Assembly (NCBI GenBank): GCA_016125225.1
Contig: WGME01000009.1
Location: forward strand, 310,001 to 374,000
Length of the DNA: 64,000 nucleotides
Origin: a bacterium
GTDB taxonomy: Bacteria; Planctomycetota; Planctomycetia; Planctomycetales; Planctomycetaceae
Direction: 5' to 3'
The notes beneath the pieces were generated by a model. The model had not been told where the DNA came from and made no database searches. It saw only the letters and a program-made list of their open reading frames with translations. A program made the translations under genes and the position numbers. Position 1 is the stretch's first letter. Every line of letters starts with the position of its first letter. Of the stretch, positions 1-64,000 are shown one piece after another.

Positions 1-550
1 CCAGAGTGGACGGTATGGGTAGCCACTCTGCGATAACCGATGGACCGGCGATCTTGTGCAGCAGATCTCCCCAGGTCGGGATGGACACGAACGTCCGCGA
101 TACGTTCTTTACTAGCTGCCGGGCCATGAGTCGATTCGCGACAGCCACGATATTATGGCGTAGCGGGCGACGGACAAATGGAAAGGCGACCTCATGAAAC
201 ATCACCCAGATGGGGGCAATCTTGCGCACCTCACGGGCGACCCAAGCCGTAAATGGCCAATTCATCGCCTTCATCCCAAAAGCATGAGGCACATATTGCA
301 CCAAGACTCGGTCGGGAGAAAGCTCCTTCAATTCCCTGATCGCTAAGCTTCGACCAAGGCGGGCGAAGTGATCTGGAAGACGCACAACGTTTACACCCTC
401 ATCAGGGCGTTCCGACTCGTGGCATGGTGGAGCAAACACAACTACACGATCACCCGCCGCCGCTAATCCTCGCGCTATCAGACAAGTGTAATCGCTGACG
501 CCGCCCGGCTGTGGTGGATACTCACCAGTCAGTATAGCCCAACTGGTCAC
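1..550 (-). CDS. GT4-type glycosyltransferase, N-terminal part (cut by window edge)
   Basis: The reading frame starts at a GTG (548-550) that overlaps the stop of the upstream glycosyltransferase gene in a GTGA arrangement, and it stays open to the window edge. The N-terminus reads WAILTGEYPPQPGGVSDYT, the glycine-rich first loop of GT-B fold, family 4 glycosyltransferases, followed by LARGLAAAGD-type residues and an HAFGMKAMNWP segment. It probably transfers a nucleotide-activated sugar to a growing lipid-linked glycan at the cytoplasmic membrane. The C-terminal donor-binding domain lies outside the window. The 4-nt overlap suggests translational coupling. The donor sugar cannot be told. Confidence 0.8.
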   Translation of the reverse strand, partial: MTSWAILTGEYPPQPGGVSDYTCLIARGLAAAGDRVVVFAPPCHESERPDEGVNVVRLPDHFARLGRSLAIRELKELSPDRVLVQYVPHAFGMKAMNWPFTAWVAREVRKIAPIWVMFHEVAFPFVRRPLRHNIVAVANRLMARQLVKNVSRTFVSIPTWGDLLHKIAGPSVIAEWLPIPSTL

Positions 551-1497
551 GAGACCTTAAACTTCCGGGTCAATGAATTCTGGAGCGACATTGGCAAGCA
601 ACAAAGCATCCAAGCGGCCCAGGAACGCCAATGTGTTGGTGCGGATTTTAACGCAAGCCTTGAGAATCGGTGGGCATCTTCATGACTGCCCTTGGCAAGC
701 GAAATTCTCGCACCTTCGATGGCGGCACTGCCAAGATTCTGATGGATGAGTTTGCGATAGCGATTGTAAGCATCATCATCCCGCATCGCCTTCCAACACT
801 GCACTGACCCAGATGACCACGACAAGTCGGCACAAGCGGTGAGCTGAGATGGATGCACACGCCATTGGCTCAATCGTTGTGAGGTATACCAGGCGCTCCC
901 TCCATTTTGAGCCAGCAGATAAGCAAGCCACAAGTCATACGCTGGTCCAACATCTTTAAGCGCCGCAAAATCGATCGCGGACTTGCGAAACACAGATCCC
1001 ATGGCAATCGGTATGGTCTGTTGCGCAACCAATCCGTAGAACGTCTGATGATGTCCCGGAGTTAGATTTGTCCGCCCCCAGCGTTGTGATGTTTCCGCTG
1101 TCGCCTCGACTAATATTTTTCCTTCGCCATCAATCACCTCGTGATCGCAGAAGGAGATGTTTATGTCGGCATCCGATTCTAATGGAGGAATCAATGATTC
1201 TAGAAAACCTGTATGCCACATGTCATCATGATTGAGGATTGCCAAATAGCGTCCTCTGGCGTCGGTAAATCCCGCCCAATGATTGCCAGCTGGTCCCAAT
1301 CGACTCGCGTTTGCGCGATAGCGGATACGTGAATCGTGAAAAGACTCGGCCAATTCCTTCACAGCCGGGTCTGCAGCATCGTCGGAAACAATGATTTCGA
1401 AATCGCCGAATTTCTGGGCCAGAGCGGATGCGATCGCGCGTTGCAGGTATTCTCCCGCGCGATACGTTGCGACAATCACAGAAACCATGGGTTGCAT
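547..1497 (-). CDS. GT2 family glycosyltransferase
   Basis: About 316 aa. The chosen start gives MQPMVSVIVATYR, the canonical GT2 beginning. An in-frame extension to 1587 is possible but overlaps the preceding methyltransferase. Visible motifs are VSVIVATYRAGEYLQRAI, the DD pair in EIIVSDDAADPA, and the acceptor-side LAILNHDDMWHTGFLESL, matching the DXD region of GT-A enzymes. A sugar is transferred by an inverting mechanism. The gene sits inside the polysaccharide cluster with TGATG overlap to the upstream gene and GTGA overlap to the downstream gene, so it is probably translated with them. Donor and acceptor are unknown. Confidence 0.85.
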   Translation of the reverse strand: MQPMVSVIVATYRAGEYLQRAIASALAQKFGDFEIIVSDDAADPAVKELAESFHDSRIRYRANASRLGPAGNHWAGFTDARGRYLAILNHDDMWHTGFLESLIPPLESDADINISFCDHEVIDGEGKILVEATAETSQRWGRTNLTPGHHQTFYGLVAQQTIPIAMGSVFRKSAIDFAALKDVGPAYDLWLAYLLAQNGGSAWYTSQRLSQWRVHPSQLTACADLSWSSGSVQCWKAMRDDDAYNRYRKLIHQNLGSAAIEGARISLAKGSHEDAHRFSRLALKSAPTHWRSWAAWMLCCLPMSLQNSLTRKFKVS

Positions 1498-2198
1498 CAC
1501 CGCACTCCAGATTCTGGCTTGGCTCGCATCACGACTTGCCAACCAAACAACCCGGGTAACGCAGTCAGAACAATTTGATCGAGCCATCGCCCTATCCCGG
1601 GTAGGAACCGAGAGAGAGGGAAACCCCCATCCGCCTTTACTGTCTCCAACTGAAACCCAGCCGATGTCACCAGATTCTGAGCTGTTTGGTGGTCAAAGAA
1701 CTGCAAATGAGTGTGGTCCATCAAGCCGCCGTTGGTGTATCGGAAGCGACCAAACAGGAATTGCAATCGCTGTCGCCACACGAGAACGTTGGGCAATGCC
1801 ACAACCACGCAACCGCTTGCAGATAGCAGCGAGCGGACAGAAATCAGAACATCCTCAGGATGACGGAGGTGCTCAAGCACATGGCTGCATACGACGCAGT
1901 CGAACGTCCCCAACCCACTCGGGTCAAAATTATCCAGGTCTTGCACGATGACCCGATCAAGCACAAGACTGGCTCGATCACCCTCAACAGACGAAATCGT
2001 TATCCCGACGACTTCGGCCGATTGCTGCCTTTTTATCTCCTGCCCAAGTGCTCCTACACCGCACCCTAAATCTAAAATCCGCTGGGCATCGCGCGGAATG
2101 AGAGCGAGGACAGGTTGGTTGACTGCACTATATTCCAGGCGTTCAGCTTCGGTCTCGCTCATGATTATCTTGTGGCTGGAATTCGCAATGGTTGACAC
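1497..2198 (-). CDS. Class I SAM-dependent methyltransferase
   Basis: 233 aa. The SAM-binding motif I is ILDLGCGVGALGQEI near residue 41. FDCVVCSHVLEHLRHPEDVL is the motif IV/post-I block typical of MetW/UbiG-like methyltransferases, and VVVALPNVLVWRQRL follows. In sugar clusters such proteins commonly O-methylate a glycan residue or cap the chain; that role is inferred from context. The gene overlaps both neighbours by a few bases to tens of bases, as expected of a tightly packed operon. The substrate cannot be inferred from sequence. Confidence 0.8.
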   Translation of the reverse strand: MSTIANSSHKIIMSETEAERLEYSAVNQPVLALIPRDAQRILDLGCGVGALGQEIKRQQSAEVVGITISSVEGDRASLVLDRVIVQDLDNFDPSGLGTFDCVVCSHVLEHLRHPEDVLISVRSLLSASGCVVVALPNVLVWRQRLQFLFGRFRYTNGGLMDHTHLQFFDHQTAQNLVTSAGFQLETVKADGGFPLSRFLPGIGRWLDQIVLTALPGLFGWQVVMRAKPESGVR

Positions 2199-3373
2199 GC
2201 TTTGTTTAACACTCCAGTCAATCCTTCAAGGTGGTTTTCTGCAGTGAACTGCTTGGCCATCTCCCATGCCCCTACTCGCAGCTGTTGATGATGGGCATTT
2301 TCCCTCAATGCGCGTACCAGTGCATCAGCCATCTCATTTGCCTGTGGTTGAACACCAGGGGCTGATTCGCCAGATACTCCGGGAATGAGCCAATCAGCGA
2401 TTCCGCCAGTCGAAAAGGCGACTGCTGGCAACCCCACACACCCTGCTTCAATTCCCACCAGTCCAAAGGGCTCAGGCCACACACTGGGGACTGCCAACAC
2501 ATCCGCAGCACGCATCTCGTCTAAAACCTGATCGTGCTCGCACCAACCAAGCAGTTCCACACGGATGCCTTGTTTTCGGGCTTCCGCTTCAAACGCGGGG
2601 CGGTCAGGCCCATCACCCACCATAACCAGCGTAAGCTGTCTTTCGAGTACCGACGATGCCCGCTGAATCACGGTAATCAGTTCAAGACATCCTTTATGTG
2701 CTGTCATCCTGCCCACAAATAGAACTCGATTTGTCCACGGCCGAGGTCGGGGTTCCTCTGAATCCGGTTGAACTTCCGGTGGGAAGAGTGGAGCCACGGC
2801 CACCCGATTTTCACGGGCACCGTTACGGATGACTTCGCTAGCCATATGTCGGCTAGCGACAAGGATGCTCCGATACCGAGGTAACAATTTTTGCCGCTGA
2901 CGATTCTCACTATAGAGCCGCAAGGCAGTGACGGGGTTGAGTCCGCCACACCTTCGAAACCCGTAGAGAGCCAGGCATGCTGGTCCGAGTCGTCGTGAGC
3001 AAGTTTTCCACTCAGGTGAGGCAAAGCATTTTGTTCCGCTCACACACGATCCATAATAAGCGTGAGCATACAGAACTGTCGGGAAGCGTTCGACCAATGC
3101 AGCATCACCCCGAGGATCTGGCAAGCTGTGCGAATACACCACATCCGGCTGGAAAGTTTTCGCAGCGATCACAACGTCTGCAGGACTCTCGGCCACCCAC
3201 GCTGGAAGTTCAGGGCAGCCGTCGAGAATATCAGGTTTGCCAGGAATCGGAGGAAATGCTGTTACCAAGCCGACTTCCAACCCACTATCCCGTAGCTGCG
3301 GTAATACCGCTCTTAGATATGTCTCAACGCCGCCGATGATTGCCCGTTGCACCGTTGCAACTAACACTCGCAT
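2165..3373 (-). CDS. GT4 family glycosyltransferase
   Basis: 402 aa. The N-terminus MRVLVATVQRAIIGGVETYLR carries the GGVE loop of GT4 enzymes. The C-terminal half has NRVLFVGRMTAHKGCLELI and the E-x7-E donor site in VPSVWPEPFGLVGIEAGCVGLPAV, with the catalytic glutamate region intact. It is expected to be a retaining transferase that adds a hexose during repeat-unit assembly. Its last 34 bases overlap the start of the methyltransferase gene. The donor sugar is unknown. Confidence 0.87.
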   Translation of the reverse strand: MRVLVATVQRAIIGGVETYLRAVLPQLRDSGLEVGLVTAFPPIPGKPDILDGCPELPAWVAESPADVVIAAKTFQPDVVYSHSLPDPRGDAALVERFPTVLYAHAYYGSCVSGTKCFASPEWKTCSRRLGPACLALYGFRRCGGLNPVTALRLYSENRQRQKLLPRYRSILVASRHMASEVIRNGARENRVAVAPLFPPEVQPDSEEPRPRPWTNRVLFVGRMTAHKGCLELITVIQRASSVLERQLTLVMVGDGPDRPAFEAEARKQGIRVELLGWCEHDQVLDEMRAADVLAVPSVWPEPFGLVGIEAGCVGLPAVAFSTGGIADWLIPGVSGESAPGVQPQANEMADALVRALRENAHHQQLRVGAWEMAKQFTAENHLEGLTGVLNKACQPLRIPATR

Positions 3374-3435
3374 ATTTCAATCATTCGTTATCATTGAGAA
3401 ATCAAGGTGCGATTATTGAGGAAATATCCTAGCCC

Positions 3436-4458
3436 TCAACCCTTCATGCGAAAGCGAAGTTTGGCCAATAGATTTCGAGGTCTTAAATACTCTTCAGCCT
3501 TCAAAGTGACAGGAGGAGCAGAATTTGATTGCAACAGAATGGTGCGTGCCCAGGTGACTAACGAATTCACTGTCGATGCCGGAGAAAAGTAAGTTTCCCA
3601 CGCCTGCCGAGCTGCAGCCCCCATTTCTTTGGCTCGCGGTTCCGCCTGAACAATTCGCTCAGGAATAGTCGCAACCTCTCGTTCTGGCACATGAATTGTG
3701 AACTCCGGCCATTCCGGACCATGGGGAAATATGTAGCCATCGGATACAACCACCGGCACACATCCCGCTTCCATAACCTCAAACAAACGAATCGAGGCCG
3801 GGCTGATTCCACGAGGACAGATGGCAAACTGAGAGCGGCGGGTGATCTCCCGGAAATCTATGAAGAAATCCTCTGCATTAGGCTCTTGCCACCAGTACTT
3901 AGTACCCATCGACTTGGGGGTGGAATCTCGGAGAATGGCTGCTGCGTGTCGCAGTTGCAGAATTTCCTGACGAATTGGGTGTGTATTCGAAGACCCAACA
4001 AAGGAAAACAATACGTCTTTTGTATTCAGCTCTTCTCGTTGAAAATGAAATCGGTGAATATGTGAGGAGATATAGTGAGCTGGAAGGGCCCAGCTCGAAG
4101 CTGACAACTTATGTGATACAGATGTGTACAAACCACGAACGGCGGGAAACTGATTGTCATCAGGAGAATAAACCAGAACTTTGCGAGCCATCCGACGGAA
4201 GATGCTCGAATTTCGAAGCCGCTCCAGAAAAGGGCCATACGCTCCGCCCTGAATAGGCGCAAGAACAAATTCTGCATTTATTGGATCTTGCACGAACTGG
4301 TGAGAATTACTCGACTGATGTGAGAGCCACTCGTGAATCTGTTCAAAACAGGCGGCGTTATGAGCAGTTGATTCTGCCAGCACTTCCTGTGGATGAAGTA
4401 AATAGACAAGTGCTGTGTTCTGCGAGCTAGGCGGTAGAATCTTGGATTCGGCATTCAT
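3436..4458 (-). CDS. Exostosin-like (GT47) glycosyltransferase
   Basis: About 340 aa from ATG 4458, chosen because longer in-frame starts run into the preceding gene (stop at 4476). The C-terminal signature FAICPRGISPASIRLFEVMEAGCVPVVVSDGYIFP is the nucleotide-sugar binding block of exostosin-family proteins, and the N-terminal half has the family's KVLVYSPDDNQFP and FSFVGSSNTHPIRQ segments. In bacteria such proteins are found in polysaccharide loci and are presumed glycosyltransferases. It directly follows the broken FkbM gene. No membrane segment is apparent. Confidence 0.75.
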   Translation of the reverse strand: MNAESKILPPSSQNTALVYLLHPQEVLAESTAHNAACFEQIHEWLSHQSSNSHQFVQDPINAEFVLAPIQGGAYGPFLERLRNSSIFRRMARKVLVYSPDDNQFPAVRGLYTSVSHKLSASSWALPAHYISSHIHRFHFQREELNTKDVLFSFVGSSNTHPIRQEILQLRHAAAILRDSTPKSMGTKYWWQEPNAEDFFIDFREITRRSQFAICPRGISPASIRLFEVMEAGCVPVVVSDGYIFPHGPEWPEFTIHVPEREVATIPERIVQAEPRAKEMGAAARQAWETYFSPASTVNSLVTWARTILLQSNSAPPVTLKAEEYLRPRNLLAKLRFRMKG

Positions 4459-4475
4459 GACTTCAGCCAGACGTC

Positions 4476-5182
4476 TTAAACGTTGTCTTTCTTCATGATA
4501 ACTGAAAGGGGTGTAACGCCAGCTACTGAATATCCTTGACTCTGCAGTAAGTGAATCGTTGGCGAAGCCAGATTTTCTCCTGAACACGCATCCCGATCCT
4601 CAAAACAAATTACCCAAGGAGAATAGCGACGAAAGTCAAAGGAACTGAGAATGTCATGATCCAGCCCTTCGACATCAATGGATAGAAAGTGGATGGTCTG
4701 TCCTTCATTCACATACTCATTCAGTAGATCATTCAGTGAGCATGTGGTCATCTGCGCTGTCGCAATTATGTTTGCTCCATGCGTTTTCAAGCCACTCTCA
4801 ACGCCCTCTTCAGTAATGGTATTCAATGCAGGGAGATCAAACTGAGGTAGTTCACTCTGGCACCGCTATTCACCCCAACGCATGCATGAATGCGTTTGTC
4901 TCTAGGTCTAACCATACGAAATTGATTAATAGACTTCTGGTTCGCATCAATGATCAGTCCATGCCAACCTTGCAGGTAGAAGTGATAGGTGTTGGAAAAT
5001 TGAACTGGATGATAAGCGCCTACATCGACATAAAACCCATCACGCACAGACTCCAGCAAAGATCTTACGATCATATCTTCACCAGTTTGTGATGCCGAGA
5101 GCTTGTACCCTGCTTGACTGATCACGAAACGCCAGAATAATCGATAGCGTAACCAATACCACCAATTGCCGCGCCAGGACAT
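4476..5182 (-). pseudogene. FkbM-type methyltransferase broken by a frameshift
   Basis: Two adjacent frames (5182-4823 and 4826-4476) together make one FkbM methyltransferase. The first carries the SAM loop DGFYVDVGAYHPVQFSNTYHF and LIIDANQKSINQF. The second continues with IHFLSIDVEGLDHDILSSFDF and RYSPWVICFED, the family's C-terminal motifs. The break is near 4840-4850: adding one base near the AGTTTGATCTC stretch would restore a reading running from ...VNYLS through DLPALNTITEEG. The damage is either a real one-base deletion or a sequencing error. If real, the methylation of the glycan by this enzyme is lost, although another FkbM gene lies at 11167-11928. Confidence 0.75.
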
Positions 5183-5289
5183 GTTTAGTTCTTGCTACTG
5201 ATAAGCGAATTCGGAGTAGGAGTGTGATGTTGAACACGAGAGCATCAGGTGCTAACTACTATAGAATGTACGTAGCTTGCGTGCATTGG

Positions 5290-6372
5290 CTATGATGAGT
5301 ACACATCCAGGCACCTCTGTACAACGCTTGCCCATGTGAAGCCCTCTAATACTCTTTGTCGACCAGCTGCGCCCATTTGCCGGGCGTCATCCGGATGATC
5401 CCGTAGCCATTCCAGTTTTTCACGTAACGCATCGGGATTGTTCGGCGGCACGATGAAGCCGCACACTTTATCTTCAACCACTTCTGGCAAGCTGGCGACA
5501 TCTGTGACAATAGCTGGACACCCGCATGCCATGCCCTCAAGCGGAGTCTGCCCCAGCAGCTCTGGCACTTTCGTCTCGTTCCCATAGTGATCGCGATACA
5601 CACTTGGCAAAACCACGCATAGTGCCCTTCGGTACGCTTTAATAACGTCAGCGTCAGTGCAGTCCGTGCGAAAAATCACTTGCTTGCCAACAGCCAGTTC
5701 TTTGAGTCGGACGTGAAACGCCTCATGGTATGGCTTTCCGATCAACTCCAAAGTCAAGCCTGGTGGCAAAGCGATTATCAGATCATCAACCCCCTTATGT
5801 GGCATTAGCCGGCCCACAAAAAGTACTAACGGCTCTCGTGCTATCGTGTTGTCAGGTGAAAACGTCTCGGTGTCGATACCGCCTAAAATCACGTGATGCC
5901 GTGTATCCGCTGATCCGTTCGACAACGAACGACTGTACTCGCTGATATGCAAATGGCCGTGGAACCATTTGCTTGTTTGGAGGCGAGCAGAAAGATTCCA
6001 TCCCCCTCCACCCAGATCCGAAGCAAAGACACGACTTCCGCACAATCTTCCGGTTAAGGCAGCGACCTCCGAGGCTAGGATATGCGTCTGATGGGCATGG
6101 ACGACGTCCGTCGTAGCCACGATGGGGAACAAGCTCAAATGGAAGGGATTCGATCGTTGTCCGCGAACTTTCCAGGCAGGGCCGATCACGCGTACCTGCA
6201 GACCGTCTGGCGTGGAGAATCGCTGGGGAGTGTCACCGAATGCAACCAGTGTAGTCGGCACAACCCGGGCCATATGCCGCGCTAACTCATAAGCATACCG
6301 CTCACCACCACCATAAACACCATTGTGCCCGAACAAAGCTGGAGTGAGGTGGACGACTTGAGCAACGGTCAT
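5290..6372 (-). CDS. GT4 family glycosyltransferase
   Basis: 360 aa. It begins MTVAQVVHLTPALFGHNGVYGGGERYAYELARHMA with the GGGERY loop. The C-terminal domain has PLVLFVGRLMPHKGVDDLI and the E-x7-E-like site in VPELLGQTPLEGMACGCPAIVTDVASLPEVV. It is expected to be a GT-B retaining glycosyltransferase acting at the inner membrane on a lipid-linked intermediate. It stands between gaps of about 110 and 150 bases, which is looser than its neighbours. Donor unknown. Confidence 0.86.
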   Translation of the reverse strand: MTVAQVVHLTPALFGHNGVYGGGERYAYELARHMARVVPTTLVAFGDTPQRFSTPDGLQVRVIGPAWKVRGQRSNPFHLSLFPIVATTDVVHAHQTHILASEVAALTGRLCGSRVFASDLGGGGWNLSARLQTSKWFHGHLHISEYSRSLSNGSADTRHHVILGGIDTETFSPDNTIAREPLVLFVGRLMPHKGVDDLIIALPPGLTLELIGKPYHEAFHVRLKELAVGKQVIFRTDCTDADVIKAYRRALCVVLPSVYRDHYGNETKVPELLGQTPLEGMACGCPAIVTDVASLPEVVEDKVCGFIVPPNNPDALREKLEWLRDHPDDARQMGAAGRQRVLEGFTWASVVQRCLDVYSS

Positions 6373-6520
6373 GCCACCTCTTGAGGGCTTGCTGTTTCAG
6401 GAATGCGCGTCATGATACACCTTAGACGACTTCTCGACGTCAGCCGTGTCTGAGCAAGGTTCACTGCGAGAACCCAAACCAGAGGGTGAGAAGTGATTCA
6501 GGCTCTGGTTCGCCATCGGG

Positions 6521-7456
6521 TCAGTAAGTGTATTTTTTCAAACGGCTTACCTCAAGGATGGCGCCTGCTGCACCTTTGAATGCCGTTTTGACGATGTCTC
6601 GTGACGACGACGAAATAAGGCTGCTAGCCAACACCCGCAAGTATTTTACAAAGCCTCGTCCAGATGATCCGAACCTGCGATCAGTGATCGCCTGACTCAT
6701 TAACCAGTACTTGTTGCGACGACACATTGCTATTTCTAACTCGGCGGCTTCCTCGCTTCGCAGGTGTCCTCGATGCTGTTGGAGCCAGGTTTGCAAGGTC
6801 TTCTCGCGTTGAATGCCAATCTCAGGTTTCGATGTCTGATTGTTACCATGAAATCGGTAACTCATGAGAGGAGCGTCAACCACTTCAATCGTGCGTCCTT
6901 CTTCCAGCAGGTCCAGGAAGTAGACAAGGTCTTCGGCATACTGCGTCCAACTTGGAAATCGCACGGCTAACTCACGCCGAACCAGCAAACTGGAGATATG
7001 GCACGGAGCACCAAACTCCAGCACCCAGGCTCGACGAAACGACTCGGGGCGCGGATGAAACCAGGTCACAGGGACTGCCGCCCCCGCCGGCCATAGATTC
7101 TCGTTGGCGGTGCAGATAGCAGATACGTTTGGCGTAATTCGCGAGAGCTGTCGTTCAATTTTCTCCGGCTTCCACAGATCGTCGGCATCCAGGAAGGCGA
7201 CCCAGTTTCCTTGTGCTTCGTCAATTCCGCGGTTGCGGGCTACCGATTCACCCTGGTTCGGCTGACGAATTACACGTACTGGAGGTCCATAGGATTCCGC
7301 AATCGCTGCAGAGTCATCTGTGGAGCCATCATCGACCAAAATGATCTCATGTACTGGGCAAGTCTGGACCAGCACGGAATCGATTGTCTCGCGTAGGTAT
7401 TTTACTCCGTTGTAACAAGGAATGACCACGGAAACGCTGGGATGAACTGCATTCAT
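6521..7456 (-). CDS. GT2 family glycosyltransferase
   Basis: 311 aa. It has the GT2 N-terminus HPSVSVVIPCYNGVKYLRETIDSV, the first Asp pair in EIILVDDGSTDDSAA, and VAFLDADDLWKPEKIERQL as the DXD metal-binding region. The C-terminal third is basic and poorly conserved, possibly membrane-associated. It probably adds one sugar of the repeat unit. It precedes a SAM methyltransferase by 22 bases on the transcript. Confidence 0.86.
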   Translation of the reverse strand: MNAVHPSVSVVIPCYNGVKYLRETIDSVLVQTCPVHEIILVDDGSTDDSAAIAESYGPPVRVIRQPNQGESVARNRGIDEAQGNWVAFLDADDLWKPEKIERQLSRITPNVSAICTANENLWPAGAAVPVTWFHPRPESFRRAWVLEFGAPCHISSLLVRRELAVRFPSWTQYAEDLVYFLDLLEEGRTIEVVDAPLMSYRFHGNNQTSKPEIGIQREKTLQTWLQQHRGHLRSEEAAELEIAMCRRNKYWLMSQAITDRRFGSSGRGFVKYLRVLASSLISSSSRDIVKTAFKGAAGAILEVSRLKKYTY

Positions 7457-7478
7457 AACATTGTCTTTGAGCTCACAG

Positions 7479-8165
7479 TCAGGTTAGATCCAGAATCGCA
7501 TAGGGTTTTGACAGACCTTCAATCCTGCAATTTCCCCCATATTCAGACTGCCAACGTTGGAGGATTTCTTGCTCCTCTGAGCGGGCTGCATCGTCGAGAT
7601 ATATCCGGGATTGTGGAAGTAGTAGTTCTCCAATTACAGGCAATAGTCCGTAGCGACCACCCTGAGTATTTGCTGGCGGCCCATCACACACAACGACACC
7701 GAATTGCAATCCAACTGGTAGCACTTGCGGATCGTACCACTCGAATTCGCCATGCGAAATGAGCGATGTAAGACAAATTCGTGCGCAGGGAACATGATGG
7801 TCATGCAACGCCTTTTCCACTCGATGAGCCCAACCTGGATGATGTTCAAGAGCCCATAGTTCCCGTCCAAGTTGCTGGCAGCGTTTACCAATCAAAAGTG
7901 TGCTCAACCCTGAGCCACACTCTAGAACGGGGCCGGTCGTTTCTCGAAGTTGATCAATGATAGCACTAAGGTACTCGGAACGTGCTGACCACTCGTTTCC
8001 CCACCATTTTACGAGCTCATCAAGCAACTGCTTGGGGGCCGGTTCGGTGTGCCTGAGTTCAGAAAACTGTCTCATGCAACGGTTGAACTGGTAGTTACGC
8101 CATCGTTCTCGAAGAAACTGCTTTGTCGAGGTGGGAAGCAAGCGTCGGGTTAAGGTGAGCAACAT
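7479..8165 (-). CDS. Class I SAM-dependent methyltransferase
   Basis: 228 aa. Motif I is GPVLECGSGLSTLLIGKRC and the acidic ribose-binding residue lies in LWALEHHPGWAHRVE. VVVCDGPPANTQGGRYGLLPVI is the motif IV region seen in Methyltransf_24-like enzymes from glycan loci. Its start overlaps the stop of the Wzt ATPase gene by one base. A role in methylating the glycan or its terminus is inferred from position only. Confidence 0.7.
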   Translation of the reverse strand: MLLTLTRRLLPTSTKQFLRERWRNYQFNRCMRQFSELRHTEPAPKQLLDELVKWWGNEWSARSEYLSAIIDQLRETTGPVLECGSGLSTLLIGKRCQQLGRELWALEHHPGWAHRVEKALHDHHVPCARICLTSLISHGEFEWYDPQVLPVGLQFGVVVCDGPPANTQGGRYGLLPVIGELLLPQSRIYLDDAARSEEQEILQRWQSEYGGNCRIEGLSKPYAILDLT

Positions 8166-9472
8166 CAGCGAATCGATTCAGATACGGTGGTTAATGGGTT
8201 TAACTTCATTGACCATTGCCCTCGAACAAGAAGAGAGCCCTGTCCTGGCCTAGGCAGTTTTCCGCTGCCGAAGTAGTCAGCTTCGGTTACTGAAAATGCC
8301 ACTGCATGATGAAGCCAGTCTCGCGTGGGTTCTGTCTGTGGCCCAGCGGCAAGCGTCAGTGTATATCCTCCAGGTGCAAGTGGTAGATCTTGGATTTCAC
8401 ACCGGATCGTCGTCAGACAGGTAATGTCTGCCAAGCCGCACTCTGAGAAGTAGGTTCCAACCGTAAATAATCTATTTCCGTATTGATCATTAACCCCCAC
8501 GCCAATTTCTGGTGCATGCAATGGAATATCTAAGGGGTCGATATGTATTTCGATCCCCATCGTTGCACCCGAAGAAAATATGACTGTTCCGATGTCATCA
8601 TCCGAATAGAGTCTAACCGACCTGATTATGGGGAGCGCATTCGATATGCGACCTTTATGACTGGACAAGTCTACTTCACAGTCATTTTTTGCATTTAGTG
8701 AGAGAAGGTAGCCAGATACGACGTCATGAATTGGTCCCGATTGAATGACCTGTCCATCTCCAAGCAATACGCCGGAAGCACAGAGATTCTGCATGACGGC
8801 CATGTTGTGGCTCACGAACAGTACCGTTCTGCCGCCGCGGGCCACTTCGCCCATTTTGCCGAGGCATTTTTTCTGGAATTCGGCGTCGCCAACGGCGAGG
8901 ACTTCGTCGATGACCAGAATTTCTGGTTCGAGGTGCGCCGCAACGGCAAAGGCCAGTCGCACATACATGCCTGAACTGTAGCGTTTTACTGGGGTATCTA
9001 GAAACTTCTCGACTCCGGAGAAGTCCACAATTTCGTCGAACTTACGAGCAATCTCTGACTGGCTCATGCCAAGGATTGCGCCATTCAGATAGATGTTTTC
9101 GCGGCCGGTCAGCTCGGGATGAAACCCCGTACCAACTTCCAGCAGGCTGGCCACGCGCCCGTTCAGGGTAATGCGTCCGGTTGTCGGTTCGGTGATGCGG
9201 CTGAGAATTTTGAGCAGCGTACTTTTGCCGGCTCCATTCCGGCCGATGATCCCCACAACCTCGCCTTCATTGACCTCGAAATTCACGTCTTGCAGGGCCC
9301 AGAATTCTTCTCGCGTCGTGCTGGACTTTCGATGGCGATTGAACAAGCCGAATCCCGACTTCACACCGTCTGCCAGTACGTCCCTCAAGGCACGATAGCG
9401 CGGTCCGGCTTCCTGGTGCCGGATCTGATACTTTTTGCCGAGGTTCTCAACGCGGATAATCGGTTCAGACAT
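8165..9472 (-). CDS. wzt: Polysaccharide ABC exporter, ATPase subunit (Wzt-like)
   Basis: 435 aa from ATG 9472 (MSEPIIRVENLGKKY). A longer frame to 9613 runs into the permease gene and has no family-like sequence. Walker A is GIIGRNGAGKSTLLK, the ABC signature is VKRYSSGMYVRLAF, and Walker B is PEILVIDEVLAVGD. The glycine-rich VGTGFHPELTGRENIYLNG stretch is typical of TagH/Wzt ATPases. The C-terminal 170 residues form a beta-rich domain like the carbohydrate-binding domain that lets Wzt recognise the modified chain end. It works with the ABC-2 permease encoded immediately upstream (5-base gap). The coexistence with Wzc and a polymerase-like gene means the export route is not settled by this gene alone. 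Confidence 0.92.
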   Translation of the reverse strand: MSEPIIRVENLGKKYQIRHQEAGPRYRALRDVLADGVKSGFGLFNRHRKSSTTREEFWALQDVNFEVNEGEVVGIIGRNGAGKSTLLKILSRITEPTTGRITLNGRVASLLEVGTGFHPELTGRENIYLNGAILGMSQSEIARKFDEIVDFSGVEKFLDTPVKRYSSGMYVRLAFAVAAHLEPEILVIDEVLAVGDAEFQKKCLGKMGEVARGGRTVLFVSHNMAVMQNLCASGVLLGDGQVIQSGPIHDVVSGYLLSLNAKNDCEVDLSSHKGRISNALPIIRSVRLYSDDDIGTVIFSSGATMGIEIHIDPLDIPLHAPEIGVGVNDQYGNRLFTVGTYFSECGLADITCLTTIRCEIQDLPLAPGGYTLTLAAGPQTEPTRDWLHHAVAFSVTEADYFGSGKLPRPGQGSLLVRGQWSMKLNPLTTVSESIR

Positions 9473-9477
9473 AGTTC

Positions 9478-10305
9478 TCAGATGACGTCCGCAAAAGTGC
9501 GTTCCGTGCGACGGAAAAACCAGACGCCCGTGATCCCAAGGATCAGGCTCACGAAAAGAGATAACAGCCATCCGCCACCAGCAAATGGCTGGCCCACACC
9601 AAGGAGGCTCCACCGGAGTCCATCGATAACAAAAACCATCGGGTTGAGATGGTAAAGCAGCTGGTATTCGGCAGGTACTTTAGTGGTGGAGTAGCCGATA
9701 GGAGAAACGTAGACGCCAAACTGCAGAATGAACGGGATCACATAGCGGACGTCACGATATTTGACGTTCAATGCACACAGTCCTAACCCCATCCCCAAGG
9801 CAGAGGCCGCCGCGAGCAGCAGAAACAGCGGTGCAAGGATCACCGGCCAACTCGGCATAACGCCAGCGTAGGCCATCATGCCGATCAGAAAAGGGGATAG
9901 AACGACTACATCGACAAGTGGCACGCCGACAGTGCTGAGCGGTACCAGCAGCCGAGGGAAATAGATCTTTGATACTAAGTTCGCGTTTGCAACCAGGCTG
10001 TTCGACGCCTCGCCGAGAATGGCAGCAAAGAACTGCCAGGGTAGCATGCCGGTCAGGACAAACAGCGGATACCACACGTCTCCATCAGCCGTCAGCCCTG
10101 CGACCCGGCTGAAGACCATTGTCAAAATGACTACCGTTACAAGGGGACGGACTACGGCCCAGGCGGCACCGATCACCGTCTGCTTGTAGTGCACCGCTAC
10201 GTCACGACGCGCCAGCTGATATAGCAGCTCTCGGAACGTCCATAAATCACGCCAATACTGGCGATCGGCACGTCCGGGTTCAAGAATGAGTTGGTATCGA
10301 GTCAC
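9478..10305 (-). CDS. wzm: Polysaccharide ABC exporter, permease (Wzm-like)
   Basis: 275 aa. An ABC-2 type membrane protein with about six hydrophobic segments and the family's cytoplasmic N-terminus YQLILEPGRADRQYWRDLWTFRELLYQLARRDVAVHYKQT-like sequence, here seen as WRDLWTFRELLYQLARRDV followed by YKQTVIGAAWAVVRPL. The motif near the C-terminus, LLYHLNPMVFVIDGLRWSL, is characteristic of Wzm/KpsM permeases. It pairs with the ATPase encoded just downstream to move the lipid-linked glycan across the inner membrane. Confidence 0.93.
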   Translation of the reverse strand: MTRYQLILEPGRADRQYWRDLWTFRELLYQLARRDVAVHYKQTVIGAAWAVVRPLVTVVILTMVFSRVAGLTADGDVWYPLFVLTGMLPWQFFAAILGEASNSLVANANLVSKIYFPRLLVPLSTVGVPLVDVVVLSPFLIGMMAYAGVMPSWPVILAPLFLLLAAASALGMGLGLCALNVKYRDVRYVIPFILQFGVYVSPIGYSTTKVPAEYQLLYHLNPMVFVIDGLRWSLLGVGQPFAGGGWLLSLFVSLILGITGVWFFRRTERTFADVI

Positions 10306-10327
10306 GTTGGATCGGTTTACTTTTTGA

Positions 10328-10999
10328 TCAATCTTGGCTGCCAGGCTTGCGGGCGACTACAACCACGTTGTCAGATAATGCCCTTGGTGCAAGATGGGAC
10401 ATCCATCGCGGCCAATGCCATGCCGTCCCGGGCACTCGACCGACGCCAGTATATTGGACCTGTACATCGACCCATCCACATTCTCTTGCAATGCGGCGAA
10501 GATCGACTTCCAGTAGTGCGGTCAGGTGGGCCGGATAACTACCGGCACGGAATGTATTAAACTCGTTGAATACGATCAGTGTGAGTTTACTCAGCAAGCT
10601 GAGCTGGTTAGGCGTGGTTACAACGATCCAACCGCCAGGTTTTGCTAGGCGAGTGAGTTCCCGAGCAAATTGGCGTGGGTTTTCCAGATGTTCAATGACT
10701 TCGACGGCCTTCACCTCGTCCGCAAAACCATCTGAAACCGGTACCCGTCCACTGTCCAGATCAATGGCGTGGAATTCTTGTTCGACGGGAAACGCGTCGT
10801 AATGAACGGCGTCTGCTCCCACATACTGTTCAAACTGTTCTTGCACGTAACCACATAGCGACCCTGTTCCACAGCCCACGTCAAGGACCGTGCCACTTAC
10901 AGGTGTCCTTTGCAAAGCATTCGCCACCGCTCGATAAATCGGATCGCCGCTAGCACCACGGGATAGGCGAGTACGGGCTGTGATGTCAAGGGCGGTCAA
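10328..10999 (-). CDS. Class I SAM-dependent methyltransferase
   Basis: 223 aa. Motif I is GTVLDVGCGTGSLCGYV, and VKAVEVIEHLENPRQFARELTRLAKPGGWIVVTTPN gives the motif IV to VI blocks of Methyltransf_11/23-like enzymes. It lies just upstream of the ABC permease gene on the transcript, the place where chain-terminating methyltransferases are often found in ABC-dependent O-antigen loci; that role is an inference. It ends 22 bases before the permease start. Confidence 0.78.
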   Translation of the reverse strand: MTALDITARTRLSRGASGDPIYRAVANALQRTPVSGTVLDVGCGTGSLCGYVQEQFEQYVGADAVHYDAFPVEQEFHAIDLDSGRVPVSDGFADEVKAVEVIEHLENPRQFARELTRLAKPGGWIVVTTPNQLSLLSKLTLIVFNEFNTFRAGSYPAHLTALLEVDLRRIARECGWVDVQVQYTGVGRVPGTAWHWPRWMSHLAPRALSDNVVVVARKPGSQD

Positions 11000-11166
11000 T
11001 AGTAGAGTTCCAATTCAAGGATGGCAAACCATTTTACGGACGAGACAGAGAAGCGCTGAACCAAGCGGTATTCTCTACTGATATGATCAATACTTTCCGC
11101 CATTTTAAGACAGCTAGATCGCACATATTCTCAAGGTCAATTTTATCTGCCACGGAGTGGACTGAA

Positions 11167-11928
11167 TCAGAACACACCATGTGAGGGCAGCGTATTGTAG
11201 ACTTGGTGGCTAAGATACATTATGTTGCAATAGTATAAAGAACCCGACATGAAGCGATTCATTTCATAAATACCATACACCTCATAGCCGTATTGTCGGA
11301 GGACTGTGTCGATATCACCCAGAGTTGTCTGATTCTTAAATGTCTTTGAGAAATGAATTTCAAGATAGATAATGCCGACAGCATGGCTATTAAGTAGCTC
11401 TCGGCTGCCCTCAATCGCATATTTTTCTGCACCTTCAATATCAAGCTTAAGGGCGTGCACATAGTTGATGCAGTTTTTGTTGCAGAAGGTTGTAAGCTTT
11501 GTTGTTTTGACCGGCGTTGATCCAGTGTCTCTCACTTCATAATAGGAGTGTGAAGAGTCGTGGAAATCAAGAAGCGAATTGAGCAGGCTACAGTCGCGAA
11601 GTCGGAGGTCAGCAGAACCGTCGCAGTTACTGACCGCAGAGTCTACAATTCTAACTCTAGAGTCTTTGTGGAATCGTATCCGCAATGCATCTGCAAGATC
11701 GGGAGTTGGCTCAAAAGCATACACTTGCGAGCGTGGCAATAGTTTGCGAATAATAGCAACTGTCTCGCCTCGGTTAGCGCCTACGTCAAACACTACCGGC
11801 TCTGGGACGTCTTTGAGCATTTCGGCGATATCCGCGAATGGATCAATGAAAGCATGGCGGCGGTTTCTTATATCATAGCCTGCAGCATGCAATACGCGCT
11901 TGACTAGGCCGGTCAACCAAGATCTCAT
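11167..11928 (-). CDS. FkbM family methyltransferase
   Basis: 253 aa from ATG 11928, chosen because it forms an ATGA overlap with the stop of the preceding GT2 gene; an in-frame start at 11976 also exists. Motif I is PVVFDVGANRGETVAIIRKLLP, followed by VYAFEPTPDLADAL and the conserved VHALKLDIEGAEKYAIEGS, which are FkbM hallmarks. It probably O-methylates a sugar of the polymer. The downstream 170 bases to the next gene show no ORF. Confidence 0.83.
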   Translation of the reverse strand: MRSWLTGLVKRVLHAAGYDIRNRRHAFIDPFADIAEMLKDVPEPVVFDVGANRGETVAIIRKLLPRSQVYAFEPTPDLADALRIRFHKDSRVRIVDSAVSNCDGSADLRLRDCSLLNSLLDFHDSSHSYYEVRDTGSTPVKTTKLTTFCNKNCINYVHALKLDIEGAEKYAIEGSRELLNSHAVGIIYLEIHFSKTFKNQTTLGDIDTVLRQYGYEVYGIYEMNRFMSGSLYYCNIMYLSHQVYNTLPSHGVF

Positions 11929-12815
11929 TCCAATGGGCTCCTGACTGGCGTTGGGTTTCTGCGAGATTTTCTGCAAAGCGCGTGGAATTGAAACACGGTG
12001 CTACATCCGACTGACCGTCGATTATGGCAGATTGCTCTTCTTCGCCTGAGAATCTGGTCTACAAGCCAAATGATGTCGGCGATTGGTACAATCCAAATAT
12101 TACGCTGCCGGGCATTTTGTACGAGGCATTTGCCAATCATAGGTGGGCATAGCAGTATTGGGTAATGCTGCAAATAGCTAATTATCGCATTGCGTGTGTT
12201 TACCCTAAGGATATGCTCATGATTACGATGGAGACTGTCTTGGTGATGACGGACAAGGAGTTCAGGGTCGTAGAGAATTTCAAAGCCAGCAACATAAATC
12301 TTGAGACTAAGTTCGTTTTCCTCATAGTAATACTCAAATAGCTCGTTAAATCCATTTACACTCTCATAAACGTCTCTACGGAGCATGCATCCATAGCTAA
12401 AGAACAGGCCAGAGAGGGCGGGAACTTCACTTTGGCATGGTTGCATGTAGTGTATGTCACCCGTGGTTGTGAGTTGTCGATAGCCGATGGCGGCAAGCTG
12501 TGGACGGGATTCAAACCATTGTAATGAGCGGGCAGCGATGGCATCTGTCTCCAGTTCGGCATCGTCATCAAGAAAGAGCAGCAACTCTCCTCTTGCGACA
12601 GCAGCTCCTGCGTTCCGAGCTTTACATGCTCCAACAGCATCTTGAAAATGAATCACATTTACATCTTTGGGGAGATCTGGCAAAGGTGGGTCCGAAGCGT
12701 CATCGATAACGATGAGTTCAATTGGATTCACTCCAGCTTGCCTCCTCACCGAGTCAATAGCTCGTAGAAGATGCTGGATTCGTCCTCTTGTCGGAATGAT
12801 AGCAGAAATCTGCAT
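11925..12815 (-). CDS. GT2 family glycosyltransferase
   Basis: About 296 aa from ATG 12815 (MQISAIIPTRGRIQ); an in-frame ATG at 12854 would add 13 residues. Motifs are ELIVIDDASDPP, the GACKARNAGAAVARGELLLFLDDDAE block with its DXD triplet, and FNELFEYYYEENELSLKI, where the ED-type catalytic acid would sit. This resembles rhamnosyl/galactosyl-type GT2 enzymes. The extreme C-terminus is rich in Arg and Cys and may not be conserved. Confidence 0.84.
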   Translation of the reverse strand: MQISAIIPTRGRIQHLLRAIDSVRRQAGVNPIELIVIDDASDPPLPDLPKDVNVIHFQDAVGACKARNAGAAVARGELLLFLDDDAELETDAIAARSLQWFESRPQLAAIGYRQLTTTGDIHYMQPCQSEVPALSGLFFSYGCMLRRDVYESVNGFNELFEYYYEENELSLKIYVAGFEILYDPELLVRHHQDSLHRNHEHILRVNTRNAIISYLQHYPILLCPPMIGKCLVQNARQRNIWIVPIADIIWLVDQILRRRRAICHNRRSVGCSTVFQFHALCRKSRRNPTPVRSPLE

Positions 12816-12931
12816 AATGCGCTCAGAGCACTCTTGACTTTCTAGACATTTCAAACACTGAAATACCTACAGATAAACACAAGGTTGTGTCACTACAGCT
12901 ACTACAGCAAGTCATCACATGCTATGGAATG

Positions 12932-14080
12932 TTAGTTGGCATGGAGATTGGCGGGCGTGCATTTATTCTGGCTATAAAGGCAGTTTGCAAATTGTTGCAT
13001 TTGTTGGATAGGGTCGCATAAGGCTGCGGCGCGGTATGTGGTGGCTTTGGAATGTTGACGTCTCAACTCCTTATTCTCCAGATAATCCATAATCGCATTT
13101 CTTAGCTCTGCGGGTTCATCAGGAATAATCAGTACTCCACAAGTATCGTCCACAATCTCCAACGCCCCGCCCATCGCCGTTGTTAAGACTGGTAGACCGG
13201 CGGCAAGGGCTTCTACGAAAGCGATCCCGAATGGTTCAGGACCGGTATTCGGTTGACAGTGGATATCAGCAGCGACGAGTAGTCGTGGGATATCGGAACG
13301 TTGTCCCAGAAATTTGACCCGGTCCGAGATACCTAAGCAGTGGGCCTTGGCTTTCAATTCTTCCAGGTAGGCGATTTCCGCGGGCCTTTGCGCGCCACCG
13401 GCGATCCACGAGATCCAACCGGGCTGGTCCCGCAATTGCCCGAGAGCGTCGAGCAGGAGTGCATGTCCCTTCCATGACTCCAGCCGGCAGGATGTGAGGA
13501 TGACCGTGTCTGTGTCTGCTGCTCCTAATTCCTTCCGCACGTCGGTCCGTGCGGCTTGACGGTCTGCTGGAATTTCCAGTTGGACAGGCAGGTAAGCCAC
13601 TTCCGTTTTCACGGCAGGAAATATTAGAGGCACACTCGCGGCTGTGAATCTGCTGTTCGCGATTACCAGATCGGGACGAATTCGGGCCACCCAGCGGTCA
13701 AATAGCGAAGGGAGATCTGGCGGGTTATGTGCGAAATACACCAGCCGGATTTTCTTCGCTTTGATGGCTGAGGCGAACACCAGATGACCCCATAATCCGC
13801 AATGGAGCACTACCACGTCGGGCTTACGCTCAGCCAATAGGTTTTTGAGCTGACGCCGAGCCCTGAGCACGGTCCATGGATGACGGATTCTTACTTCTCC
13901 CAGATGATGCACCGGCACACCGGTTGAATTCAGTTCATCCTGCAACCGTCCGTCGAAGCATAGGCCAAATTCTGGTTCCATCGTCGGTGCAAGATCTCGC
14001 AACCTGGCCAGCGTAACAAGGAATGTCTCTACGCCCCCGTACAGATTACCAGCCGCCAGATGTAAGACTCGCAGGTTCAT
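12932..14080 (-). CDS. GT4 family glycosyltransferase
   Basis: 382 aa. The N-terminal loop is LHLAAGNLYGGVETFLVTLAR, and the donor half has VILTSCRLESWKGHALLLDAL and the E-x7-E site PFGIAFVEALAAGLPVLTTAMGG. It is a full-length GT-B glycosyltransferase. It is separated from the next gene in each direction by 45-120 bases without obvious signals. Donor unknown. Confidence 0.87.
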   Translation of the reverse strand: MNLRVLHLAAGNLYGGVETFLVTLARLRDLAPTMEPEFGLCFDGRLQDELNSTGVPVHHLGEVRIRHPWTVLRARRQLKNLLAERKPDVVVLHCGLWGHLVFASAIKAKKIRLVYFAHNPPDLPSLFDRWVARIRPDLVIANSRFTAASVPLIFPAVKTEVAYLPVQLEIPADRQAARTDVRKELGAADTDTVILTSCRLESWKGHALLLDALGQLRDQPGWISWIAGGAQRPAEIAYLEELKAKAHCLGISDRVKFLGQRSDIPRLLVAADIHCQPNTGPEPFGIAFVEALAAGLPVLTTAMGGALEIVDDTCGVLIIPDEPAELRNAIMDYLENKELRRQHSKATTYRAAALCDPIQQMQQFANCLYSQNKCTPANLHAN

Positions 14081-14125
14081 CTTATGTGAAGTGGATCGTT
14101 TCGAGTTCGCACGATTTCATACTTG

Positions 14126-15490
14126 TCACAATCCAATCAGTGCTGGTTGCCCAGTTGAATGACGTCCATGGATGGTCGGCAACTCTTCATCTGCATGGGA
14201 TTCTTGATGTCTGCGATGGGTTGATTTCAGGGGTAGCTGGCTGATCATTCCTATCTGCAAGAGCATCATGCAACTCATCGGAATTGCGACGAGAGCCCCG
14301 GTACCAAGGATTGCACTGGCCCATCCAACAAAGACCAGGGAATAGGCTAATATTCGCATCCAATGTTGGAAGCTGGGCTCGTGTCTAGGGAATGCGTAAG
14401 ACAGCAACCAGAAGAGAAAACTCAGCCAGATACCTAAACCAACCCACCCCTGATTGATTGTGATTCGGGCATATTCGTTCTCGGCTGCGGGCGCATCTGG
14501 GGCACGGTCTTGTAGGAAGAACGGAATACTCGGAGCGCCCGCTCCCAAGCCTGCTCCTAATGGCAGCCCCAACATGATATCCAAAACATGTTCGTTGTTG
14601 CTGCCATGGATGCGATTGGCGACGTAGTCGGTGCTTTGCAACTGCATAAACCGCTGCAAGCGGGGGTTGGTCATGGCAACGCCGGTGGCAGCGCACAACA
14701 GTGAGACCGCAATCAGTAGCATCTTCAAAGAGAGGCCGGAGCAGTACCAGGCGATAATCCCGACTAGCACCAGAATGACAACTGGCTGCCTGGCTCCACA
14801 CATGAGAATCCCCGCAAAAGCCGTCGTGACTCCCACTATCATCAAGAGGGTACGCAGAAAACTGACAGAGGGTTGCAGCAAGCCGCCAAACAGGAATGGC
14901 AGGCATTGCACCATTGTTCCACCATACTGATGTGCATTCAGAAACAAGGCCGGAATTCGTGCGTGCCCTCCGGCGATATCGGTGGATCGATACATCAATT
15001 CTGTCACAGAATTTCGCGGGAACAACGAACCCAACCCATTGAAATAGACATAGATCCCTGCCATGAGGGCCATGCAGTTCAGTAGCGAGATTCCCACAGC
15101 CATGGTCGCAAAATCTTCTCGCTTCAATCGGGTTCCGAGGAGAATCATCGGAATGGCCCAGACATCACCTCGCCAACCAACCAACTGAATCAGCGGATCG
15201 TTTATGGGGATTGCCAGCAACACTGTTGGCCAGAGGATAAGTGCTGTCACCCACTTTCGAAGTCCTGGCCGTTCTATTGGTCCCGGTCTCAGCAGTGATT
15301 GCAGTTGTGCGACATAGAGTCCGCCGAGGGCTCCGTCGAACATCAGTGTGGTCGCAACACCCAGATAGTTCGCCCGGATGTACCCATTGACATAGCCCAC
15401 CGCCATCACAGCGACAATGCCGTAGCCCAGCGACCTGCGCGCGGCGAGGTAACTGCCGATGGTCGCTAATGCTAAAAAGCCCCAGCCCAT
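14126..15490 (-). CDS. O-antigen polymerase/ligase-like integral membrane protein
   Basis: 454 aa with roughly ten to twelve hydrophobic segments spread along the whole protein (for example FLALATIGSYLAARRSLGYG, LVGIIAWYCSGLSLKMLLIA and WLSFLFWLLSYAFP). A long loop between late segments carries EYARITINQGWVGLGIW, typical of Wzy/WaaL-like proteins. The likely role is polymerising repeat units or ligating glycan to its acceptor at the periplasmic face of the inner membrane. Proteins of this type diverge strongly, so the exact reaction is not assignable. Confidence 0.7.
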   Translation of the reverse strand: MGWGFLALATIGSYLAARRSLGYGIVAVMAVGYVNGYIRANYLGVATTLMFDGALGGLYVAQLQSLLRPGPIERPGLRKWVTALILWPTVLLAIPINDPLIQLVGWRGDVWAIPMILLGTRLKREDFATMAVGISLLNCMALMAGIYVYFNGLGSLFPRNSVTELMYRSTDIAGGHARIPALFLNAHQYGGTMVQCLPFLFGGLLQPSVSFLRTLLMIVGVTTAFAGILMCGARQPVVILVLVGIIAWYCSGLSLKMLLIAVSLLCAATGVAMTNPRLQRFMQLQSTDYVANRIHGSNNEHVLDIMLGLPLGAGLGAGAPSIPFFLQDRAPDAPAAENEYARITINQGWVGLGIWLSFLFWLLSYAFPRHEPSFQHWMRILAYSLVFVGWASAILGTGALVAIPMSCMMLLQIGMISQLPLKSTHRRHQESHADEELPTIHGRHSTGQPALIGL

Positions 15491-15568
15491 GTTCTTTCTG
15501 AAAAACCAATCTCAAAATGTTGGATATCGTTGTCATCCTCAATCCGAAATCCGGACTGACGATTGCAT

Positions 15569-16729
15569 TCAGATACTAACGCCCACGTGAGCGGATTCGA
15601 GTTTCGTGCACGGCGGCAGTTGCGAGTAGAACGCATCCACCCGATCGACCATGGTTTCTACGCTAAATTCCGACCGGGCCCGTATCATGCCATTCATTGC
15701 TAAGCGTTCCCGTAATCCTTCTTCCGTGAGTATTCGTAAGCTTGCAGTTCGCAACGCCTCAGGATCACCGATGGGAATCGTAATGCCTGTCAACTCGTGT
15801 TGGCTGACCCAAGGGACGCCGCTTCCCGGGATATCGGTATTGATTACCGGGCAGCCACTGGCCATTGCCTCGACTTGAACAAGCCCAAAGGCTTCACTCT
15901 GGAGAATCGATGGCAGCCAGAGAGCCGTCGCTGCGAGATACCAGGCATGAACATCCCGGTCATCTGGCACATGCCCCAGAAACTGTACCCGATCTGTGAG
16001 ATTCCATTCGCGTGACAATGACTGAAGCGACGCCTTTAGCGGTCCATCTCCGATGATGACCAATGTCCCAGGGGTTGTCTTCAAGGCCCGCAGAGCGATC
16101 TCATGTCCTTTGTAGTGAACGAGTCGGCCGCACATCAGCCAGAGGGGACCGGCAACTTGCTGTTGAATTTCCCTGGCACGCTGGCAAATCGCACTTTCCG
16201 GCGTGATGAAGCGCTCCAGAGAAATCCCTAAAGGGATTGAACAGACTTTGTTACGGTAGCGCTGCAAAAGCGGGCTTGTCTCTGCCAGACATGGATTCGT
16301 GGCGGCAATTGCTATTGCCCGATTCATGAGGCGTCTTTGCAGTGGCTCAAACAGCCATTTCCGCAATGACATGCCGATGACATCGCTGTGGTAAGTGATC
16401 ACCAGTGGAATCTGACGCTTCATGGCCAGCACAGGAATTGTCATGGACGGATTCGGTAGATGCAGGTGCAGAATGTCCGGTTCTGATTGTTCAAGATACC
16501 GTTTGACGTTGGGCAACCAGTCAAACTTGGCGACACTCATCCGCGGTTGAAATCGCTGGACTTTGACCAACCCATCGACGGTGCGATTCGGGAGTTTTGA
16601 ATCGTGAGCAATGCAGGCTACGCTGACATCGTGGCCTTTGGCCGCCTGTGCCTGAGCCAGGGTGCGTACGTGAGATTCAATCCCCCCCGAATGAGGATGA
16701 TAAAATTTGCCAAGGTGACAGATACGCAT
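15569..16729 (-). CDS. GT4 family glycosyltransferase
   Basis: 386 aa. MRICHLGKFYHPHSGGIESHVRTLA has the family N-terminus with the GGIE loop. GPLWLMCGRLVHYKGHEIAL and the E-x7-E site SEAFGLVQVEAMASGCPVINTDIPG are in the C-terminal half. It resembles mannosyl or rhamnosyl transferases of the PimB/WbaZ type, but the donor cannot be fixed. It lies directly downstream of the Wzc gene. Confidence 0.88.
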   Translation of the reverse strand: MRICHLGKFYHPHSGGIESHVRTLAQAQAAKGHDVSVACIAHDSKLPNRTVDGLVKVQRFQPRMSVAKFDWLPNVKRYLEQSEPDILHLHLPNPSMTIPVLAMKRQIPLVITYHSDVIGMSLRKWLFEPLQRRLMNRAIAIAATNPCLAETSPLLQRYRNKVCSIPLGISLERFITPESAICQRAREIQQQVAGPLWLMCGRLVHYKGHEIALRALKTTPGTLVIIGDGPLKASLQSLSREWNLTDRVQFLGHVPDDRDVHAWYLAATALWLPSILQSEAFGLVQVEAMASGCPVINTDIPGSGVPWVSQHELTGITIPIGDPEALRTASLRILTEEGLRERLAMNGMIRARSEFSVETMVDRVDAFYSQLPPCTKLESAHVGVSI

Positions 16730-16797
16730 ACTATAGGTGGGCGAGAAAACTTGATGACCGGAAGGTATTAGGACCAGGGATCTAAGGCGGGAAAATC

Positions 16798-19107
16798 TCA
16801 GCGAGCATTGACGAGCAGTTCCGATGACTCTTGAGGCAACGAGTCTTTGTATTCGCTATCTCCGTAGCCATTGTAGTAATAGCCATAGTAGCCGTGCTTA
16901 TCGGACTGGCGTTGGAACTGACCGTGAATCACGGCTCCAAGCACAGGAGCCCCGACGGATTGCAATCGTTTCATGGACGCCCGTGCTGCAGCACTCAGGT
17001 TCTTACGAACCTTGAACAGGCATACCACCCCCTCAACCATGGTCGCAATCACGCTGGCGTCGGTCACTGGTAGTAACGGTGGCGAATCGATCAAGACCAG
17101 GTCGAATTGTTCTCGCAGAATCTCGAGGAGTTCCTGGAATGCGGGTGAGCCCAGCAGTTCTGAAGGATTCTCTGGTCGCTTTCCAACGGGCAGCAACCAC
17201 AAATTGGCAACTTCTGTCGCCATGATACTATCTTCCGGATCAGCCACACCACTGAGGAGTGAGACAATACCTGGCGTGTTGTTGCTGATTCCGAAGATGT
17301 TTGCCAAACGCGGCTTCCGCAGGTCGGCTTCGACCACAACCACTCGTTTTCCAGATTGGGCCATGACCACGCCGAGATTTGCCACCAAGGTCGACTTGCC
17401 ATCTCCCGGCATCGGACTGGTGATCTGAATCACGCGTGGTGATTTCTTGAGATCCTTCGTACTAAAGTAGAGGCAGGTCCGCAGACTACGATACGCTTCC
17501 GCCAGCAGACTTTGTGGTTCGTGATGAGTTACGACGGTCGAATGAACGATGGAGGCATTAGAGATCTTCTGTTTCGCCCGTCCGTCTGCGAATTGTCCAA
17601 GTACAGAAATCTGTAGCTGTTTCGAGAGTTCATCGACCGAACGGAAATCGCGGTTGCTGAGCTCAATGGCGGCGGCAAAAGCGAATCCCAGAGCGACTCC
17701 GAGCAGCATGCCTGATGCCACCGTTGTTGTCAGGCGGGGCAGCACCTTAAATCCATGGCCCGGTTGCGCGATGATCTGCGTATAAGTTCCGCCAGCATCC
17801 TTGACCAGGCTGATCTCTTGCAATCGCTTCACGATGCCATCGAACAGTTCCGTGGTTCTGGCGATATCGGCCAGCCGGGTCATGTTCTCGCTCTCATATT
17901 CCTCCAAGCCGCGAGAGACCTCCAGCTCTTTTTCGAAGGCCGCATTGAGCTCGGTATTCTCTTGTGAATTTACAGCGAGTTCCTGCTGTAGCGATTCGAG
18001 GTAGAGCTGCACAATGTCGGGCTTGGGTGCCTCACCACCCGCTAGTTGAATTTCATTGGGTTGCTCCTCTTCTTCGATCAGTTCTGTCATGAATCGTAGA
18101 CGACGCTGCAGATCGATCAGGCGTGGATGCCGTGCACCAAAGCGTTCGCTCAGAATCTTTTCTTCAATTTTCAGAGTATTGAGCTGCTCTTTCAGAGAGG
18201 AGTTCAGGCCGGAAACAGAAAGTTCTGGATTGAATGCCGTCTCGGATGAGGCGCTGATCTGCTTGGCCAGCAATTCCAAAACATCGCGCCTCGTGCCATG
18301 TTTTAAGGCTTGCTCCAGTGCGGCAATTTGGGCTTTGAGTTTGCTGGTGGTGATCAGAATTCCTGTGCGTGCAGATTCGATTTGAGCCAGTCGGTCACCA
18401 CGGATCGTGCTGCTCGCCTCCCCTTGCCAGTTGGGAGGTGCCTGCTTCCGGAATTCACGGTACTCCTGCTCTTTTTTGGAAAGTTCGCCCAGCAAACTGT
18501 CTTTGGCATTGGTAATCAGTTCTACGGTTTCAGAACTGATCGACTGGCGAGTCTCACCCAGGAATTCCTGGTAAGCCGCAATGACAACTTGCAGCACACG
18601 TCCGCAATCCTCGGCATTGCCACCGCGGTATCGCAATTCGAGAATCTCGTCAGCAAGATTACCATTCGAGGCACGTGCCTGTGTTACCGACAATCCCCCC
18701 AGGATTGCAGCAGCAGCATTTCCGCTTGAGGTAATCGAGGGAATCTTTGCCAAGTCTGGATTTTTAACGGCCTTATCAATCACCAGAGAACTGCGAATCA
18801 GAATCATCTGTGTGGACATGCTGTCATCAACAGACCGAGTCGATTCGATCATTTCGATGGGCAAGTTGTTCGATTTCTCAGGCACAACCAGCAGTGAAGC
18901 AAACGACTCATAAACCGGTGCCTGACGAGTGTAGTACAGATAGCCCAACGCAATCCCGATAAGCCCCGTGGCCAGTATCAACCATTTGTGATGCAGTACC
19001 ACTTGCATCGGATCAAACTGTGGACCAGCCGCCGATTCAAAATCGTCTTCGTCAGCAATGGTACGTCGGGACATCAGGGAGTTATTTTCGTTCGTGGCAA
19101 CGATCAT
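16798..19107 (-). CDS. wzc: Wzc-like polysaccharide co-polymerase / bacterial tyrosine kinase
   Basis: 769 aa. Residues near 30-60 are a Wzz domain start (FDPMQVVLHHKWLILATGLIGIALGYLYY) with a first membrane segment. The middle is a long coiled-coil periplasmic region. A second membrane segment (VASGMLLGVALGFAFAAAIEL) leads into the cytoplasmic BY-kinase with Walker A SPMPGDGKSTLVANLG near residue 570, Walker A' VVVVEADLRKPRL and Walker B FDLVLIDSPPLLPVTDA. The C-terminus has the tyrosine cluster HGYYGYYYNGYGDSEY, the autophosphorylation tail. It controls chain length and couples synthesis to the Wza-type exporter encoded at 24243-25610. Confidence 0.93.
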   Translation of the reverse strand: MIVATNENNSLMSRRTIADEDDFESAAGPQFDPMQVVLHHKWLILATGLIGIALGYLYYTRQAPVYESFASLLVVPEKSNNLPIEMIESTRSVDDSMSTQMILIRSSLVIDKAVKNPDLAKIPSITSSGNAAAAILGGLSVTQARASNGNLADEILELRYRGGNAEDCGRVLQVVIAAYQEFLGETRQSISSETVELITNAKDSLLGELSKKEQEYREFRKQAPPNWQGEASSTIRGDRLAQIESARTGILITTSKLKAQIAALEQALKHGTRRDVLELLAKQISASSETAFNPELSVSGLNSSLKEQLNTLKIEEKILSERFGARHPRLIDLQRRLRFMTELIEEEEQPNEIQLAGGEAPKPDIVQLYLESLQQELAVNSQENTELNAAFEKELEVSRGLEEYESENMTRLADIARTTELFDGIVKRLQEISLVKDAGGTYTQIIAQPGHGFKVLPRLTTTVASGMLLGVALGFAFAAAIELSNRDFRSVDELSKQLQISVLGQFADGRAKQKISNASIVHSTVVTHHEPQSLLAEAYRSLRTCLYFSTKDLKKSPRVIQITSPMPGDGKSTLVANLGVVMAQSGKRVVVVEADLRKPRLANIFGISNNTPGIVSLLSGVADPEDSIMATEVANLWLLPVGKRPENPSELLGSPAFQELLEILREQFDLVLIDSPPLLPVTDASVIATMVEGVVCLFKVRKNLSAAARASMKRLQSVGAPVLGAVIHGQFQRQSDKHGYYGYYYNGYGDSEYKDSLPQESSELLVNAR

Positions 19108-19138
19108 GAGTCGAGCACATCACACGCGGATGGTTCAA

Positions 19139-20218
19139 TCAGGCATTGATATAGCGTGATCCTGATGATTTGAGTGTCGGACGATCGACACCCTCCGCTT
19201 GCAGATCATGTTCGACCATCATTTCCACAAGTTCCAGGAATGAGACACGTGGCTTCCATCCTAATTGGCGATGAGCTCGTGTGGCATCACCAATGAGCAG
19301 TTCCACTTCAGCCGGACGGAAATATTGGGAATCGACCTGAACACGGACGCGACCGGCCGAATCGATTCCGCGTTCATCAATACCCTCTCCCTCCCAAGTG
19401 AGAGGCAGGCCAATCCGCTCAAAGGCCAATTCGCAAAACTCTCGAACCGTATGCATTTCGCCGGTGGCCACCACATAATCATCAGCAGTGTCTTGCTGCA
19501 GCATCAGCCACATCGCTTCGACATAGTCGCCTGCAAAGCCCCAGTCCCTACGGGCATCGAGATTGCCTAGGAAGAGGCATTCCTGCTGACCGGCTGCGAT
19601 CCGAGCAGCGGCGATGGTGATCTTGCGAGTCACGAACATTTCACCACGGCGCGGCGACTCGTGATTGAACAGAATGCCGTTTGATGCATGCATTCCGTAA
19701 GACTCACGATAATTCTGCGTGGCATAGAAAGCATAAGCCTTGGCTGCAGCATAGGGGCTGCGAGGATAAAATGGTGTGTCTTCGGTTTGAGGAGTCTCGC
19801 GTACTTTGCCATACAGTTCCGAGGAGCTTGCCTGGTAGAAGCGACAATCCAAGCCCAGTTCATGAATGGCCTCCAGAATTCGCCCCGTTCCCAAACCTGT
19901 CACATCTCCCGTATAAATCGGGGTCTCAAAGGATGTATGGACATGCGATTGTGCCCCCAGGTTGTAGATTTCCGTGGGTTGTGACATGCGCATCACACGC
20001 GTGATCGACGCCGTATCTTGCAGATCGCCGTAGCTGAGGTGCAGCCGCCCCGACGTCGCAGAATCGGCTTGCAGCAGATGATCGATCCGTGATGTATTGT
20101 TAGTTGATGCACGCCGGATCATACCCCAGACGTCATACCCCCGCTCCAGGAGCAACTCTGCCAGATAGGAACCATCCTGCCCGGTAATGCCTGTGATCAA
20201 GGCTCGCTGTTGATTCAT
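19139..20218 (-). CDS. gmd: GDP-mannose 4,6-dehydratase
   Basis: 359 aa from ATG 20218 ([19 protein letters not shown]). The NADP-binding loop [15 protein letters not shown], the SDR active site with SSSELYGKV and [12 protein letters not shown] (YxxxK), and the family block [20 protein letters not shown] are all present. It converts GDP-mannose to GDP-4-keto-6-deoxymannose, the precursor of GDP-rhamnose, GDP-fucose or related 6-deoxyhexoses. The follow-up reductase/epimerase is not seen in the window. It shares the mannose route with the phosphomannose isomerase gene at 22857-23861. Confidence 0.95.
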
Positions 20219-20318
20219 TTTGGGCCTATGTGCCAGTTTGTTGAGTATGAGTTTTACCGTCTGACGAGCCGGCATTCAGAGCACAAGAACGTATAGTCCT
20301 ATGGGGCAACTTCCGCGG

Positions 20319-20912
20319 TTAAATCGCTTCGATGTCCCAGTTGTCGAACAAGGTTGAAGCACCACATTCGAGGAAGTTCAGATAGACGAGGAAGCGTGAC
20401 TGATTGTGTCGTTTCACGATGCGGCCGCGAAGACCTCGCAGCGCTCCCGATTTCACTCGAACTTCGGCGCCCACTTGCAATCCGCACTCGAGTTCAATCG
20501 GCAAGCCCGAGACAATCATCTGTTCGATAGTTCGCAACTGCTCAAAGAACGTCACCGGTTCGGGGACCGTGATGCAACGCAGGACATCTCCGGAGCAGGC
20601 CGCACGATAACGATCGACTTCTGTTCCTCGCAGGAAGACGTAATTGGCAAATAACGGAATGCGTGAGACACGTGATGCCGGGCGACCTGATGAACGGCGC
20701 TGCGGGGCAATCGGGCAATAGTGAGTCGTCTGCCAAGCTCGCAACTTCCGCAATAACATCTTCTCAGCACGAGGCCGAGTGTACAGAGCCCACCAGTTTT
20801 CCCCTTCGACGATGCCTGACGGTTCGGAAACGGCCAAGCCACTGTCATCGAACAGGTGTTCGGGATAATACGTCGGCTCGGCTTGCAGGATTGGCATGAA
20901 TTTGAACTTCAC
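20319..20912 (-). CDS. NusG-like transcription antiterminator (UpxY/RfaH type)
   Basis: 197 aa. After a variable N-terminal 35 residues comes a NusG N-terminal domain (NWWALYTRPRAEKMLLRKL, then PLFANYVFLRG). A KOW segment (GAEVRVKSGALRGLRGRIVKR) ends the protein. Specialised NusG paralogues in capsule loci load on RNA polymerase in the leader and prevent premature termination across long glycan operons. Here it sits inside a locus of more than 20 genes on one strand, which fits such a role. An alternative start at 20897 (MPILQAEP) is possible. Confidence 0.88.
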   Translation of the reverse strand: MKFKFMPILQAEPTYYPEHLFDDSGLAVSEPSGIVEGENWWALYTRPRAEKMLLRKLRAWQTTHYCPIAPQRRSSGRPASRVSRIPLFANYVFLRGTEVDRYRAACSGDVLRCITVPEPVTFFEQLRTIEQMIVSGLPIELECGLQVGAEVRVKSGALRGLRGRIVKRHNQSRFLVYLNFLECGASTLFDNWDIEAI

Positions 20913-21041
20913 TACGAAGGACTGCGCGCACTTCGTGCACGTGGGTGCAGTCGATCAACAACACACCCATGGCAGTTCACACTCCTTGTGAGACTGGTCA
21001 AAATCATTTCCAATCACCGTGGGACCCAAGTCCCCACGGTA

Positions 21042-22745
21042 TCAACAATTCTCGGGCATGGTCTTCCTGACCTGTGCCCCATCTGCAGACAATATCCACG
21101 AGGATTCAACGGGCTGTCCAACCTCACTCGAGGTTTCCGAAAGGGAAATCTCAGGCTCGTGAGAGTCGTGCGGATTGGACGGTTGCTGGTCGTCTGGAAT
21201 CTGTTCAGAGGACCAGACTCCAGTGATACCAACGAGCGATGCAGGCAAACGCTCGCGTAGCATTTCTTCCAGTTGAAATTGAAAAGGTTTCAAACCGTCT
21301 ACCACATCCGATAGACAGTCAACGCCGGAACCGCGTTGTTTCTGACCACTCAAGACCAACCGCCCGATTGTGATCGGGCCGGCGATCAAGGGAATCTCGG
21401 AGCGCCACAACTCTCGCAAGGTGGAACACTGCTTACGGTGCCAGTGTGCATGATATTCTTCACCGATCATGGGGGCACTGACATTGAGCTGTAACGTGCA
21501 CAGATCAAAGCGTTCTGCATATTGAACCAGTTCTTGCCACAACGGCTCCCAATCACATTGGCCATGAAAACGCGATTCCATAGGAACCACAGCCGCAGCA
21601 GACTGACCGGGCAAGCGACACAGTGACCCGACGAAGTGTTTCAGTCGCCGCAAGAACAGTACGACTTCTTTTCGACCGAACAACCCGCTGACCACGATGA
21701 AGCCCAGGACGACCACGGCATTGACGACCGAGATCCATTCATGACTGAGGCCGACCGATAACAGTACTCCCAGGCAACAAGCGAGACTCGCGCCACCAAT
21801 CACACCGACAACTTGGGAAATCGAATAGCCATGTCTTTGCAGCACATGATGGAAATGGGCACGATCGGTGGCATAGATGCTTTGCCCCGTGAGTTGGCGG
21901 CGTAAAACCGCCATGGCGACGTCAAAAAACATCACCGACCAGATGACGACCGGGACAGCAAGCCCTGCGGTCGTGGCACCTTTCATCGAGACGCGAATGG
22001 CCAGCACTCCAAGGATCAGGCCAATCGTCATGCTTCCGGCATCACCGAGATAGATACGGGCAGGATGCCAATTGTAATACAGAAAACCCGCAATCGCTCC
22101 AACCAGAACCCAGGCCAACAGGGCTTCCATCGTGTGGTGACCGCTGACAGCCAGCAGTCCAATTGTCGAAGCAACAATCAGACTGATTGTTCCCGCCAGC
22201 CCATCAATGCCATCAATCAGATTCACCGCATTGATGGCAGCAATCAGCCACAGCATCGTGAATGGGATGGCGAGCAAGCCCAGCTCAATCTCATAACCCA
22301 AAAGCGATATCCGCATGAAAGAAAAGCCGGAAATAGCAATCAGCCAAGCCGCGATAATCTGACCCGCTAGCTTCTGGCGACCCCGAATTTCCCACCAGTC
22401 ATCAATCACGCCGATGCAGGCTGTAATGCCCACAGCCAGAAGCAGCCCACGCAACAACGTCACGTGATTCGACAAGACCGCAATCGCAGAGGGAACAAGG
22501 AGCACCGTTGCTGACAACGTGAGTAGCATCGACATCAGGATGGCAATACCGCCGCCCAGCGGAATGCCCTGCGACTGAAGTTTTCGATGCCCATCAGGAG
22601 CATCTACCAGTCCGATTCGAGGAGCCGCCCAGATCAGAAATCTCGTCAGGAGCAGGCTCAAGAGCAGCGCACACAATGCCGCCATCACCACACTGCCCGG
22701 AGCCAGTGGTGAGTTCGTAACGGCAGTGCGAACGGTGTCCAACAT
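21042..22745 (-). CDS. MraY/WecA-type phosphoglycosyl transferase with C-terminal extension
   Basis: 567 aa from ATG 22745 (MLDTVRTAV). Residues about 20-370 form a polytopic enzyme of the WecA/MraY family, with VDAPDGHRKLQSQGIPLGGG (cytoplasmic loop), NLIDGIDGLAG (metal/catalytic Asp motif), YLGDAGSMTIGLILG, and the HxH-like block DRAHFHHVLQRHGYS. It transfers a sugar-1-phosphate to undecaprenyl phosphate and so begins the repeat unit. The last 190 or so residues are a soluble extension ending in an acidic, disordered tail; bacterial WecA proteins are usually about 350-370 aa, so the extension is extra. Its function is not recognisable. Confidence 0.88.
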   Translation of the reverse strand: MLDTVRTAVTNSPLAPGSVVMAALCALLLSLLLTRFLIWAAPRIGLVDAPDGHRKLQSQGIPLGGGIAILMSMLLTLSATVLLVPSAIAVLSNHVTLLRGLLLAVGITACIGVIDDWWEIRGRQKLAGQIIAAWLIAISGFSFMRISLLGYEIELGLLAIPFTMLWLIAAINAVNLIDGIDGLAGTISLIVASTIGLLAVSGHHTMEALLAWVLVGAIAGFLYYNWHPARIYLGDAGSMTIGLILGVLAIRVSMKGATTAGLAVPVVIWSVMFFDVAMAVLRRQLTGQSIYATDRAHFHHVLQRHGYSISQVVGVIGGASLACCLGVLLSVGLSHEWISVVNAVVVLGFIVVSGLFGRKEVVLFLRRLKHFVGSLCRLPGQSAAAVVPMESRFHGQCDWEPLWQELVQYAERFDLCTLQLNVSAPMIGEEYHAHWHRKQCSTLRELWRSEIPLIAGPITIGRLVLSGQKQRGSGVDCLSDVVDGLKPFQFQLEEMLRERLPASLVGITGVWSSEQIPDDQQPSNPHDSHEPEISLSETSSEVGQPVESSWILSADGAQVRKTMPENC

Positions 22746-22856
22746 AAACGAGCAATAACAGCAGAAACGTTGTTTCTTGACACCATCAATGTGGTGTTTC
22801 AGCCACGCGATCTCGTCAGTCCTGACGATCAATCGCCACGTCTTGCGGCCTCAGTC

Positions 22857-23861
22857 CTAAGGCAGTTCAGCACGCAATAGAACCGCAGGCTGACCTGGGC
22901 TCTGTGCACGCCAAGTCAGTCCGGTGCAGGCGGCCGGCATCAACCACGTTTGGCCCTGGCCCACCTGCTGAAGAAATTCTGTATTCCAGGCCGAAACTTC
23001 CATGTGCCCCTCGAAGACTACCCACACAGACATTTTCCCATCCGATGGAACATCGAGACTATCTTCCACGACGTAACGCTTCAGGCTTAACCAGTCCGCT
23101 TCAAAGACTGACTGCTCGCTTGGGGCGTCGCAAGCGTGATCACAAGCAACAACCGATCCCGTTGACTTCAAATCGAGAGAGGCCATCGCCGCTGCGATAT
23201 GCAGTGGACGAGGCTGACCTGCAGAATCGGTCCGCCCCCAATCGTACAGCCGGTAGGTTGTATCACTCGGTTGTTGGAATTCGGCCATCAACACCCCTGA
23301 TGCCGCATGCACTGTTCCAGCAGGGATAGAGATAACCTGATGCTTACGGGGCTTGAAGGTTTGCATGAGTGGAGTCAGATCGTCACCACGCAAGACCGAC
23401 TGCTCGATATCCTCGAACTCGACACTTGGTTTCCAGCCGAGATAGACCTGAGCATCATCGGTGACATCACGCACCACCCAGACTTCCGACTTGCCACGAT
23501 GGCTGGGATCAATGCGGCGAGCCAAGGCATCGGCTGGATGCACCTGCACTGATAAGGGCAGGGAACAATCGAGCCATTTGATGGTCCATGGGAAAGTGCG
23601 AACGTGGCAGTGGTGACCAAACACATCGTCGCCATGCTGGTCAACAAGCTCTGCCAGTGAGCATGGTGCACCGGATTGAGGCACCTCATCCGAGACCCGG
23701 CTGCCGCTGTAGACTTCCCACGATTCACCCAGCGGTTGCGATGTTACGAGTTGACGTTGCAGCACTCGCTGAAACGCATCGCCGCCCCAAATCTGGGGGC
23801 GATATGTTGGCGCAAAACGCCAAGGAATACTGACAGTTTTCAATGGTTTATGCAGTAGCAC
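22857..23861 (-). CDS. manA: Class I mannose-6-phosphate isomerase
   Basis: 334 aa. The zinc-binding cupin signatures are seen: LPLSVQVHPADALA (Q and H ligands), SEVWVV (Glu ligand) and SIPAGTVHAASGVLMAEFQQPSDTTYRLYDWGR (His ligand plus the active-site Arg). It interconverts fructose-6-phosphate and mannose-6-phosphate and so feeds GDP-mannose synthesis and the GMD encoded nearby. It is a short family member, as in Bacteroidetes and planctomycetes. Confidence 0.92.
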   Translation of the reverse strand: MLLHKPLKTVSIPWRFAPTYRPQIWGGDAFQRVLQRQLVTSQPLGESWEVYSGSRVSDEVPQSGAPCSLAELVDQHGDDVFGHHCHVRTFPWTIKWLDCSLPLSVQVHPADALARRIDPSHRGKSEVWVVRDVTDDAQVYLGWKPSVEFEDIEQSVLRGDDLTPLMQTFKPRKHQVISIPAGTVHAASGVLMAEFQQPSDTTYRLYDWGRTDSAGQPRPLHIAAAMASLDLKSTGSVVACDHACDAPSEQSVFEADWLSLKRYVVEDSLDVPSDGKMSVWVVFEGHMEVSAWNTEFLQQVGQGQTWLMPAACTGLTWRAQSPGQPAVLLRAELP

Positions 23862-24242
23862 TGGCGGCCCTAAACAATGCAGCAGGAATTTATCACCCGC
23901 TCAAACTCCATGCCGGAGCCACGTCATGTGGCTCATCGATCATCGTTCGGGCCCGTCGCCGAAGATGATACCCAAGCACTAGAAGAATGCGAGTGAATAT
24001 TTGAACAAAACAACTCATTCCTAAGGATTGGCCACGACCGCAGGTACAGCATTTTTCGCGCACAACTTCAGTGTGTTGTGCACTCGCATCACCTACTGAT
24101 CGTGTGCACTGCTGCTGAGACGCTAGCTCGATGCAAGATTGTTCAACTTCGCAAATCGCATTCCATGCGTGCCCTGATCCGCATGGGCTTGCCAGTTTTT
24201 GCGCATGTGCTCGCGACTGAAGCTAGGGAAGTTTCCTCTAGG
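23862..24242. other. Gene-free interval in the polysaccharide operon
   Basis: About 380 bases between the export protein gene and manA on the minus strand. Only short shadow frames are present. I see no strong terminator or promoter. It may hold a regulatory leader for the downstream block that begins with manA, but nothing specific supports that. Confidence 0.5.
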
Positions 24243-25610
24243 TCAGTTGCCACCGATGCTGTTCAAGAAGAAGTTCACCTGGAAGATACTCAGTGCGGCG
24301 TTGATCGCTTCTTCGTAGATCTTGTATCTCAAGATCAAAGTATCGCCCGGTTGCACCAAGATACGGTGGGAAGGGTCCGTGAGAGCGCGATTCAGATCAA
24401 CTTTGATGGCCAGTTGATTTCCACAGGGTAGCTTACGGACAACGATTAAATCGGAGGCACTCTTGCCTGCAAAGCCGCCACTCCGATTGAAAGTACTGCT
24501 TTGCCCTTGACCACCCAGGCTGATAATTCCTGTACCACCACTACCAATTTGGCCACGAGCTAATGAAACTGCATTCAGTACATCGAGGTCATAATCTCTA
24601 GGGATCACGTGTTCCCCGCCTTGCAAAACTCCGCCGGTGTAAAAGCGTTCCGCATCGCGGCCCGGAATGTACACGATGTCGCCTGATTTCAGAATGATCT
24701 CTTCTTCTGTGAACTGGGGGAGTTCATCGGAATGAAAACGGATCGGTATCCGAGTCACGCTGGGGTCATCTGGTAATGGTGAAGGGCAATCACAGGGCTG
24801 CTTGGAACTGAGAATCTGCGCGATGATCTCGTCTTGGTTGCGCCCCTCGGTAAAGCTGCCGCGAATGATATAGATCTCGTTCTTCGCGTCGGTCCCAGGC
24901 AGTCCGCCAGTTTCATTGAGCGCATGGAGCACGTCATTTTCGTAAGCCGGTAAGTCGATCGTTTGCCCTGTCCCACGTTTCGCAACGCCTTCACGTCCAC
25001 CAGATTCCTCACGGATCACCTGCACACGTACTGTGCGACGGCGAATCAGCGTGACGATGATGTTCTCTTGTCCTTTGGGCAGAATTTGTGCGGAAATATA
25101 GGCGGCTTTGATGCTTTCTGTCGCTTCCGACAACGACTGTCCCGCCAATTTCAAGGGGTCGAGATACGGCAACGCGATATTGCCATCTTCCTGAATGGGA
25201 ACCGGAAAGCCCAAGGCCGGAGGCTGGTTGCCATTCTCTGGAAAGTGGACCGGCGGCGATTCTTCCGGCTGCCCGAGCACATCCTGAATATAGACCCCGA
25301 GGACATCTCCCGCTTGTAACAAGTACGATGCTGGAGGTCTCTGCCTTAATCGCGATATGGATATTTGTTGCATATCATCCCGCGGTCGACCTAAAACTTC
25401 CGGCGGGAGTTCGTGGGCAGGAACTGTCAGCATGTTCGACGGGGAATAACTCAGTGTGACGCAGCCACTGTTGACGAATAGCAACAACACGGTCCAGACA
25501 TACGATCCGTAACGAACCCAACTCCGCCAAGCGGTCACTGGAGAACGAGTTTTGTTGGTTGTGTTCAAGATCGAGATCTCCCTGAGCTGGCTCAGTTCAC
25601 TGGGCGGCAC
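24243..25610 (-). CDS. wza: Wza-like polysaccharide export lipoprotein
   Basis: 455 aa. A membrane segment YVWTVLLLFVNSGCVTLSYS ends in a lipobox-like SGC, predicting an outer-membrane lipoprotein. The Poly_export domain follows with YLLQAGDVLGVYIQDVLG and GNIALPYLDPLKLAGQSLSEA. Two later SLBB-like segments are visible (IDLPAYENDVLHALNETGG and HVIPRDYDLDVLNAVSLARG), each preceded by typical beta strands. It forms the channel partner of the Wzc-like kinase. Its start overlaps the end of the upstream lipoprotein gene by 14 bases. Confidence 0.92.
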   Translation of the reverse strand: MPPSELSQLREISILNTTNKTRSPVTAWRSWVRYGSYVWTVLLLFVNSGCVTLSYSPSNMLTVPAHELPPEVLGRPRDDMQQISISRLRQRPPASYLLQAGDVLGVYIQDVLGQPEESPPVHFPENGNQPPALGFPVPIQEDGNIALPYLDPLKLAGQSLSEATESIKAAYISAQILPKGQENIIVTLIRRRTVRVQVIREESGGREGVAKRGTGQTIDLPAYENDVLHALNETGGLPGTDAKNEIYIIRGSFTEGRNQDEIIAQILSSKQPCDCPSPLPDDPSVTRIPIRFHSDELPQFTEEEIILKSGDIVYIPGRDAERFYTGGVLQGGEHVIPRDYDLDVLNAVSLARGQIGSGGTGIISLGGQGQSSTFNRSGGFAGKSASDLIVVRKLPCGNQLAIKVDLNRALTDPSHRILVQPGDTLILRYKIYEEAINAALSIFQVNFFLNSIGGN

Positions 25611-26178
25611 TCAGGCCAAACGAAATTGATCCGGGTAACGGAGCGGGTGATCGCAGTTCCCGTTGATTCGCCCCAGGGAAAGGGGTGAGCGTGGGATCGA
25701 TCCCTGGTGGTTCCATGTGAGGCGCAGGAGGAATAGCAGGCATGGGCACTGGAGCTAACGGAGTGTTCGATGAAGTGCCGACTCCATACACGTCGACAGC
25801 GGTCAACACGCGGTTGCGTTCCGGGGCACCAGCCGACTTCGCAGACTGTGCACCTTCCGCATAACCGTTGTACCAATCGGTGACGCAGACTTTTCCCTGT
25901 GGCGTACGGAACTCAGGTTTCCAGTAGCGTTTCGGGGGTAGCGTCGGTGGACAGCCATTGGCTCCCATCGCTACGCCGACATATCCATCGCGAAAGCCGA
26001 TTTTGTAGTGTTCAGTGGCCCAGTCGTCGTTGCCACTGGTACGAATGTCACAAAACTCACGCCATGCGTGCGCGGCTTCCTTCGAGTTCCGCAGATAGAG
26101 TTTGTCCTGCAAAACGGCATCGCGGATTGAGGCGCAGCCTGACAGCATCAGCACGGCAATCAGCCAGTAACACCGCAT
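25597..26178 (-). CDS. Small lipoprotein at the head of the polysaccharide operon
   Basis: 193 aa. The signal peptide MRCYWLIAVLMLSGCAS has a clear lipobox (LSGC), and the mature protein has the aromatic-rich HYKIGFRDGYVGVAMGANGCPP and VTDWYNGYAEGAQSA blocks followed by a Pro-rich tail. I recognise this as a planctomycete-type lipoprotein found beside Wza genes, with no assigned reaction. It appears to be the first gene of the operon, and the upstream 500 bases should contain its promoter. Confidence 0.75.
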   Translation of the reverse strand: MRCYWLIAVLMLSGCASIRDAVLQDKLYLRNSKEAAHAWREFCDIRTSGNDDWATEHYKIGFRDGYVGVAMGANGCPPTLPPKRYWKPEFRTPQGKVCVTDWYNGYAEGAQSAKSAGAPERNRVLTAVDVYGVGTSSNTPLAPVPMPAIPPAPHMEPPGIDPTLTPFPGANQRELRSPAPLPGSISFGLSAAQ

Positions 26179-26687
26179 ATTGCTTGATCACACTCTGCAC
26201 AGCCGCACGCACGCCTATGCGGCTGTAAATTGCCCGGCCATGGCAACCCCTTTGCCATCTGTCCAATGTATCGACTTTTCCGGTTGCGGAGATTATTCCA
26301 CATTGTGTGTTTGGTGGGTTTGTGGCGATTGTCGTCATATCTCTCAGCTGGCATGGGTCTTATGACCATGTTCAAAAATGATTGCATAAACGTATGGCTA
26401 CTGATTAGCTCGCTGAAGAAACCAAAGATGAAGTTTATACCCCACGGAACCGGCGAAAACCGCCGTTGACAGTGCGCTCACTGTGCTGTCTACGAAGGGA
26501 AACGAACCGATGGAGTATGTGCGTGTCTGCCTGCTCACAGATCAAACGACACGCAGGTGACGCCGTGGCAAGGATTTCAGAGATCTTGGAATCCAAGTTC
26601 ATGATCAAGCAGAAATGCTGGCCGGAGTCCTCGGGCCGATTGGGTCTAGTTGACCCCATAATCGGCACCGTCTACGATGAGGCACCT
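26179..26687. other. Intergenic region between the polysaccharide operon and tRNA-Pro
   Basis: About 509 bases with no convincing ORF. It should hold the promoter of the polysaccharide operon (leftward) and of the tRNA (rightward). A loose palindromic stretch lies at about 26465-26490 (GACAG...CTGTC around CAGTG/CACTG). A hairpin GGGTC-TAGTT-GACCC lies about 40 bases before the tRNA. No confident promoter was picked. Confidence 0.5.
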
Positions 26688-26762
26688 CGGGATGTAGCTC
26701 AGCTTGGCTAGAGCGCCTGCTTTGGGAGCAGGAAGTCGCAGGTTCGAATCCTGTCATCCCGA
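26688..26762 (+). tRNA. tRNA-Pro (UGG)
   Basis: 75 nt that fold as a tRNA. The acceptor stem CGGGATG pairs perfectly with CATCCCG and the discriminator is A. The D arm is TAGCTCAGCTTGGCTAGAGC. The anticodon stem CCTGC/GCAGG encloses TTTGGGA with anticodon TGG (26723-26725). The T arm carries GGTTCGAATCC. CCA is not encoded. A terminator-like hairpin follows at 26777. The gene is overlapped by the 3' end of a recombinase gene on the other strand and is the probable integration site of the element to its right. Confidence 0.97.
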
Positions 26763-28234
26763 CTTGATGAGACGAGAAGCCCTTCGGCGAGAACGTCGAA
26801 GGGCTTTCTCATTTCAGGGACAAGTGTTACGCCGTCGAGGCGGCAGTTCAAAAACACGATTTCGAGCAATCGACGCTTTGCAGCGTAATCGGCGATAAGC
26901 CATTGATTGCGAAGAGTTTGCGAGAGTTCAAAAACTTTCGCCGCCAACTCGGCGGTTTCGTCGTGGGAGCGGTCCAGCACATCGAGTTGCAGCTTGATTG
27001 AAGCCAACCGGTCCCGCATCTCAGTGTGCTTCCTGGCGAAGACTTCCTGGTCAATGTCGTCGGAGAGCCGCATGTTGAGCAGGCGATCCTGCTGCTGGAT
27101 GATGAGCGTTTCCTGCCGGGTCAGTTCAGCCCGTTGAGCGCGGGAATCGGCCTGGGCGTCGCGAGTCTGCGAGGCCAGCACCATACGGAACCAATCACGG
27201 ACCGACTCGTCCTCGACCTTCATCTTGTCGAAGATCGCCACCACCTGGGATTCGATGTCTGCTTCACGCACGCGAACGCGAGGATGGTCCTTGCGGTTGT
27301 AGTAGGTGCAGCGGTAGTAGACGTGGTGCCGGATGCCGTCCTTCGTCTTCTTCCTCACCAGCTCGCCGGTGATCGGATGCCCGCAATGCCCGCAGGCGAT
27401 CAACTGCCCGGCGTAGGTCAGCGATTGCGCGTGATAGACGTGGCCGCCAAGCAAGGCTTGCACGCGGTCCCAGGTCGCCCGGTCGATCAGCGGCTCGTGC
27501 TTGCCGGGATACCACTCGCCCTGGTACAGCAATTCGCCGATGTAGGCCCGGTCCTTGAGAATGTTGTGAACGGAGCTTCGGGGGAACTGCGACTGTGACT
27601 TCCGCCAGACTCGCCCCTCTGCGTTGACTCGTTCGACCACGCCATCGAGCGTCAAGTGCTCGTAGGCATAGAGATGGAAGATACGCTTGACGTTGGCGGC
27701 GGCCTCTGGGTCAACCTCGACGACGCCACGGCCATCCTTGCGGAGATTGCGGTACCCGTAGGGAGCCAGGCCGACGAACCAGCCTTCCTGGACGCGGCGA
27801 TTCAGCCCTTCGCGGACATCAACCGATTGCTGTTCGGTGTAGAAGCTGGCCATGTTCGCCAGTGTCCGTCGCATCATCCGACCGGCTGGCGTGCTTTCGG
27901 TCGGCTGCGACACGGAAATGAACGGCAGGTCGTATTCCGACTCCAGCCGTTCGAGTTCAACGTAATCGAATAGATTCCGGGAGGCCCGGTCCACCTTGTA
28001 GAACAGCAAACCGTCAAGGGCGAAGGCGTTCTTCTTGGCGTAGGCGATCAATTCGCGGAACGTCTTGCGTTCGTCGCCCTTGCTGGCCGTCTCGGCGATC
28101 TTGAAGAACTTGACGATCTCGCCGCCAGCTTGCGTGGCATATCGCTTGAGCGCGTCTTCCTGCACTTCGAGCGAGAAGCCTTCGCGTTCCTGCTCCCGAC
28201 TGCTCACTCGTGCCAATGCTGCGAACTGTTTCAT
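26708..28234 (-). CDS. Large serine recombinase (site-specific integrase)
   Basis: 508 aa from ATG 28234 (MKQFAALARVSSREQEREG); a longer frame to 28336 overlaps the preceding gene. The resolvase catalytic domain has the Ser in ALARVSSREQ, followed by the Recombinase domain (FVGLAPYGYRNLRKDGRG). A zinc ribbon (LIACGHCGHPITGELV, then YYRCTYYNRKD) and a coiled coil (residues about 380-440) come next. It is expected to integrate and excise the element by recombining att sites. The last residues, SSRDDRIRTCDFLLPKQAL, are antisense to the tRNA-Pro gene, so the gene's 3' end was supplied by, or is part of, the attachment site. ATGA overlap with the 74-aa gene upstream suggests coupling. Confidence 0.93.
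   Translation of the reverse strand: MKQFAALARVSSREQEREGFSLEVQEDALKRYATQAGGEIVKFFKIAETASKGDERKTFRELIAYAKKNAFALDGLLFYKVDRASRNLFDYVELERLESEYDLPFISVSQPTESTPAGRMMRRTLANMASFYTEQQSVDVREGLNRRVQEGWFVGLAPYGYRNLRKDGRGVVEVDPEAAANVKRIFHLYAYEHLTLDGVVERVNAEGRVWRKSQSQFPRSSVHNILKDRAYIGELLYQGEWYPGKHEPLIDRATWDRVQALLGGHVYHAQSLTYAGQLIACGHCGHPITGELVRKKTKDGIRHHVYYRCTYYNRKDHPRVRVREADIESQVVAIFDKMKVEDESVRDWFRMVLASQTRDAQADSRAQRAELTRQETLIIQQQDRLLNMRLSDDIDQEVFARKHTEMRDRLASIKLQLDVLDRSHDETAELAAKVFELSQTLRNQWLIADYAAKRRLLEIVFLNCRLDGVTLVPEMRKPFDVLAEGLLVSSSRDDRIRTCDFLLPKQAL
26777..26806 (+). terminator. Hairpin terminator after tRNA-Pro
   Basis: Perfect 10-bp stem AAGCCCTTCG / CGAAGGGCTT with a 10-nt loop, then a pyrimidine-rich TTTCTC run. 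It lies 14 bases after the tRNA, as expected for a tRNA terminator, and inside the recombinase reading frame on the opposite strand. Confidence 0.65.
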
Positions 28235-28455
28235 GGCGACGCCCCCGAAGAAAGAGCCTGATACAAGCGACCCACCGACTGGATCATTGTAACGGCTTCT
28301 TCGGGGGTCAGCACAGCCTCGTAGTACGGTTGCCAAACGAGAATGGTTTTTTCGATCAGTTCAGCGGTGATCCAGTCGGGCGTCCCCGCCGGGACGATGC
28401 CCGTCTGGGCACCCTCCGCGACTTTGCAATCCGTTTTTCGATTGCTTCGGGCCAT
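28231..28455 (-). CDS. Small hypothetical protein coupled to the recombinase
   Basis: 74 aa, mostly acidic-helical, with TPDWITAELIEKTILVWQPYY and LTPEEAVTMIQSVGRLYQAL. This looks like a folded helical domain and is found beside planctomycete serine recombinases in my recollection. Its stop overlaps the recombinase ATG by 4 bases, so it is probably translated with it and may be a recombinase partner or directionality factor; that is a guess from position. The Shine-Dalgarno is weak. Confidence 0.6.
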   Translation of the reverse strand: MARSNRKTDCKVAEGAQTGIVPAGTPDWITAELIEKTILVWQPYYEAVLTPEEAVTMIQSVGRLYQALSSGASP

Positions 28456-28559
28456 GACTGGAACTCACCACCGCTGAAAGAAAAGGTTCGACAAAGGCGC
28501 GCACGTTCCACGGCGTCCCGGCGCGCGGGAAGGTTAAATCACACGAGAGGGGTTGCTGC

Positions 28560-28826
28560 TCAGCGAACATGCAGCAACCCGTCTCGCTGGTAGCGTTGCA
28601 ACTCTTCATGGGAGATGACCCAAGAGGCGTGGGCACCACGGCCACTCTGCTTCTTCTCCGCCTTGATACGGCCTGTTCGGCACCACTCGCGGCAGGTGAA
28701 CTCCGCACGCCCGACGCTCCGGGCGAACTCATCGACGGAGTACCACTCCCGCACCTGCTGGCGCTCGACCAGTACGACGAGCATGGACTCGATCTTTTCA
28801 AGGCGTTCTTCCAGCGTCATGGCCAT
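28560..28826 (-). CDS. Helix-turn-helix (excisionase/MerR-like) DNA-binding protein
   Basis: 88 aa. A short N-terminal coiled coil (LEERLEKIESMLVVLVERQQ) is followed by a winged-helix segment WYSVDEFARSVGRAEFTCREWCRTGRIKAEKK and ASWVISHEELQRYQRDG, the layout of excisionase-type or MerR-like helix-turn-helix proteins. It lies two genes upstream of the recombinase and may control excision or recombinase expression. It is a good candidate for the element's own regulator. Confidence 0.75.
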   Translation of the reverse strand: MAMTLEERLEKIESMLVVLVERQQVREWYSVDEFARSVGRAEFTCREWCRTGRIKAEKKQSGRGAHASWVISHEELQRYQRDGLLHVR

Positions 28827-28832
28827 ACCTGC

Positions 28833-28895
28833 CTATTCCGGGTCGTGTGGCATCGTCAGCACAAACAGCATCAATCCAATGATGAGAAATTCCAT
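28833..28895 (-). CDS. 20-aa hydrophobic micropeptide
   Basis: ATG at 28895 follows GGAGA by 7 nt (cGGAGAcatgcaATG) and encodes MEFLIIGLMLFVLTMPHDPE, a single hydrophobic stretch. It ends 7 bases before the HTH gene start. The strong ribosome site and the same design as other tiny ORFs in this operon support it as real. Function unknown; it could also be a leader peptide for the HTH gene. Confidence 0.45.
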   Translation of the reverse strand: MEFLIIGLMLFVLTMPHDPE

Positions 28896-29005
28896 TGCAT
28901 GTCTCCGAAGATAATCGCGGGGGCGGTGTTCCCGCGCAGATCGTTACACCGTCGCTCACCACCGCCAGATTGAGCGATCACGAATAACCGTTCGCTGTGG
29001 ATGCT

Positions 29006-29203
29006 CTAATTCCCCCAGCGGATCGTGCCATCCGGGTCTACCACTACGCCCGGCTGTGCACGCTCTTGCCGTTGCCCGTCCTGGTACTGTTGAATCACGT
29101 TCTGGATGTTCTGCTGCATCCGATGTTTTTGCCATCCGATGGCGACCGCCAGGACAACGGCGACCGTTACGACTGTGCAAATCACACGCTTTCGCCTTTC
29201 CAT
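29006..29203 (-). CDS. Small single-span membrane protein
   Basis: 65 aa. RRKRVICTVVTVAVVLAVAIGWQKHR is one membrane segment preceded by positive charges, followed by a Gln-rich helix (MQQNIQNVIQQYQDGQRQERAQ) and the short tail GVVVDPDGTIRWGN. A strong Shine-Dalgarno (AAGGAGGT, 6 nt before ATG) fixes the start. Part of the minus-strand operon of small membrane proteins. Function unknown. Confidence 0.7.
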   Translation of the reverse strand: MERRKRVICTVVTVAVVLAVAIGWQKHRMQQNIQNVIQQYQDGQRQERAQPGVVVDPDGTIRWGN

Positions 29204-29282
29204 TTCACACCTCCTTGAATAATGAACTGACTACTCTGACCCGATCATTCCACATGATCGCTTTCATCCCGCCGAAACCCGC

Positions 29283-29552
29283 CTATGCGACTTTCTCGTT
29301 GCCGATGATGGCATCCAGCGCCGCCATCGTCATCGCGGCCACCTTCTTGGCGTCGTTTGTCATCTCGCCGGCAGCGAGCGCGACCCGCAACTTGGAGTTT
29401 TCCGCCGTCAACTTATCCACATGCTTGCGATGGACGTTCATCTCCAGCTCGAATCTTTGCCACGCCTCTTTTGTCTGCACCTTGAAGCACAGAAGCATGA
29501 CGGCGAGGGTAAGTCCCGCACCAAATGCGATTGCAATTCCGAATATCATCAT
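29283..29552 (-). CDS. Small membrane protein with coiled coil
   Basis: 89 aa from ATG 29552, preceded by GAGGAGAAG. An N-terminal membrane segment (MMIFGIAIAFGAGLTLAVMLLCF) is followed by a charged helix QRFELEMNVHRKHVDKLTAENSKLRVAL with heptad spacing, and an Ala/Met-rich C-terminus. A longer frame to 29798 is a shadow of the neighbouring gene. Function unknown; the layout suits a membrane-anchored adaptor. Confidence 0.65.
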   Translation of the reverse strand: MMIFGIAIAFGAGLTLAVMLLCFKVQTKEAWQRFELEMNVHRKHVDKLTAENSKLRVALAAGEMTNDAKKVAAMTMAALDAIIGNEKVA

Positions 29553-29632
29553 TCTTCTCCTCAACACGTGGCGGAGCCGAATAGACTCCGCCGACCTCGT
29601 TACTCGAAACACACACGCAGGGAGCCTGCCCA

Positions 29633-29836
29633 TCAATTCGATGAGCCGGTCTTGTTCGACGGGGATGCCTTCGGAGCCGAGCCGCCGCTGTTCTGGTAGT
29701 TCTTGTCCAAGGCTGCGACGATGACAGCAGCCACAGCCCCAATGACTACCCCTGGAGGCCCAAACACGCTTCCATAGACGATGGGAGCGCCGATACATAT
29801 GGCTTCGCGAATCAGGTCGTCACTTTCGTCGCTCAT
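29633..29836 (-). CDS. Small glycine-rich membrane protein (tandem paralogue B)
   Basis: 67 aa from ATG 29836 with the leader AAGGAGAACTGA directly upstream. The centre, CIGAPIVYGSVFGPPGVVIGAVAAVIVAAL, is hydrophobic and glycine-rich, and the tail SAPKASPSNKTGSS matches the tail of the neighbouring gene (29925-30140). The pair therefore arose by duplication, including the ribosome-binding leader. The hydrophobic Gly-rich core recalls bacteriocin- or holin-like peptides but there is no proof of either. Confidence 0.68.
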   Translation of the reverse strand: MSDESDDLIREAICIGAPIVYGSVFGPPGVVIGAVAAVIVAALDKNYQNSGGSAPKASPSNKTGSSN

Positions 29837-29924
29837 TTCAGTTCTCCTTGTTGTGACCGACTCACGCCGGTCCGCCATTCTTCCTTGCCAGTTCAACACT
29901 TTCCGGTTCCATACCGGGAGCGCC

Positions 29925-30140
29925 TTATCGGGTTGATGACCCCGTGTCGTTTGACTGGGATGCATTCGGAGCCGAGTCGTCACCGCTGTTGCATGAGGAA
30001 ATAATCGCAATCACAGCCGCAACCCCGGCGACTACCCCCGCAGGCCCCAGGAGGAGTCCTCCGGCAATGGGAGGTCCCCAAACCACGGCCTTACCAATCA
30101 ACTCTTCCGCGATTTCCTGTCCGACGCTTTTTCTGCTCAT
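29925..30140 (-). CDS. Small glycine-rich membrane protein (tandem paralogue A)
   Basis: 71 aa from ATG 30140, with the same AAGGAGAACTGA leader as its downstream paralogue. MSRKSVGQEIAEELIGKAVV is an amphipathic start, followed by the glycine-rich hydrophobic core PPIAGGLLLGPAGVVAGVAAVIAII and the Ser-rich tail SAPNASQSNDTGSS. Function unknown; probably an inner-membrane protein of the element. Confidence 0.68.
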   Translation of the reverse strand: MSRKSVGQEIAEELIGKAVVWGPPIAGGLLLGPAGVVAGVAAVIAIISSCNSGDDSAPNASQSNDTGSSTR

Positions 30141-30238
30141 GTCAGTTCTCCTTGTTGCGACCAACACCTGCTGGTCTGTGGTTGTTACCTTGCCCTTCGA
30201 TACTTTCCGATTGCGTCACGCCGTCGGCCTGCCGGTCA

Positions 30239-30517
30239 CTACATTTCCCGTCCGCCTTGCTCCTGTTCCCGTTGCGGCTCCGCTGGCTGGACTACTTGTT
30301 CGTGGCTGCCCTGATCCAACTCCGGGGTCGGCGTGTACTGGCCTGGCCCATAGGGCGTGAAGGCGGCCCCGTTAAACAATGCCTGAGCCATTTCCATCGC
30401 TCCTTGCGTGCCGAGCCGGGACAGTTCAGCACCGACCTGTGGCCCGACGTTTTCCAGTCCAGGAGCGATTGCACTGATCGCTTCCTTCATTACCTCCACA
30501 AAATCGCGCTTTGCCAT
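30239..30517 (-). CDS. Hypothetical element protein, 92 aa
   Basis: Starts MAKRDFVEVMKEAISAIAP behind a strong AAGGGAGA site; an in-frame ATG 7 codons upstream lacks one. The first 55 residues form helices (VGAELSRLGTQGAMEMAQALF). The C-terminal 35 residues are rich in Pro, Gln and Glu and look disordered. It lies directly downstream of the coupling protein gene (70-base gap), so a role in conjugation or in the small membrane set is plausible, but no family is recognised. Confidence 0.65.
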   Translation of the reverse strand: MAKRDFVEVMKEAISAIAPGLENVGPQVGAELSRLGTQGAMEMAQALFNGAAFTPYGPGQYTPTPELDQGSHEQVVQPAEPQREQEQGGREM

Positions 30518-30587
30518 GACTCGTCTCCCTTTTGTCAATCATCACTCGTTGCTGATCGCAGGCCGCACGTTGCTGCGCTGCCGGCGG

Positions 30588-32345
30588 TCAACGGAAACTC
30601 TGCGAACACACCATGACCAGGCATCCCGACATCACCAGCAGTAAGATCACCGATCCGATCACGACATTCGCCATCGCCGTGAATCGCTGCCACCATCCCG
30701 GCCGCTGTCCCAAATTGCGTTCCTCGAAATACCGGATGCGATTCGTCCAGATCGGCGGAACGCCCGGTGTGAACGTGAGGACGGTCCGATCCGAAAGCGC
30801 CAGGACTTCATCAGGCTTGAGCAGCTTCCGGCCTTGCTGCGCCCAGTTCGCGTTCTCGTTCGACGACGAGGTGTGGCTGAGACTTTCTTTTGAGCTTTGC
30901 TGCGAACGTCCGGTGCTCGTTCCGCCGCTGTGGACCACGATGGTTTCTTCACCCAGCCGGTTGCTCACGTACTCCGCCGTCGGCAGGTCATTGATTCCGA
31001 AAAACACCTGACTGACGTTGCTGAGCAGCGTCTGGTCCTGCCCGTCCGGGAAACACTTCCTGAGTTGTGAAACCGACTGAAAGTAAAACTGAAGCCGGAC
31101 TCCGTAGCCCCGGTACTTGTCCACCGCGTCGTCGAGCGCCTCCATGTGGCCGAGGCTCGCCGCCTCGTCCAGCACAAAATGCACCTTGTTCTGTTCCTGC
31201 AATCCTCCTCGCACGACCGCTCGTAGCAGTGATCCGATCCACATCCGCAGCAGTGGCGATTGCGCTCGCTGATGTTCCGGCGGGAGGATCAGGTACACCG
31301 TCGTCTTTCCCCGCCGCAGATCGTCCGGGTTGAAGCTGCTCGTCTTGGTGCTGTCGCTGACGGCCAGCGTGTCGAGGAACCGCAGGAAGCGGCTTGTCGT
31401 GGTGAGCGTCGAGCCACGCTCCTTGCCCTCGAAATGGGTGAGCTGGCTTCCCATGCGTGCCAGCATTCCGTCCCAGGCGTCGGAAGAGCACATCAGCTTG
31501 ATGGCCATTTCCAATTTGTCGGGACTGGATAGCAGTGTCCGCACGGTTTGCAGCGACCGGTCATTCGGTTCGCCGTAGTACACAACCAGGGCGATCAAGG
31601 CCGCGATCCACGCCTCGGCGGAATCGACCCAATGCGGGTCCCTTTCCTGTCCGGTGCGAATCACCAGCGCCTCGGCCAGGTCGCGACATTCATCAATCGC
31701 CGTCGGAGAATCCTTGCTGATGAAGTCCAACGGGTTGAATGTCTGCGGAGCCTGCGAAACCAATTTGAATGGATCGAGCACGACAATCTGGTGGCCGAAC
31801 ATCTTCCGCCTGTGTTCGGCAGTGATCTGAGAGTTTTCACCCTTGAAATCTACGATGACGGCAGATTCGTCAGCTGCCAGCAGGAAGGGAATGACGGCCG
31901 ACACACCCTTGCCCACACCCGTCGGTGCGAAGACCGCTATATGTACCGCCTTCGGCAATCTCACCAGCGGCGGGGGCAGCTTCGATTTGCGCCCGACGCG
32001 AATCGACGCCAGGAACTGTTCACAGGCTTCCTTCGACGGCACCCAGGAGTTGAATAGCTGTCGCATTGCCTTCTGAAATGACGGCTTTGCCCAGCCGCCG
32101 ACGCGACCGATGATGAGGCCCGAATGGGCGTCGAGCATTCCCGCTGCTTGCAGGTCAGCCACATCGGCCCAGCGTGCTGTTCCGAAGGCCGTCAGTGCCT
32201 GGAATCCCCGTTTGCCAAAGAGCATGAACAGCAACAGGGCGATCCCGATATAGCCGATTCCGCCGAGCTTCAGCCCAAGGATCAGCAGGCTCCAGAGGCC
32301 GGCGACCACGCTCAGGATCAACATGAGTCGAGATAATCTGTACAT
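30588..32345 (-). CDS. Type IV coupling protein (VirD4/TraG/TraD-like ATPase)
   Basis: 585 aa from ATG 32345, chosen because AGGGAGA lies just before it; starts at 32390 (overlapping the upstream small gene, TGATG) and 32519 are less supported. Two N-terminal membrane segments (LMLILSVVAGLWSLLILGLK and GGIGYIGIALLLFML) are followed by Walker A AVFAPTGVGKGVSAVIPFLL, Walker B VHFVLDEAASLGHM and QSVSQLRKCFPDGQDQTLL. The last segment has a further hydrophobic C-terminal stretch. It would bring relaxase-bound DNA to a secretion channel. No VirB4 or pore genes are in the window, so the channel may be provided elsewhere. Confidence 0.92.
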   Translation of the reverse strand: MYRLSRLMLILSVVAGLWSLLILGLKLGGIGYIGIALLLFMLFGKRGFQALTAFGTARWADVADLQAAGMLDAHSGLIIGRVGGWAKPSFQKAMRQLFNSWVPSKEACEQFLASIRVGRKSKLPPPLVRLPKAVHIAVFAPTGVGKGVSAVIPFLLAADESAVIVDFKGENSQITAEHRRKMFGHQIVVLDPFKLVSQAPQTFNPLDFISKDSPTAIDECRDLAEALVIRTGQERDPHWVDSAEAWIAALIALVVYYGEPNDRSLQTVRTLLSSPDKLEMAIKLMCSSDAWDGMLARMGSQLTHFEGKERGSTLTTTSRFLRFLDTLAVSDSTKTSSFNPDDLRRGKTTVYLILPPEHQRAQSPLLRMWIGSLLRAVVRGGLQEQNKVHFVLDEAASLGHMEALDDAVDKYRGYGVRLQFYFQSVSQLRKCFPDGQDQTLLSNVSQVFFGINDLPTAEYVSNRLGEETIVVHSGGTSTGRSQQSSKESLSHTSSSNENANWAQQGRKLLKPDEVLALSDRTVLTFTPGVPPIWTNRIRYFEERNLGQRPGWWQRFTAMANVVIGSVILLLVMSGCLVMVCSQSFR

Positions 32346-32389
32346 AGAAAGTCTCCCTTGCTGTTCACGGGCGCGAGCCGCCCGTTCCA

Positions 32390-32512
32390 TCAACGCTTTG
32401 TGTTCATCCAGTCCCACACTGCGATACCAGCCGACCAAACGATCCCGCCGACGACGAAGAAAACTGTCGCAGCGCCGATTTGCCGCAACCAAAAATCCAA
32501 CTCCGGATTCAT
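32390..32512 (-). CDS. 40-aa single-span membrane protein
   Basis: Reads MNPELDFWLRQIGAATVFFV followed by VGGIVWSAGIAVWDWMNTKR. One hydrophobic segment of about 20 residues with a Trp-rich C-terminus. Its TGA overlaps a downstream in-frame ATG of the coupling protein (TGATG). It was hidden because a longer frame of the coupling protein covers the same bases in another phase. The Shine-Dalgarno is weak (GGGGTG). Probably a small conjugation accessory. Confidence 0.5.
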   Translation of the reverse strand: MNPELDFWLRQIGAATVFFVVGGIVWSAGIAVWDWMNTKR

Positions 32513-32583
32513 GTGACACCCCATATCAGGAGATGAGTTCCCCGCTAGGATGGGCGGGGATTCCGATCCCCGCCCAATGCGAT

Positions 32584-32766
32584 CTACTTCAAGAAGCGGC
32601 TGATCAGTTGAAGCATCTTGGAGGTCGCCGCCTTCTTCGCTGCGTCAGAAACCTCAGGGTTGGCAGCGAAGAATTTCTTCGCCAAGAGGTTTGCAATCAC
32701 GATCAGCAGAATCGTCCAGGCGAAAAAGTTACCGACTGCTTGTTCAAACACGTTGGCAAGTAACAT
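32584..32766 (-). CDS. 60-aa membrane protein
   Basis: Starts MLLANVFEQAVGNFFAWTILL at 32766 with AAGGAA 7 nt upstream. The membrane segment NFFAWTILLIVIANLLAKKFF is followed by a short charged tail ending LLQLISRFLK-like residues (TSKMLQLISRFLK). Part of the small-protein operon around the coupling protein. Function unknown. Confidence 0.65.
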   Translation of the reverse strand: MLLANVFEQAVGNFFAWTILLIVIANLLAKKFFAANPEVSDAAKKAATSKMLQLISRFLK

Positions 32767-32844
32767 GTCGTAGTTCCTTGTTCTTGATTGTTGAGAGGTT
32801 GAAAGCGGGGGCAACGACACGTCGCCCCGCGCCTTCGTTTCCGT

Positions 32845-32898
32845 TTACTTGGCTGGAAATGTCCAAATGATGACCAGCCATCGAATCCACCAATTCAT
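32845..32898 (-). CDS. 17-aa Trp-rich micropeptide
   Basis: ATG 32898 is preceded by AAAGGAGGCAATC, one of the strongest Shine-Dalgarno sites in the window, and encodes MNWWIRWLVIIWTFPAK before TAA. The peptide is hydrophobic with four Trp. It is too short for any family. The strong ribosome site and the recurrence of tiny membrane ORFs in this operon are the only support. Confidence 0.5.
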   Translation of the reverse strand: MNWWIRWLVIIWTFPAK

Positions 32899-32940
32899 GA
32901 TTGCCTCCTTTCTTTTAAGAGTGCCCATGTAACAGTTCCT

Positions 32941-33735
32941 TCACTTGGCGCACTTCGCCTTGTCGCGCATCGACAAACTGAACGTCTTGATGTCGAGCGA
33001 CTGCTCTCGCGCCTTCTTGGCTTCGCGCAATGTCTCCGCCAATGCCTCAATGAGGTCGTCGAGTGAAAGCTCACCGCCCGTGACCACGATGCCCACACCG
33101 GATGGAAGCGGGCAGGAGATGCGTTTCACGCGCACCTGCTGAGTGGCGTTTCGCTTCTGCTTGCGAACGCGCTCGGCCAGTCCGTCCCGCGACGTGCCCG
33201 AGAGCTTGAGCCGCAGCAGTTCCGGCTGCTGCTCGGCCGGCGCTCGGCTGATCTCGTAGACTGCGGTGATGCCCACTTGACCGGCGACCAGAGCGTTCTG
33301 TACTTCAGCTATGCAGCGTGACGGAGCCTGGTACTTCGTGACGGTCGATTCGCTCAGCTTCAGGTGCTTGGCCAGGTCCTTGTTCGACCAAGCGGGGTTG
33401 AGCCGCAGGAGTTCCTCGAACGCCTGCCATTTTTCGCTGTCGCGCAGGTCGGCGCGGTGTAGGTTTTCGGTCAGTTGGATGACCTTGATTTGCGTTTCGC
33501 TCAGCGACTCCTCGGTGATGATGACCTGCAACGTCGGCAGGCCCACCAACTGCGCCGCACGCAGCCGTCTTTCACCGGCGTTCAATGTTCCGTCAGTCCG
33601 AGCCAGTACCGGTTGCAACTGACCGTGGGTTTTCATCGACTCCCCGAGTTGCCGGAGGTCGTTCTCGTCGAATTCCTTCCGTACCTGCGGCTTGGCCTTG
33701 AACCAGGACAGCGGTTTGGTGGTAAGTGATGGCAT
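32941..33735 (-). CDS. ParB/Spo0J-like DNA-binding protein
   Basis: 264 aa from ATG 33735 (MPSLTTKPLSWF), with AAGGAAA upstream; the frame extends to 33906 but that part is not family-like. The ParB N-terminal motif DGTLNAGERRLRAAQLVGLPTLQVII is followed by ENLHRADLRDSEKWQAFEELL (partner-binding Arg region) and an HTH (SNKDLAKHLKLSESTVTKYQ). It resembles plasmid partition or KorB-type regulators. No ParA is next to it, so it may act as a regulator of the element. A short relic of a similar gene lies at 34946-35000. Confidence 0.85.
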   Translation of the reverse strand: MPSLTTKPLSWFKAKPQVRKEFDENDLRQLGESMKTHGQLQPVLARTDGTLNAGERRLRAAQLVGLPTLQVIITEESLSETQIKVIQLTENLHRADLRDSEKWQAFEELLRLNPAWSNKDLAKHLKLSESTVTKYQAPSRCIAEVQNALVAGQVGITAVYEISRAPAEQQPELLRLKLSGTSRDGLAERVRKQKRNATQQVRVKRISCPLPSGVGIVVTGGELSLDDLIEALAETLREAKKAREQSLDIKTFSLSMRDKAKCAK

Positions 33736-33914
33736 GGTCGTTTCCTTCCGGGTTTGTTCGTGCCGACTTTCGTGTCGGCCGCTTTTCCTTTTCCGCCCGT
33801 GCTTCCGTTGGCTTGCTTCAGGCGTCTGATTGCTTTTCCCACCTAATGCCTGGAACCCATCCAGTTTTTGTTGTGCCTCGACCATAACTCGTGCATTGAA
33901 CGGCACTTCTGTCG

Positions 33915-34688
33915 TTACACGACACGAACATTCGTCGATGTTGTTTCCGTCAATGCTTCACACGTATCCCGAGTCGCCGCACCTGCGATGCGACCTTGAA
34001 CAGCCACGTTCCCTTCAGCCTGGGCTGAAGAGCCGTCGCGTTTAAACTCGTTTCCACACTTGAGGCACCGCGCCTTGAAGTCGGGGACCGCGACTCGCGC
34101 CGTCGTGCAGCCGCACGACCACTTTTTCAATTTCGAGTCGCCCCGAGGCCGCGCCGTCGGAGCCTTGATCTCGTGATCGGGAACACTCACGCCGCACTTA
34201 CGCAACAGGTCTTTGAATAGGCTGTTGGCGGCGTAGCCCGTCACGCCGCGACGATCGATGTTGAGGCCCAGCTCCCGAGCCTTGGCCTGCAACTCAGCGT
34301 TGTGGTGGTTTCGTTTTCCCGGAGTTCCGTGCGCTTCCTGCCAGGCATGGAGTAATTCGTGCAGGAGCGTCCCGAGCACTTCCCAAACTTGCCTTTGGCC
34401 AAACAGATAGCGGGAGTTGATGGCGATTTCGCCACGAAGCCCAAACCCATTGTGGCCCTGCCGGAAGTGACCGAATTGTCCGCTCGGCAGCCGATCCACG
34501 CACAAAGCGATGTCACCGATGTCGAGTTTAAACTCCACGATGAAACGAGCCGCCCATGTCTGGAGGCCCGCGATCATCCCTTGGCCGCCCCACGCCTCAT
34601 CCCGCTGGTGTTTCGCCAAGGCGGAGTAGATCGTCTGGGTTGCCATGTCGAGGTCGCCACCACCCGTGATCTCAATCAACTCGTTCAT
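33915..34688 (-). CDS. SprT-like zinc metalloprotease domain protein
   Basis: 257 aa from ATG 34688 (MNELIEITGGGDLDMA) behind AAGGGAA; the frame open to 34922 lacks support. LGTLLHELLHAWQEAHGTPG carries the HExxH zinc site and NHHNAEL a third ligand region, as in SprT/Spartan proteins. The C-terminal part has CGC-x-TTARVAVPD-x-KARCLKCG, a zinc ribbon. Spartan relatives cut DNA-protein crosslinks; mobile elements often carry such genes, perhaps to deal with relaxase or methylase adducts. That use is inference. Confidence 0.85.
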   Translation of the reverse strand: MNELIEITGGGDLDMATQTIYSALAKHQRDEAWGGQGMIAGLQTWAARFIVEFKLDIGDIALCVDRLPSGQFGHFRQGHNGFGLRGEIAINSRYLFGQRQVWEVLGTLLHELLHAWQEAHGTPGKRNHHNAELQAKARELGLNIDRRGVTGYAANSLFKDLLRKCGVSVPDHEIKAPTARPRGDSKLKKWSCGCTTARVAVPDFKARCLKCGNEFKRDGSSAQAEGNVAVQGRIAGAATRDTCEALTETTSTNVRVV

Positions 34689-34945
34689 GACTGGTTCCCT
34701 TCGTGGTTTCTTTCCCTTGCTCACTGTTCTTGCGTCTGGCGACCGGTCTCCATGACCTTTGTTCCCAACCTTACGGCGTTTCTCGTCTTCCCCGAGATGC
34801 CGAGTATGCTCATCGTGAAATCCTGCTTGCACTTCCGTCACGAATGCCCTACCGCAATGCGATCGTCCGACTGATTTTCGTGATGTCAGCCGGACCGGCT
34901 GCATTTCCAAAGATGACTTCATCGGTGGATCGCCTTCGATAAACT

Positions 34946-35000
34946 TCCCTCGTGTTCGCCGGACCCAGCCGTCTTTCGCCGACGATCAACGTCCCGTCAG
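34946..35000 (-). pseudogene. Relic of a ParB-like gene
   Basis: On the minus strand this stretch reads DGTLIVGERRLGPAN, close to DGTLNAGERRLRAAQ of the intact ParB gene, and the two DNA segments match at roughly 40 of 51 positions by eye (the other copy is near 33550-33605). Outside this patch the frame is not ParB-like. It seems to be what remains of a second copy, next to a gene-free stretch. Confidence 0.4.
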
Positions 35001-35571
35001 GACGATCACCTTGTTCCTGTGTCCCAGTCGTTCACTCGTCACACGAATTCTTCTCGCGGCCTGCGAACCGGGCAAAACGCACTTCAGCAGGGTGCGCAGC
35101 TTGGCCGCCAGTTTGGATGCGACGAATGACGGCGCAACAGGAAGGCAATCCATCACTTCCGGCGTTCAACGCTCACCAAGAGGTGGATGTGACGAGGGTT
35201 GGCATCACCTACGCCAGCCGAAGACGGCATGGGCGGCCAAGGCCGTTAAAGCCTTGCTGCGACGTATGTTGCGATTCGAGTCGCAACAGAGACTTGCCCG
35301 TCTCGATCAGTTCGAGAAGCCCGCGATTTGAGATGTCACGTTCACCGTCATAATTGAACGTGCGCACCCGCTCGTCTGCGCCCATGCTGCGCCCGGACGT
35401 GGTTCTGAAAATCTTCGGCGATGGCCGGGAAAAGCGTGGTGCCATTCGGCAAGGGAAGGACGAACGGCTGACAGACTATACTCCCATCGCATTCGCCGTA
35501 ACGATGTTATGTCCCTATGCGCTTGCCACACACGTTCTGAACAATGGACGCTAGAGACCCCTCAAGAAGGC

Positions 35572-35636
35572 GGACCAGAGGATTACTCTCTAAAAGGATT
35601 TAGGTTGATGCCTCTTTGCGATGTCTCCTCTGGTCC
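35572..35636. repeat. 11-bp perfect inverted repeat
   Basis: GGACCAGAGGA at 35572-35582 and its reverse complement TCCTCTGGTCC at 35626-35636, with a 43-nt centre. It lies at the edge of the porin segment where base composition changes. It could be a terminator-like stem or an end of a small insertion; there is no second copy on the other side of the porin that I can see. Confidence 0.6.
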
Positions 35637-35730
35637 CCGACGCAGTCGATTCACATCGAGGCGCCAGCCGCTGGCATATCACATGTAAGTCTCGTGTCAA
35701 CAATAGAATGTCATCGAGAACAATCGAGAC

Positions 35731-35763
35731 AAAAAAGGGCGGCGCTCTCGCACCGCCCTAATT
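35731..35763 (-). terminator. Rho-independent terminator of the porin gene
   Basis: On the minus strand the stem GGGCGG/CCGCCC with a short loop is followed by a run of six T. It lies about 23 bases after the porin stop codon. Confidence 0.85.
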
Positions 35764-35785
35764 TCATCAGAAGAACTCTAACTGA

Positions 35786-37039
35786 TTAGAAGTTCAACTG
35801 TGTACCAACGATACCAAGGACACCCTTGTTGTCGAGGCTTGGAGCCGCGAGGTTGGCAGAATCTTGGTCGTACCAAGAAACTTCAACATACGGGGTAAAG
35901 CCAGGCGCCAGCTTGTAGTCTGCGCCAGCAACAAAGTTGTCAAAGTCGTTCTTGCCTGCAGCAGAACAGTTGAAGGTGGTACCAGCAGCAGCAGTAGCCA
36001 GACCGCAATCAAATTCAGAGTGCAGGTAGGTTAAGCTGACACCGAATGGCCCATGCTCATAAGCAAGACCGAGGTCCCAGTACCAAGTGCCGTCTGCGTT
36101 ATCAGCAGAGAGGGTATTGCTATCACCCCAATCGCCATAAGAACCAGCGATGCTCCAGCCCATATAAGCCAGTTTACCACCAACGTTCCAAGCTTTCAGG
36201 TCTTCATAGCCAGCAACCTGGGCATTGCCCCATTCACCGGTTGCAGCAACGCTGACTCCAACATCACCGACCTTACCATCGTAGTTGATACCACCCGACC
36301 AGATGTTATCAGAGAAACCAGCGTTGGTATCCGTACGGTTTACACCAGCAGGAGCGGTACCACCAGCGAGACTAGTTACCGAACCTTGACCACGGTTGGT
36401 TTCATCAGGAGAGACGCTTACGCCAACCTGGAAACCCGACCAACGTGGGGTGTAGTAGGTGATCTTGTTGATGTTTTCTTCCGTGTGGTCACCCGTGAAG
36501 TTCGTGGTACCAGCAGGATTCAGGTTACCATAACCGAGCGGGAGGCTAGCACCAGCCAGGAACTGATCCCCAGCGTTTGCAAAGTAGCTCCAGTCACCGT
36601 TGATACCACCGGTAGCGCGGGCGATCGTGCCAGCATCTACTTTCATGGTGCCGCTGGCGCCAACTTCAGAACCCATTTCTACACGGCCCCATTTGTCGCC
36701 GCTTAAGAACATGTAGGTTTTGCTAGCATTCACACCGCGACCGAAAGAATCGCTGGTAACGTCAGCCAGCAGATCGATTTCACCGCCGTAGCTAAGGCCG
36801 GATTCGCTTTTCCCGTCGATCTTAAAATCTACCTGGGTGTCGTTGCGGAACGCCGATTCCCGCTGGCTGCTACCAGCCTGAGCGGCGGTAGCGGCAGCAT
36901 CCATATCGTCGCTGACGTAACCGATTTCGAAGTTTTCGTAACCACCGATGGTTACTTTCGGGGTCTCAGCGAGCGCAGCACCTGCGAACAGGCCGACTGC
37001 ACCGATGAGGGTCGTCGTAGCAAGGAGAATCTGTTTCAT
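35786..37039 (-). CDS. Outer-membrane porin (alphaproteobacterial type)
   Basis: 417 aa. Signal peptide MKQILLATTTLIGAVGLFAGAALA is followed by TPKVTIGGYENFEIGYVSDD, the first strand of general porins. The body is made of short alternating strands with many Gly, Asn and aromatic residues (GGEIDLLADVTSD, YGNLNPAGTTNF, ITYYTPRWSGFQVGVSVSPDE), and the protein ends with the aromatic GIVGTQLNF, the recognition signal of beta-barrel proteins. It is the trimeric 16-strand porin type I know from Rhodospirillales and other Alphaproteobacteria. Shine-Dalgarno AAAGGA lies before the ATG and a terminator behind it. Its lower GC and codon use differ from the surrounding element, so it looks acquired, or it marks a misassembly. 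Confidence 0.88.
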   Translation of the reverse strand: MKQILLATTTLIGAVGLFAGAALAETPKVTIGGYENFEIGYVSDDMDAAATAAQAGSSQRESAFRNDTQVDFKIDGKSESGLSYGGEIDLLADVTSDSFGRGVNASKTYMFLSGDKWGRVEMGSEVGASGTMKVDAGTIARATGGINGDWSYFANAGDQFLAGASLPLGYGNLNPAGTTNFTGDHTEENINKITYYTPRWSGFQVGVSVSPDETNRGQGSVTSLAGGTAPAGVNRTDTNAGFSDNIWSGGINYDGKVGDVGVSVAATGEWGNAQVAGYEDLKAWNVGGKLAYMGWSIAGSYGDWGDSNTLSADNADGTWYWDLGLAYEHGPFGVSLTYLHSEFDCGLATAAAGTTFNCSAAGKNDFDNFVAGADYKLAPGFTPYVEVSWYDQDSANLAAPSLDNKGVLGIVGTQLNF

Positions 37040-37480
37040 AATGTTTTCCTTTGTAGTTAATGTGGATCACGTGACTTATAGATGTATGCTTGAGAGCATA
37101 TGCGTATGTTGTTAACGATTGTTGGAGCGATGGTCAAAAGAAACGTCACAAACATGGGGCAGAGACGGGTGAAATATGCGCACCTGATGCAAAAATGCAT
37201 CACTTAGTGGCACGGCAGCTACTGTGTTCACATAGACTTACCGGAACACCGGATGATTCGCATTTTTAGCTAAGGAACTGACAAGACGAGGAAAACTCGC
37301 TGGCGTCCGTCACGGTGAGCCCAGCTGACACGGTCTGGTCAGGCAGAGTGACGGTGCCAATGCCGCAGGACGGCCATTGAATTGCGTCCTGGAGCCGCTC
37401 AACAGAGAAGATGGAACCGCGCGTGAGATCAGAGGCAAGAAAGGACGGCACCCGGGGGCTGTTCGCGAGGCCCTCACGTT
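37040..37480. other. Gene-free interval upstream of the porin
   Basis: About 440 bases between the porin start and the end of the small gene at 37481. The first 200 bases are AT-rich and probably hold the porin promoter; GCATATGC-like palindromic bases are seen near 37097. The remainder shows only shadow frames. Confidence 0.5.
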
Positions 37481-38002
37481 TTACCGATGAAGGAACGCGG
37501 GGGCTTTCTTGCTCAGCCATTCCTTGAGGGCGGTATGTGACTCGAATTCCGCGACCTCGATGCTGTCGATGGTCGGTTCGGTCTCTCCCACCTGGTTGAC
37601 TTCCGCTTCCGTCATCTCGCGGACCCATAGCAGCCGGTGCCGCTGAAACCCTGCATGGGTGAGCGTGACGGAACCGTCCTTGAGAGGCTTGTCCAGGTTG
37701 CTGCCTTTGATGAGCACCAGATACACGAGATCGCCGGAGAATTTCAGCAGAAGCCCCTCGGAAGGATTGAACTTCCAGGTTCCGAGCCAGCTATACGGAA
37801 ACCAGATGCTGTTGCCGTCCCGGAAGCGGAATTCCACCGCTGCCGACTGATCGCGGATGCCACGGAGATAGCCAAACGCTTGGCACGCCGCCTCTGTTCC
37901 CTCGACATCCTTTTCCTTTTCTCGTGGCGGTTCCCTGGACTCCAGAATCCCCTTGAGTCCTCTGGGAGGCAATCGGTCCTGGTGTGGTGTGTCATCCCGC
38001 AT
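37481..38002 (-). CDS. Hypothetical protein overlapping the relaxase end
   Basis: 173 aa, ATG 38002 with AGGGGA upstream, overlapping the relaxase stop by 11 bases. A charged, probably disordered N-terminal 30 residues is followed by a beta-rich core (AVEFRFRDGNSIWFPYSWLGTWKFNPSEGLLLKFSG) and a C-terminal helical tail (HTALKEWLSKKAPAF). No family is recognised with certainty. The coupled position suggests a relaxase accessory. Confidence 0.65.
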   Translation of the reverse strand: MRDDTPHQDRLPPRGLKGILESREPPREKEKDVEGTEAACQAFGYLRGIRDQSAAVEFRFRDGNSIWFPYSWLGTWKFNPSEGLLLKFSGDLVYLVLIKGSNLDKPLKDGSVTLTHAGFQRHRLLWVREMTEAEVNQVGETEPTIDSIEVAEFESHTALKEWLSKKAPAFLHR

Positions 38003-40688
38003 GGTCCAATCCCCTGTCGTTCAGGTGCTCATTGCTGATTCCCGGCTGCGAGGAATTCTGCCGTCCATCAAACACAGTAAAGCCACGCCCGAATCCCAGA
38101 CGCTTCATCAGCCGGGCGGGCAAGTCCGGGTTCTGCTGCGGAGTCTCAGAAATCTCCGTCGCCGACAATGGCTCGTCGGCGCGGCTGACCGCCTTGATAA
38201 GCTCGGTCCTGTCGTCCGTGTAAATCTGCGCCTGCTCCCGCCCGCGCGTCAGCGCCACATAGGCCGTCCGCTGGTAGGTCGCCGGGAGCGATTCGCTCGA
38301 TACCCCGACGAAGACCTTATCCACCGTCACGCCTTGGCTGGCGTGACTGGTGACAACGTAGCCGTGGCTCAGATGACCGAAATCCCGGTCAATGACCCAG
38401 CCGTGATCGACGATGAGGTCGCCCCGTTTCGTAAATCCCTCGACGGTCAGAAGCGACCCGTTGCTTAGGCGGTGTTTGCCGTCTTTGGTCTTGCCGCCCG
38501 CCGTGAGGCGAACCCGGTCGCCGACGGCCAGGGGCAACTGCATCGGGCGGTACGCCTCGAACCGATTGGCCAGTTCCGTGGGCAGTTTCATTCCGTCTTC
38601 CACAATCAGGCGGGAACCTTTGGTGTGGCCCGGCGCATTCTGATGGAATTGGAGCAGGTCGCCGGTCTCGTATTCAGTCGCATCCGCTTTTTGGGCGTCG
38701 GTCAGGTGTTTCGGCACCCATACTTGAACCGTTCGTTCATGATCGAGCTTGCCCTGACTCTTCAGGCCAGTGCGAATTGCCAACGTAATCTGTGCTCCTT
38801 CCGCGTGCGTGGGCGAGACAACGAGCGCTGACTTCGGCTTGCCGTCCTTCTTTGTTTCAGCGGCGGCGGAGAGATACGCAGCGGCCAGTTGCTCGTACCG
38901 GACTTCATCAGGAACCTGTTTGATCCAGCCGAGCTTATCAAGCTCCTCGAATGCCTGACCCGTTCGTCCTTCGCTCAGAGCTTGTGCCGCCTTCTTGTAA
39001 TCGCCCTTCTGGCGAAGAATCTCTGTGACCTGCGCGACGCGCAGCCCCGCTTTTTCCTCCAGAAGTTTCAGCGGCTCACCCGCCGTCACGCTCCGGTGCT
39101 GGCGGCGATCACCGACCAGAATCACCCGCGCCCCGACCCCTTCGGCCACATCGAACACCCGGAGCATATCCCGCGTGCCAAGCTGGCTCGCCTCATCGAG
39201 GAGGATGACGCCGCCCTTGGCCGATGCCTGCATTTCCTTGTCCTTGAGGAACCGCGCCACCGTGTCTGCGCTCGCAAACCCTGCTTCCTCGCGCAACACT
39301 TCCCGGCTGGCCTTCACCGACTGGGCCAGAGCCACGACGGGTTTCCCGGCTTCCGCCAAGGCTTCGCCAATCTCCTGTTCGAGCGTCGTCTTCCCCGTTC
39401 CAGCGACACCCCGAATAATCATCACCCGGTCACGCGAACCCAGTACATGGGCAACCGCCGCCTTCTGTCCTTCGTTAAACCAGTCGCGGGAGCAGGGACG
39501 CTCAGGACTGCCGAGTGGCCGGCAACGCCCTCGCCCGAGCCGTGCGAAGTCGATCAGCTTCGACTCCAGGGCCAGCATTTCCTTCGTCGTCGCCATCTTG
39601 CGACCGGCGACATCGCTGCGGATCAAGGGACGCTCGCGCATCTCGCGGGTCACGTCCTCAACCGTCACGGCACCGAGTCCACGTTTCAAGGCTTCGGTGA
39701 CGAGCTTGCGTTCCGGCATCACCGCTTCACGCACGAAGCTGTGTTCAAGGGCGTGATCGACCGCCAGTGCTTCGCCATGCCGAGATCTGAGTGCAACATG
39801 GTCGCGACGGTGGACCGTCGCCAGAGCCGTGCGCTCCTGGTCGGTGAGGCGAGTGTTCCACAACTTCCGCAGCGATTCCCAGCTCAGCGCGGACTCTTTC
39901 TTCTCCCGCGTCTCGGCTCCAAGTAGGTCTTTGCGCTTCGGGTCGATAATGCCCTTTTCCTCAGCCACTTTTTCGATCAGCGCCGTGCGCCGCGAGAACC
40001 GTCCCAGCACATCCTTCGGAATGCCAGCAATCTCGAAATCGTCGCGCTTCCGCTCGACACCAAAACCCAAGTCCTGAAGCCTGTTCGCCAGCCGCACCCG
40101 GAATGCCGCCTGAAAATACGGGGAATCACGCTTGATCTCTGCAAACTGACCAGCCTTCCATCGTTTTTCTTCTTCGTCAAAGGTCGTGTTAAACACGAAC
40201 ACATGGGCATGCAATTGCGGGTCGGGCAGGCCGTCCACGGGCCGCGAGGTGGTGTGGATGAATTCCGCCCAGACCATGTTGCCGGTGCCCCGGTCTCCAT
40301 CCATGCCGTTCCTGCGAACGCGCGTTTTCATTTCCGCTTCGATCTCGCGCATCGTCTCATCGACCGACGCTCGGAACGCCTCCAGGATGTCCTGGTCGCC
40401 GCTCATCGCGTACAGCAGCGAAACGCTCTTGGGGACGCTGAAGGTAAAATCGTAACCGACTCTCCGCTCCGCCCGCGTTCGCACCGTCAGCGGTTCTCCG
40501 GTCCGTGGGTCGAGATTGTCGCACAGCCGTTCAAAGGAGAATTTGTCTACCATCCCTTCCAGCCCGAGCCGGGTCGCGCCCTTGCCGCCCCAGCAGCCAA
40601 CGATTTCCTGGCCTTCGCTGTAATAGTCCGCCGTCGCGTAGTAACGCTTGGCGGAGGAGGCGCTGTTCTGTTGCGTGATGCGTATCAT
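37992..40688 (-). CDS. TrwC/TraI-type (MobF) conjugative relaxase-helicase
   Basis: 898 aa. The N-terminal TrwC domain has the catalytic tyrosine region SSAKRYYATADYYSEG and the metal-binding PDPQLHAHVFVFN. The second half is a RecD/TraI-like helicase with Walker A GVAGTGKTTLEQEIG (near residue 450), ILLDEASQLGTRD, LVGDRRQHRSV, and the C-terminal HGYVVTSHASQGVTVDKVFV and TAYVALTRGREQ motifs. It nicks one strand at oriT and unwinds it for transfer through the coupling protein. The region between its start and the AlpA gene is the likely place for oriT. A truncated paralogue lies at 46429-47544. Confidence 0.95.
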   Translation of the reverse strand: MIRITQQNSASSAKRYYATADYYSEGQEIVGCWGGKGATRLGLEGMVDKFSFERLCDNLDPRTGEPLTVRTRAERRVGYDFTFSVPKSVSLLYAMSGDQDILEAFRASVDETMREIEAEMKTRVRRNGMDGDRGTGNMVWAEFIHTTSRPVDGLPDPQLHAHVFVFNTTFDEEEKRWKAGQFAEIKRDSPYFQAAFRVRLANRLQDLGFGVERKRDDFEIAGIPKDVLGRFSRRTALIEKVAEEKGIIDPKRKDLLGAETREKKESALSWESLRKLWNTRLTDQERTALATVHRRDHVALRSRHGEALAVDHALEHSFVREAVMPERKLVTEALKRGLGAVTVEDVTREMRERPLIRSDVAGRKMATTKEMLALESKLIDFARLGRGRCRPLGSPERPCSRDWFNEGQKAAVAHVLGSRDRVMIIRGVAGTGKTTLEQEIGEALAEAGKPVVALAQSVKASREVLREEAGFASADTVARFLKDKEMQASAKGGVILLDEASQLGTRDMLRVFDVAEGVGARVILVGDRRQHRSVTAGEPLKLLEEKAGLRVAQVTEILRQKGDYKKAAQALSEGRTGQAFEELDKLGWIKQVPDEVRYEQLAAAYLSAAAETKKDGKPKSALVVSPTHAEGAQITLAIRTGLKSQGKLDHERTVQVWVPKHLTDAQKADATEYETGDLLQFHQNAPGHTKGSRLIVEDGMKLPTELANRFEAYRPMQLPLAVGDRVRLTAGGKTKDGKHRLSNGSLLTVEGFTKRGDLIVDHGWVIDRDFGHLSHGYVVTSHASQGVTVDKVFVGVSSESLPATYQRTAYVALTRGREQAQIYTDDRTELIKAVSRADEPLSATEISETPQQNPDLPARLMKRLGFGRGFTVFDGRQNSSQPGISNEHLNDRGLDHAG

Positions 40689-40701
40689 GCCTCAATTCTA
40701 C

Positions 40702-40732
40702 GCTATCACACATTCGTTAATTGTTCCTTAAC
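40702..40732. promoter_or_regulatory. Conserved box upstream of the relaxase (candidate oriT/operator)
   Basis: GCTATCAC (40702-40709), five bases, then CGTTAATTGTTC, with the small inverted repeat GTTAA...TTAAC. The same layout, GCTATCAC-N5-CGTTAATTATTC, occurs before the second, truncated relaxase (47554-47578). Conservation between two paralogues' upstream regions suggests a functional site: nic region, regulator operator or promoter. Confidence 0.5.
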
Positions 40733-40769
40733 TTGTTTGTGCTCCACCGCAGCCAGCCTACGTTTGCGC

Positions 40770-40856
40770 GATATTGCTGATCCTCAATATCACCGCCGCG
40801 CGAACCAAATGCCACTCCTTCGTGGCGGCGGTTCCCTTCGGGGGAACCGCCTTTTT
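40770..40856. repeat. Three consecutive hairpins between relaxase and AlpA genes
   Basis: Hairpin 1: GATATTG/CAATATC (40770-40791). Hairpin 2: GCCAC/GTGGC (40811-40826). Hairpin 3: 10-bp GGCGGTTCCC/GGGAACCGCC with TTCGG loop (40827-40851) followed by TTTTT, a good terminator on the plus strand. No plus-strand gene precedes it. The cluster could be part of oriT, or end a small RNA. Confidence 0.6.
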
Positions 40857-41043
40857 GAAATTCCTTCGTGCCTGCTCTTGACGGACACTCCGCTCGCCAG
40901 CCAACAGCCCAACATCGACCGTTCGCGTATCGGAATGGGATTGCGCCGCGAAACCCCGGAGATCGGCTCTCAGTGCGATTCTCCGAGACAATGACGTGTC
41001 AATCGTGATAATATGGGACGTTGGGAAAGAGAGAGGCTTTGAT

Positions 41044-41253
41044 ATGAAAGACATCCCAGAAACAGGGTTCTTACGCTTGCCGCAAGTGCTCAGTGTCATT
41101 CCCCTCGGCAAGACGTGCTGGTGGGAAGGCGTCAAATCCGGGCGGTTTCCGAAACCCGTGAAGCTGTCGGAACGCTGCACAGCATGGAGAGCAGAGGACA
41201 TTCGGGAGTTGATTAAACAGCTATCCGATGATACTTATACCTTGCACCATTGA
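41044..41253 (+). CDS. AlpA-like helix-turn-helix regulator/excisionase
   Basis: 69 aa from ATG 41044 with GAGAGAGG upstream. GFLRLPQVLSVIPLGKTCWWEGVKSGRFPKPVKLSERCTAWRAEDI is the AlpA family HTH: the Leu-x-Lys-start region, Trp-rich recognition helix and the RFPKPVKL wing. AlpA proteins control integrase expression or excision of P4-type elements. It is the gene next to the integrase and probably controls it. Confidence 0.85.
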   Translation: MKDIPETGFLRLPQVLSVIPLGKTCWWEGVKSGRFPKPVKLSERCTAWRAEDIRELIKQLSDDTYTLHH

Positions 41254-41277
41254 TCCCAAAATGTGTCGTTTTGGTTC

Positions 41278-41528
41278 GGGGGTACAAATCTGGGGTATAC
41301 CCCACGAGCAAACTCGGAAAAATGGCTGTTTTCCAAATGGATAGATACTCAGTGTGATACCGGCTCCGGGCACCATCTCACTAAACGTCGATGGCCGCCA
41401 ATATCCGTTAGACGCAGGGCCACAGCCGATCAGAAGCCGCCGAGCCGCCGTTGCGGTCCGCTCAAAGTTGTTGACATTCGAGTTAAAACAGGGGTACATA
41501 TCCGGGCAGATACCCCAGCAACAACTCG
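41278..41528 (+). repeat. Pair of ~38-bp direct repeats before the integrase
   Basis: Copy 1 (41278-41316) and copy 2 (41491-41528) begin GGGGTACA-ATC-GGG, contain TACCCC, and end in AACTCG, with a further TGTACCCC at 41531-41538 touching the integrase start codon. Similar GGGGTA-type repeats serve as integrase binding sites next to P4-family integrases. They may be arm-type sites or an attachment core. Confidence 0.6.
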
Positions 41529-41538
41529 TTTGTACCCC

Positions 41539-42756
41539 ATGCCAAAAAGTCTGTCTGACGCCACAGTCCGCAATGCCAAGCCGAAATCGAAGCCCTATAA
41601 GATAGCCGACGGCGAGGGGCTATTTCTCCTCGTGCTGGCATCCGGCGCAAAATACTGGCGACTGAAATACTTCTTCGGCGGAAAGGAAAAGCTCCTCGCA
41701 TTGGGAGTGTATCCAGAAATCAGCTTGACCGAGGCCCGCGAGCGTCGATCCCAGGCTCGCAAGATGCTGGCCCACGGCAATGATCCAGGCGAGTTAAAGA
41801 AAGAGTCCAAGCGCCAGGAAACGATTAAGGCGTCGAACTCTTTTGAAGCCATTGCCCGCGAATGGCTCGACAAGAGGAATCATCACCTGTCCGAATCCAC
41901 ACGCGAGGTGAAACTGCGGCGTTTGGAAGCCTACGTGCTGCCAAAAATCGGCGCGAAGCCGATAGCCGATATTTCAGCCGCCGAAGTGTTGGAAATGCTG
42001 AGAATCTTGGAGCGACGGGGCACTCTCGATGTCGCCCGCCGCGTCATGCAGATTACCGGGCAGGTCTTCATGTTCGCTATCGCGACAGGGCGAGCCGAAA
42101 GAAACCCCGTACCTGACCTGCGCGGTGCAATTCAGACGCCGACCGTCGGCCATTATGCGTACCTGAAGGAAAACGAGTTACCAGAGTTCCTGAAGAAACT
42201 CGAAACGTATGACGGTCATCCTCAAACCACACTGGCATTGAGAGTTCTTCTCCTTACCTTCGTTCGGACGACCGAGCTAAGGGCGGCGGAATGGTCTGAA
42301 ATCAACTGGGACAAGGCCGAGTGGCGTATCCCCTCCACTCGGATGAAAATGAAACAAACGCATATCGTGCCATTGTCCCGTCAAGCCCTCGCTGCGCTCC
42401 GTGAGTTGCAGACGTTCTCCGGCAATCGGCAGTACGTTTTTCCTAACAACCATAACCCGTCCACGTTCATGAGCGAGAACACCATGCTCTACGCCCTGTA
42501 TCGCATGGGATACCATTCACGGACAACCGGGCACGGGTTTCGGAGCACGGCCAGTACGATCCTGAACGAGCACGGTTTTCGGCCAGATGTCATCGAACGG
42601 CAACTTGCGCACAGCGAGCGGAACAATGTTCGGGCCGCATACAACCATGCCGAGTACCTTCCCGAGCGCCGCCAGATGATGCAATGGTGGGCTGACTACC
42701 TCGAACAAACGGCGTCTCCGAAGAAGCCCGCGAAGAAGCCCCGTTCCCGCAAGTAA
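41539..42756 (+). CDS. P4-type tyrosine integrase
   Basis: 405 aa from ATG 41539 (MPKSLSDATVRNAKPKSKPY); the frame is open to 41263 but that part is not family-like and no strong ribosome site is seen. The N-terminal DUF4102 arm-binding region includes GLFLLVLASGAKYWRLKYFF and LGVYPEISLTEARERR. Catalytic residues are in FVRTTELRAAEWSEI (Arg), GHGFRSTASTILNE (H-x-x-R) and YNHAEYLPERRQMMQWW (Tyr). It probably integrates this module at a tRNA or tmRNA site, independently of the serine recombinase at the tRNA-Pro end. Confidence 0.92.
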   Translation: MPKSLSDATVRNAKPKSKPYKIADGEGLFLLVLASGAKYWRLKYFFGGKEKLLALGVYPEISLTEARERRSQARKMLAHGNDPGELKKESKRQETIKASNSFEAIAREWLDKRNHHLSESTREVKLRRLEAYVLPKIGAKPIADISAAEVLEMLRILERRGTLDVARRVMQITGQVFMFAIATGRAERNPVPDLRGAIQTPTVGHYAYLKENELPEFLKKLETYDGHPQTTLALRVLLLTFVRTTELRAAEWSEINWDKAEWRIPSTRMKMKQTHIVPLSRQALAALRELQTFSGNRQYVFPNNHNPSTFMSENTMLYALYRMGYHSRTTGHGFRSTASTILNEHGFRPDVIERQLAHSERNNVRAAYNHAEYLPERRQMMQWWADYLEQTASPKKPAKKPRSRK

Positions 42757-42850
42757 GCCACTTCATCACTCAACTCACTGGCACCGACGGTTAGTTGGGC
42801 TCGGTAAGCCATGTCGCTCCCTTCCCGGCATGAGCCAGCCCCTACAGTGG

Positions 42851-43032
42851 CCTTCATTCACGGCACTGTGATCCCGCCGCCGGGGCCGGTAAAGCTGCCA
42901 AGGCCGCTTTCCGCACGCGGAAGCCTTCGGCCTTTCGCTTGACCGTCGCTGAAGCTCCCGGACTGAGGCGGGCTCTTGGAGCGTGCCGTAAGGCCCCGTG
43001 GTGGGGCTGAAACTCAAGAGAAGGAGATCAAC
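42851..43032 (+). ncRNA. Structured leader RNA, copy 1 (radC-motif-like)
   Basis: Runs up to the start of the gene at 43033. It aligns with a second leader at 49778-49966, sharing CCTTCA-(CACGGCAC)-ATC-(GCCGCCGGG), and in the 3' half CTCTTG-GAGC-GGCCCC-GGGGC-GAAAC-CAAGAG. Helices: AAGGCC/GGCCTT (42900-42934) around a CCGC/GCGG stem, the closing stem CTCTTG (42973-42978)/CAAGAG (43015-43020), and GCCCC/GGGGC (42993-43007). The ribosome site AAGGAGA follows at once. From memory it resembles the published radC-motif RNAs that precede DNA-processing genes of mobile elements; this was not checked. The likely job is to control translation of the gene. Confidence 0.65.
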
Positions 43033-43293
43033 ATGTCACAACCGGCACACAAAATACGCAGCGGCGTCCTGCAAGTCACGATCTGGAGAAACCACGGCGA
43101 GAAGGGCAACTGGTACAGCGTCATTCCCAGTCGCGGCTACAAACAGGAAGACGCCTGGAAGGAAACCGACAGCCTCGGCTTCGATGACCTTCTGACGATG
43201 GCCAAGCTGTTCGACCTGGCCCACACCTGGATCATGCACCAGCAGCAGGCCGACGCCAAGGGCCGCAAGGAAGCGGCGAAGGCTGCCGCCTGA
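43033..43293 (+). CDS. Small hypothetical element protein
   Basis: 86 aa. MSQPAHKIRSGVLQVTIWRNHGEKGNWYSVIPSRGYKQEDAWKETDSLGFDDLLTMAKL: a compact beta-rich start (VTIWRN, WYSVIPSR) that resembles a common plasmid/ICE protein of unknown function found with single-stranded-DNA related genes. ATG 43033 follows AAGGAGA. It is headed by structured leader RNA copy 1. The longer frame to 42976 is not real. Function not known. Confidence 0.75.
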   Translation: MSQPAHKIRSGVLQVTIWRNHGEKGNWYSVIPSRGYKQEDAWKETDSLGFDDLLTMAKLFDLAHTWIMHQQQADAKGRKEAAKAAA

Positions 43294-43362
43294 ATCGGAT
43301 CACCGGCGGGCTACGGCCCGCCGGTTCTCTGTAAATCACACTCATCAGAAAGGAATCGTAAT

Positions 43363-43698
43363 ATGACTGCTCTCAAGCATTCCCCAGCGCCCTGGAGCTA
43401 CGAATACAACTCGTATGCTGTCCACACTGAGTCCGGCGCACTCGGTGTCGATACCGAAATCCCGGCTTTTGAAATCTTCGATGCCGACCACAACAAGCTG
43501 TTCGATACCAATGAGGACATGGACCCCGACGCGCAGGAAGCAAATGCCCGACTGGCATCAACGGCACCGAGATTGCTTGCCGCACTCGTCGTCTGTGCCA
43601 GTCTCCTTGCGGATTGCGATGAATCCGAAAACGAGGAAGGAGACGCTTATCGCGAGGCAACCGCCGCCATCGCCGAAGCAACCGGGAGGCCAGCATGA
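43363..43698 (+). CDS. Small phage/element-type hypothetical protein
   Basis: 111 aa, ATG 43363 behind AGAAAGGAAT. The N-terminus HSPAPWSYEYNSYAVHTESGALG resembles phage HTPGPW proteins, and the ANARLASTAPRLLAALVVCASLL segment is a hydrophobic helix in the same family. The acidic C-terminus (ESENEEGDAYREATAAIAEATG) is also typical. Function unknown. The stop overlaps the next gene by 4 bases. Confidence 0.72.
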   Translation: MTALKHSPAPWSYEYNSYAVHTESGALGVDTEIPAFEIFDADHNKLFDTNEDMDPDAQEANARLASTAPRLLAALVVCASLLADCDESENEEGDAYREATAAIAEATGRPA

Positions 43699-44126
43699 CC
43701 AACACCAACTGCCTTGAAGGCATCCGCTGCCCGCAGTGCGGCCAGGAGAATCGCTTCAAAATCACTGCTCTCATTACCTGCGTCGTCACCGACAGCGGCA
43801 GCGAGCCGGTCGGCGATCACGATTGGGACGACGAAAGCGGCACCCAATGCCCGGAGTGCGGGTTCACCGGCAAGCTGAAAGGCTTTCGCAAACGAAACCG
43901 GCTGCCGCCCGACCCAGATAACATGAACAGCAGTCGCGCCGATTGGGCGGCCGTCGCTCTGCGGGCTTTCATGGAAAGGACCGGGGCCGACCAGGAAGAC
44001 GCACTGGGTGACTTGCTGGGGGATCTGATGCATTGGGCCGACCGAAACAACTTCGATTTCGACATGGCCCTCGATCGCGCTCGCTGGCATTACGAGGCCG
44101 AGACAGGCGGAGAACGACATTCCTGA
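43695..44126 (+). CDS. Zinc-ribbon hypothetical protein
   Basis: 143 aa. Two CxxC pairs, RCPQCGQENRFKI and TQCPECGFTGKL, form a zinc ribbon of about 45 residues. The C-terminal half (ADWAAVALRAFMERTGADQEDALGDLLGDLMHWADRNN) is helical, ending in a family-like WHYEAETGGE tail. Overlaps the previous gene by ATGA, so it is translated with it. It may bind nucleic acid; the function is unknown. Confidence 0.75.
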   Translation: MTNTNCLEGIRCPQCGQENRFKITALITCVVTDSGSEPVGDHDWDDESGTQCPECGFTGKLKGFRKRNRLPPDPDNMNSSRADWAAVALRAFMERTGADQEDALGDLLGDLMHWADRNNFDFDMALDRARWHYEAETGGERHS

Positions 44127-44562
44127 CCTGCCGATTGCCGGAGCCTGCTCAGCGGGTTCCGGTATATCATCCACGGCTTCTACAGTTTCCAATCCCAAGA
44201 TTCCAGATTCTGGGCACATCGCCGTCCGGGCCACCGCGTGCTCACGGGCTGCGCTTCGCTCCGGTCCTCTGCGAGGGACGGCTACCGCCCCCTTCCGCCC
44301 ACTTGTGCAGCGGCCTATCGGCCTGAATCGGACACCTTCGGTGCGGGCGCTTTCTGACGGAATGACAGGGGGCGCATCCCCCGCTGCATCAAGGATTCCC
44401 TTCGGCGTTCGGCGCGGCCTCCTCCCCAATCTTCCGCGCTCGCAAAGCCTCGCTTGTGCAGACCGGGTGCCCCTCCGCACCGAACGTCCTTGACTCCGCT
44501 CCCCCCTTCGACTTTGGGCTTTCGCCCCCCTTCCGCCGAAAAACGCTGTTCGCGTTTCGCGG
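44127..44562. other. Gene-free interval before the IS element
   Basis: About 436 bases. Only short shadow frames are present. Several GC-rich partial repeats occur but I see no conserved gene. The IS element is inserted at its right end, so any feature here may be interrupted. Confidence 0.45.
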
Positions 44563-44579
44563 TGACGTGCTCCCCAGTT

Positions 44580-45455
44580 TTATACCAGTGCGGAACCGAG
44601 TCGCTGAAACCTATAATCTGAGTTAAAGATAGAAGCAAGAGCGTGCTCGATTCGCCCCTCAACAGGGCAAGTGAGAGTACGCTCTTGCGCGGCTGCCGCA
44701 AACTCCGACGGCGTAAGGTTACCTAGACGGCCATGCGGTCGGACATGGTTGTAATCCTCACGCCAGTCGGCGATCACGTCTCGGGCATGGGCTAGGCTTA
44801 CAAACCAGCGCTCATTCAGGCATTCATCCCGCATGCGGCCGTTAAAGCTTTCGACAAAGCCATTCTGCATGGGCTTGCCAGGCGAGATGAAATGCCAGTG
44901 CAACCGTGTTTCTGCCCAAGTGAGGATGGCTCGACTGGTAAACTCCGTTCCGTTATCGGACACGATCATCTGGGGACAGCCACGATGCTCGCACAGGAAG
45001 TCCAGTTCCCGCACCACCCGCACACCCGGCAACGACGTATCGACCACCGCCGCCAGGCACTCCCGCGTGTAATCGTCCACGACGTTCAATACCCGGAACC
45101 GGCGGCCATCGGCCAGGCTGTCGTGAACAAAGTCGAGACTCCAACGCTGGTTGGGACCGGTTGGGCTCATGATCGGTGATCGTGTCCCAAGCGACCGCGT
45201 GCGGCCACCTCGCTTACGCACAGTCAGGCCATTGTCATGGTACAAGCGGTAGATTTTCTTGTGGTTAATGTTATATCCCTCCCGTCGCAGCATCCAGTGC
45301 AGACGCCGGTAGCCAAACCGGCGGCGTTCAACAGCCAGTTCCTTCAGCCGCCCTACCAGACCGGCGTCATCTTGCACCGGCTGGTAGCGGCAACTGCCAC
45401 GGTTAGCCTTGATCAAATTACATGCCCGTCGCTGGCTGATCCCAAACCCAGCCAC
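44580..45455 (-). CDS. IS3 family transposase OrfB (DDE domain)
   Basis: 291 aa from the marked ATG, but the frame is continuous upstream to the frameshift at 45497-45504, so in vivo it is made as part of OrfAB. It has HTH_21 ([28 protein letters not shown]) and the rve integrase core with [24 protein letters not shown] (first D), [10 protein letters not shown] (second D) and [16 protein letters not shown] (catalytic E). The N-terminal [16 protein letters not shown] is the IS407-group signature. Confidence 0.93.
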
Positions 45456-45493
45456 TAGTTGCTCAACGGCTAACCGTTTGGCGGCGGGCGTTA

Positions 45494-45757
45494 CTATTTT
45501 TTTTCGAGCAGAAACTGCAACCCCTGCTTATCCAGAGTCAAATCCGCCACAATTTGCTTCAGCCGGCGGTTCTCGTCTTCCAGGTGTTGTAGCCGCCGAA
45601 CATCCGATGTTTCCATCCCATTGTATTTGGCTTTCCAAGCGTAATACGTTGATTCATGGATGCCATGCTCACGACAGATGTCGGCTGTCTTCATGCCGGC
45701 TTGGCCAGCTTTAAGTACCTGAATGATTTTTTCTTCACTGTATCGATTGCTCTTCAT
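45494..45757 (-). CDS. IS3 family transposase OrfA
   Basis: 87 aa from ATG 45757 ([19 protein letters not shown]). HTH ([24 protein letters not shown]) and leucine-zipper-like segment ([26 protein letters not shown]). It ends LLEKK just after the A8 tract (45497-45504 on the plus strand), where a -1 shift would join it to OrfB, as is usual for IS3 elements. A longer start at 45814 is weaker. Confidence 0.92.
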
Positions 45758-45832
45758 AGTCGAGTCTCCTTTCGTGGGTTGAAACTTAGAAGACTCGGAT
45801 CGACTTTGGTACAAAAAACGGGGAGCACGTCA

Positions 45833-46150
45833 GCGGAAGCGGGAATCACTGATTCAACATCCCAACCCGGACCTGAAGGAAGGCCGACCAAGCGTCCGGG
45901 AACGCCGCGCCCGTTCGGGCATCGCGGCGACAATGCCAATAGATTCGCGACCTGCTACCCCTCCGTACCCGGTCGAAGCAGCATTGCACCGACATCATCC
46001 GGTTCAGCCACGGGGCGAGTAGCAACAACAAATCCCGGCCGTCCTCGCGGCAGGGTGCCGGATAGTCGCACCGAACTGTGGAATGTAGCGCCCGGCGCGT
46101 GCGGTTCATGCCGATTGACTTGGGCCGCTTGTTTGCGCTACAAGCCTGCG
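45833..46150. other. Gene-free interval after the IS element
   Basis: 318 bases between the IS right end and the next gene. I found only short shadow frames and no promoter or strong structure. Confidence 0.45.
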
Positions 46151-46399
46151 ATGGACTACGACAAAGACAAAGTAGACGAGGCCGTGCTGGCTTTGCTCTA
46201 CCTCACGATGCACTCCAACCGCATTGAAACGCGGGCTTGGAAAGGCCATGACTGGGATGCACTGGACCGCCTCTCTCAGAAGGGCTATATCAGCAATCCG
46301 AGAAGCAAGACCAAGTCTGTCGCCATCACCGACGCTGGGAAGAAGAAAGCCGAGCGACTGTTCCGCAAACTGTTCGCCGCTGGAGGCACCGACGCCTAA
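46151..46399 (+). CDS. DUF6429-like small protein
   Basis: 82 aa, MDYDKDKVDEAVLALLYLTM followed by RAWKGHDWDALDRLSQKGYISNPRSKTKSVAITDAGKKKAERLF. This matches the DUF6429 pattern as I remember it: a small helical, winged-helix-like protein. The start at 46151 was chosen because that is where the family begins. Ribosome site is poor. Function unknown; it faces the truncated relaxase gene. Confidence 0.8.
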   Translation: MDYDKDKVDEAVLALLYLTMHSNRIETRAWKGHDWDALDRLSQKGYISNPRSKTKSVAITDAGKKKAERLFRKLFAAGGTDA

Positions 46400-46428
46400 C
46401 CCGACCGCACACGTGGCTCTGTGGAAGA

Positions 46429-47544
46429 CTAGGGCCTTAATGCCGCCATCTTGCGACCGGCCACGTCGCTCCAGATCAACGGACGATGGCCCAGCTCGCG
46501 CGTAACGCTCTCAATCGTGACCGTGCCTATCCCGTGTTTCAATGCCTCGGTAACGAGCTTGCGCTCCGGCACCATCGACGCTCCTGCGAAACAATGGGCA
46601 ATGGCAAGATCGACCGCCACTGTTTCTCCGTTGACCTCCCGCGCGCAAGGCGTCTCGCGGCGGTAAACCGACGCCAACAATTGCCGTTCCTGCGCGGTCA
46701 ATCGGGTTTTCCATTCTTTCCGCAAAGCCTCGAAGCCCTTCGGAATCCCGGTCCATTTTTCGCGCGTCTTGGGCCCCAGTGCCGCTTTCCACTCCGGGTG
46801 CGTGATACCCCGGTCACGGGCCACCCTCTCGATCCGCTCTGTCCGCCGGGAAAACCGTTTGAGAACATCTGCCGGTATCCCGGCAATCTCGAAATCCTTC
46901 CGCTTCCGCTGCACCCTGAAGCCCAGGTCCTGGAGCTTGTTCGCAACGCGAACGCGGAACGCTGCCTCGAAGTACGGGGCATCGGTCTTAATGTCCCGGA
47001 ATCGACCAGCCTTCCAGCGGCTCTCCTGTTCATCCCAGGTCATGTTGAACACAAAGACGTAAGCCTGTAGCTGAGGATCGCACAGCCCCCCAACCGGCGA
47101 CGAAGTCCTATGGATAAACTCTGCCCAGACCATGTTGCCGGTTGTTCGCGCAGTGTTCTGGCGTGCCTTGCGCACACGTGCCTTCATCTCTCCTTCCATC
47201 TCGCACATGCTTTCACCGACCGCTGCACGGAACACGTCCAGAATGGCCCAATCGCCACTCATCCCGTCAAGCAACGACACCGACTTCGACACCGAGAATC
47301 TGAAAGTGTAACCTACCGTCCGGTTTGAGCGAGTTCGCACCGTGACGGGAGTTCCGGTTCTGGGGTCCTGGTTGTCGCACAATCGGCGGAAGGAGAGCGG
47401 GTCCACCGTTCCTTTCAGGCCAAGCCGACACGCGCCCTTGCCACCCCAGAAGCCGATTATTCCCCGTCCGTCACGGTAATATCCGGCCGCTGCATAACAC
47501 CGCTTGGCGTACTCGGCACTACTCTGTTCGCTGATCCGAAGCAT
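46429..47544 (-). CDS. Truncated TrwC relaxase domain (paralogue, helicase lost)
   Basis: 371 aa. It aligns almost end to end with the first ~370 residues of the relaxase at 37992-40688: SSAEYAKRCYAAAGYYRDGR, LCDPQLQAYVFVFNMTWDE, RVRVANKLQDLGFRVQRKRKDF. It then stops at VAGRKMAALRP where the other protein goes on into the helicase. The HxH motif is altered (LQAYVFVF instead of LHAHVFVF), so metal binding and nicking are probably lost. It is either a decaying copy or a stand-alone relaxase-like DNA binder. Sequence identity to the intact copy looks high but not recent. Confidence 0.8.
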   Translation of the reverse strand: MLRISEQSSAEYAKRCYAAAGYYRDGRGIIGFWGGKGACRLGLKGTVDPLSFRRLCDNQDPRTGTPVTVRTRSNRTVGYTFRFSVSKSVSLLDGMSGDWAILDVFRAAVGESMCEMEGEMKARVRKARQNTARTTGNMVWAEFIHRTSSPVGGLCDPQLQAYVFVFNMTWDEQESRWKAGRFRDIKTDAPYFEAAFRVRVANKLQDLGFRVQRKRKDFEIAGIPADVLKRFSRRTERIERVARDRGITHPEWKAALGPKTREKWTGIPKGFEALRKEWKTRLTAQERQLLASVYRRETPCAREVNGETVAVDLAIAHCFAGASMVPERKLVTEALKHGIGTVTIESVTRELGHRPLIWSDVAGRKMAALRP

Positions 47545-47553
47545 GGTCGTCGG

Positions 47554-47578
47554 GCTATCACGTCAGCGTTAATTATTC
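47554..47578. promoter_or_regulatory. Conserved box upstream of the truncated relaxase
   Basis: GCTATCAC (47554-47561), five bases, then CGTTAATTATTC. Matches the box before the intact relaxase (40702-40726). It lies 10 bases before the start codon of the truncated copy, versus 14 before the intact one. Confidence 0.5.
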
Positions 47579-47646
47579 GCTAATGGCTCGTCGCCAGCAC
47601 CTGTTGAGCCTGGTGTGCAGTGACGTTCACAAACACGGGTGATATT

Positions 47647-47675
47647 TTGACAATACCGACGATCCGCGCTATCAT
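47647..47675 (+). promoter_or_regulatory. Near-consensus sigma70-type promoter without an obvious gene
   Basis: TTGACA (47647-47652), 17-base spacer, TATCAT (47670-47675). Downstream there is a frame from 47682 but its composition is not protein-like. The transcript would cross the inverted-repeat region at 48020-48144, so a non-coding or replication-related RNA is possible. Confidence 0.45.
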
Positions 47676-48019
47676 CGTCCTATGGTCAGTACACCTTTCC
47701 ATACCTCTCCATCTGAAGCGTTCGTCCCACAGGCCGAACCGCCATCCAGACATCATTTCCGAGAGCCGGATAACCACCGGCGTTCGGCTGCCGCTTTCCT
47801 ATCCCGGCGAGCACCTGCGAGCCGCCGGCGAATGCCCCGCATGATGCCCGTATCCCCGCCGGTGCCGCCGTCTCTGCCGGCCACCGCCACTTCCGCGTTG
47901 CATCGCATAAGGCGAGGCACGCACACCGCATCGCCGGGCCTGCATCAAGGCAGTACCGGCATCCCGACTCGCAGGTGTGCAGGAGCAGTTTTTTCGAGGG
48001 TTGCCAATCCGTTTTTTGA

Positions 48020-48075
48020 ACAGGCATCTCCCCTATGCACGGCATAGGCCGACTTTCCCGGGGAAAGATGCCTGT
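48020..48075. repeat. Cloverleaf-like three-way junction
   Basis: Outer stem ACAGGCAT/ATGCCTGT (8 bp, 48020-48027 with 48068-48075). Inside are two hairpins: CCTATGC-acg-GCATAGG (48032-48048) and CTTTCC-cgg-GGAAAG (48053-48067), each perfect with a 3-nt loop. The structure can form in single-stranded DNA or RNA. Such forms occur at relaxase or Rep nicking sites and single-strand origins. Confidence 0.65.
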
Positions 48076-48082
48076 CCTGGTC

Positions 48083-48144
48083 ACGAAACTGCATCATATC
48101 GCGGCTTGCATAATGCACAGCCACGAATGACTGGCGAGTTTCGT
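48083..48144. repeat. Inverted repeat next to the junction
   Basis: ACGAAACT (48083-48090) pairs with AGTTTCGT (48137-48144), enclosing TGCAT...ATGCA as a smaller inverted repeat. With the preceding element it makes a stretch of about 125 bases full of inverted repeats. Confidence 0.5.
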
Positions 48145-48444
48145 CACAGGCGTCGCAATGCGTCATAGCTGAATGCCGCGATTGCTTCACACGAGGGGCG
48201 CCTTCTCGACTTTCCGGCTACCCAAGTTGCGGCATCCATGATCGCATCTTGGGACCCGCGCCACAAAGTCGGGGCGATAGGCAGGCGGCGGCTGTGCAAT
48301 TGAAAGATTGCCCCAAACGGACGGAAAAGCGCAACCGGCACAAAGCCAGAGTTTCCGCGCATCTGCGAGACTCTATAGCTTTGTAAACCGCAGGAACACT
48401 CATATTTATTCCCACGAACACGCGCAAACCCGCACTCAGCCTTG

Positions 48445-48473
48445 TTGCGCGACCATATATAAAGTGTTAATAT
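48445..48473 (+). promoter_or_regulatory. Candidate promoter for the 48524 gene
   Basis: TTGCGC (48445-48450), 17 bases, TAATAT (48468-48473), in an AT-rich patch. Weak match to the -35 consensus, reasonable -10. About 50 bases before the start codon. Confidence 0.4.
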
Positions 48474-48523
48474 CGTGAATGTGGGTTAATGATTAGCCCG
48501 CATATCGTCAAGGAGGATTTCAC

Positions 48524-48967
48524 ATGTCAGAACGTGAACGCACACCAGATCAAGAGTCAACAGAAACCACCACCGTCGTCGCCGAACCACCCACAGCCGA
48601 AACCAGCCCAGCCAGGCCGAGTTTCGCCGAAAGGGTTGGTCAAAGGAAATGGGTAACCGCCCCCGATCCGTTCGGCATCGCCATTGATAACCTTGCCGGC
48701 GTCCGCCTCTTCGAGAGCAAGCAGGATCGCCAAATGGCAATCAAGTTTGGCGAAGGCCGCCCCGAGGACAAGCCGAGCCAGGCGGTCATCGACAAGATGA
48801 AAGAGGCAGGATTCCGGTGGAACCCGGCAGACAGGATATGGGCCTATCCAGTCAGGTCCGACTCGGCCATGAGCACGCGGATCGAGGCTGAACGGCTTTA
48901 TCAGGACGTGTGCAAAATGATCCGGCGCGAGAAGGGCATCGAGACCGGACAGGAAATTCCCTTCTAA
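48524..48967 (+). CDS. Hypothetical element protein, 147 aa
   Basis: ATG 48524 with the strong AAGGAGGA site. The first 50 residues are Thr/Pro/Ala-rich and disordered. The folded part has FAERVGQRKWVTAPDPFGIAIDNLAGVRLFESKQDRQMAIKFGEGRPEDKPSQAVIDKMKEAGFRW and a helical end (VCKMIRREKGIETGQEIPF). I recall such proteins from plasmid and ICE regions of planctomycetes and proteobacteria next to methylase-helicase genes. The exact function is unknown. Confidence 0.72.
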   Translation: MSERERTPDQESTETTTVVAEPPTAETSPARPSFAERVGQRKWVTAPDPFGIAIDNLAGVRLFESKQDRQMAIKFGEGRPEDKPSQAVIDKMKEAGFRWNPADRIWAYPVRSDSAMSTRIEAERLYQDVCKMIRREKGIETGQEIPF

Positions 48968-48987
48968 CAGAGAGTCGAAGTGATTCT

Positions 48988-49197
48988 ATGACCGTACCCC
49001 CAAAATACAATCTTCATGACCTTGGCTCTCAGGCCCAGTTTATGTCGAAAAACTGCGACAACGAGCGGATGGCGATGATTCTTCAGTATGTCGCCCTCGG
49101 CTCCATGATCGTCATGACTGGAGCCGCAGCCACCCAAATCTTGAGAGACGTGTTCGGTTCACCGGGTTCCGAACGTGGTCGCGGCAGGTCAAGATGA
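48988..49197 (+). CDS. Small membrane protein
   Basis: 69 aa from ATG 48988. After a polar start (MTVPPKYNLHDLGSQAQFMSK) comes the membrane segment MAMILQYVALGSMIVMTGAAATQIL and a basic tail (SERGRGRSR). 20 bases behind the previous gene, so probably co-transcribed. Function unknown. Confidence 0.6.
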   Translation: MTVPPKYNLHDLGSQAQFMSKNCDNERMAMILQYVALGSMIVMTGAAATQILRDVFGSPGSERGRGRSR

Positions 49198-49388
49198 GTA
49201 CCTTGCCAACAGACCGGCAAATACGAGGCGGCAGCCGGGCCGAATGCCGGGAACCAGGATTAGCTGATGGTTCCTGACGATGGCACGGAAACCGCCGGAT
49301 TGGCGACAACCCTCATTGTTTTCATTCGACCCAGGTATCCTGCCTGAGCCTCAAGACAACGCAACCCCTCAACCCGAAGGAGACCAAC

Positions 49389-49706
49389 ATGCAGTACAAG
49401 ACAATCGTTCTCGAACTCCTGCAACAACAAACGGAGATGCACGACCAGCTTCGCAAGGAGCGGAAGCTGCTCCCGGCGCTGGAGTTCTACGCCAGGGAAC
49501 TGAAGACCAGCCACGAAGCCTGGAAGGAAACTCTCTCCCAGAGCAACCCTGCCAGCAATCTGAGCCAGATCGCCAGCGAAGCAATGGAGATGGCAGTCAA
49601 GGAACTGGAGGATCGTTTGCAGACCGCATCGCACGACAACGATCAGGAAGCACTCTCCCTCGACGCGGCAATGGCCTTCGTCCGCAATCGCACGTCTCGC
49701 GGCTAA
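49389..49706 (+). CDS. Small helical protein (105 aa)
   Basis: ATG 49389 sits 6 nt after GAAGGAGA, a strong ribosome site. MQYKTIVLELLQQQTEMHDQLRKERKLLPALEFYARELKTSHEAWKETLSQSNPASNLSQIASEAMEMAVKELEDRL is a mostly helical, coiled-coil-rich protein. It lies out of frame inside a long open stretch that can be joined to the methylase-helicase gene. I take this small gene as the real one and the overlapping frame as incidental. Function unknown; a similar protein is common in plasmid modules. Confidence 0.75.
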   Translation: MQYKTIVLELLQQQTEMHDQLRKERKLLPALEFYARELKTSHEAWKETLSQSNPASNLSQIASEAMEMAVKELEDRLQTASHDNDQEALSLDAAMAFVRNRTSRG

Positions 49707-49777
49707 AGGCGTCGCAGCGAACGCTGTTTGATTCCCTTTCCGACGACCCATCTCCCGCCGAACCGGTCCCGCCAGGG

Positions 49778-49966
49778 CCTTCACATGACGGCACGCTAAT
49801 CAGCCCGCCGGGCCATGCAAGCGAAAAATCGGTTCCCCCTGAAGGTCTCCCCCAATTTTCCGCTGGCACGGTCGCTACGCGAGCGGAGCCCCGGTCTGGG
49901 GCTGATTCTCTTGCGAGCCGTCAGGCCCCAGTTGCGGGGCCGGAAACGCAAGAGGGAGACCACGAC
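49778..49966 (+). ncRNA. Structured leader RNA, copy 2 (radC-motif-like)
   Basis: Homologous to 42851-43032 along its whole length. Helices: outer GGTCTCCC (49844-49851)/GGGAGACC (49954-49961), CGCT/AGCG hairpin, AGCCCC/GGGGCT hairpin (near 49887-49903), CTCTTGCG (49908-49915)/CGCAAGAG (49947-49954), and GGCCCC/GGGGCC (49924-49941). The 3' strand of the outer stem, GGGAGACC, includes the ribosome site of GTG 49967, so a folded outer stem would hide it. This predicts control at translation of the methylase-helicase. From memory it resembles radC-motif RNAs; not checked. Confidence 0.7.
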
Positions 49967-52900
49967 GTGCAAGGAACACAACTCAGCTTTCAGCTAGACC
50001 GACCGCCACCCAGCCGATTTACGGCTCCACCGGAACAACCCAGGAAGCCAGCGGTTCAGCCGCCGCTTTCCGCACCGGCAACTATTTCCAGCGGTGAGAA
50101 ATCCAAAGCACGCGACATCATCGCCGCCATCCGCACGCTGAAGAACATCGAGAACGAAAATCGGCGAGCGACAGATGACGAACGGCCAGCGCTCGCCCGC
50201 TTCGGCGGCTTCGGTGCAGTGGCCCTGTCCATTTTTCCCGATCCCGTGACCGGCAGATACAAGGACACCGGCTGGCAAGCACTCGGTGAGGAACTGCAAT
50301 CGCTGCTGACGCCGCAGGAATACGACAGCGCCAAACGGACCACGTTCAACGCCTTCTACACGTCACCCACCGTCATCGGCGGAATTCATGATGCCATCAG
50401 CCGCTTGGGCGTGCCCGAATCGGCGACCATCCTGGAGCCAGGCTGCGGCACAGGCAATTTCATGAGCCAGGGGAAGCCGGGCAACCGCTTCATCGGCGTC
50501 GAACTCGACTCCATCTCCGGCCGGATCGCCCGTGCCCTGCATCCCGAACACGACATCCGCATCGAAAGTTTCCGCGACACGACGCTGCCTGAGAATCGGA
50601 TTGACGCCGTGATCGGCAACGTGCCGTTTGCCGATTTGAAGCTCGACCATCACGGCCAGAAGTTTTCCCTGCACGACTATTTCTTCGCCAAGTCCGTGGA
50701 CGCATTGAAGCCCGGCGGAGTGCTGGCACTCGTGACTTCGCACTTCACCCTCGACAAACAAAATGCCGCGATCCGCGAATACCTGGCCTCGAAAGCCGAC
50801 TTCGTGGGAGCGATCCGGCTGCCATCGGATGCGTTCAAGCGAGAAGGAACCGCCGTGGTGACCGACATCGTTTTTCTTCGGAAGCGTGACCGGGGCGAAC
50901 CTGCCCGCCACGTCGATCCCGACTGGCTGGGCATCGCACCGCTGGAGATCGATGGCGCAGAGGTTCCGGTAAACCGCTACTTCCTGAACCATCCCGAAAT
51001 GGTGCTGGGCAACTGGTCCCGCAAGGACACGCTGTACGGCGGGGAAGGCTTTAGCGTTACGAGCAACGGCGACCTGAGCCAGAAGCTCCGGGAAGCCGTC
51101 AGCCGCCTACCGCGATTTGAAGGCATTCGGGCGACGACGGAGCAGAAGGAAGAAAAAGCACCAGCGTTTGTCCCACCGCCACCCGAGCGGCATATCGGCG
51201 AAGGCAGCTTTTTCATCGGCGATGACCGCATCATCTACCAATCCGAAGGCGGACAGGGCAGCCCCGTTGTCTACGGCGGTACAACGCTGAAGGCGGATGG
51301 AACGCTCACCGGAAAGCGCCTGGCTGCCCTCTTGGGGCTACGTGACCGTGCCCGCCGCGTACTGCAATCACAGAACGAAGGCTGGCCCGAAGCAAACCGT
51401 GAGACCGCACGTCGCGAACTGAATTTGGCTTACGACCGTTTCGTGACCACCTACGGACCGATCAACAAGACCACCTTCGGCGCGACCACCGATGGGAGCG
51501 CGATCCGGCGGATGCCCAATCTCGTCAAGTTCCGCGAAGACCCGGACGCGATGCTGGTCATGTCGCTGGAGGACTACGACGAGGTTACGGGGAAAGGAAC
51601 CAAAGCCGCCATCATGACGAGGGACGTGGTGGGGAAAACGCCGCCCATCACCCACGTCCGCAGCGCCGAGGAAGGGTTGCTGGTATCTCTCAACCAAAAA
51701 GGAGCGGTGGACCTGCCGTTCATCGGAACGCTTTACGGCAAGCAGAAAGCAGAAATCGTCGCCGAGTTGGGCGACCTGATCTATCCTGACCCGGAAACCA
51801 GAACCTGGCAGACCGCCGACGCCTATCTCTCCGGGAATGTCCGCGCCAAACTCGCCACCGCTGAACGCGCCGGTTCTCCCTTTGTCCGCAACGTCAACGC
51901 CCTGCGCACCGTGCAACCTGAGGACGTTCTGCCCGGCGACATCGACGCCAATCTGGGCGCACCGTGGATACCGGAGAGCGACATCCAGGCATTTGCGGCT
52001 GATCTATTCCACGTCGAGCCGTCTGCGGTCCCGGTTGCTCATCTGAAAAAAGATGCCGTCTGGAGCCTCGACGCCAGCTACGCCGCCAAGGCATCCGTCG
52101 CCGCCACTTCCGAGTATGGCACTTCTCGCGCCAACGGCACCGGGCTGCTGGAACTGGCCCTCAACATGAAATCGCCGACCATCTACGACACCATCCATGA
52201 TGGCGACCGCGAGGAGCGCGTCGTCAACCAGGAAGCGACGATGGCCGCCCGCGAGAAGCAGAAGCTCATTAAAGAGCGATTCCGGTCCTGGGTGTTCAGC
52301 GATCCTGACCGCACCGAGCGGTTGGTACGAATTTACAACGACACCTACAACAATTTGCGTCCCCGCCTGTTCGACGGTGGACACCTCGACTTCCCCGGCA
52401 TGAACCAGACGCTATCTCTGCGGCCCCACCAGAAGGATGCCGTGTGGCGGGGCATGAGCAGCGGCAACACGCTGCTGGCCCACGTTGTCGGCGCAGGCAA
52501 GACGTTCACGATGGCCGCAACGGGCATGAAGATGAAGGAAGCCGGTCTCATCAAAAAGCCAATGTACGTTGTCCCCAACCACCTGCTGGAGCAATTCTCC
52601 CGCGAGTTCATGCAGCTTTACCCGAATGCCCGGCTGCTGGTCGCCTCCAAGGAAGACCTGACCAAGGAGCGCCGCAAGATGCTGACCGCCAAGATCGCCA
52701 GCGGCGAATGGGACGGGATCATTGTCACGCATTCATCCTTCGAGCGGATCGGCATGTCGCGGGATTACCAGGAGAAGTTCCTCACCGAGCAGATCGCAGA
52801 ATATGACGAACTGCTACGGGAGCACGCCGCCGACAGGGGAGCCAACCGCAACCTCATCAAGACCATCGAGAAACAGAAGGCAGCCAGATGCGAACGCCTG

Positions 52901-55147
52901 AAGGATTTGCTCGCCGAGAAAAAGAAAGACGATGGCTTGGTGTTCGATGAACTCGGGGTCGATCACGTTTTCATTGACGAGGCACACTACTTCAAGAACC
53001 TGGAGACGCCGACCAAGATGGAGCGTGTCGCCGGAATTCAGACCGGAGGCAGCGAACGCGCTTTCGACGTATTCATGAAGGCCCGCTACCTCGACGAACA
53101 GCACGCCGGTCACGGCGTCACCTTTGCGACGGGAACGCCGATCAGCAACACGATGGTCGAGATGTACACGATGCAGCGTTTTCTCGATCCGAAGGGACTT
53201 CGGGAACGCGGGCTGGAGCATTTCGACGCTTGGGCCGCTACGTTCGGCGAAGTCGTGGACACAATGGAAATCTCACCGGACGGCGCGGGGCTGCGTCCAC
53301 GCAGCCGATTTGCGAAATTCACCAACCTGCCGGAACTCCAGCAGATGTTCCGTCAGTTCTCCGACGTGCAGACAGCCGACATGCTGAACCTGCCGCGTCC
53401 GCGTCTGAAAGGCGGCAAGCCCACCGTGGTTGCCTGCCCCATGTCCGAGGAACAGCACGAGCTGCAACAGGAGCTGGTGGAACGCTACGAACGGCTGCGG
53501 TCTCAGAAGGTGGACCCGCGTGTCGATAACGCACTGGCCATCACCACCGACGGACGCAAGCTCGCCACTGATGCCAGAATGTTGTCGCCGACCGCACCGG
53601 ATTTCCCGGAATCGAAGGTCAACCGGCTCGTTGAAAACGTCGTGGACAATTGGAGGAGGACAACTCCCACACGCGGAACGCAGATGATTTTCGCCGACAT
53701 GGGCGTCAACCCAACGGCGTGGGGTTACTCTCCTTACGAGGAAATCATCGAGAAGCTGGTTGCCCACGGCATCCCCCGCGACCAGATCGCCGCCATCGGC
53801 GACGCCGAATCCGATCCCAAGAAACAGGCCCTGTTCGAGAAGGTACGGCAAGGGTCCGTCCGCGTACTGATCGGCAGCACCCAGAAAATGGGCACCGGCA
53901 CCAACGTCCAGAAACGCCTGGTTGCCTTGCATCACCTGGATGCACCTTGGAAGCCCGCCGAGGTCGAACAACGCGACGGCCGCATCCTGCGTCAGGGCAA
54001 CCAGAATGAGGAAGTGGCGATTTACCGCTACGTCACCGAAGGTTCCTTCGATGCCTACATGTGGCAGGCGCTGGAGACGAAGGCCAGGTTTATCAGTCAG
54101 GTCATGTCAGGCGACAACGCCGCCCGCCGGGCCGAGGACATCGGCAGCCAGGAACTTTCCTACGCCGAGGTCAAAGCAATTGCGTCCGGCAACCCGGCCG
54201 TGCTGACGCTCGCCGAGGCCGACGCCGAGTTGCAGCGTCTCAATCTCCTCAAGAAGAACCACATGGACGAGCAATACGTCGCCCGTCGCAGTGTTCGCGA
54301 TTTGCCGGGGACCATCAGCAGCCTGGGCGAACGACTGTCAAAACTGACCGCAGACGAAGCCACCGCCACCGACCACGCCGCCGATCCGGTCACCATCGGG
54401 AAGTACGCGCGGGCACGCGAGGACGTACCCAATGCCTTGGCAAGTCAGCTCGACCAATTGCCAAGCAACGTCCGCGAGACGACCCGCGTGCCGGTCGGCG
54501 TTTACCGGGGCCTACGGTTTGGACTTATCCTTCGTCCGCAATTCCCGCCGGATGTGTACCTGGAAGGTGCAATCACGCGCCATTCCACGCTGTCACGCGA
54601 CCACCAGGGGCCGCGTGCCGTGCTAAACGCCCTCGAACGTCTGGCCACTGGCTACGGCTCCGAGTGCGTGCGCGTCCGGCAGGATCTGGCCATCGCCGAA
54701 TCGCAACTGCGTGATTACCGGGGGCGATTGGGCAGGCCATTCGCACACGACGCCTACCTCTTGGAATTGACCAGCCTGCGCGACCAGCTCAAGGCCGGTT
54801 TATCCGCCACGGCTCATGACGCCAGCAATGAAAACGGTCCCACCGTTTCCGAACTGGCCGACAGGGTCAAGGCACTGAAAGCCGCCAACACCATCGAGGC
54901 CACGCCACAGCGGGTTCAGTCGAGGCAAGCAACCGCCGAGGAACCGATTACCGCTCGCATCCGCAAGCGGCAGGAAGCGAATTCCGCATCGGAACATCCC
55001 GTCGAGAGCGATGTTTCGCCGGAACCGTCAGCCCTCCAGCCGCCGCCGGCAGCCGGGGATGATTCATCTGGCAGGCAGCCGATGACGTTTCAGGAGCGCA
55101 TTGCAATGGAACGCCAACGGAACGACCGCGAGCCGAGCCTGCCGTAA
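49967..55147 (+). CDS. Giant N6-methyltransferase / SNF2-like helicase
   Basis: 1726 aa from GTG 49967. The reading frame is open from 49280, but that stretch covers another gene (49389-49706) and the leader RNA; GTG has a ribosome site (GGGAGA, 7-nt gap) and its distance to the RNA copy matches that of the gene at 43033. Residues about 100-330 form an N6-methylase: motif I ILEPGCGTGNF (near 155), catalytic GNVPF (near 217; the canonical NPPY is replaced by NVPF). The helicase has Walker A HVVGAGKTFTMAA (near 839), DEAH VFIDEAHYFKN (near 1002), FATGTPISNTMVEMY and a helicase C domain (near 1240-1345). A long charged C-terminus ends the protein. It belongs to the large methylase-helicase proteins of plasmids and phages (DarB-like), which protect incoming element DNA from restriction. 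Confidence 0.9.
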   Translation: MQGTQLSFQLDRPPPSRFTAPPEQPRKPAVQPPLSAPATISSGEKSKARDIIAAIRTLKNIENENRRATDDERPALARFGGFGAVALSIFPDPVTGRYKDTGWQALGEELQSLLTPQEYDSAKRTTFNAFYTSPTVIGGIHDAISRLGVPESATILEPGCGTGNFMSQGKPGNRFIGVELDSISGRIARALHPEHDIRIESFRDTTLPENRIDAVIGNVPFADLKLDHHGQKFSLHDYFFAKSVDALKPGGVLALVTSHFTLDKQNAAIREYLASKADFVGAIRLPSDAFKREGTAVVTDIVFLRKRDRGEPARHVDPDWLGIAPLEIDGAEVPVNRYFLNHPEMVLGNWSRKDTLYGGEGFSVTSNGDLSQKLREAVSRLPRFEGIRATTEQKEEKAPAFVPPPPERHIGEGSFFIGDDRIIYQSEGGQGSPVVYGGTTLKADGTLTGKRLAALLGLRDRARRVLQSQNEGWPEANRETARRELNLAYDRFVTTYGPINKTTFGATTDGSAIRRMPNLVKFREDPDAMLVMSLEDYDEVTGKGTKAAIMTRDVVGKTPPITHVRSAEEGLLVSLNQKGAVDLPFIGTLYGKQKAEIVAELGDLIYPDPETRTWQTADAYLSGNVRAKLATAERAGSPFVRNVNALRTVQPEDVLPGDIDANLGAPWIPESDIQAFAADLFHVEPSAVPVAHLKKDAVWSLDASYAAKASVAATSEYGTSRANGTGLLELALNMKSPTIYDTIHDGDREERVVNQEATMAAREKQKLIKERFRSWVFSDPDRTERLVRIYNDTYNNLRPRLFDGGHLDFPGMNQTLSLRPHQKDAVWRGMSSGNTLLAHVVGAGKTFTMAATGMKMKEAGLIKKPMYVVPNHLLEQFSREFMQLYPNARLLVASKEDLTKERRKMLTAKIASGEWDGIIVTHSSFERIGMSRDYQEKFLTEQIAEYDELLREHAADRGANRNLIKTIEKQKAARCERLKDLLAEKKKDDGLVFDELGVDHVFIDEAHYFKNLETPTKMERVAGIQTGGSERAFDVFMKARYLDEQHAGHGVTFATGTPISNTMVEMYTMQRFLDPKGLRERGLEHFDAWAATFGEVVDTMEISPDGAGLRPRSRFAKFTNLPELQQMFRQFSDVQTADMLNLPRPRLKGGKPTVVACPMSEEQHELQQELVERYERLRSQKVDPRVDNALAITTDGRKLATDARMLSPTAPDFPESKVNRLVENVVDNWRRTTPTRGTQMIFADMGVNPTAWGYSPYEEIIEKLVAHGIPRDQIAAIGDAESDPKKQALFEKVRQGSVRVLIGSTQKMGTGTNVQKRLVALHHLDAPWKPAEVEQRDGRILRQGNQNEEVAIYRYVTEGSFDAYMWQALETKARFISQVMSGDNAARRAEDIGSQELSYAEVKAIASGNPAVLTLAEADAELQRLNLLKKNHMDEQYVARRSVRDLPGTISSLGERLSKLTADEATATDHAADPVTIGKYARAREDVPNALASQLDQLPSNVRETTRVPVGVYRGLRFGLILRPQFPPDVYLEGAITRHSTLSRDHQGPRAVLNALERLATGYGSECVRVRQDLAIAESQLRDYRGRLGRPFAHDAYLLELTSLRDQLKAGLSATAHDASNENGPTVSELADRVKALKAANTIEATPQRVQSRQATAEEPITARIRKRQEANSASEHPVESDVSPEPSALQPPPAAGDDSSGRQPMTFQERIAMERQRNDREPSLP

Positions 55148-55173
55148 GGTCGGGCAAGTTAGGTAACTCTGTA

Positions 55174-55494
55174 TCATGCGACAGTATACGATTCTTCTAG
55201 GTAAGGAATGACATGTTTCTCGATCAAGTACTGTACCCTGTCTGTTGTCATTACCGCGCCTCGACATGACCTAATTCCATAATGGCAACACTCATTAGAC
55301 ATTATCCATTCTGGATGCGGGTGTTGTCGTTGTTTGTAGATTTGGTACAGGTCCGCAGATGCTCTTATGAATTCGTCGCTATAAGTGGTCGCCCATGACG
55401 ACTTAGGATGATGTGCCATGCGATATGTGCCCTGCCACGTCTTACAGATTTCAAGTAGTTCTCTCTCACGGCTGGCATCCGGTGTCTTTGTCAT
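55174..55494 (-). CDS. Hypothetical protein, 106 aa
   Basis: MTKTPDASRERELLEICKTWQGTYRMAHHPKSSWATTYSDEFIRASADLYQIYKQ. AT-rich compared with neighbouring genes, on the opposite strand. It could be a small DNA- or RNA-associated protein; no family is recognised. No Shine-Dalgarno is visible. It separates the methylase-helicase from the downstream defence-like operon and might be an orphan insertion. Confidence 0.5.
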   Translation of the reverse strand: MTKTPDASRERELLEICKTWQGTYRMAHHPKSSWATTYSDEFIRASADLYQIYKQRQHPHPEWIMSNECCHYGIRSCRGAVMTTDRVQYLIEKHVIPYLEESYTVA

Positions 55495-55830
55495 ATCTAT
55501 TCAATAATACATTCTTACAATCATTTTACACATGCGTGTTAAGTATGTTTCCTAATAGTCTATTGTTCTCTAGTTGCCAAGCGTGAAGCAACAGTCGCTT
55601 CAGGATGGTTATCCACTCGTCCCTCGAAGACATCCGGGGGCAGGACAAGAGGCCTCAGCTTCCCGCCTCCAGCCCCACCTTCCTTCGCTCTCGGTTGCAA
55701 AAGCCAGAAAATGCCGCCGCCCGCGCGCCAGGATGGCCAGATAGAAAGAACCCCCGCTCAGAATCCACCTCAGGCTCTGGTGAATGGACCAGAAAGACCA
55801 GCAGGCATCACCTCTGCCTCTGTCGCATCT

Positions 55831-55867
55831 CGTCGCGGGGGCGCGGGGCTTGTGAACCCCCGCGACG
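55831..55867. repeat. Perfect 11-bp hairpin
   Basis: CGTCGCGGGGG (55831-55841) pairs with CCCCCGCGACG (55857-55867) around a 15-nt loop. Strong stem without a U-tract, about 60 bases before the operator palindrome. It could be a transcript-stabilising or attenuating structure, or a protein site. Confidence 0.6.
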
Positions 55868-55924
55868 AAACACTCCGACGGCGACGGTGAATGGAAATTC
55901 CCAGGACGGAAGACTCCGGCTCCT

Positions 55925-55957
55925 TGACTTGTCTATCACAAAGAGATAGACAAGTCA
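55925..55957 (+). promoter_or_regulatory. Palindromic operator with overlapping promoter
   Basis: TGACTTGTCTATC (55925-55937) and its exact reverse complement GATAGACAAGTCA (55945-55957) flank a 7-nt spacer: 13-bp arms. TTGACT (55924-55929) followed 17 bases later by TAGACA could be the -35/-10 of the same promoter, within the palindrome. It lies 29 bases before the HTH gene start, the place of an autorepression site. Confidence 0.7.
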
Positions 55958-55986
55958 GTGCAGAAACTGTCAGGGAGAGTCCGTCA

Positions 55987-56229
55987 ATGCGCTACCAGCG
56001 ATCATTAGAGATCGAGCAGAGGCTTGATGCCGTGCTGGAGCTCATACGCACGGGCAACTACTCAACGCCCGCCCTGGCGGAGAAGATCGGTGTTTCCATA
56101 CCTACCATTTCACGCAGCGTGGAGGCACTCCGCGAACGAGGACACAACATCACAGCAGTCAGAGGGCCAAATGGCTGGCGTTATGCCGTCATGCCACCGG
56201 CAGCCAACGACAAGCCGGAGCAGCCATGA
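55987..56229 (+). CDS. Small helix-turn-helix regulator
   Basis: 80 aa from ATG 55987, preceded by GGGAGAG. A winged-helix segment LEIEQRLDAVLELIRTGNYSTPALAEKIGVSIPTISRSVEALRERGHNITAVRGPNGWRY is a DeoR/LysR-size HTH with a wing that reads the hairpin. It is likely a repressor of its own operon through the palindrome 30 bases upstream. Its stop overlaps the start of the SNF2 gene (ATGA), so the two are linked in translation. Such a regulator gives a defence operon its own switch. Confidence 0.82.
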   Translation: MRYQRSLEIEQRLDAVLELIRTGNYSTPALAEKIGVSIPTISRSVEALRERGHNITAVRGPNGWRYAVMPPAANDKPEQP

Positions 56230-59108
56230 TCACCAATTTTCACGCGAAATACTACGCACACGATCTTACGCGTCGCGCCGCCAGCGGTCTGGACCGGCTG
56301 TCAATGTCGCTGTTTGACGCTGCCGTTGACCTGAACCCACACCAGATCGAAGCAGCGCTCTTTGCGCTGCAATCGCCGCTGTCCAAAGGGGTGATCCTGG
56401 CCGATGAAGTCGGACTGGGCAAAACCATCGAGGCCGGAATCGTGCTCTGCCAATGCTGGGCGGAGCGAAAGCGTCGATTGCTGGTGATCTGCCCGGCATC
56501 CATTCGCAAGCAATGGGCATTGGAACTCGGGGAGAAGTTCAACCTCCCGGCGTATGTGCTGGACGCTAGAGGCTATCGCGAGGCCCTCAAAGGAGGTCGT
56601 TCACCGCTGAACGAAAAGGCGGTCATCATCGTTTCATTCAATTACGCCAACCGTCTCCGCGAGGAACTGAAAACCATCGTCTGGGACATTGTGGTGATCG
56701 ACGAGGCCCACAAGCTCCGCAATGCCTACCGCCCCAGCAACAAGGTCGGGCAAGGCATCCGATGGGCGACCGAAGACTGCCGCAAGCTGCTGCTGACCGC
56801 CACTCCCCTCCAGAACTCACTGGTCGAACTCTACGGGCTTTCGTCGTTGATCGACGAGCACTTGTTTGGGGATGTCAATTCCTTCCGTTCTCAGTACTCC
56901 AGCGCGGGCAGCAATCTTGATGCCCTCCGGCAGCGGCTTTCGTCCTTCTGCAAACGCACCCTGCGAAACCAGGTCACGGAATATATCCGCTACACCGAGC
57001 GCCGACCCCTCACTCGGCCATTCCGTCCCACCGATGATGAACACGCCCTCTACGAGGCGGTTTCGGCCTTCCTGCAACGCGAAAACAGCTACGCCCTGCC
57101 GCAGCGGCAACGGCACTTGACGGCTCTGATCCTGCGAAAGCTGCTGGCATCGTCTTCGGAAGCCATCGCCGCCACGCTCGATAAGCTCAAAGAGCGTCTG
57201 GAAGATCTACGAGACCAGCAGGCCGCGAACGACCCGGAGTTCGCCGAAAAGCTGATCGAAGGCGAAGAGATGGAGGACGACCTGCTCGATGAAATCCTGG
57301 CGGAAGACGGGGAAGAGGAAAAGCCGGAAGAGCCAACGACCATTGACCGCCAGAAGCTGAAGGAGGAAATTGCCGCCCTGGAGCAACTCTCGCGTTGGGC
57401 GCACAGCATCGGCATCGACACCAAGACCCGCACTCTTCTCAGCGCCCTGGAGATAGGCTTTGAGAAAATGGCCGAGATCGGTGGGAAGCAGCGGGCCCTG
57501 ATCTTCACCGAATCCCGGCGGACTCAAGACTACCTCAAGTCCTTCCTGGAATCCCACGGCTACCAAGGCAAGGTGGTGCTGTTCAACGGCACGAACGGCG
57601 GGTCGGAAGCCACGGCCATCTATGAGCGATGGGCGGAAGCCAACCAAGATTCGGGCCGGTCCACGGGATCGCGGGCCGTCGATGTCCGCACCGCTCTGAT
57701 CGAGCACTTCCGCGACGAAGGCACCATCCTCATTGCCACGGAGGCCGCCGCCGAAGGCATCAACCTGCAATTCTGCTCGCTGGTCATCAATTACGACCTG
57801 CCCTGGAACCCGCAGCGGATCGAGCAACGCATCGGACGCTGCCACCGCTACGGCCAGAAGCATGACGTGGTGGTTATCAACTTTCTGAACGAACGCAACG
57901 CCGCAGATCAGCGTGTCCTCGAACTGCTCTCGGAAAAGTTCAAGCTGTTCAGCGGGGTGTTCGGGGCATCGGACGACGTGCTCGGCTCCATCGAGTCCGG
58001 CGTCGATTTTGAAAAGCGTATCCTCGGCATCTACCAGCAATGCCGGACGTCGGCGGAGATTGACGCAGCCTTTAAGCTGCTCCAGCAGGAAATGGACGAG
58101 CAAATCCGTACTCGTCTCGACGATACCCGCCGGTCACTGCTGGAACATTTCGACGAAGACGTTCACGAACGCCTCCGTATCAAGCTGGCGGACACCAAGG
58201 CCCAACTCGACCGCGTGAGCAAGCGGTTCTGGTCGGTCACACGGCTGATCCTCGACAACGCCGCTAAGTTCAACGAAGACCAGCTCACTTTCCAGTTGCA
58301 GCAGCCGGTGTGCGACGGGGTGCAGCCTGGACGCTATCACCTCATCTCAAAGGTCCGCCCGGAAACCGCGCCGGATACGAACGAGGATGCTGGACAGTTC
58401 CTCTACCGGCTTTCGCATCCCCTCGGCGAACATGTGATCGGCGTTGCTAAGGCGATGCCGACTCCAACGGCTCATTTGACCTTCGATGTGACGAACCATC
58501 CCGCCCGGCTGCATGTGATCGAAGCCCTGCGCGGCAAAAGCGGTTACCTGACCTTGAACCGGCAGGTGATCGACTCCTACGAAACGGAAGACTATCTGCT
58601 CTTTTCAGGCTTCGACGACGAAGGCCATTCGCTCGACCAGGAAACGCTGGAAAAGCTGTTCCAGTGCCCGGCCACGGTTGAAACCGGCATCGCGGTTCCT
58701 GATCCCGTCGCCTCCCGGCTCTACGGCGAAATCAAGCGCCACGCCGAGGCGACCGTCAGTAAATCGCTGGAAGCCAACAACCAGCATTTCCGGCAGGCCC
58801 GCGAGAAGCTGGAGCAATGGGCGGACGACATGGTCATCGCCGCCGAAAAAGCCTTGCGCGATACCAAGGAACGCATCAAAGTGCTCCAGCGAGAAGCCAG
58901 GCAGGCAACCACGCTGGCCGATCAACATCGTCTTCAGGAAGAAATTCAGAAACTTGAGAAGCAAAAACGGCGACAACGCCAGGACATCTTCAAGGTGGAA
59001 GACGAGATCATGGGCAAACGCGACGCCCTGATCGACACCCTGGAACAACGCCTGGCGCAGCGAACCAGCAGCGAGACCCTGTTTGCCATTCGCTGGTCCG
59101 TGACCTAG
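56226..59108 (+). CDS. SNF2-family ATPase (RapA/HepA-like helicase)
   Basis: 960 aa. Walker [19 protein letters not shown] (residue ~60), Walker [14 protein letters not shown] (~160), motif [21 protein letters not shown]. The helicase C domain is near residues 420-560 with [32 protein letters not shown] and [19 protein letters not shown]. This is close to RapA/HepA. The last 150 residues form a long coiled coil (AIARDTKERI..., [14 protein letters not shown]). In the operon it may act as a DNA translocase beside the Type III-like modification and restriction subunits. RapA-like proteins can also remodel RNA polymerase; here the neighbours argue for defence. Confidence 0.9.
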
Positions 59109-59161
59109 TCCGCCGAACACGAGAACAACTGAAGAAACAACCGGGAAGGACGAACCGACGA

Positions 59162-62100
59162 ATGAGCAAGAAATACGAAAAGCTGAAAACACTGCTGAAG
59201 GAACTGTTTCAGCTAGACCAGCCTGATCTCGATTTTGGCCTGTACCGCATCATGCACGCCAAGTCCGCTGAGATCACGCAGTTCCTCGACCGCGACCTGC
59301 TTCCCCAGGTCCAGCAGGAGTTCGCACAATACAAGACCGCTGACAAATCCGACCTGGAAGCCCAACTTGCCAAGGTCATCGCTGGGTTGCAGGCCGCCGA
59401 AGTCGATCCTGAAACCTCACCCAAGGTCAGGGAACTCCGCGAGAAGATCGCCAGCGATTCCGTCGATCTCGCCGGGCTGGAGTCCGAAGTCTACGACCAT
59501 CTCTACGGCTTCTTCCGCCGCTATTACTCCGAAGGCGATTTCCTCTCCAAGCGGGTCTACAAGTCCGGCGTGTACGCCATCCCCTACGAAGGCGAAGAGG
59601 TCAAGCTGCACTGGGCGAATGCGGACCAGTATTACATCAAGACCAGCGAATACCTGCGGGATTACGCATTTCGCCTGCACCCCGATGATGAGCAAAAGCC
59701 CATGCGGGTGCATTTCCGGCTGGTCGATGCCGCCGAGGGTGAACACGGCAACGTCAAAGCCGCCGAAGGCAAGGATCGCATCTTCATTTTGGCCAGCAAG
59801 GATTTTACTTCCGTCGAGCAAGGCGAACAGGGACCGGAGTTGACGCTCCAGTTCGAGTACCGCCCCGCTACGCTGACCGATTGGCCGGACGATGTTCGTG
59901 ACGGCAAAAAAAAGCCGCCAACGCAGAAGGACATGACCGAACTGGCCGTGTCGCGGATCATGGCCGCCGGCGGCGAATTTGCCAACTGGATCGCCGAGCT
60001 TGGCAAGCCGCACGAAAAGTCCGATGGGGAACTGGCCGATTACTCGCGGCTGATGTGGCAGTTAGACTGTTGGATCAAACGCGGGACTTGGGACTATTTC
60101 ATCCACAAGGATTTGAGTGGGTTCCTGCGGCGGGAACTCGACTTCTACATCAAGAACGAGGTGATGCACCTCGACGACATCGAGGGCCAGCAGGCTGCGC
60201 GCGTCGAGCAATATCTGTCGAAGGTCCGCGTGATCCGCCGGATCGCCGCCAAGATTATTACCTTCCTAGCCCATCTCGAAGACTTCCAGAAGAAGCTCTG
60301 GCTGAAGAAGAAGTTTGTCGTCGAGACGAACTACTGCATCACGGTCGGGAGCATCCCCGAGGAGTTCTACCCCGAGATCGCTGCCAATGACGACCAGCGG
60401 AAGGAATGGGTGGAACTGCTGGCAATCAACGAGATTCAGAAGGATTTGACCGGTCCCGGCTATTCCGAGCCGCTGACGGTCGCGTTCCTGAAGGCACATC
60501 CGACGTTAGTGGTTGATACTCGCCACTTCGACGAAGGCTTCTGTTCAAAACTCTTGGATTCTGTTCCAGAAGTCAACACGTTGACCGATGGCGTAGTGTT
60601 CCACGGAGAGAACTTCCAGGCCCTTGCAATGATGCAGGGGGCGTACCGGCACAAGATCAAATCTGTTTACATCGACCCTCCATACAACACCGACGCAAGC
60701 CCGATAATCTACAAGAACGGGTATCGGCACTCATCTTGGTCAACGCTAATTGCTGACCGGCTGAATCTCGACACCTTGCTACGCAAAGAGGAGTCGATGC
60801 TTTGCGTGGCAATTGACGATTTTGAATATCACCATCTCCAGTGTGTTCTTGACGCCCTTTTTTCTGGTGAACATCTTGCAACGGCAGTTGTTCGCAGCAA
60901 ACCGCAAGGTCGTCCAACTACAGCTGGATTCTCAGCAAACCACGAATATGCGGTCTTTTGGGGTTCCAAGGGATCGCAAGTTAGTCGCTTGCCACGGTCT
61001 GGCAGCAAAGCTGACCGTTACCCCCATAGCGATGAAAATGGAATCTTCACTTGGGCGAATTTCAGAAAATCAGGGACGGACTCTGATCGCGCTGATAGGC
61101 GTTGGTCGTATTACCCTGTCTACGTGTCCGACGCTGGAGTGCGGATTCCTGAGATGGTCCGCAACAAGGACACGGAGTCTTGGGACATTCTCGACAAGCC
61201 TCATGAAGGCGAAACAGAGGTATATCCGATTGATTCGTCCAACACCCAGAAGGTCTGGACCTGCTCGCCGGAACGGGCTCACAGGGAGATTGACGACATC
61301 AGATATGAACGCGGAGATAATGGTGTCATCGAGATCTACAAGAAATATCGCCCGAACCAAGATGGTGCGCTCCCTGGAACTTGGTGGGACGACGCTGGCT
61401 ATTCTGCCAGTGAAAGCGGAACGAAGGTTCTGAAAGACCTTTTTGGTGCAAAGGATTTCGACTACCCGAAAAGCATCAACCTTGTTGTGGACTGTCTTCG
61501 CGTTCTTGGCCTGACCCCCGGTGAGATGGTGTTGGACTATTTCGGTGGTTCAGGCACGACTGCCCATGCGGTCATCCATTTGAACCGCGAAGAAGGTGGA
61601 AGACGGAAGTTTGCCATCGTTGAAATGGGCGATTACGCCGAAACGGTACTTCTTCCAAGAATTAAAAAGGTCACTTTTACACCCGAGTGGAAGGACGGCA
61701 AGCCGAGCCGCCATGCCACTCAGGAAGAAGGGACAAGAGGTCCTCGTATCGTCAAATACATTCGACTCGAATCCTATGAGGACGCCCTCAACAACCTGCA
61801 ACTGCGTCGCTCCAGGGCTCAGCAATCGCTGCTCGATGCCGCGCAGAACACGGAAGCGTCGCGATTCAAAGAGCAGTACCTGCTCGGCTACATGCTGAAT
61901 GTCGAGGCGGAAGGGAGCCAGTCGCTCCTGAATGTCCGGGCCTTCACCGATCCCACCAGCTACAAGCTGAAGGTCAAGCGTCCCGGATCGGACGAAACCC
62001 GCGAGGTCAACGTCGATCTGCTGGAAACCTTCAACTGGCTGATCGGCCTGACCGTGCAGCACATCGCCGCCCCGCAGCAATTCTCTGCCAAGTTTGAACG

Positions 62101-62446
62101 CGATGGCGAAGGCCGTCTGCAACTCAAGGGCCGCCTTAAGCAGGACAACGATGGCGGCTACTGGTTCCGTACCGTCACCGGTACCACCCCGGACGGACGC
62201 AAGACGCTTGTCATCTGGCGCAAGCGCCCCGGCGGCGAAACGCCGGAAGGAGTCGAGCAGGACAATCTGATCCTCGACGAATGGTTCACCAAACAGGGCT
62301 ATTCCAGCAAGGACAGCGAGTTCGGCCTGATCTACGTCAACGGCACGAACAACCTGGAAAACCTGCGCACGCCCGAAGACCTGTGGAAGGTCCGGCTGAT
62401 CGAGGAAGACTTCCACCGCCTGATGTTCGCAGCGGAGGGCGCGTGA
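59162..62446 (+). CDS. Type III Mod-like DNA methyltransferase with N-terminal extension
   Basis: 1094 aa. Residues 1-480 are an uncommon helical extension beginning [39 protein letters not shown]. The catalytic part is beta class: motif [17 protein letters not shown] (near residue 504) comes before motif [22 protein letters not shown] (near 793), the order in N4/N6 beta methylases and Type III Mod. The target-recognition segment is between them. The last 250 residues are an extra module. It probably methylates adenine at a specific site to mark host DNA. The family's usual Mod is about 600-700 aa, so it is long. 53 bases behind the SNF2 gene. Confidence 0.9.
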
Positions 62447-64000
62447 TGGCGAAAAAGAAAGCTGCCCGAGCGGCGAGTGCGGCCACGCCTCGCCCGCGAC
62501 GGGCTAACAACCGCCCACAGGTGCCGTTTCCGTACAAGCTGATCCTCAACCAGTGGCTCCTGTCCCTGTTCAATGTGGACAAGTTCGAGAAACTGGCCGA
62601 GCACCTGAAGAACGAAGCCTTGGAAGGCATGGATGAGAACAATATCCATCGCTTCCACCACGCGCTGACGGCTCAGTTGTTCAACCTCACGGAGCTGCCG
62701 ACCGAATTGCTCCTGGAATACGACCAGAACATAGTCCGCCATACGCAGCAACTCAACGAACAGCGGATCACGCGGGGCGATGAGCCGATCGTCTGGAAGT
62801 ATTTCCAATACTTGTCGCTGCTCTTCACCGAAATCTACCTGGACCGCTATTTCCGCGATCCCGAAGGGCTGCGCAAGGAGATCAACCAGCAGGTCGAGGC
62901 ATACAACGCCGACAAGCCCGATGCGGACCAGATCACTCCGCTCGATGAAACGGCGGAAGCATGGCCACAACTCAACAAGCTGGCCTACTGGATGGCGACC
63001 GGCAGCGGCAAGACGCTGCTGATGCACGCGAACATCCTCCAGCACCATTTCTACCTGCACAAGCACAACCGCTCGCGGGAGATGAACCGAATCCTGCTGT
63101 TGACCCCCAACGAGGGACTCAGCCTCCAGCATCTGCGAGAGTTCGAGGCAGCGGGAATCAATGCCGAACTCTTCGATAAGAATGGCGGTTCCAAATCATC
63201 CCAGCCAATGCTTCCGTTCGGCAATACCACGCGCACCGAGCTTCCCCTTGTCGAGATCATCGAGGTCACGAGGCTCCGCGAGGAGATGGGCGAGAAGACC
63301 GTGGCCGTGGATGCCTTCGAGGGGAACAACCTCGTGCTGGTCGATGAAGGCCATCGCGGCACCAGCGGCGGGGAAGACGGAGCCTGGCTCAAAGCCCGCG
63401 CCAAACTGTGCGAGAAAGGATTCTCGTTCGAGTATTCCGCCACGTTTCAGCAGGCGGTCACCGGCAACGCTAGCCTGACCAATCTCTACGCAAAGAACAT
63501 CCTGTTCAACTATTCGTACCGTTATTTTTACGGCGACGGGTTCGGCAAGGATTACCAAATCCTGAATCTCGACGAGGGAACGCAGGACAACCATCTCGAC
63601 CTGTACCTGACGGCCTGCCTGCTTACCTTCTACCAGCAGCAGCGGCTGTTTCAGCAACATGGGGCATCCTACCGGCCCTTCAACATCGAAAAACCGCTCT
63701 GGATTTTCGTCGGCGGCAGCGTCACCAAGACGCTTGCCACCCGCGATGCTTCGGACATCGTGGAAATCCTTCGATTCCTCGCCCGATATGTCGCTGGCCG
63801 GACTGAGAGCATCAACCGCATCGAGCGCGTGCTCAATCAGGGGTTGGTGACGGCCACTGGCAAAAACCTGTTCGCCAATCGCTTTACCTGGCTGAACACG
63901 ACTGGCCTGACGGCAACGCAGATTTTCGACGAAACGCTTACCACGCTGTTCAATGCGCCTGGTGGTGGCCAGCTCTATATTGAGAACCTGAAAGGGGCGA
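62446..64000 (+). CDS. Type III Res-like DEAD/DEAH helicase-nuclease (cut by window edge)
   Basis: At least 518 aa from ATG 62446, which overlaps the stop of the methylase gene (TGATG). After a Lys/Ala-rich start ([13 protein letters not shown]) comes [29 protein letters not shown], then Walker [22 protein letters not shown] (residue ~184), the DEAD-box-like [19 protein letters not shown] (~298, DEGH), and [12 protein letters not shown] (motif III). It matches large Type III restriction Res subunits. The C-terminal helicase half and the nuclease domain lie beyond the window. It would cut unmodified DNA with the help of the methylase. Confidence 0.88.

Follow-up and report, generated by a model that had tools for sequence, protein, structure and literature searches.

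Leaders of a conserved structured family, about 170 bases long and lying just 5′ of gene starts, occur twice in the window (the whole 64,000-nucleotide stretch of Planctomycetaceae DNA that was analysed). Evolution has shaped the main domain of these leaders, formed by helices P1-P3, for folding on the antisense strand, both in Planctomycetes and in alphaproteobacterial relatives. A second part, hairpin P4, behaves like an RNA helix, nearly every leader stands before a Shine-Dalgarno sequence (SD), and the copy before the giant gene is inserted in frame. Taken together, these properties point to a single-stranded-DNA (ssDNA) promoter on the template strand, followed by a 5′UTR hairpin. We see about an even chance that the leader is such a promoter, similar to Frpo of plasmid F, placed before genes that act on entry.

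The initial annotation had described two homologous leaders, at 42851-43032 and 49778-49966. A covariance model, R1 (168 positions, 34 pairs), was built from six source leaders, with both window copies left out of the set. It detects the two of them, and the copies align along their length; their places are confirmed, and their bounds are better drawn as listed below. The sequence blocks named at the time are all present where they had been placed in copies 1 and 2, respectively: CTCTTG at 42973 and 49908, CAAGAG at 43015 and 49949, GCCCC at 42993 and 49925, GGGGC at 43003 and 49936, and GAAAC at 43009 and 49943. The 5′ half of the fold (P1, P2, and the P3 arm) had been missed. The parts of the two leaders are as follows.

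42848-43032, + strand: copy 1, whole leader; R1 match at 42848-43013 (82.7 bits, E 2e-16), then SD and ATG at 43033
42860-42866, + strand: copy 1, P1 5′ arm ACGGCAC, partner GTGCCGT at 42983-42989; helix 1, covarying
42870-42878, + strand: copy 1, P2 5′ arm GATCCCGCC, partner GGCGGG at 42967-42972; helix 2, 8 of 8 pairs covary
42886-42945, + strand: copy 1, P3 arm with apical module of type A (CCGGTAAAGC...GCTTGACCG); helices 4-5
42973-43020, + strand: copy 1, P5, CTCTTG/CAAGAG, enclosing the P1 3′ arm and P4; weak support outside the giant group
42992-43008, + strand: copy 1, P4 hairpin GGCCCC...GGGGCT; the mRNA-like part (family-wide, 68 G·U to 5 A·C cells in P4)
49776-49966, + strand: copy 2, whole leader; R1 match at 49774-49947 (94 bits, E 4e-19), then GTG at 49967
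49787-49792, + strand: copy 2, P1 5′ arm GACGGC, partner GCCGTC at 49917-49922; helix 1
49798-49806, + strand: copy 2, P2 5′ arm AATCAGCCC, partner GGGCTGATT at 49899-49907; helix 2
49812-49871, + strand: copy 2, P3 arm with apical module of type B (CGGTTCCCCCTGAAGGTCTCCCCC); the type B stem has a conserved C·A position
49908-49954, + strand: copy 2, P5, CTCTTGCG/CGCAAGAG, adjoining the SD GGGAG at 49954-49958
49924-49941, + strand: copy 2, P4 hairpin GGCCCC...GGGGCC; helix 6

The extent of the family was established with several models. A first nucleotide profile, made from six leaders (both from the window, plus four that precede homologues of the giant gene described below), detected about 20 leaders in related elements. 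R1 yielded 146 matches in 61 of 298 genomes of the window's class, with nine or fewer per genome and five in the window's own genome; a refitted model found few outside that class, in 8 of 392 genomes across the phylum. None of the 4227 models of Rfam 15 matched either window copy, even at E ≤ 10, and no Rfam match was obtained at seven Planctomycete loci or in the alphaproteobacterial relatives. A BLAST comparison of the window copies with plasmids gave a single short match, and two matches on viral contigs were judged on inspection to be due to chance. Among the papers searched, none describes the leader family. The family thus lies outside Rfam, and a possible earlier partial sighting is the Rhodopirellula-1 or the Rhizobiales-1 motif. 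Both were marked "RNA? ambiguous" when reported (PMC2864571) and are not in Rfam; their taxa (Planctomycetes with Proteobacteria, and Rhizobiales) overlap those of our leaders, the comparison being one of descriptions only.

The order of parts on the sense strand is P1, P2, P2b, P3, apical module, P3′, P2b′, P2′, P1′, P4, AAC, SD, and start codon. The consensus arms are GGCAC for P1, TAAAGCCGC for P2, CCGGG for P2b, CCGG..CAAGC for P3, and AGGCCgCGATGGtCGcGGCCGG for the P4 hairpin. There are two main apical modules, A (CCAAGGCCGCTTTCC..GGAAGCCTTCGGCCTTT) and B (AAAATCGGTTCCCCCTGAAGGTCTCCCCCAATTTT); leaders that are homologous in the rest of their length can carry either one, whichever family the downstream gene belongs to. 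Compensatory changes among homologues, which had been proposed as the check on the fold, were looked for and are present. In an alignment of 131 sequences, 90.8% of cells were paired, a percentage biased upward by fitting of the alignment to the model, and double changes were seen in 33 of the 34 pairs. Double-change cells numbered 523, compared to 122 in shuffled and 66-100 in slid controls, an excess far beyond that bias. The leader is therefore a conserved structured element.

The strand on which this structure is maintained can be read from imperfect pairs. RNA helices tolerate G·U and do not tolerate A·C, and an A·C on the sense strand is a G·T on the antisense strand. Within P1-P3, there were 78 A·C and 30 G·U cells (27 and 3, respectively, in P2 alone), whereas P4 contained 68 G·U and 5 A·C cells. 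When each 70%-identity cluster was counted once, the numbers were 51 A·C to 24 G·U in P1-P3, and 5 A·C to 38 G·U in P4. Mutation bias is not the cause of the A·C excess, because the A/G and C/T rates in unpaired columns were nearly equal (0.120 and 0.111). In type B modules, the C·A position was kept in 23 of 29 sequences, and T·G was never seen there. Shuffle-corrected folds of single sequences favored the antisense strand 93 to 31 for P1-P3 (p = 9e-9) and neither strand for P4. Consensus folds agreed: −20.5 kcal/mol for the antisense against −9.5 for the sense strand of Planctomycete P1-P3, −38.4 against −20.3 kcal/mol for the alphaproteobacterial region before P4, and no antisense preference for P4. 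Taken individually, sequences were too noisy for a call on polarity, including both window copies folded as DNA and stretches of the F leading region; the F comparison used presumed Frpo sites, one sequence each, and the tRNA control was very small. The A·C excess and the stronger antisense folds show that the P1-P3 domain was selected on the antisense strand, while P4 was probably selected on the mRNA. The structured leader RNA of the initial annotation thus survives as P4, and the large P1-P3 domain has to be assigned to the opposite strand.

A P4-based pattern was run over GTDB genomes and returned 48 stretches, most of them in Planctomycetes or in records carrying c0 (one of the families of leader-preceded genes, see below), and some in Alphaproteobacteria. 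In Afifella and Aurantimonas the leader precedes ArdC; weaker R1 matches in the same bacterial order precede DUF736 genes. BLAST with the leader of Rhizobium etli plasmid p42a retrieved 682 plasmid records, mostly from Agrobacterium, Rhizobium, and Bradyrhizobium, where the leader usually stands before DUF736. This rhizobial relative is about 240 nt long (locus L252, 11780-12056), stands before DUF736 throughout Ti, Ri, and symbiosis plasmids, and belongs to no Rfam family; a literature search for an earlier description of it found nothing. The alphaproteobacterial leaders are likely homologous to the Planctomycete ones, to judge from P4, which both have in a corresponding position, from model scores, which are weak, and from the set of genes they have in common.

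The rhizobial plasmids also allow a prediction of transfer direction. In p42a and in plasmids of Chelativorans and Roseibium the gene order is a giant DEAD/DEAH helicase (in Chelativorans, located beyond the stretch read), ParB, an ArdC-type zincin, leader-DUF736, reversed traG-traD-traC, oriT, and traA; the genes from the helicase to DUF736 point at oriT, and pRi1724 has the same leading genes. The gap between traC and traA in these three rhizobial plasmids contains an inverted repeat followed on the minus strand by TGCGCCCT with the motif GCGCCCT, which we take to be the nic core of RSF1010/Ti-type (MOBQ) oriTs. Once cut after nic, the minus strand would move leftwards, DUF736 going first and ArdC, ParB, and the helicase following, so that the transferred strand is the template of these genes. 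By the nic motif, then, the antisense (template) strand is the transferred strand in the three plasmids. The leading region of F is arranged likewise, its genes for methylase, antirestriction, SSB (ssb), ParB-like, and PsiB (psiB) proteins pointing at oriT.

The initial annotation had tied the leaders to element genes acting during or after entry, and the genes behind them bear this out. In nearly all leaders, an SD and a start codon follow P4 within 14-26 nt, and the downstream proteins belong to more than ten families. The largest are c0 (QVRDREGxKGFWTRIGxAWPHADGKGFNIQ; 59 members), c1 (PAHKIRxGVLQVTIWRN; 25 members, including the gene behind copy 1), and a giant methylase-helicase (13 members, including the gene behind copy 2); a ParB-like protein is also among them. 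An AF2 model of c1 has a beta-beta-beta-alpha arrangement (pLDDT 82), and its comparison with the PDB gave nothing below E 0.2, the matches to Pur-alpha-like folds being non-significant; for c0, the predicted structure is a low-confidence model. TrwC was present in 48 of 48 leader-bearing genomes tested. The relevant genes of the window are as follows.

30588-32516: coupling protein, found alongside TrwC
37992-40688, − strand: TrwC (MOBF) relaxase-helicase (Pfam TrwC, 3.7e-71), divergent from the leader genes
43033-43293, + strand: 86-aa c1-family gene behind copy 1; no Pfam or NCBIfam match
46429-47544, − strand: second, shorter gene with a TrwC relaxase domain, between the two leaders
49280-55147, + strand: giant DarB-like open reading frame, long form; N-terminal motif SHVSRLKASQRTLFD at 49688-49732, upstream of the leader
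49967-55147, + strand: giant gene, short form; start served by the SD behind the leader

The second TrwC gene contains one TAG when aligned to full-length TrwC. A direct repeat that would make the tRNA at 26688 an end of the element was not found. Three further leaders of the window's genome lie on contigs C20, C28, and C29, each of which also carries trwC; this genome therefore holds more elements of the kind.

With 1546 bits, the PHROG "DarB-like antirestriction" is matched by the giant protein, whose leaders differ from those of other genes in their relation to the reading frame. Leaders are open in frame with the following start codon in 11 of 11 cases for the giant group, 10 of 62 for c0, and 2 of 15 for c1. 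The distance from P4 to the start is 39, 42, or 45 in the giant group, a multiple of three in 10 of 10; that from P2 is a multiple of three in 10 of 11, although it varies between 147 and 171. The phase is mixed in the remaining groups. Most giant-group members encode, in this same frame and ahead of the leader, the motif SHxxRLKxSRxQxSLFD. Substitutions in the giant leaders were distributed 94/137/112 over the three codon positions; there being no third-position excess, the peptide encoded by the leader is not conserved. The open frame and the upstream motif place the leader within the open reading frame, after the N-terminal motif and ahead of the main domains, so that there would be a long product containing it and a short one starting behind it. 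The initial annotation had named translation from upstream as evidence that would refute its switch; for copy 2 this is partly borne out by the frame, open through all 11 giant-gene leaders, and by the upstream motif. Leaders of the other genes are outside the translated frame. Some giant homologues lack a leader at this place. The RQxSLFD of the giant N terminus resembles the sliding-clamp binding motif (QLxLF), and several short forms start with a similar xQLxLxF stretch right behind the leader.

The initial annotation had further proposed that an outer stem, GGTCTCCC (49844) with GGGAGACC (49954), hides the SD of the giant gene. Copy 2 has this pair and copy 1 does not, and GGTCTCC is a fixed part of an apical module. 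Pairing of modules with their own SD was no better overall than with swapped SDs (p = 0.61); only the giant group gave a signal, a weak one (p = 0.027), and the stem was rejected as a feature of the family. A different helix, P5, joins the stretch after P2′ to the flank of the SD. Among giant-group leaders it beat swapped pairings in each of 10 tested (10 of 10, p = 0.002); elsewhere it was weak.

According to the promoter reading, P1-P2-P3 would be an ssDNA hairpin on the template (antisense) strand; upon transfer, the incoming antisense strand would fold on arrival and provide a duplex acting as a promoter, as Frpo does. Transcription would start near the foot of the hairpin, and the transcript would begin with or near P4, a short 5′UTR hairpin, with SD and start codon coming next. 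DarB-like, ParB-like, ArdC, and DUF736 proteins and several small proteins could in this way be made before synthesis of the second strand. For the giant gene, ordinary transcription would give the long protein, and transcription from the leader the short one. We infer promoter activity, the start of the transcript, and the existence of two giant products. A sigma-70 site was sought at both window copies and not found; across leaders, the best window for a −10 box (TATAAT) averages 2.9 of 6 matches and that for a −35 box (TTGACA), TTGccC, 3.9 of 6, with no conserved pair. The main weakness of the promoter reading is the direction of the leader genes in the Planctomycete elements, which point away from trwC: an oriT in the gap between them would make the sense strand the transferred one. 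An oriT was sought in the trwC-c0 gap, and conserved TGTC/TGGCA repeats with no assignable nic were seen. The repeats (TGTC...TGGCA(C)AG) are conserved in the stretch of ~110-180 bp that separates trwC from the c0 leader, for example at loci L106, L138, and L154, and are possibly an oriT or a trwC operator. For the Planctomycete element we only infer the direction of transfer.

The closest known counterparts are the Frpo/ssi sites of F and ColIb-P9 (PMC9849209, PMC11541004). They place a long hairpin in the transferred template strand and precede early genes (such as ssb, ParB-like, psiB, antirestriction) that face oriT, as predicted for our leaders in the three rhizobial plasmids, and like our leaders they occur in more than one copy per element; p42a and F share this logic of gene order. 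When Frpo1/2 are deleted, the leading genes of F are no longer expressed early (PMC9849209), and leading-region anti-defence islands hold many Frpo-like promoters (PMC11541004). The leaders share with Frpo/ssi the hairpin on the mRNA-template strand and lack a conserved pair of −35 and −10 boxes within it. They further differ in sequence and fold, in the fixed P4 hairpin with an SD at its foot, in the in-frame location within one gene, and in their occurrence mainly in Planctomycetes and Alphaproteobacteria. Rather tentatively, we propose a second, unrelated class of ssDNA promoters, read otherwise than through the usual sigma-70 boxes and common to rhizobial Ti/Ri/Sym plasmids and the integrative elements of Planctomycetes. 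Such promoters would switch on an establishment and anti-restriction regulon from the incoming strand and, acting inside the giant open reading frame, yield a recipient-specific short protein. The STAXI motif (RF01728) is structured and repeated as well, and its neighbors include ssb, antirestriction, and integrase genes; a role as single-stranded DNA was considered by its authors too (PMC2864571); it consists of tandem pseudoknots in Enterobacteriales, and the leaders have no Rfam match. Integron attC sites were dropped, since the leaders have no R boxes and do not form arrays.

The main rival is an mRNA switch, i.e., an ordinary cis-acting leader in which P1-P3 binds a ligand or a protein and P4/P5 exposes or hides the SD, putting a regulon under one signal or one protein of the element. 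Such a leader would account for the end of the structure 14-26 nt before the start codon with the SD in between, for the G·U pairs that P4 accepts as RNA helices do, for the specificity with which P5 of giant-group leaders pairs with the flank of the SD, and for the use of one leader by different genes; translational riboswitches and ribosomal-protein-type leaders likewise end beside the SD of several genes. It does not agree with the antisense preference of P1-P3 in two phyla, with the location of the giant-gene copy inside a translated frame, where ribosomes would unfold it, or with the non-specific pairing of SD and module; moreover, unlike translational riboswitches, the leaders have a main domain selected on the opposite strand and are without known ligand or regulator. 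We consider an mRNA switch doubtful; a point against the promoter reading is nevertheless that P4/P5, closely linked to the SD, could also indicate translational control. Co-regulation of element genes on entry, as proposed in the initial annotation, is kept as the most likely role, its means being probably an ssDNA promoter instead of an RNA switch.

The polarity data would also be explained by a folded ssDNA site of another kind, either an ssi that primes the second strand or a place where a DNA-binding or site-specific protein docks. That an element has several copies, all oriented alike, would suit such a site, and the two exchangeable apical modules could be protein sites, but by itself it leaves the placement right before SD and start codon, as well as the RNA-like P4, unexplained, and we regard it as unlikely. 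Antisense polarity of P1-P3 is also what a cis-encoded antisense RNA would produce, transcribed from the opposite strand, folding as RNA, and silencing the leader as FinP does traJ; the low antisense wobble tolerance of P2 (27 of ~1000 cells) and the lack of a terminating T-run upstream of the leaders make this very unlikely. The radC motif is a cis-element of mobile DNA-processing genes in Proteobacteria, and the leaders have similar neighbors (antirestriction and DNA-processing genes), a likeness of gene context alone. It is classed as cis-regulatory (RF01754; PMC2864571). Its model is silent at both copies at E ≤ 10, 0 of 59 relatives scored over the cut-off, and no match was obtained in 6 and 101 further genomes, where the controls of the 101-genome search were silent too. 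Membership of the radC family, which the initial annotation had suggested, is thus rejected for the window, and a divergent radC-type RNA is barely conceivable; the many homologues retrieved by the custom model, taken with the silence of the radC model, had been named beforehand as the outcome expected of a new class.

F and ColIb-type plasmids are, to our knowledge, the only ones for which the expression of protective genes from incoming, not yet double-stranded conjugative DNA has been worked out in detail. An element that is widespread, defined in structure, and located before DarB-like, ParB-like, ArdC, and DUF736 genes in two phyla would provide a general handle on such expression. The leaders would predict which small genes, such as c0 and c1, encode establishment or anti-defence factors, and would allow the direction of transfer to be read from sequence. 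The comparison of G·U with A·C counts per helix is a cheap means to discriminate between folds at the DNA and RNA levels and can be used on other "ambiguous" motifs. At four loci (L093, L113, L124, and L143) an element has three or four leaders that all point the same way and precede small genes, a different one in each case, and these genes are a ready list of candidate establishment genes. A Peptidase_C14 caspase-domain gene (locus L218, 2334-3314) lies downstream of the window on the same contig.
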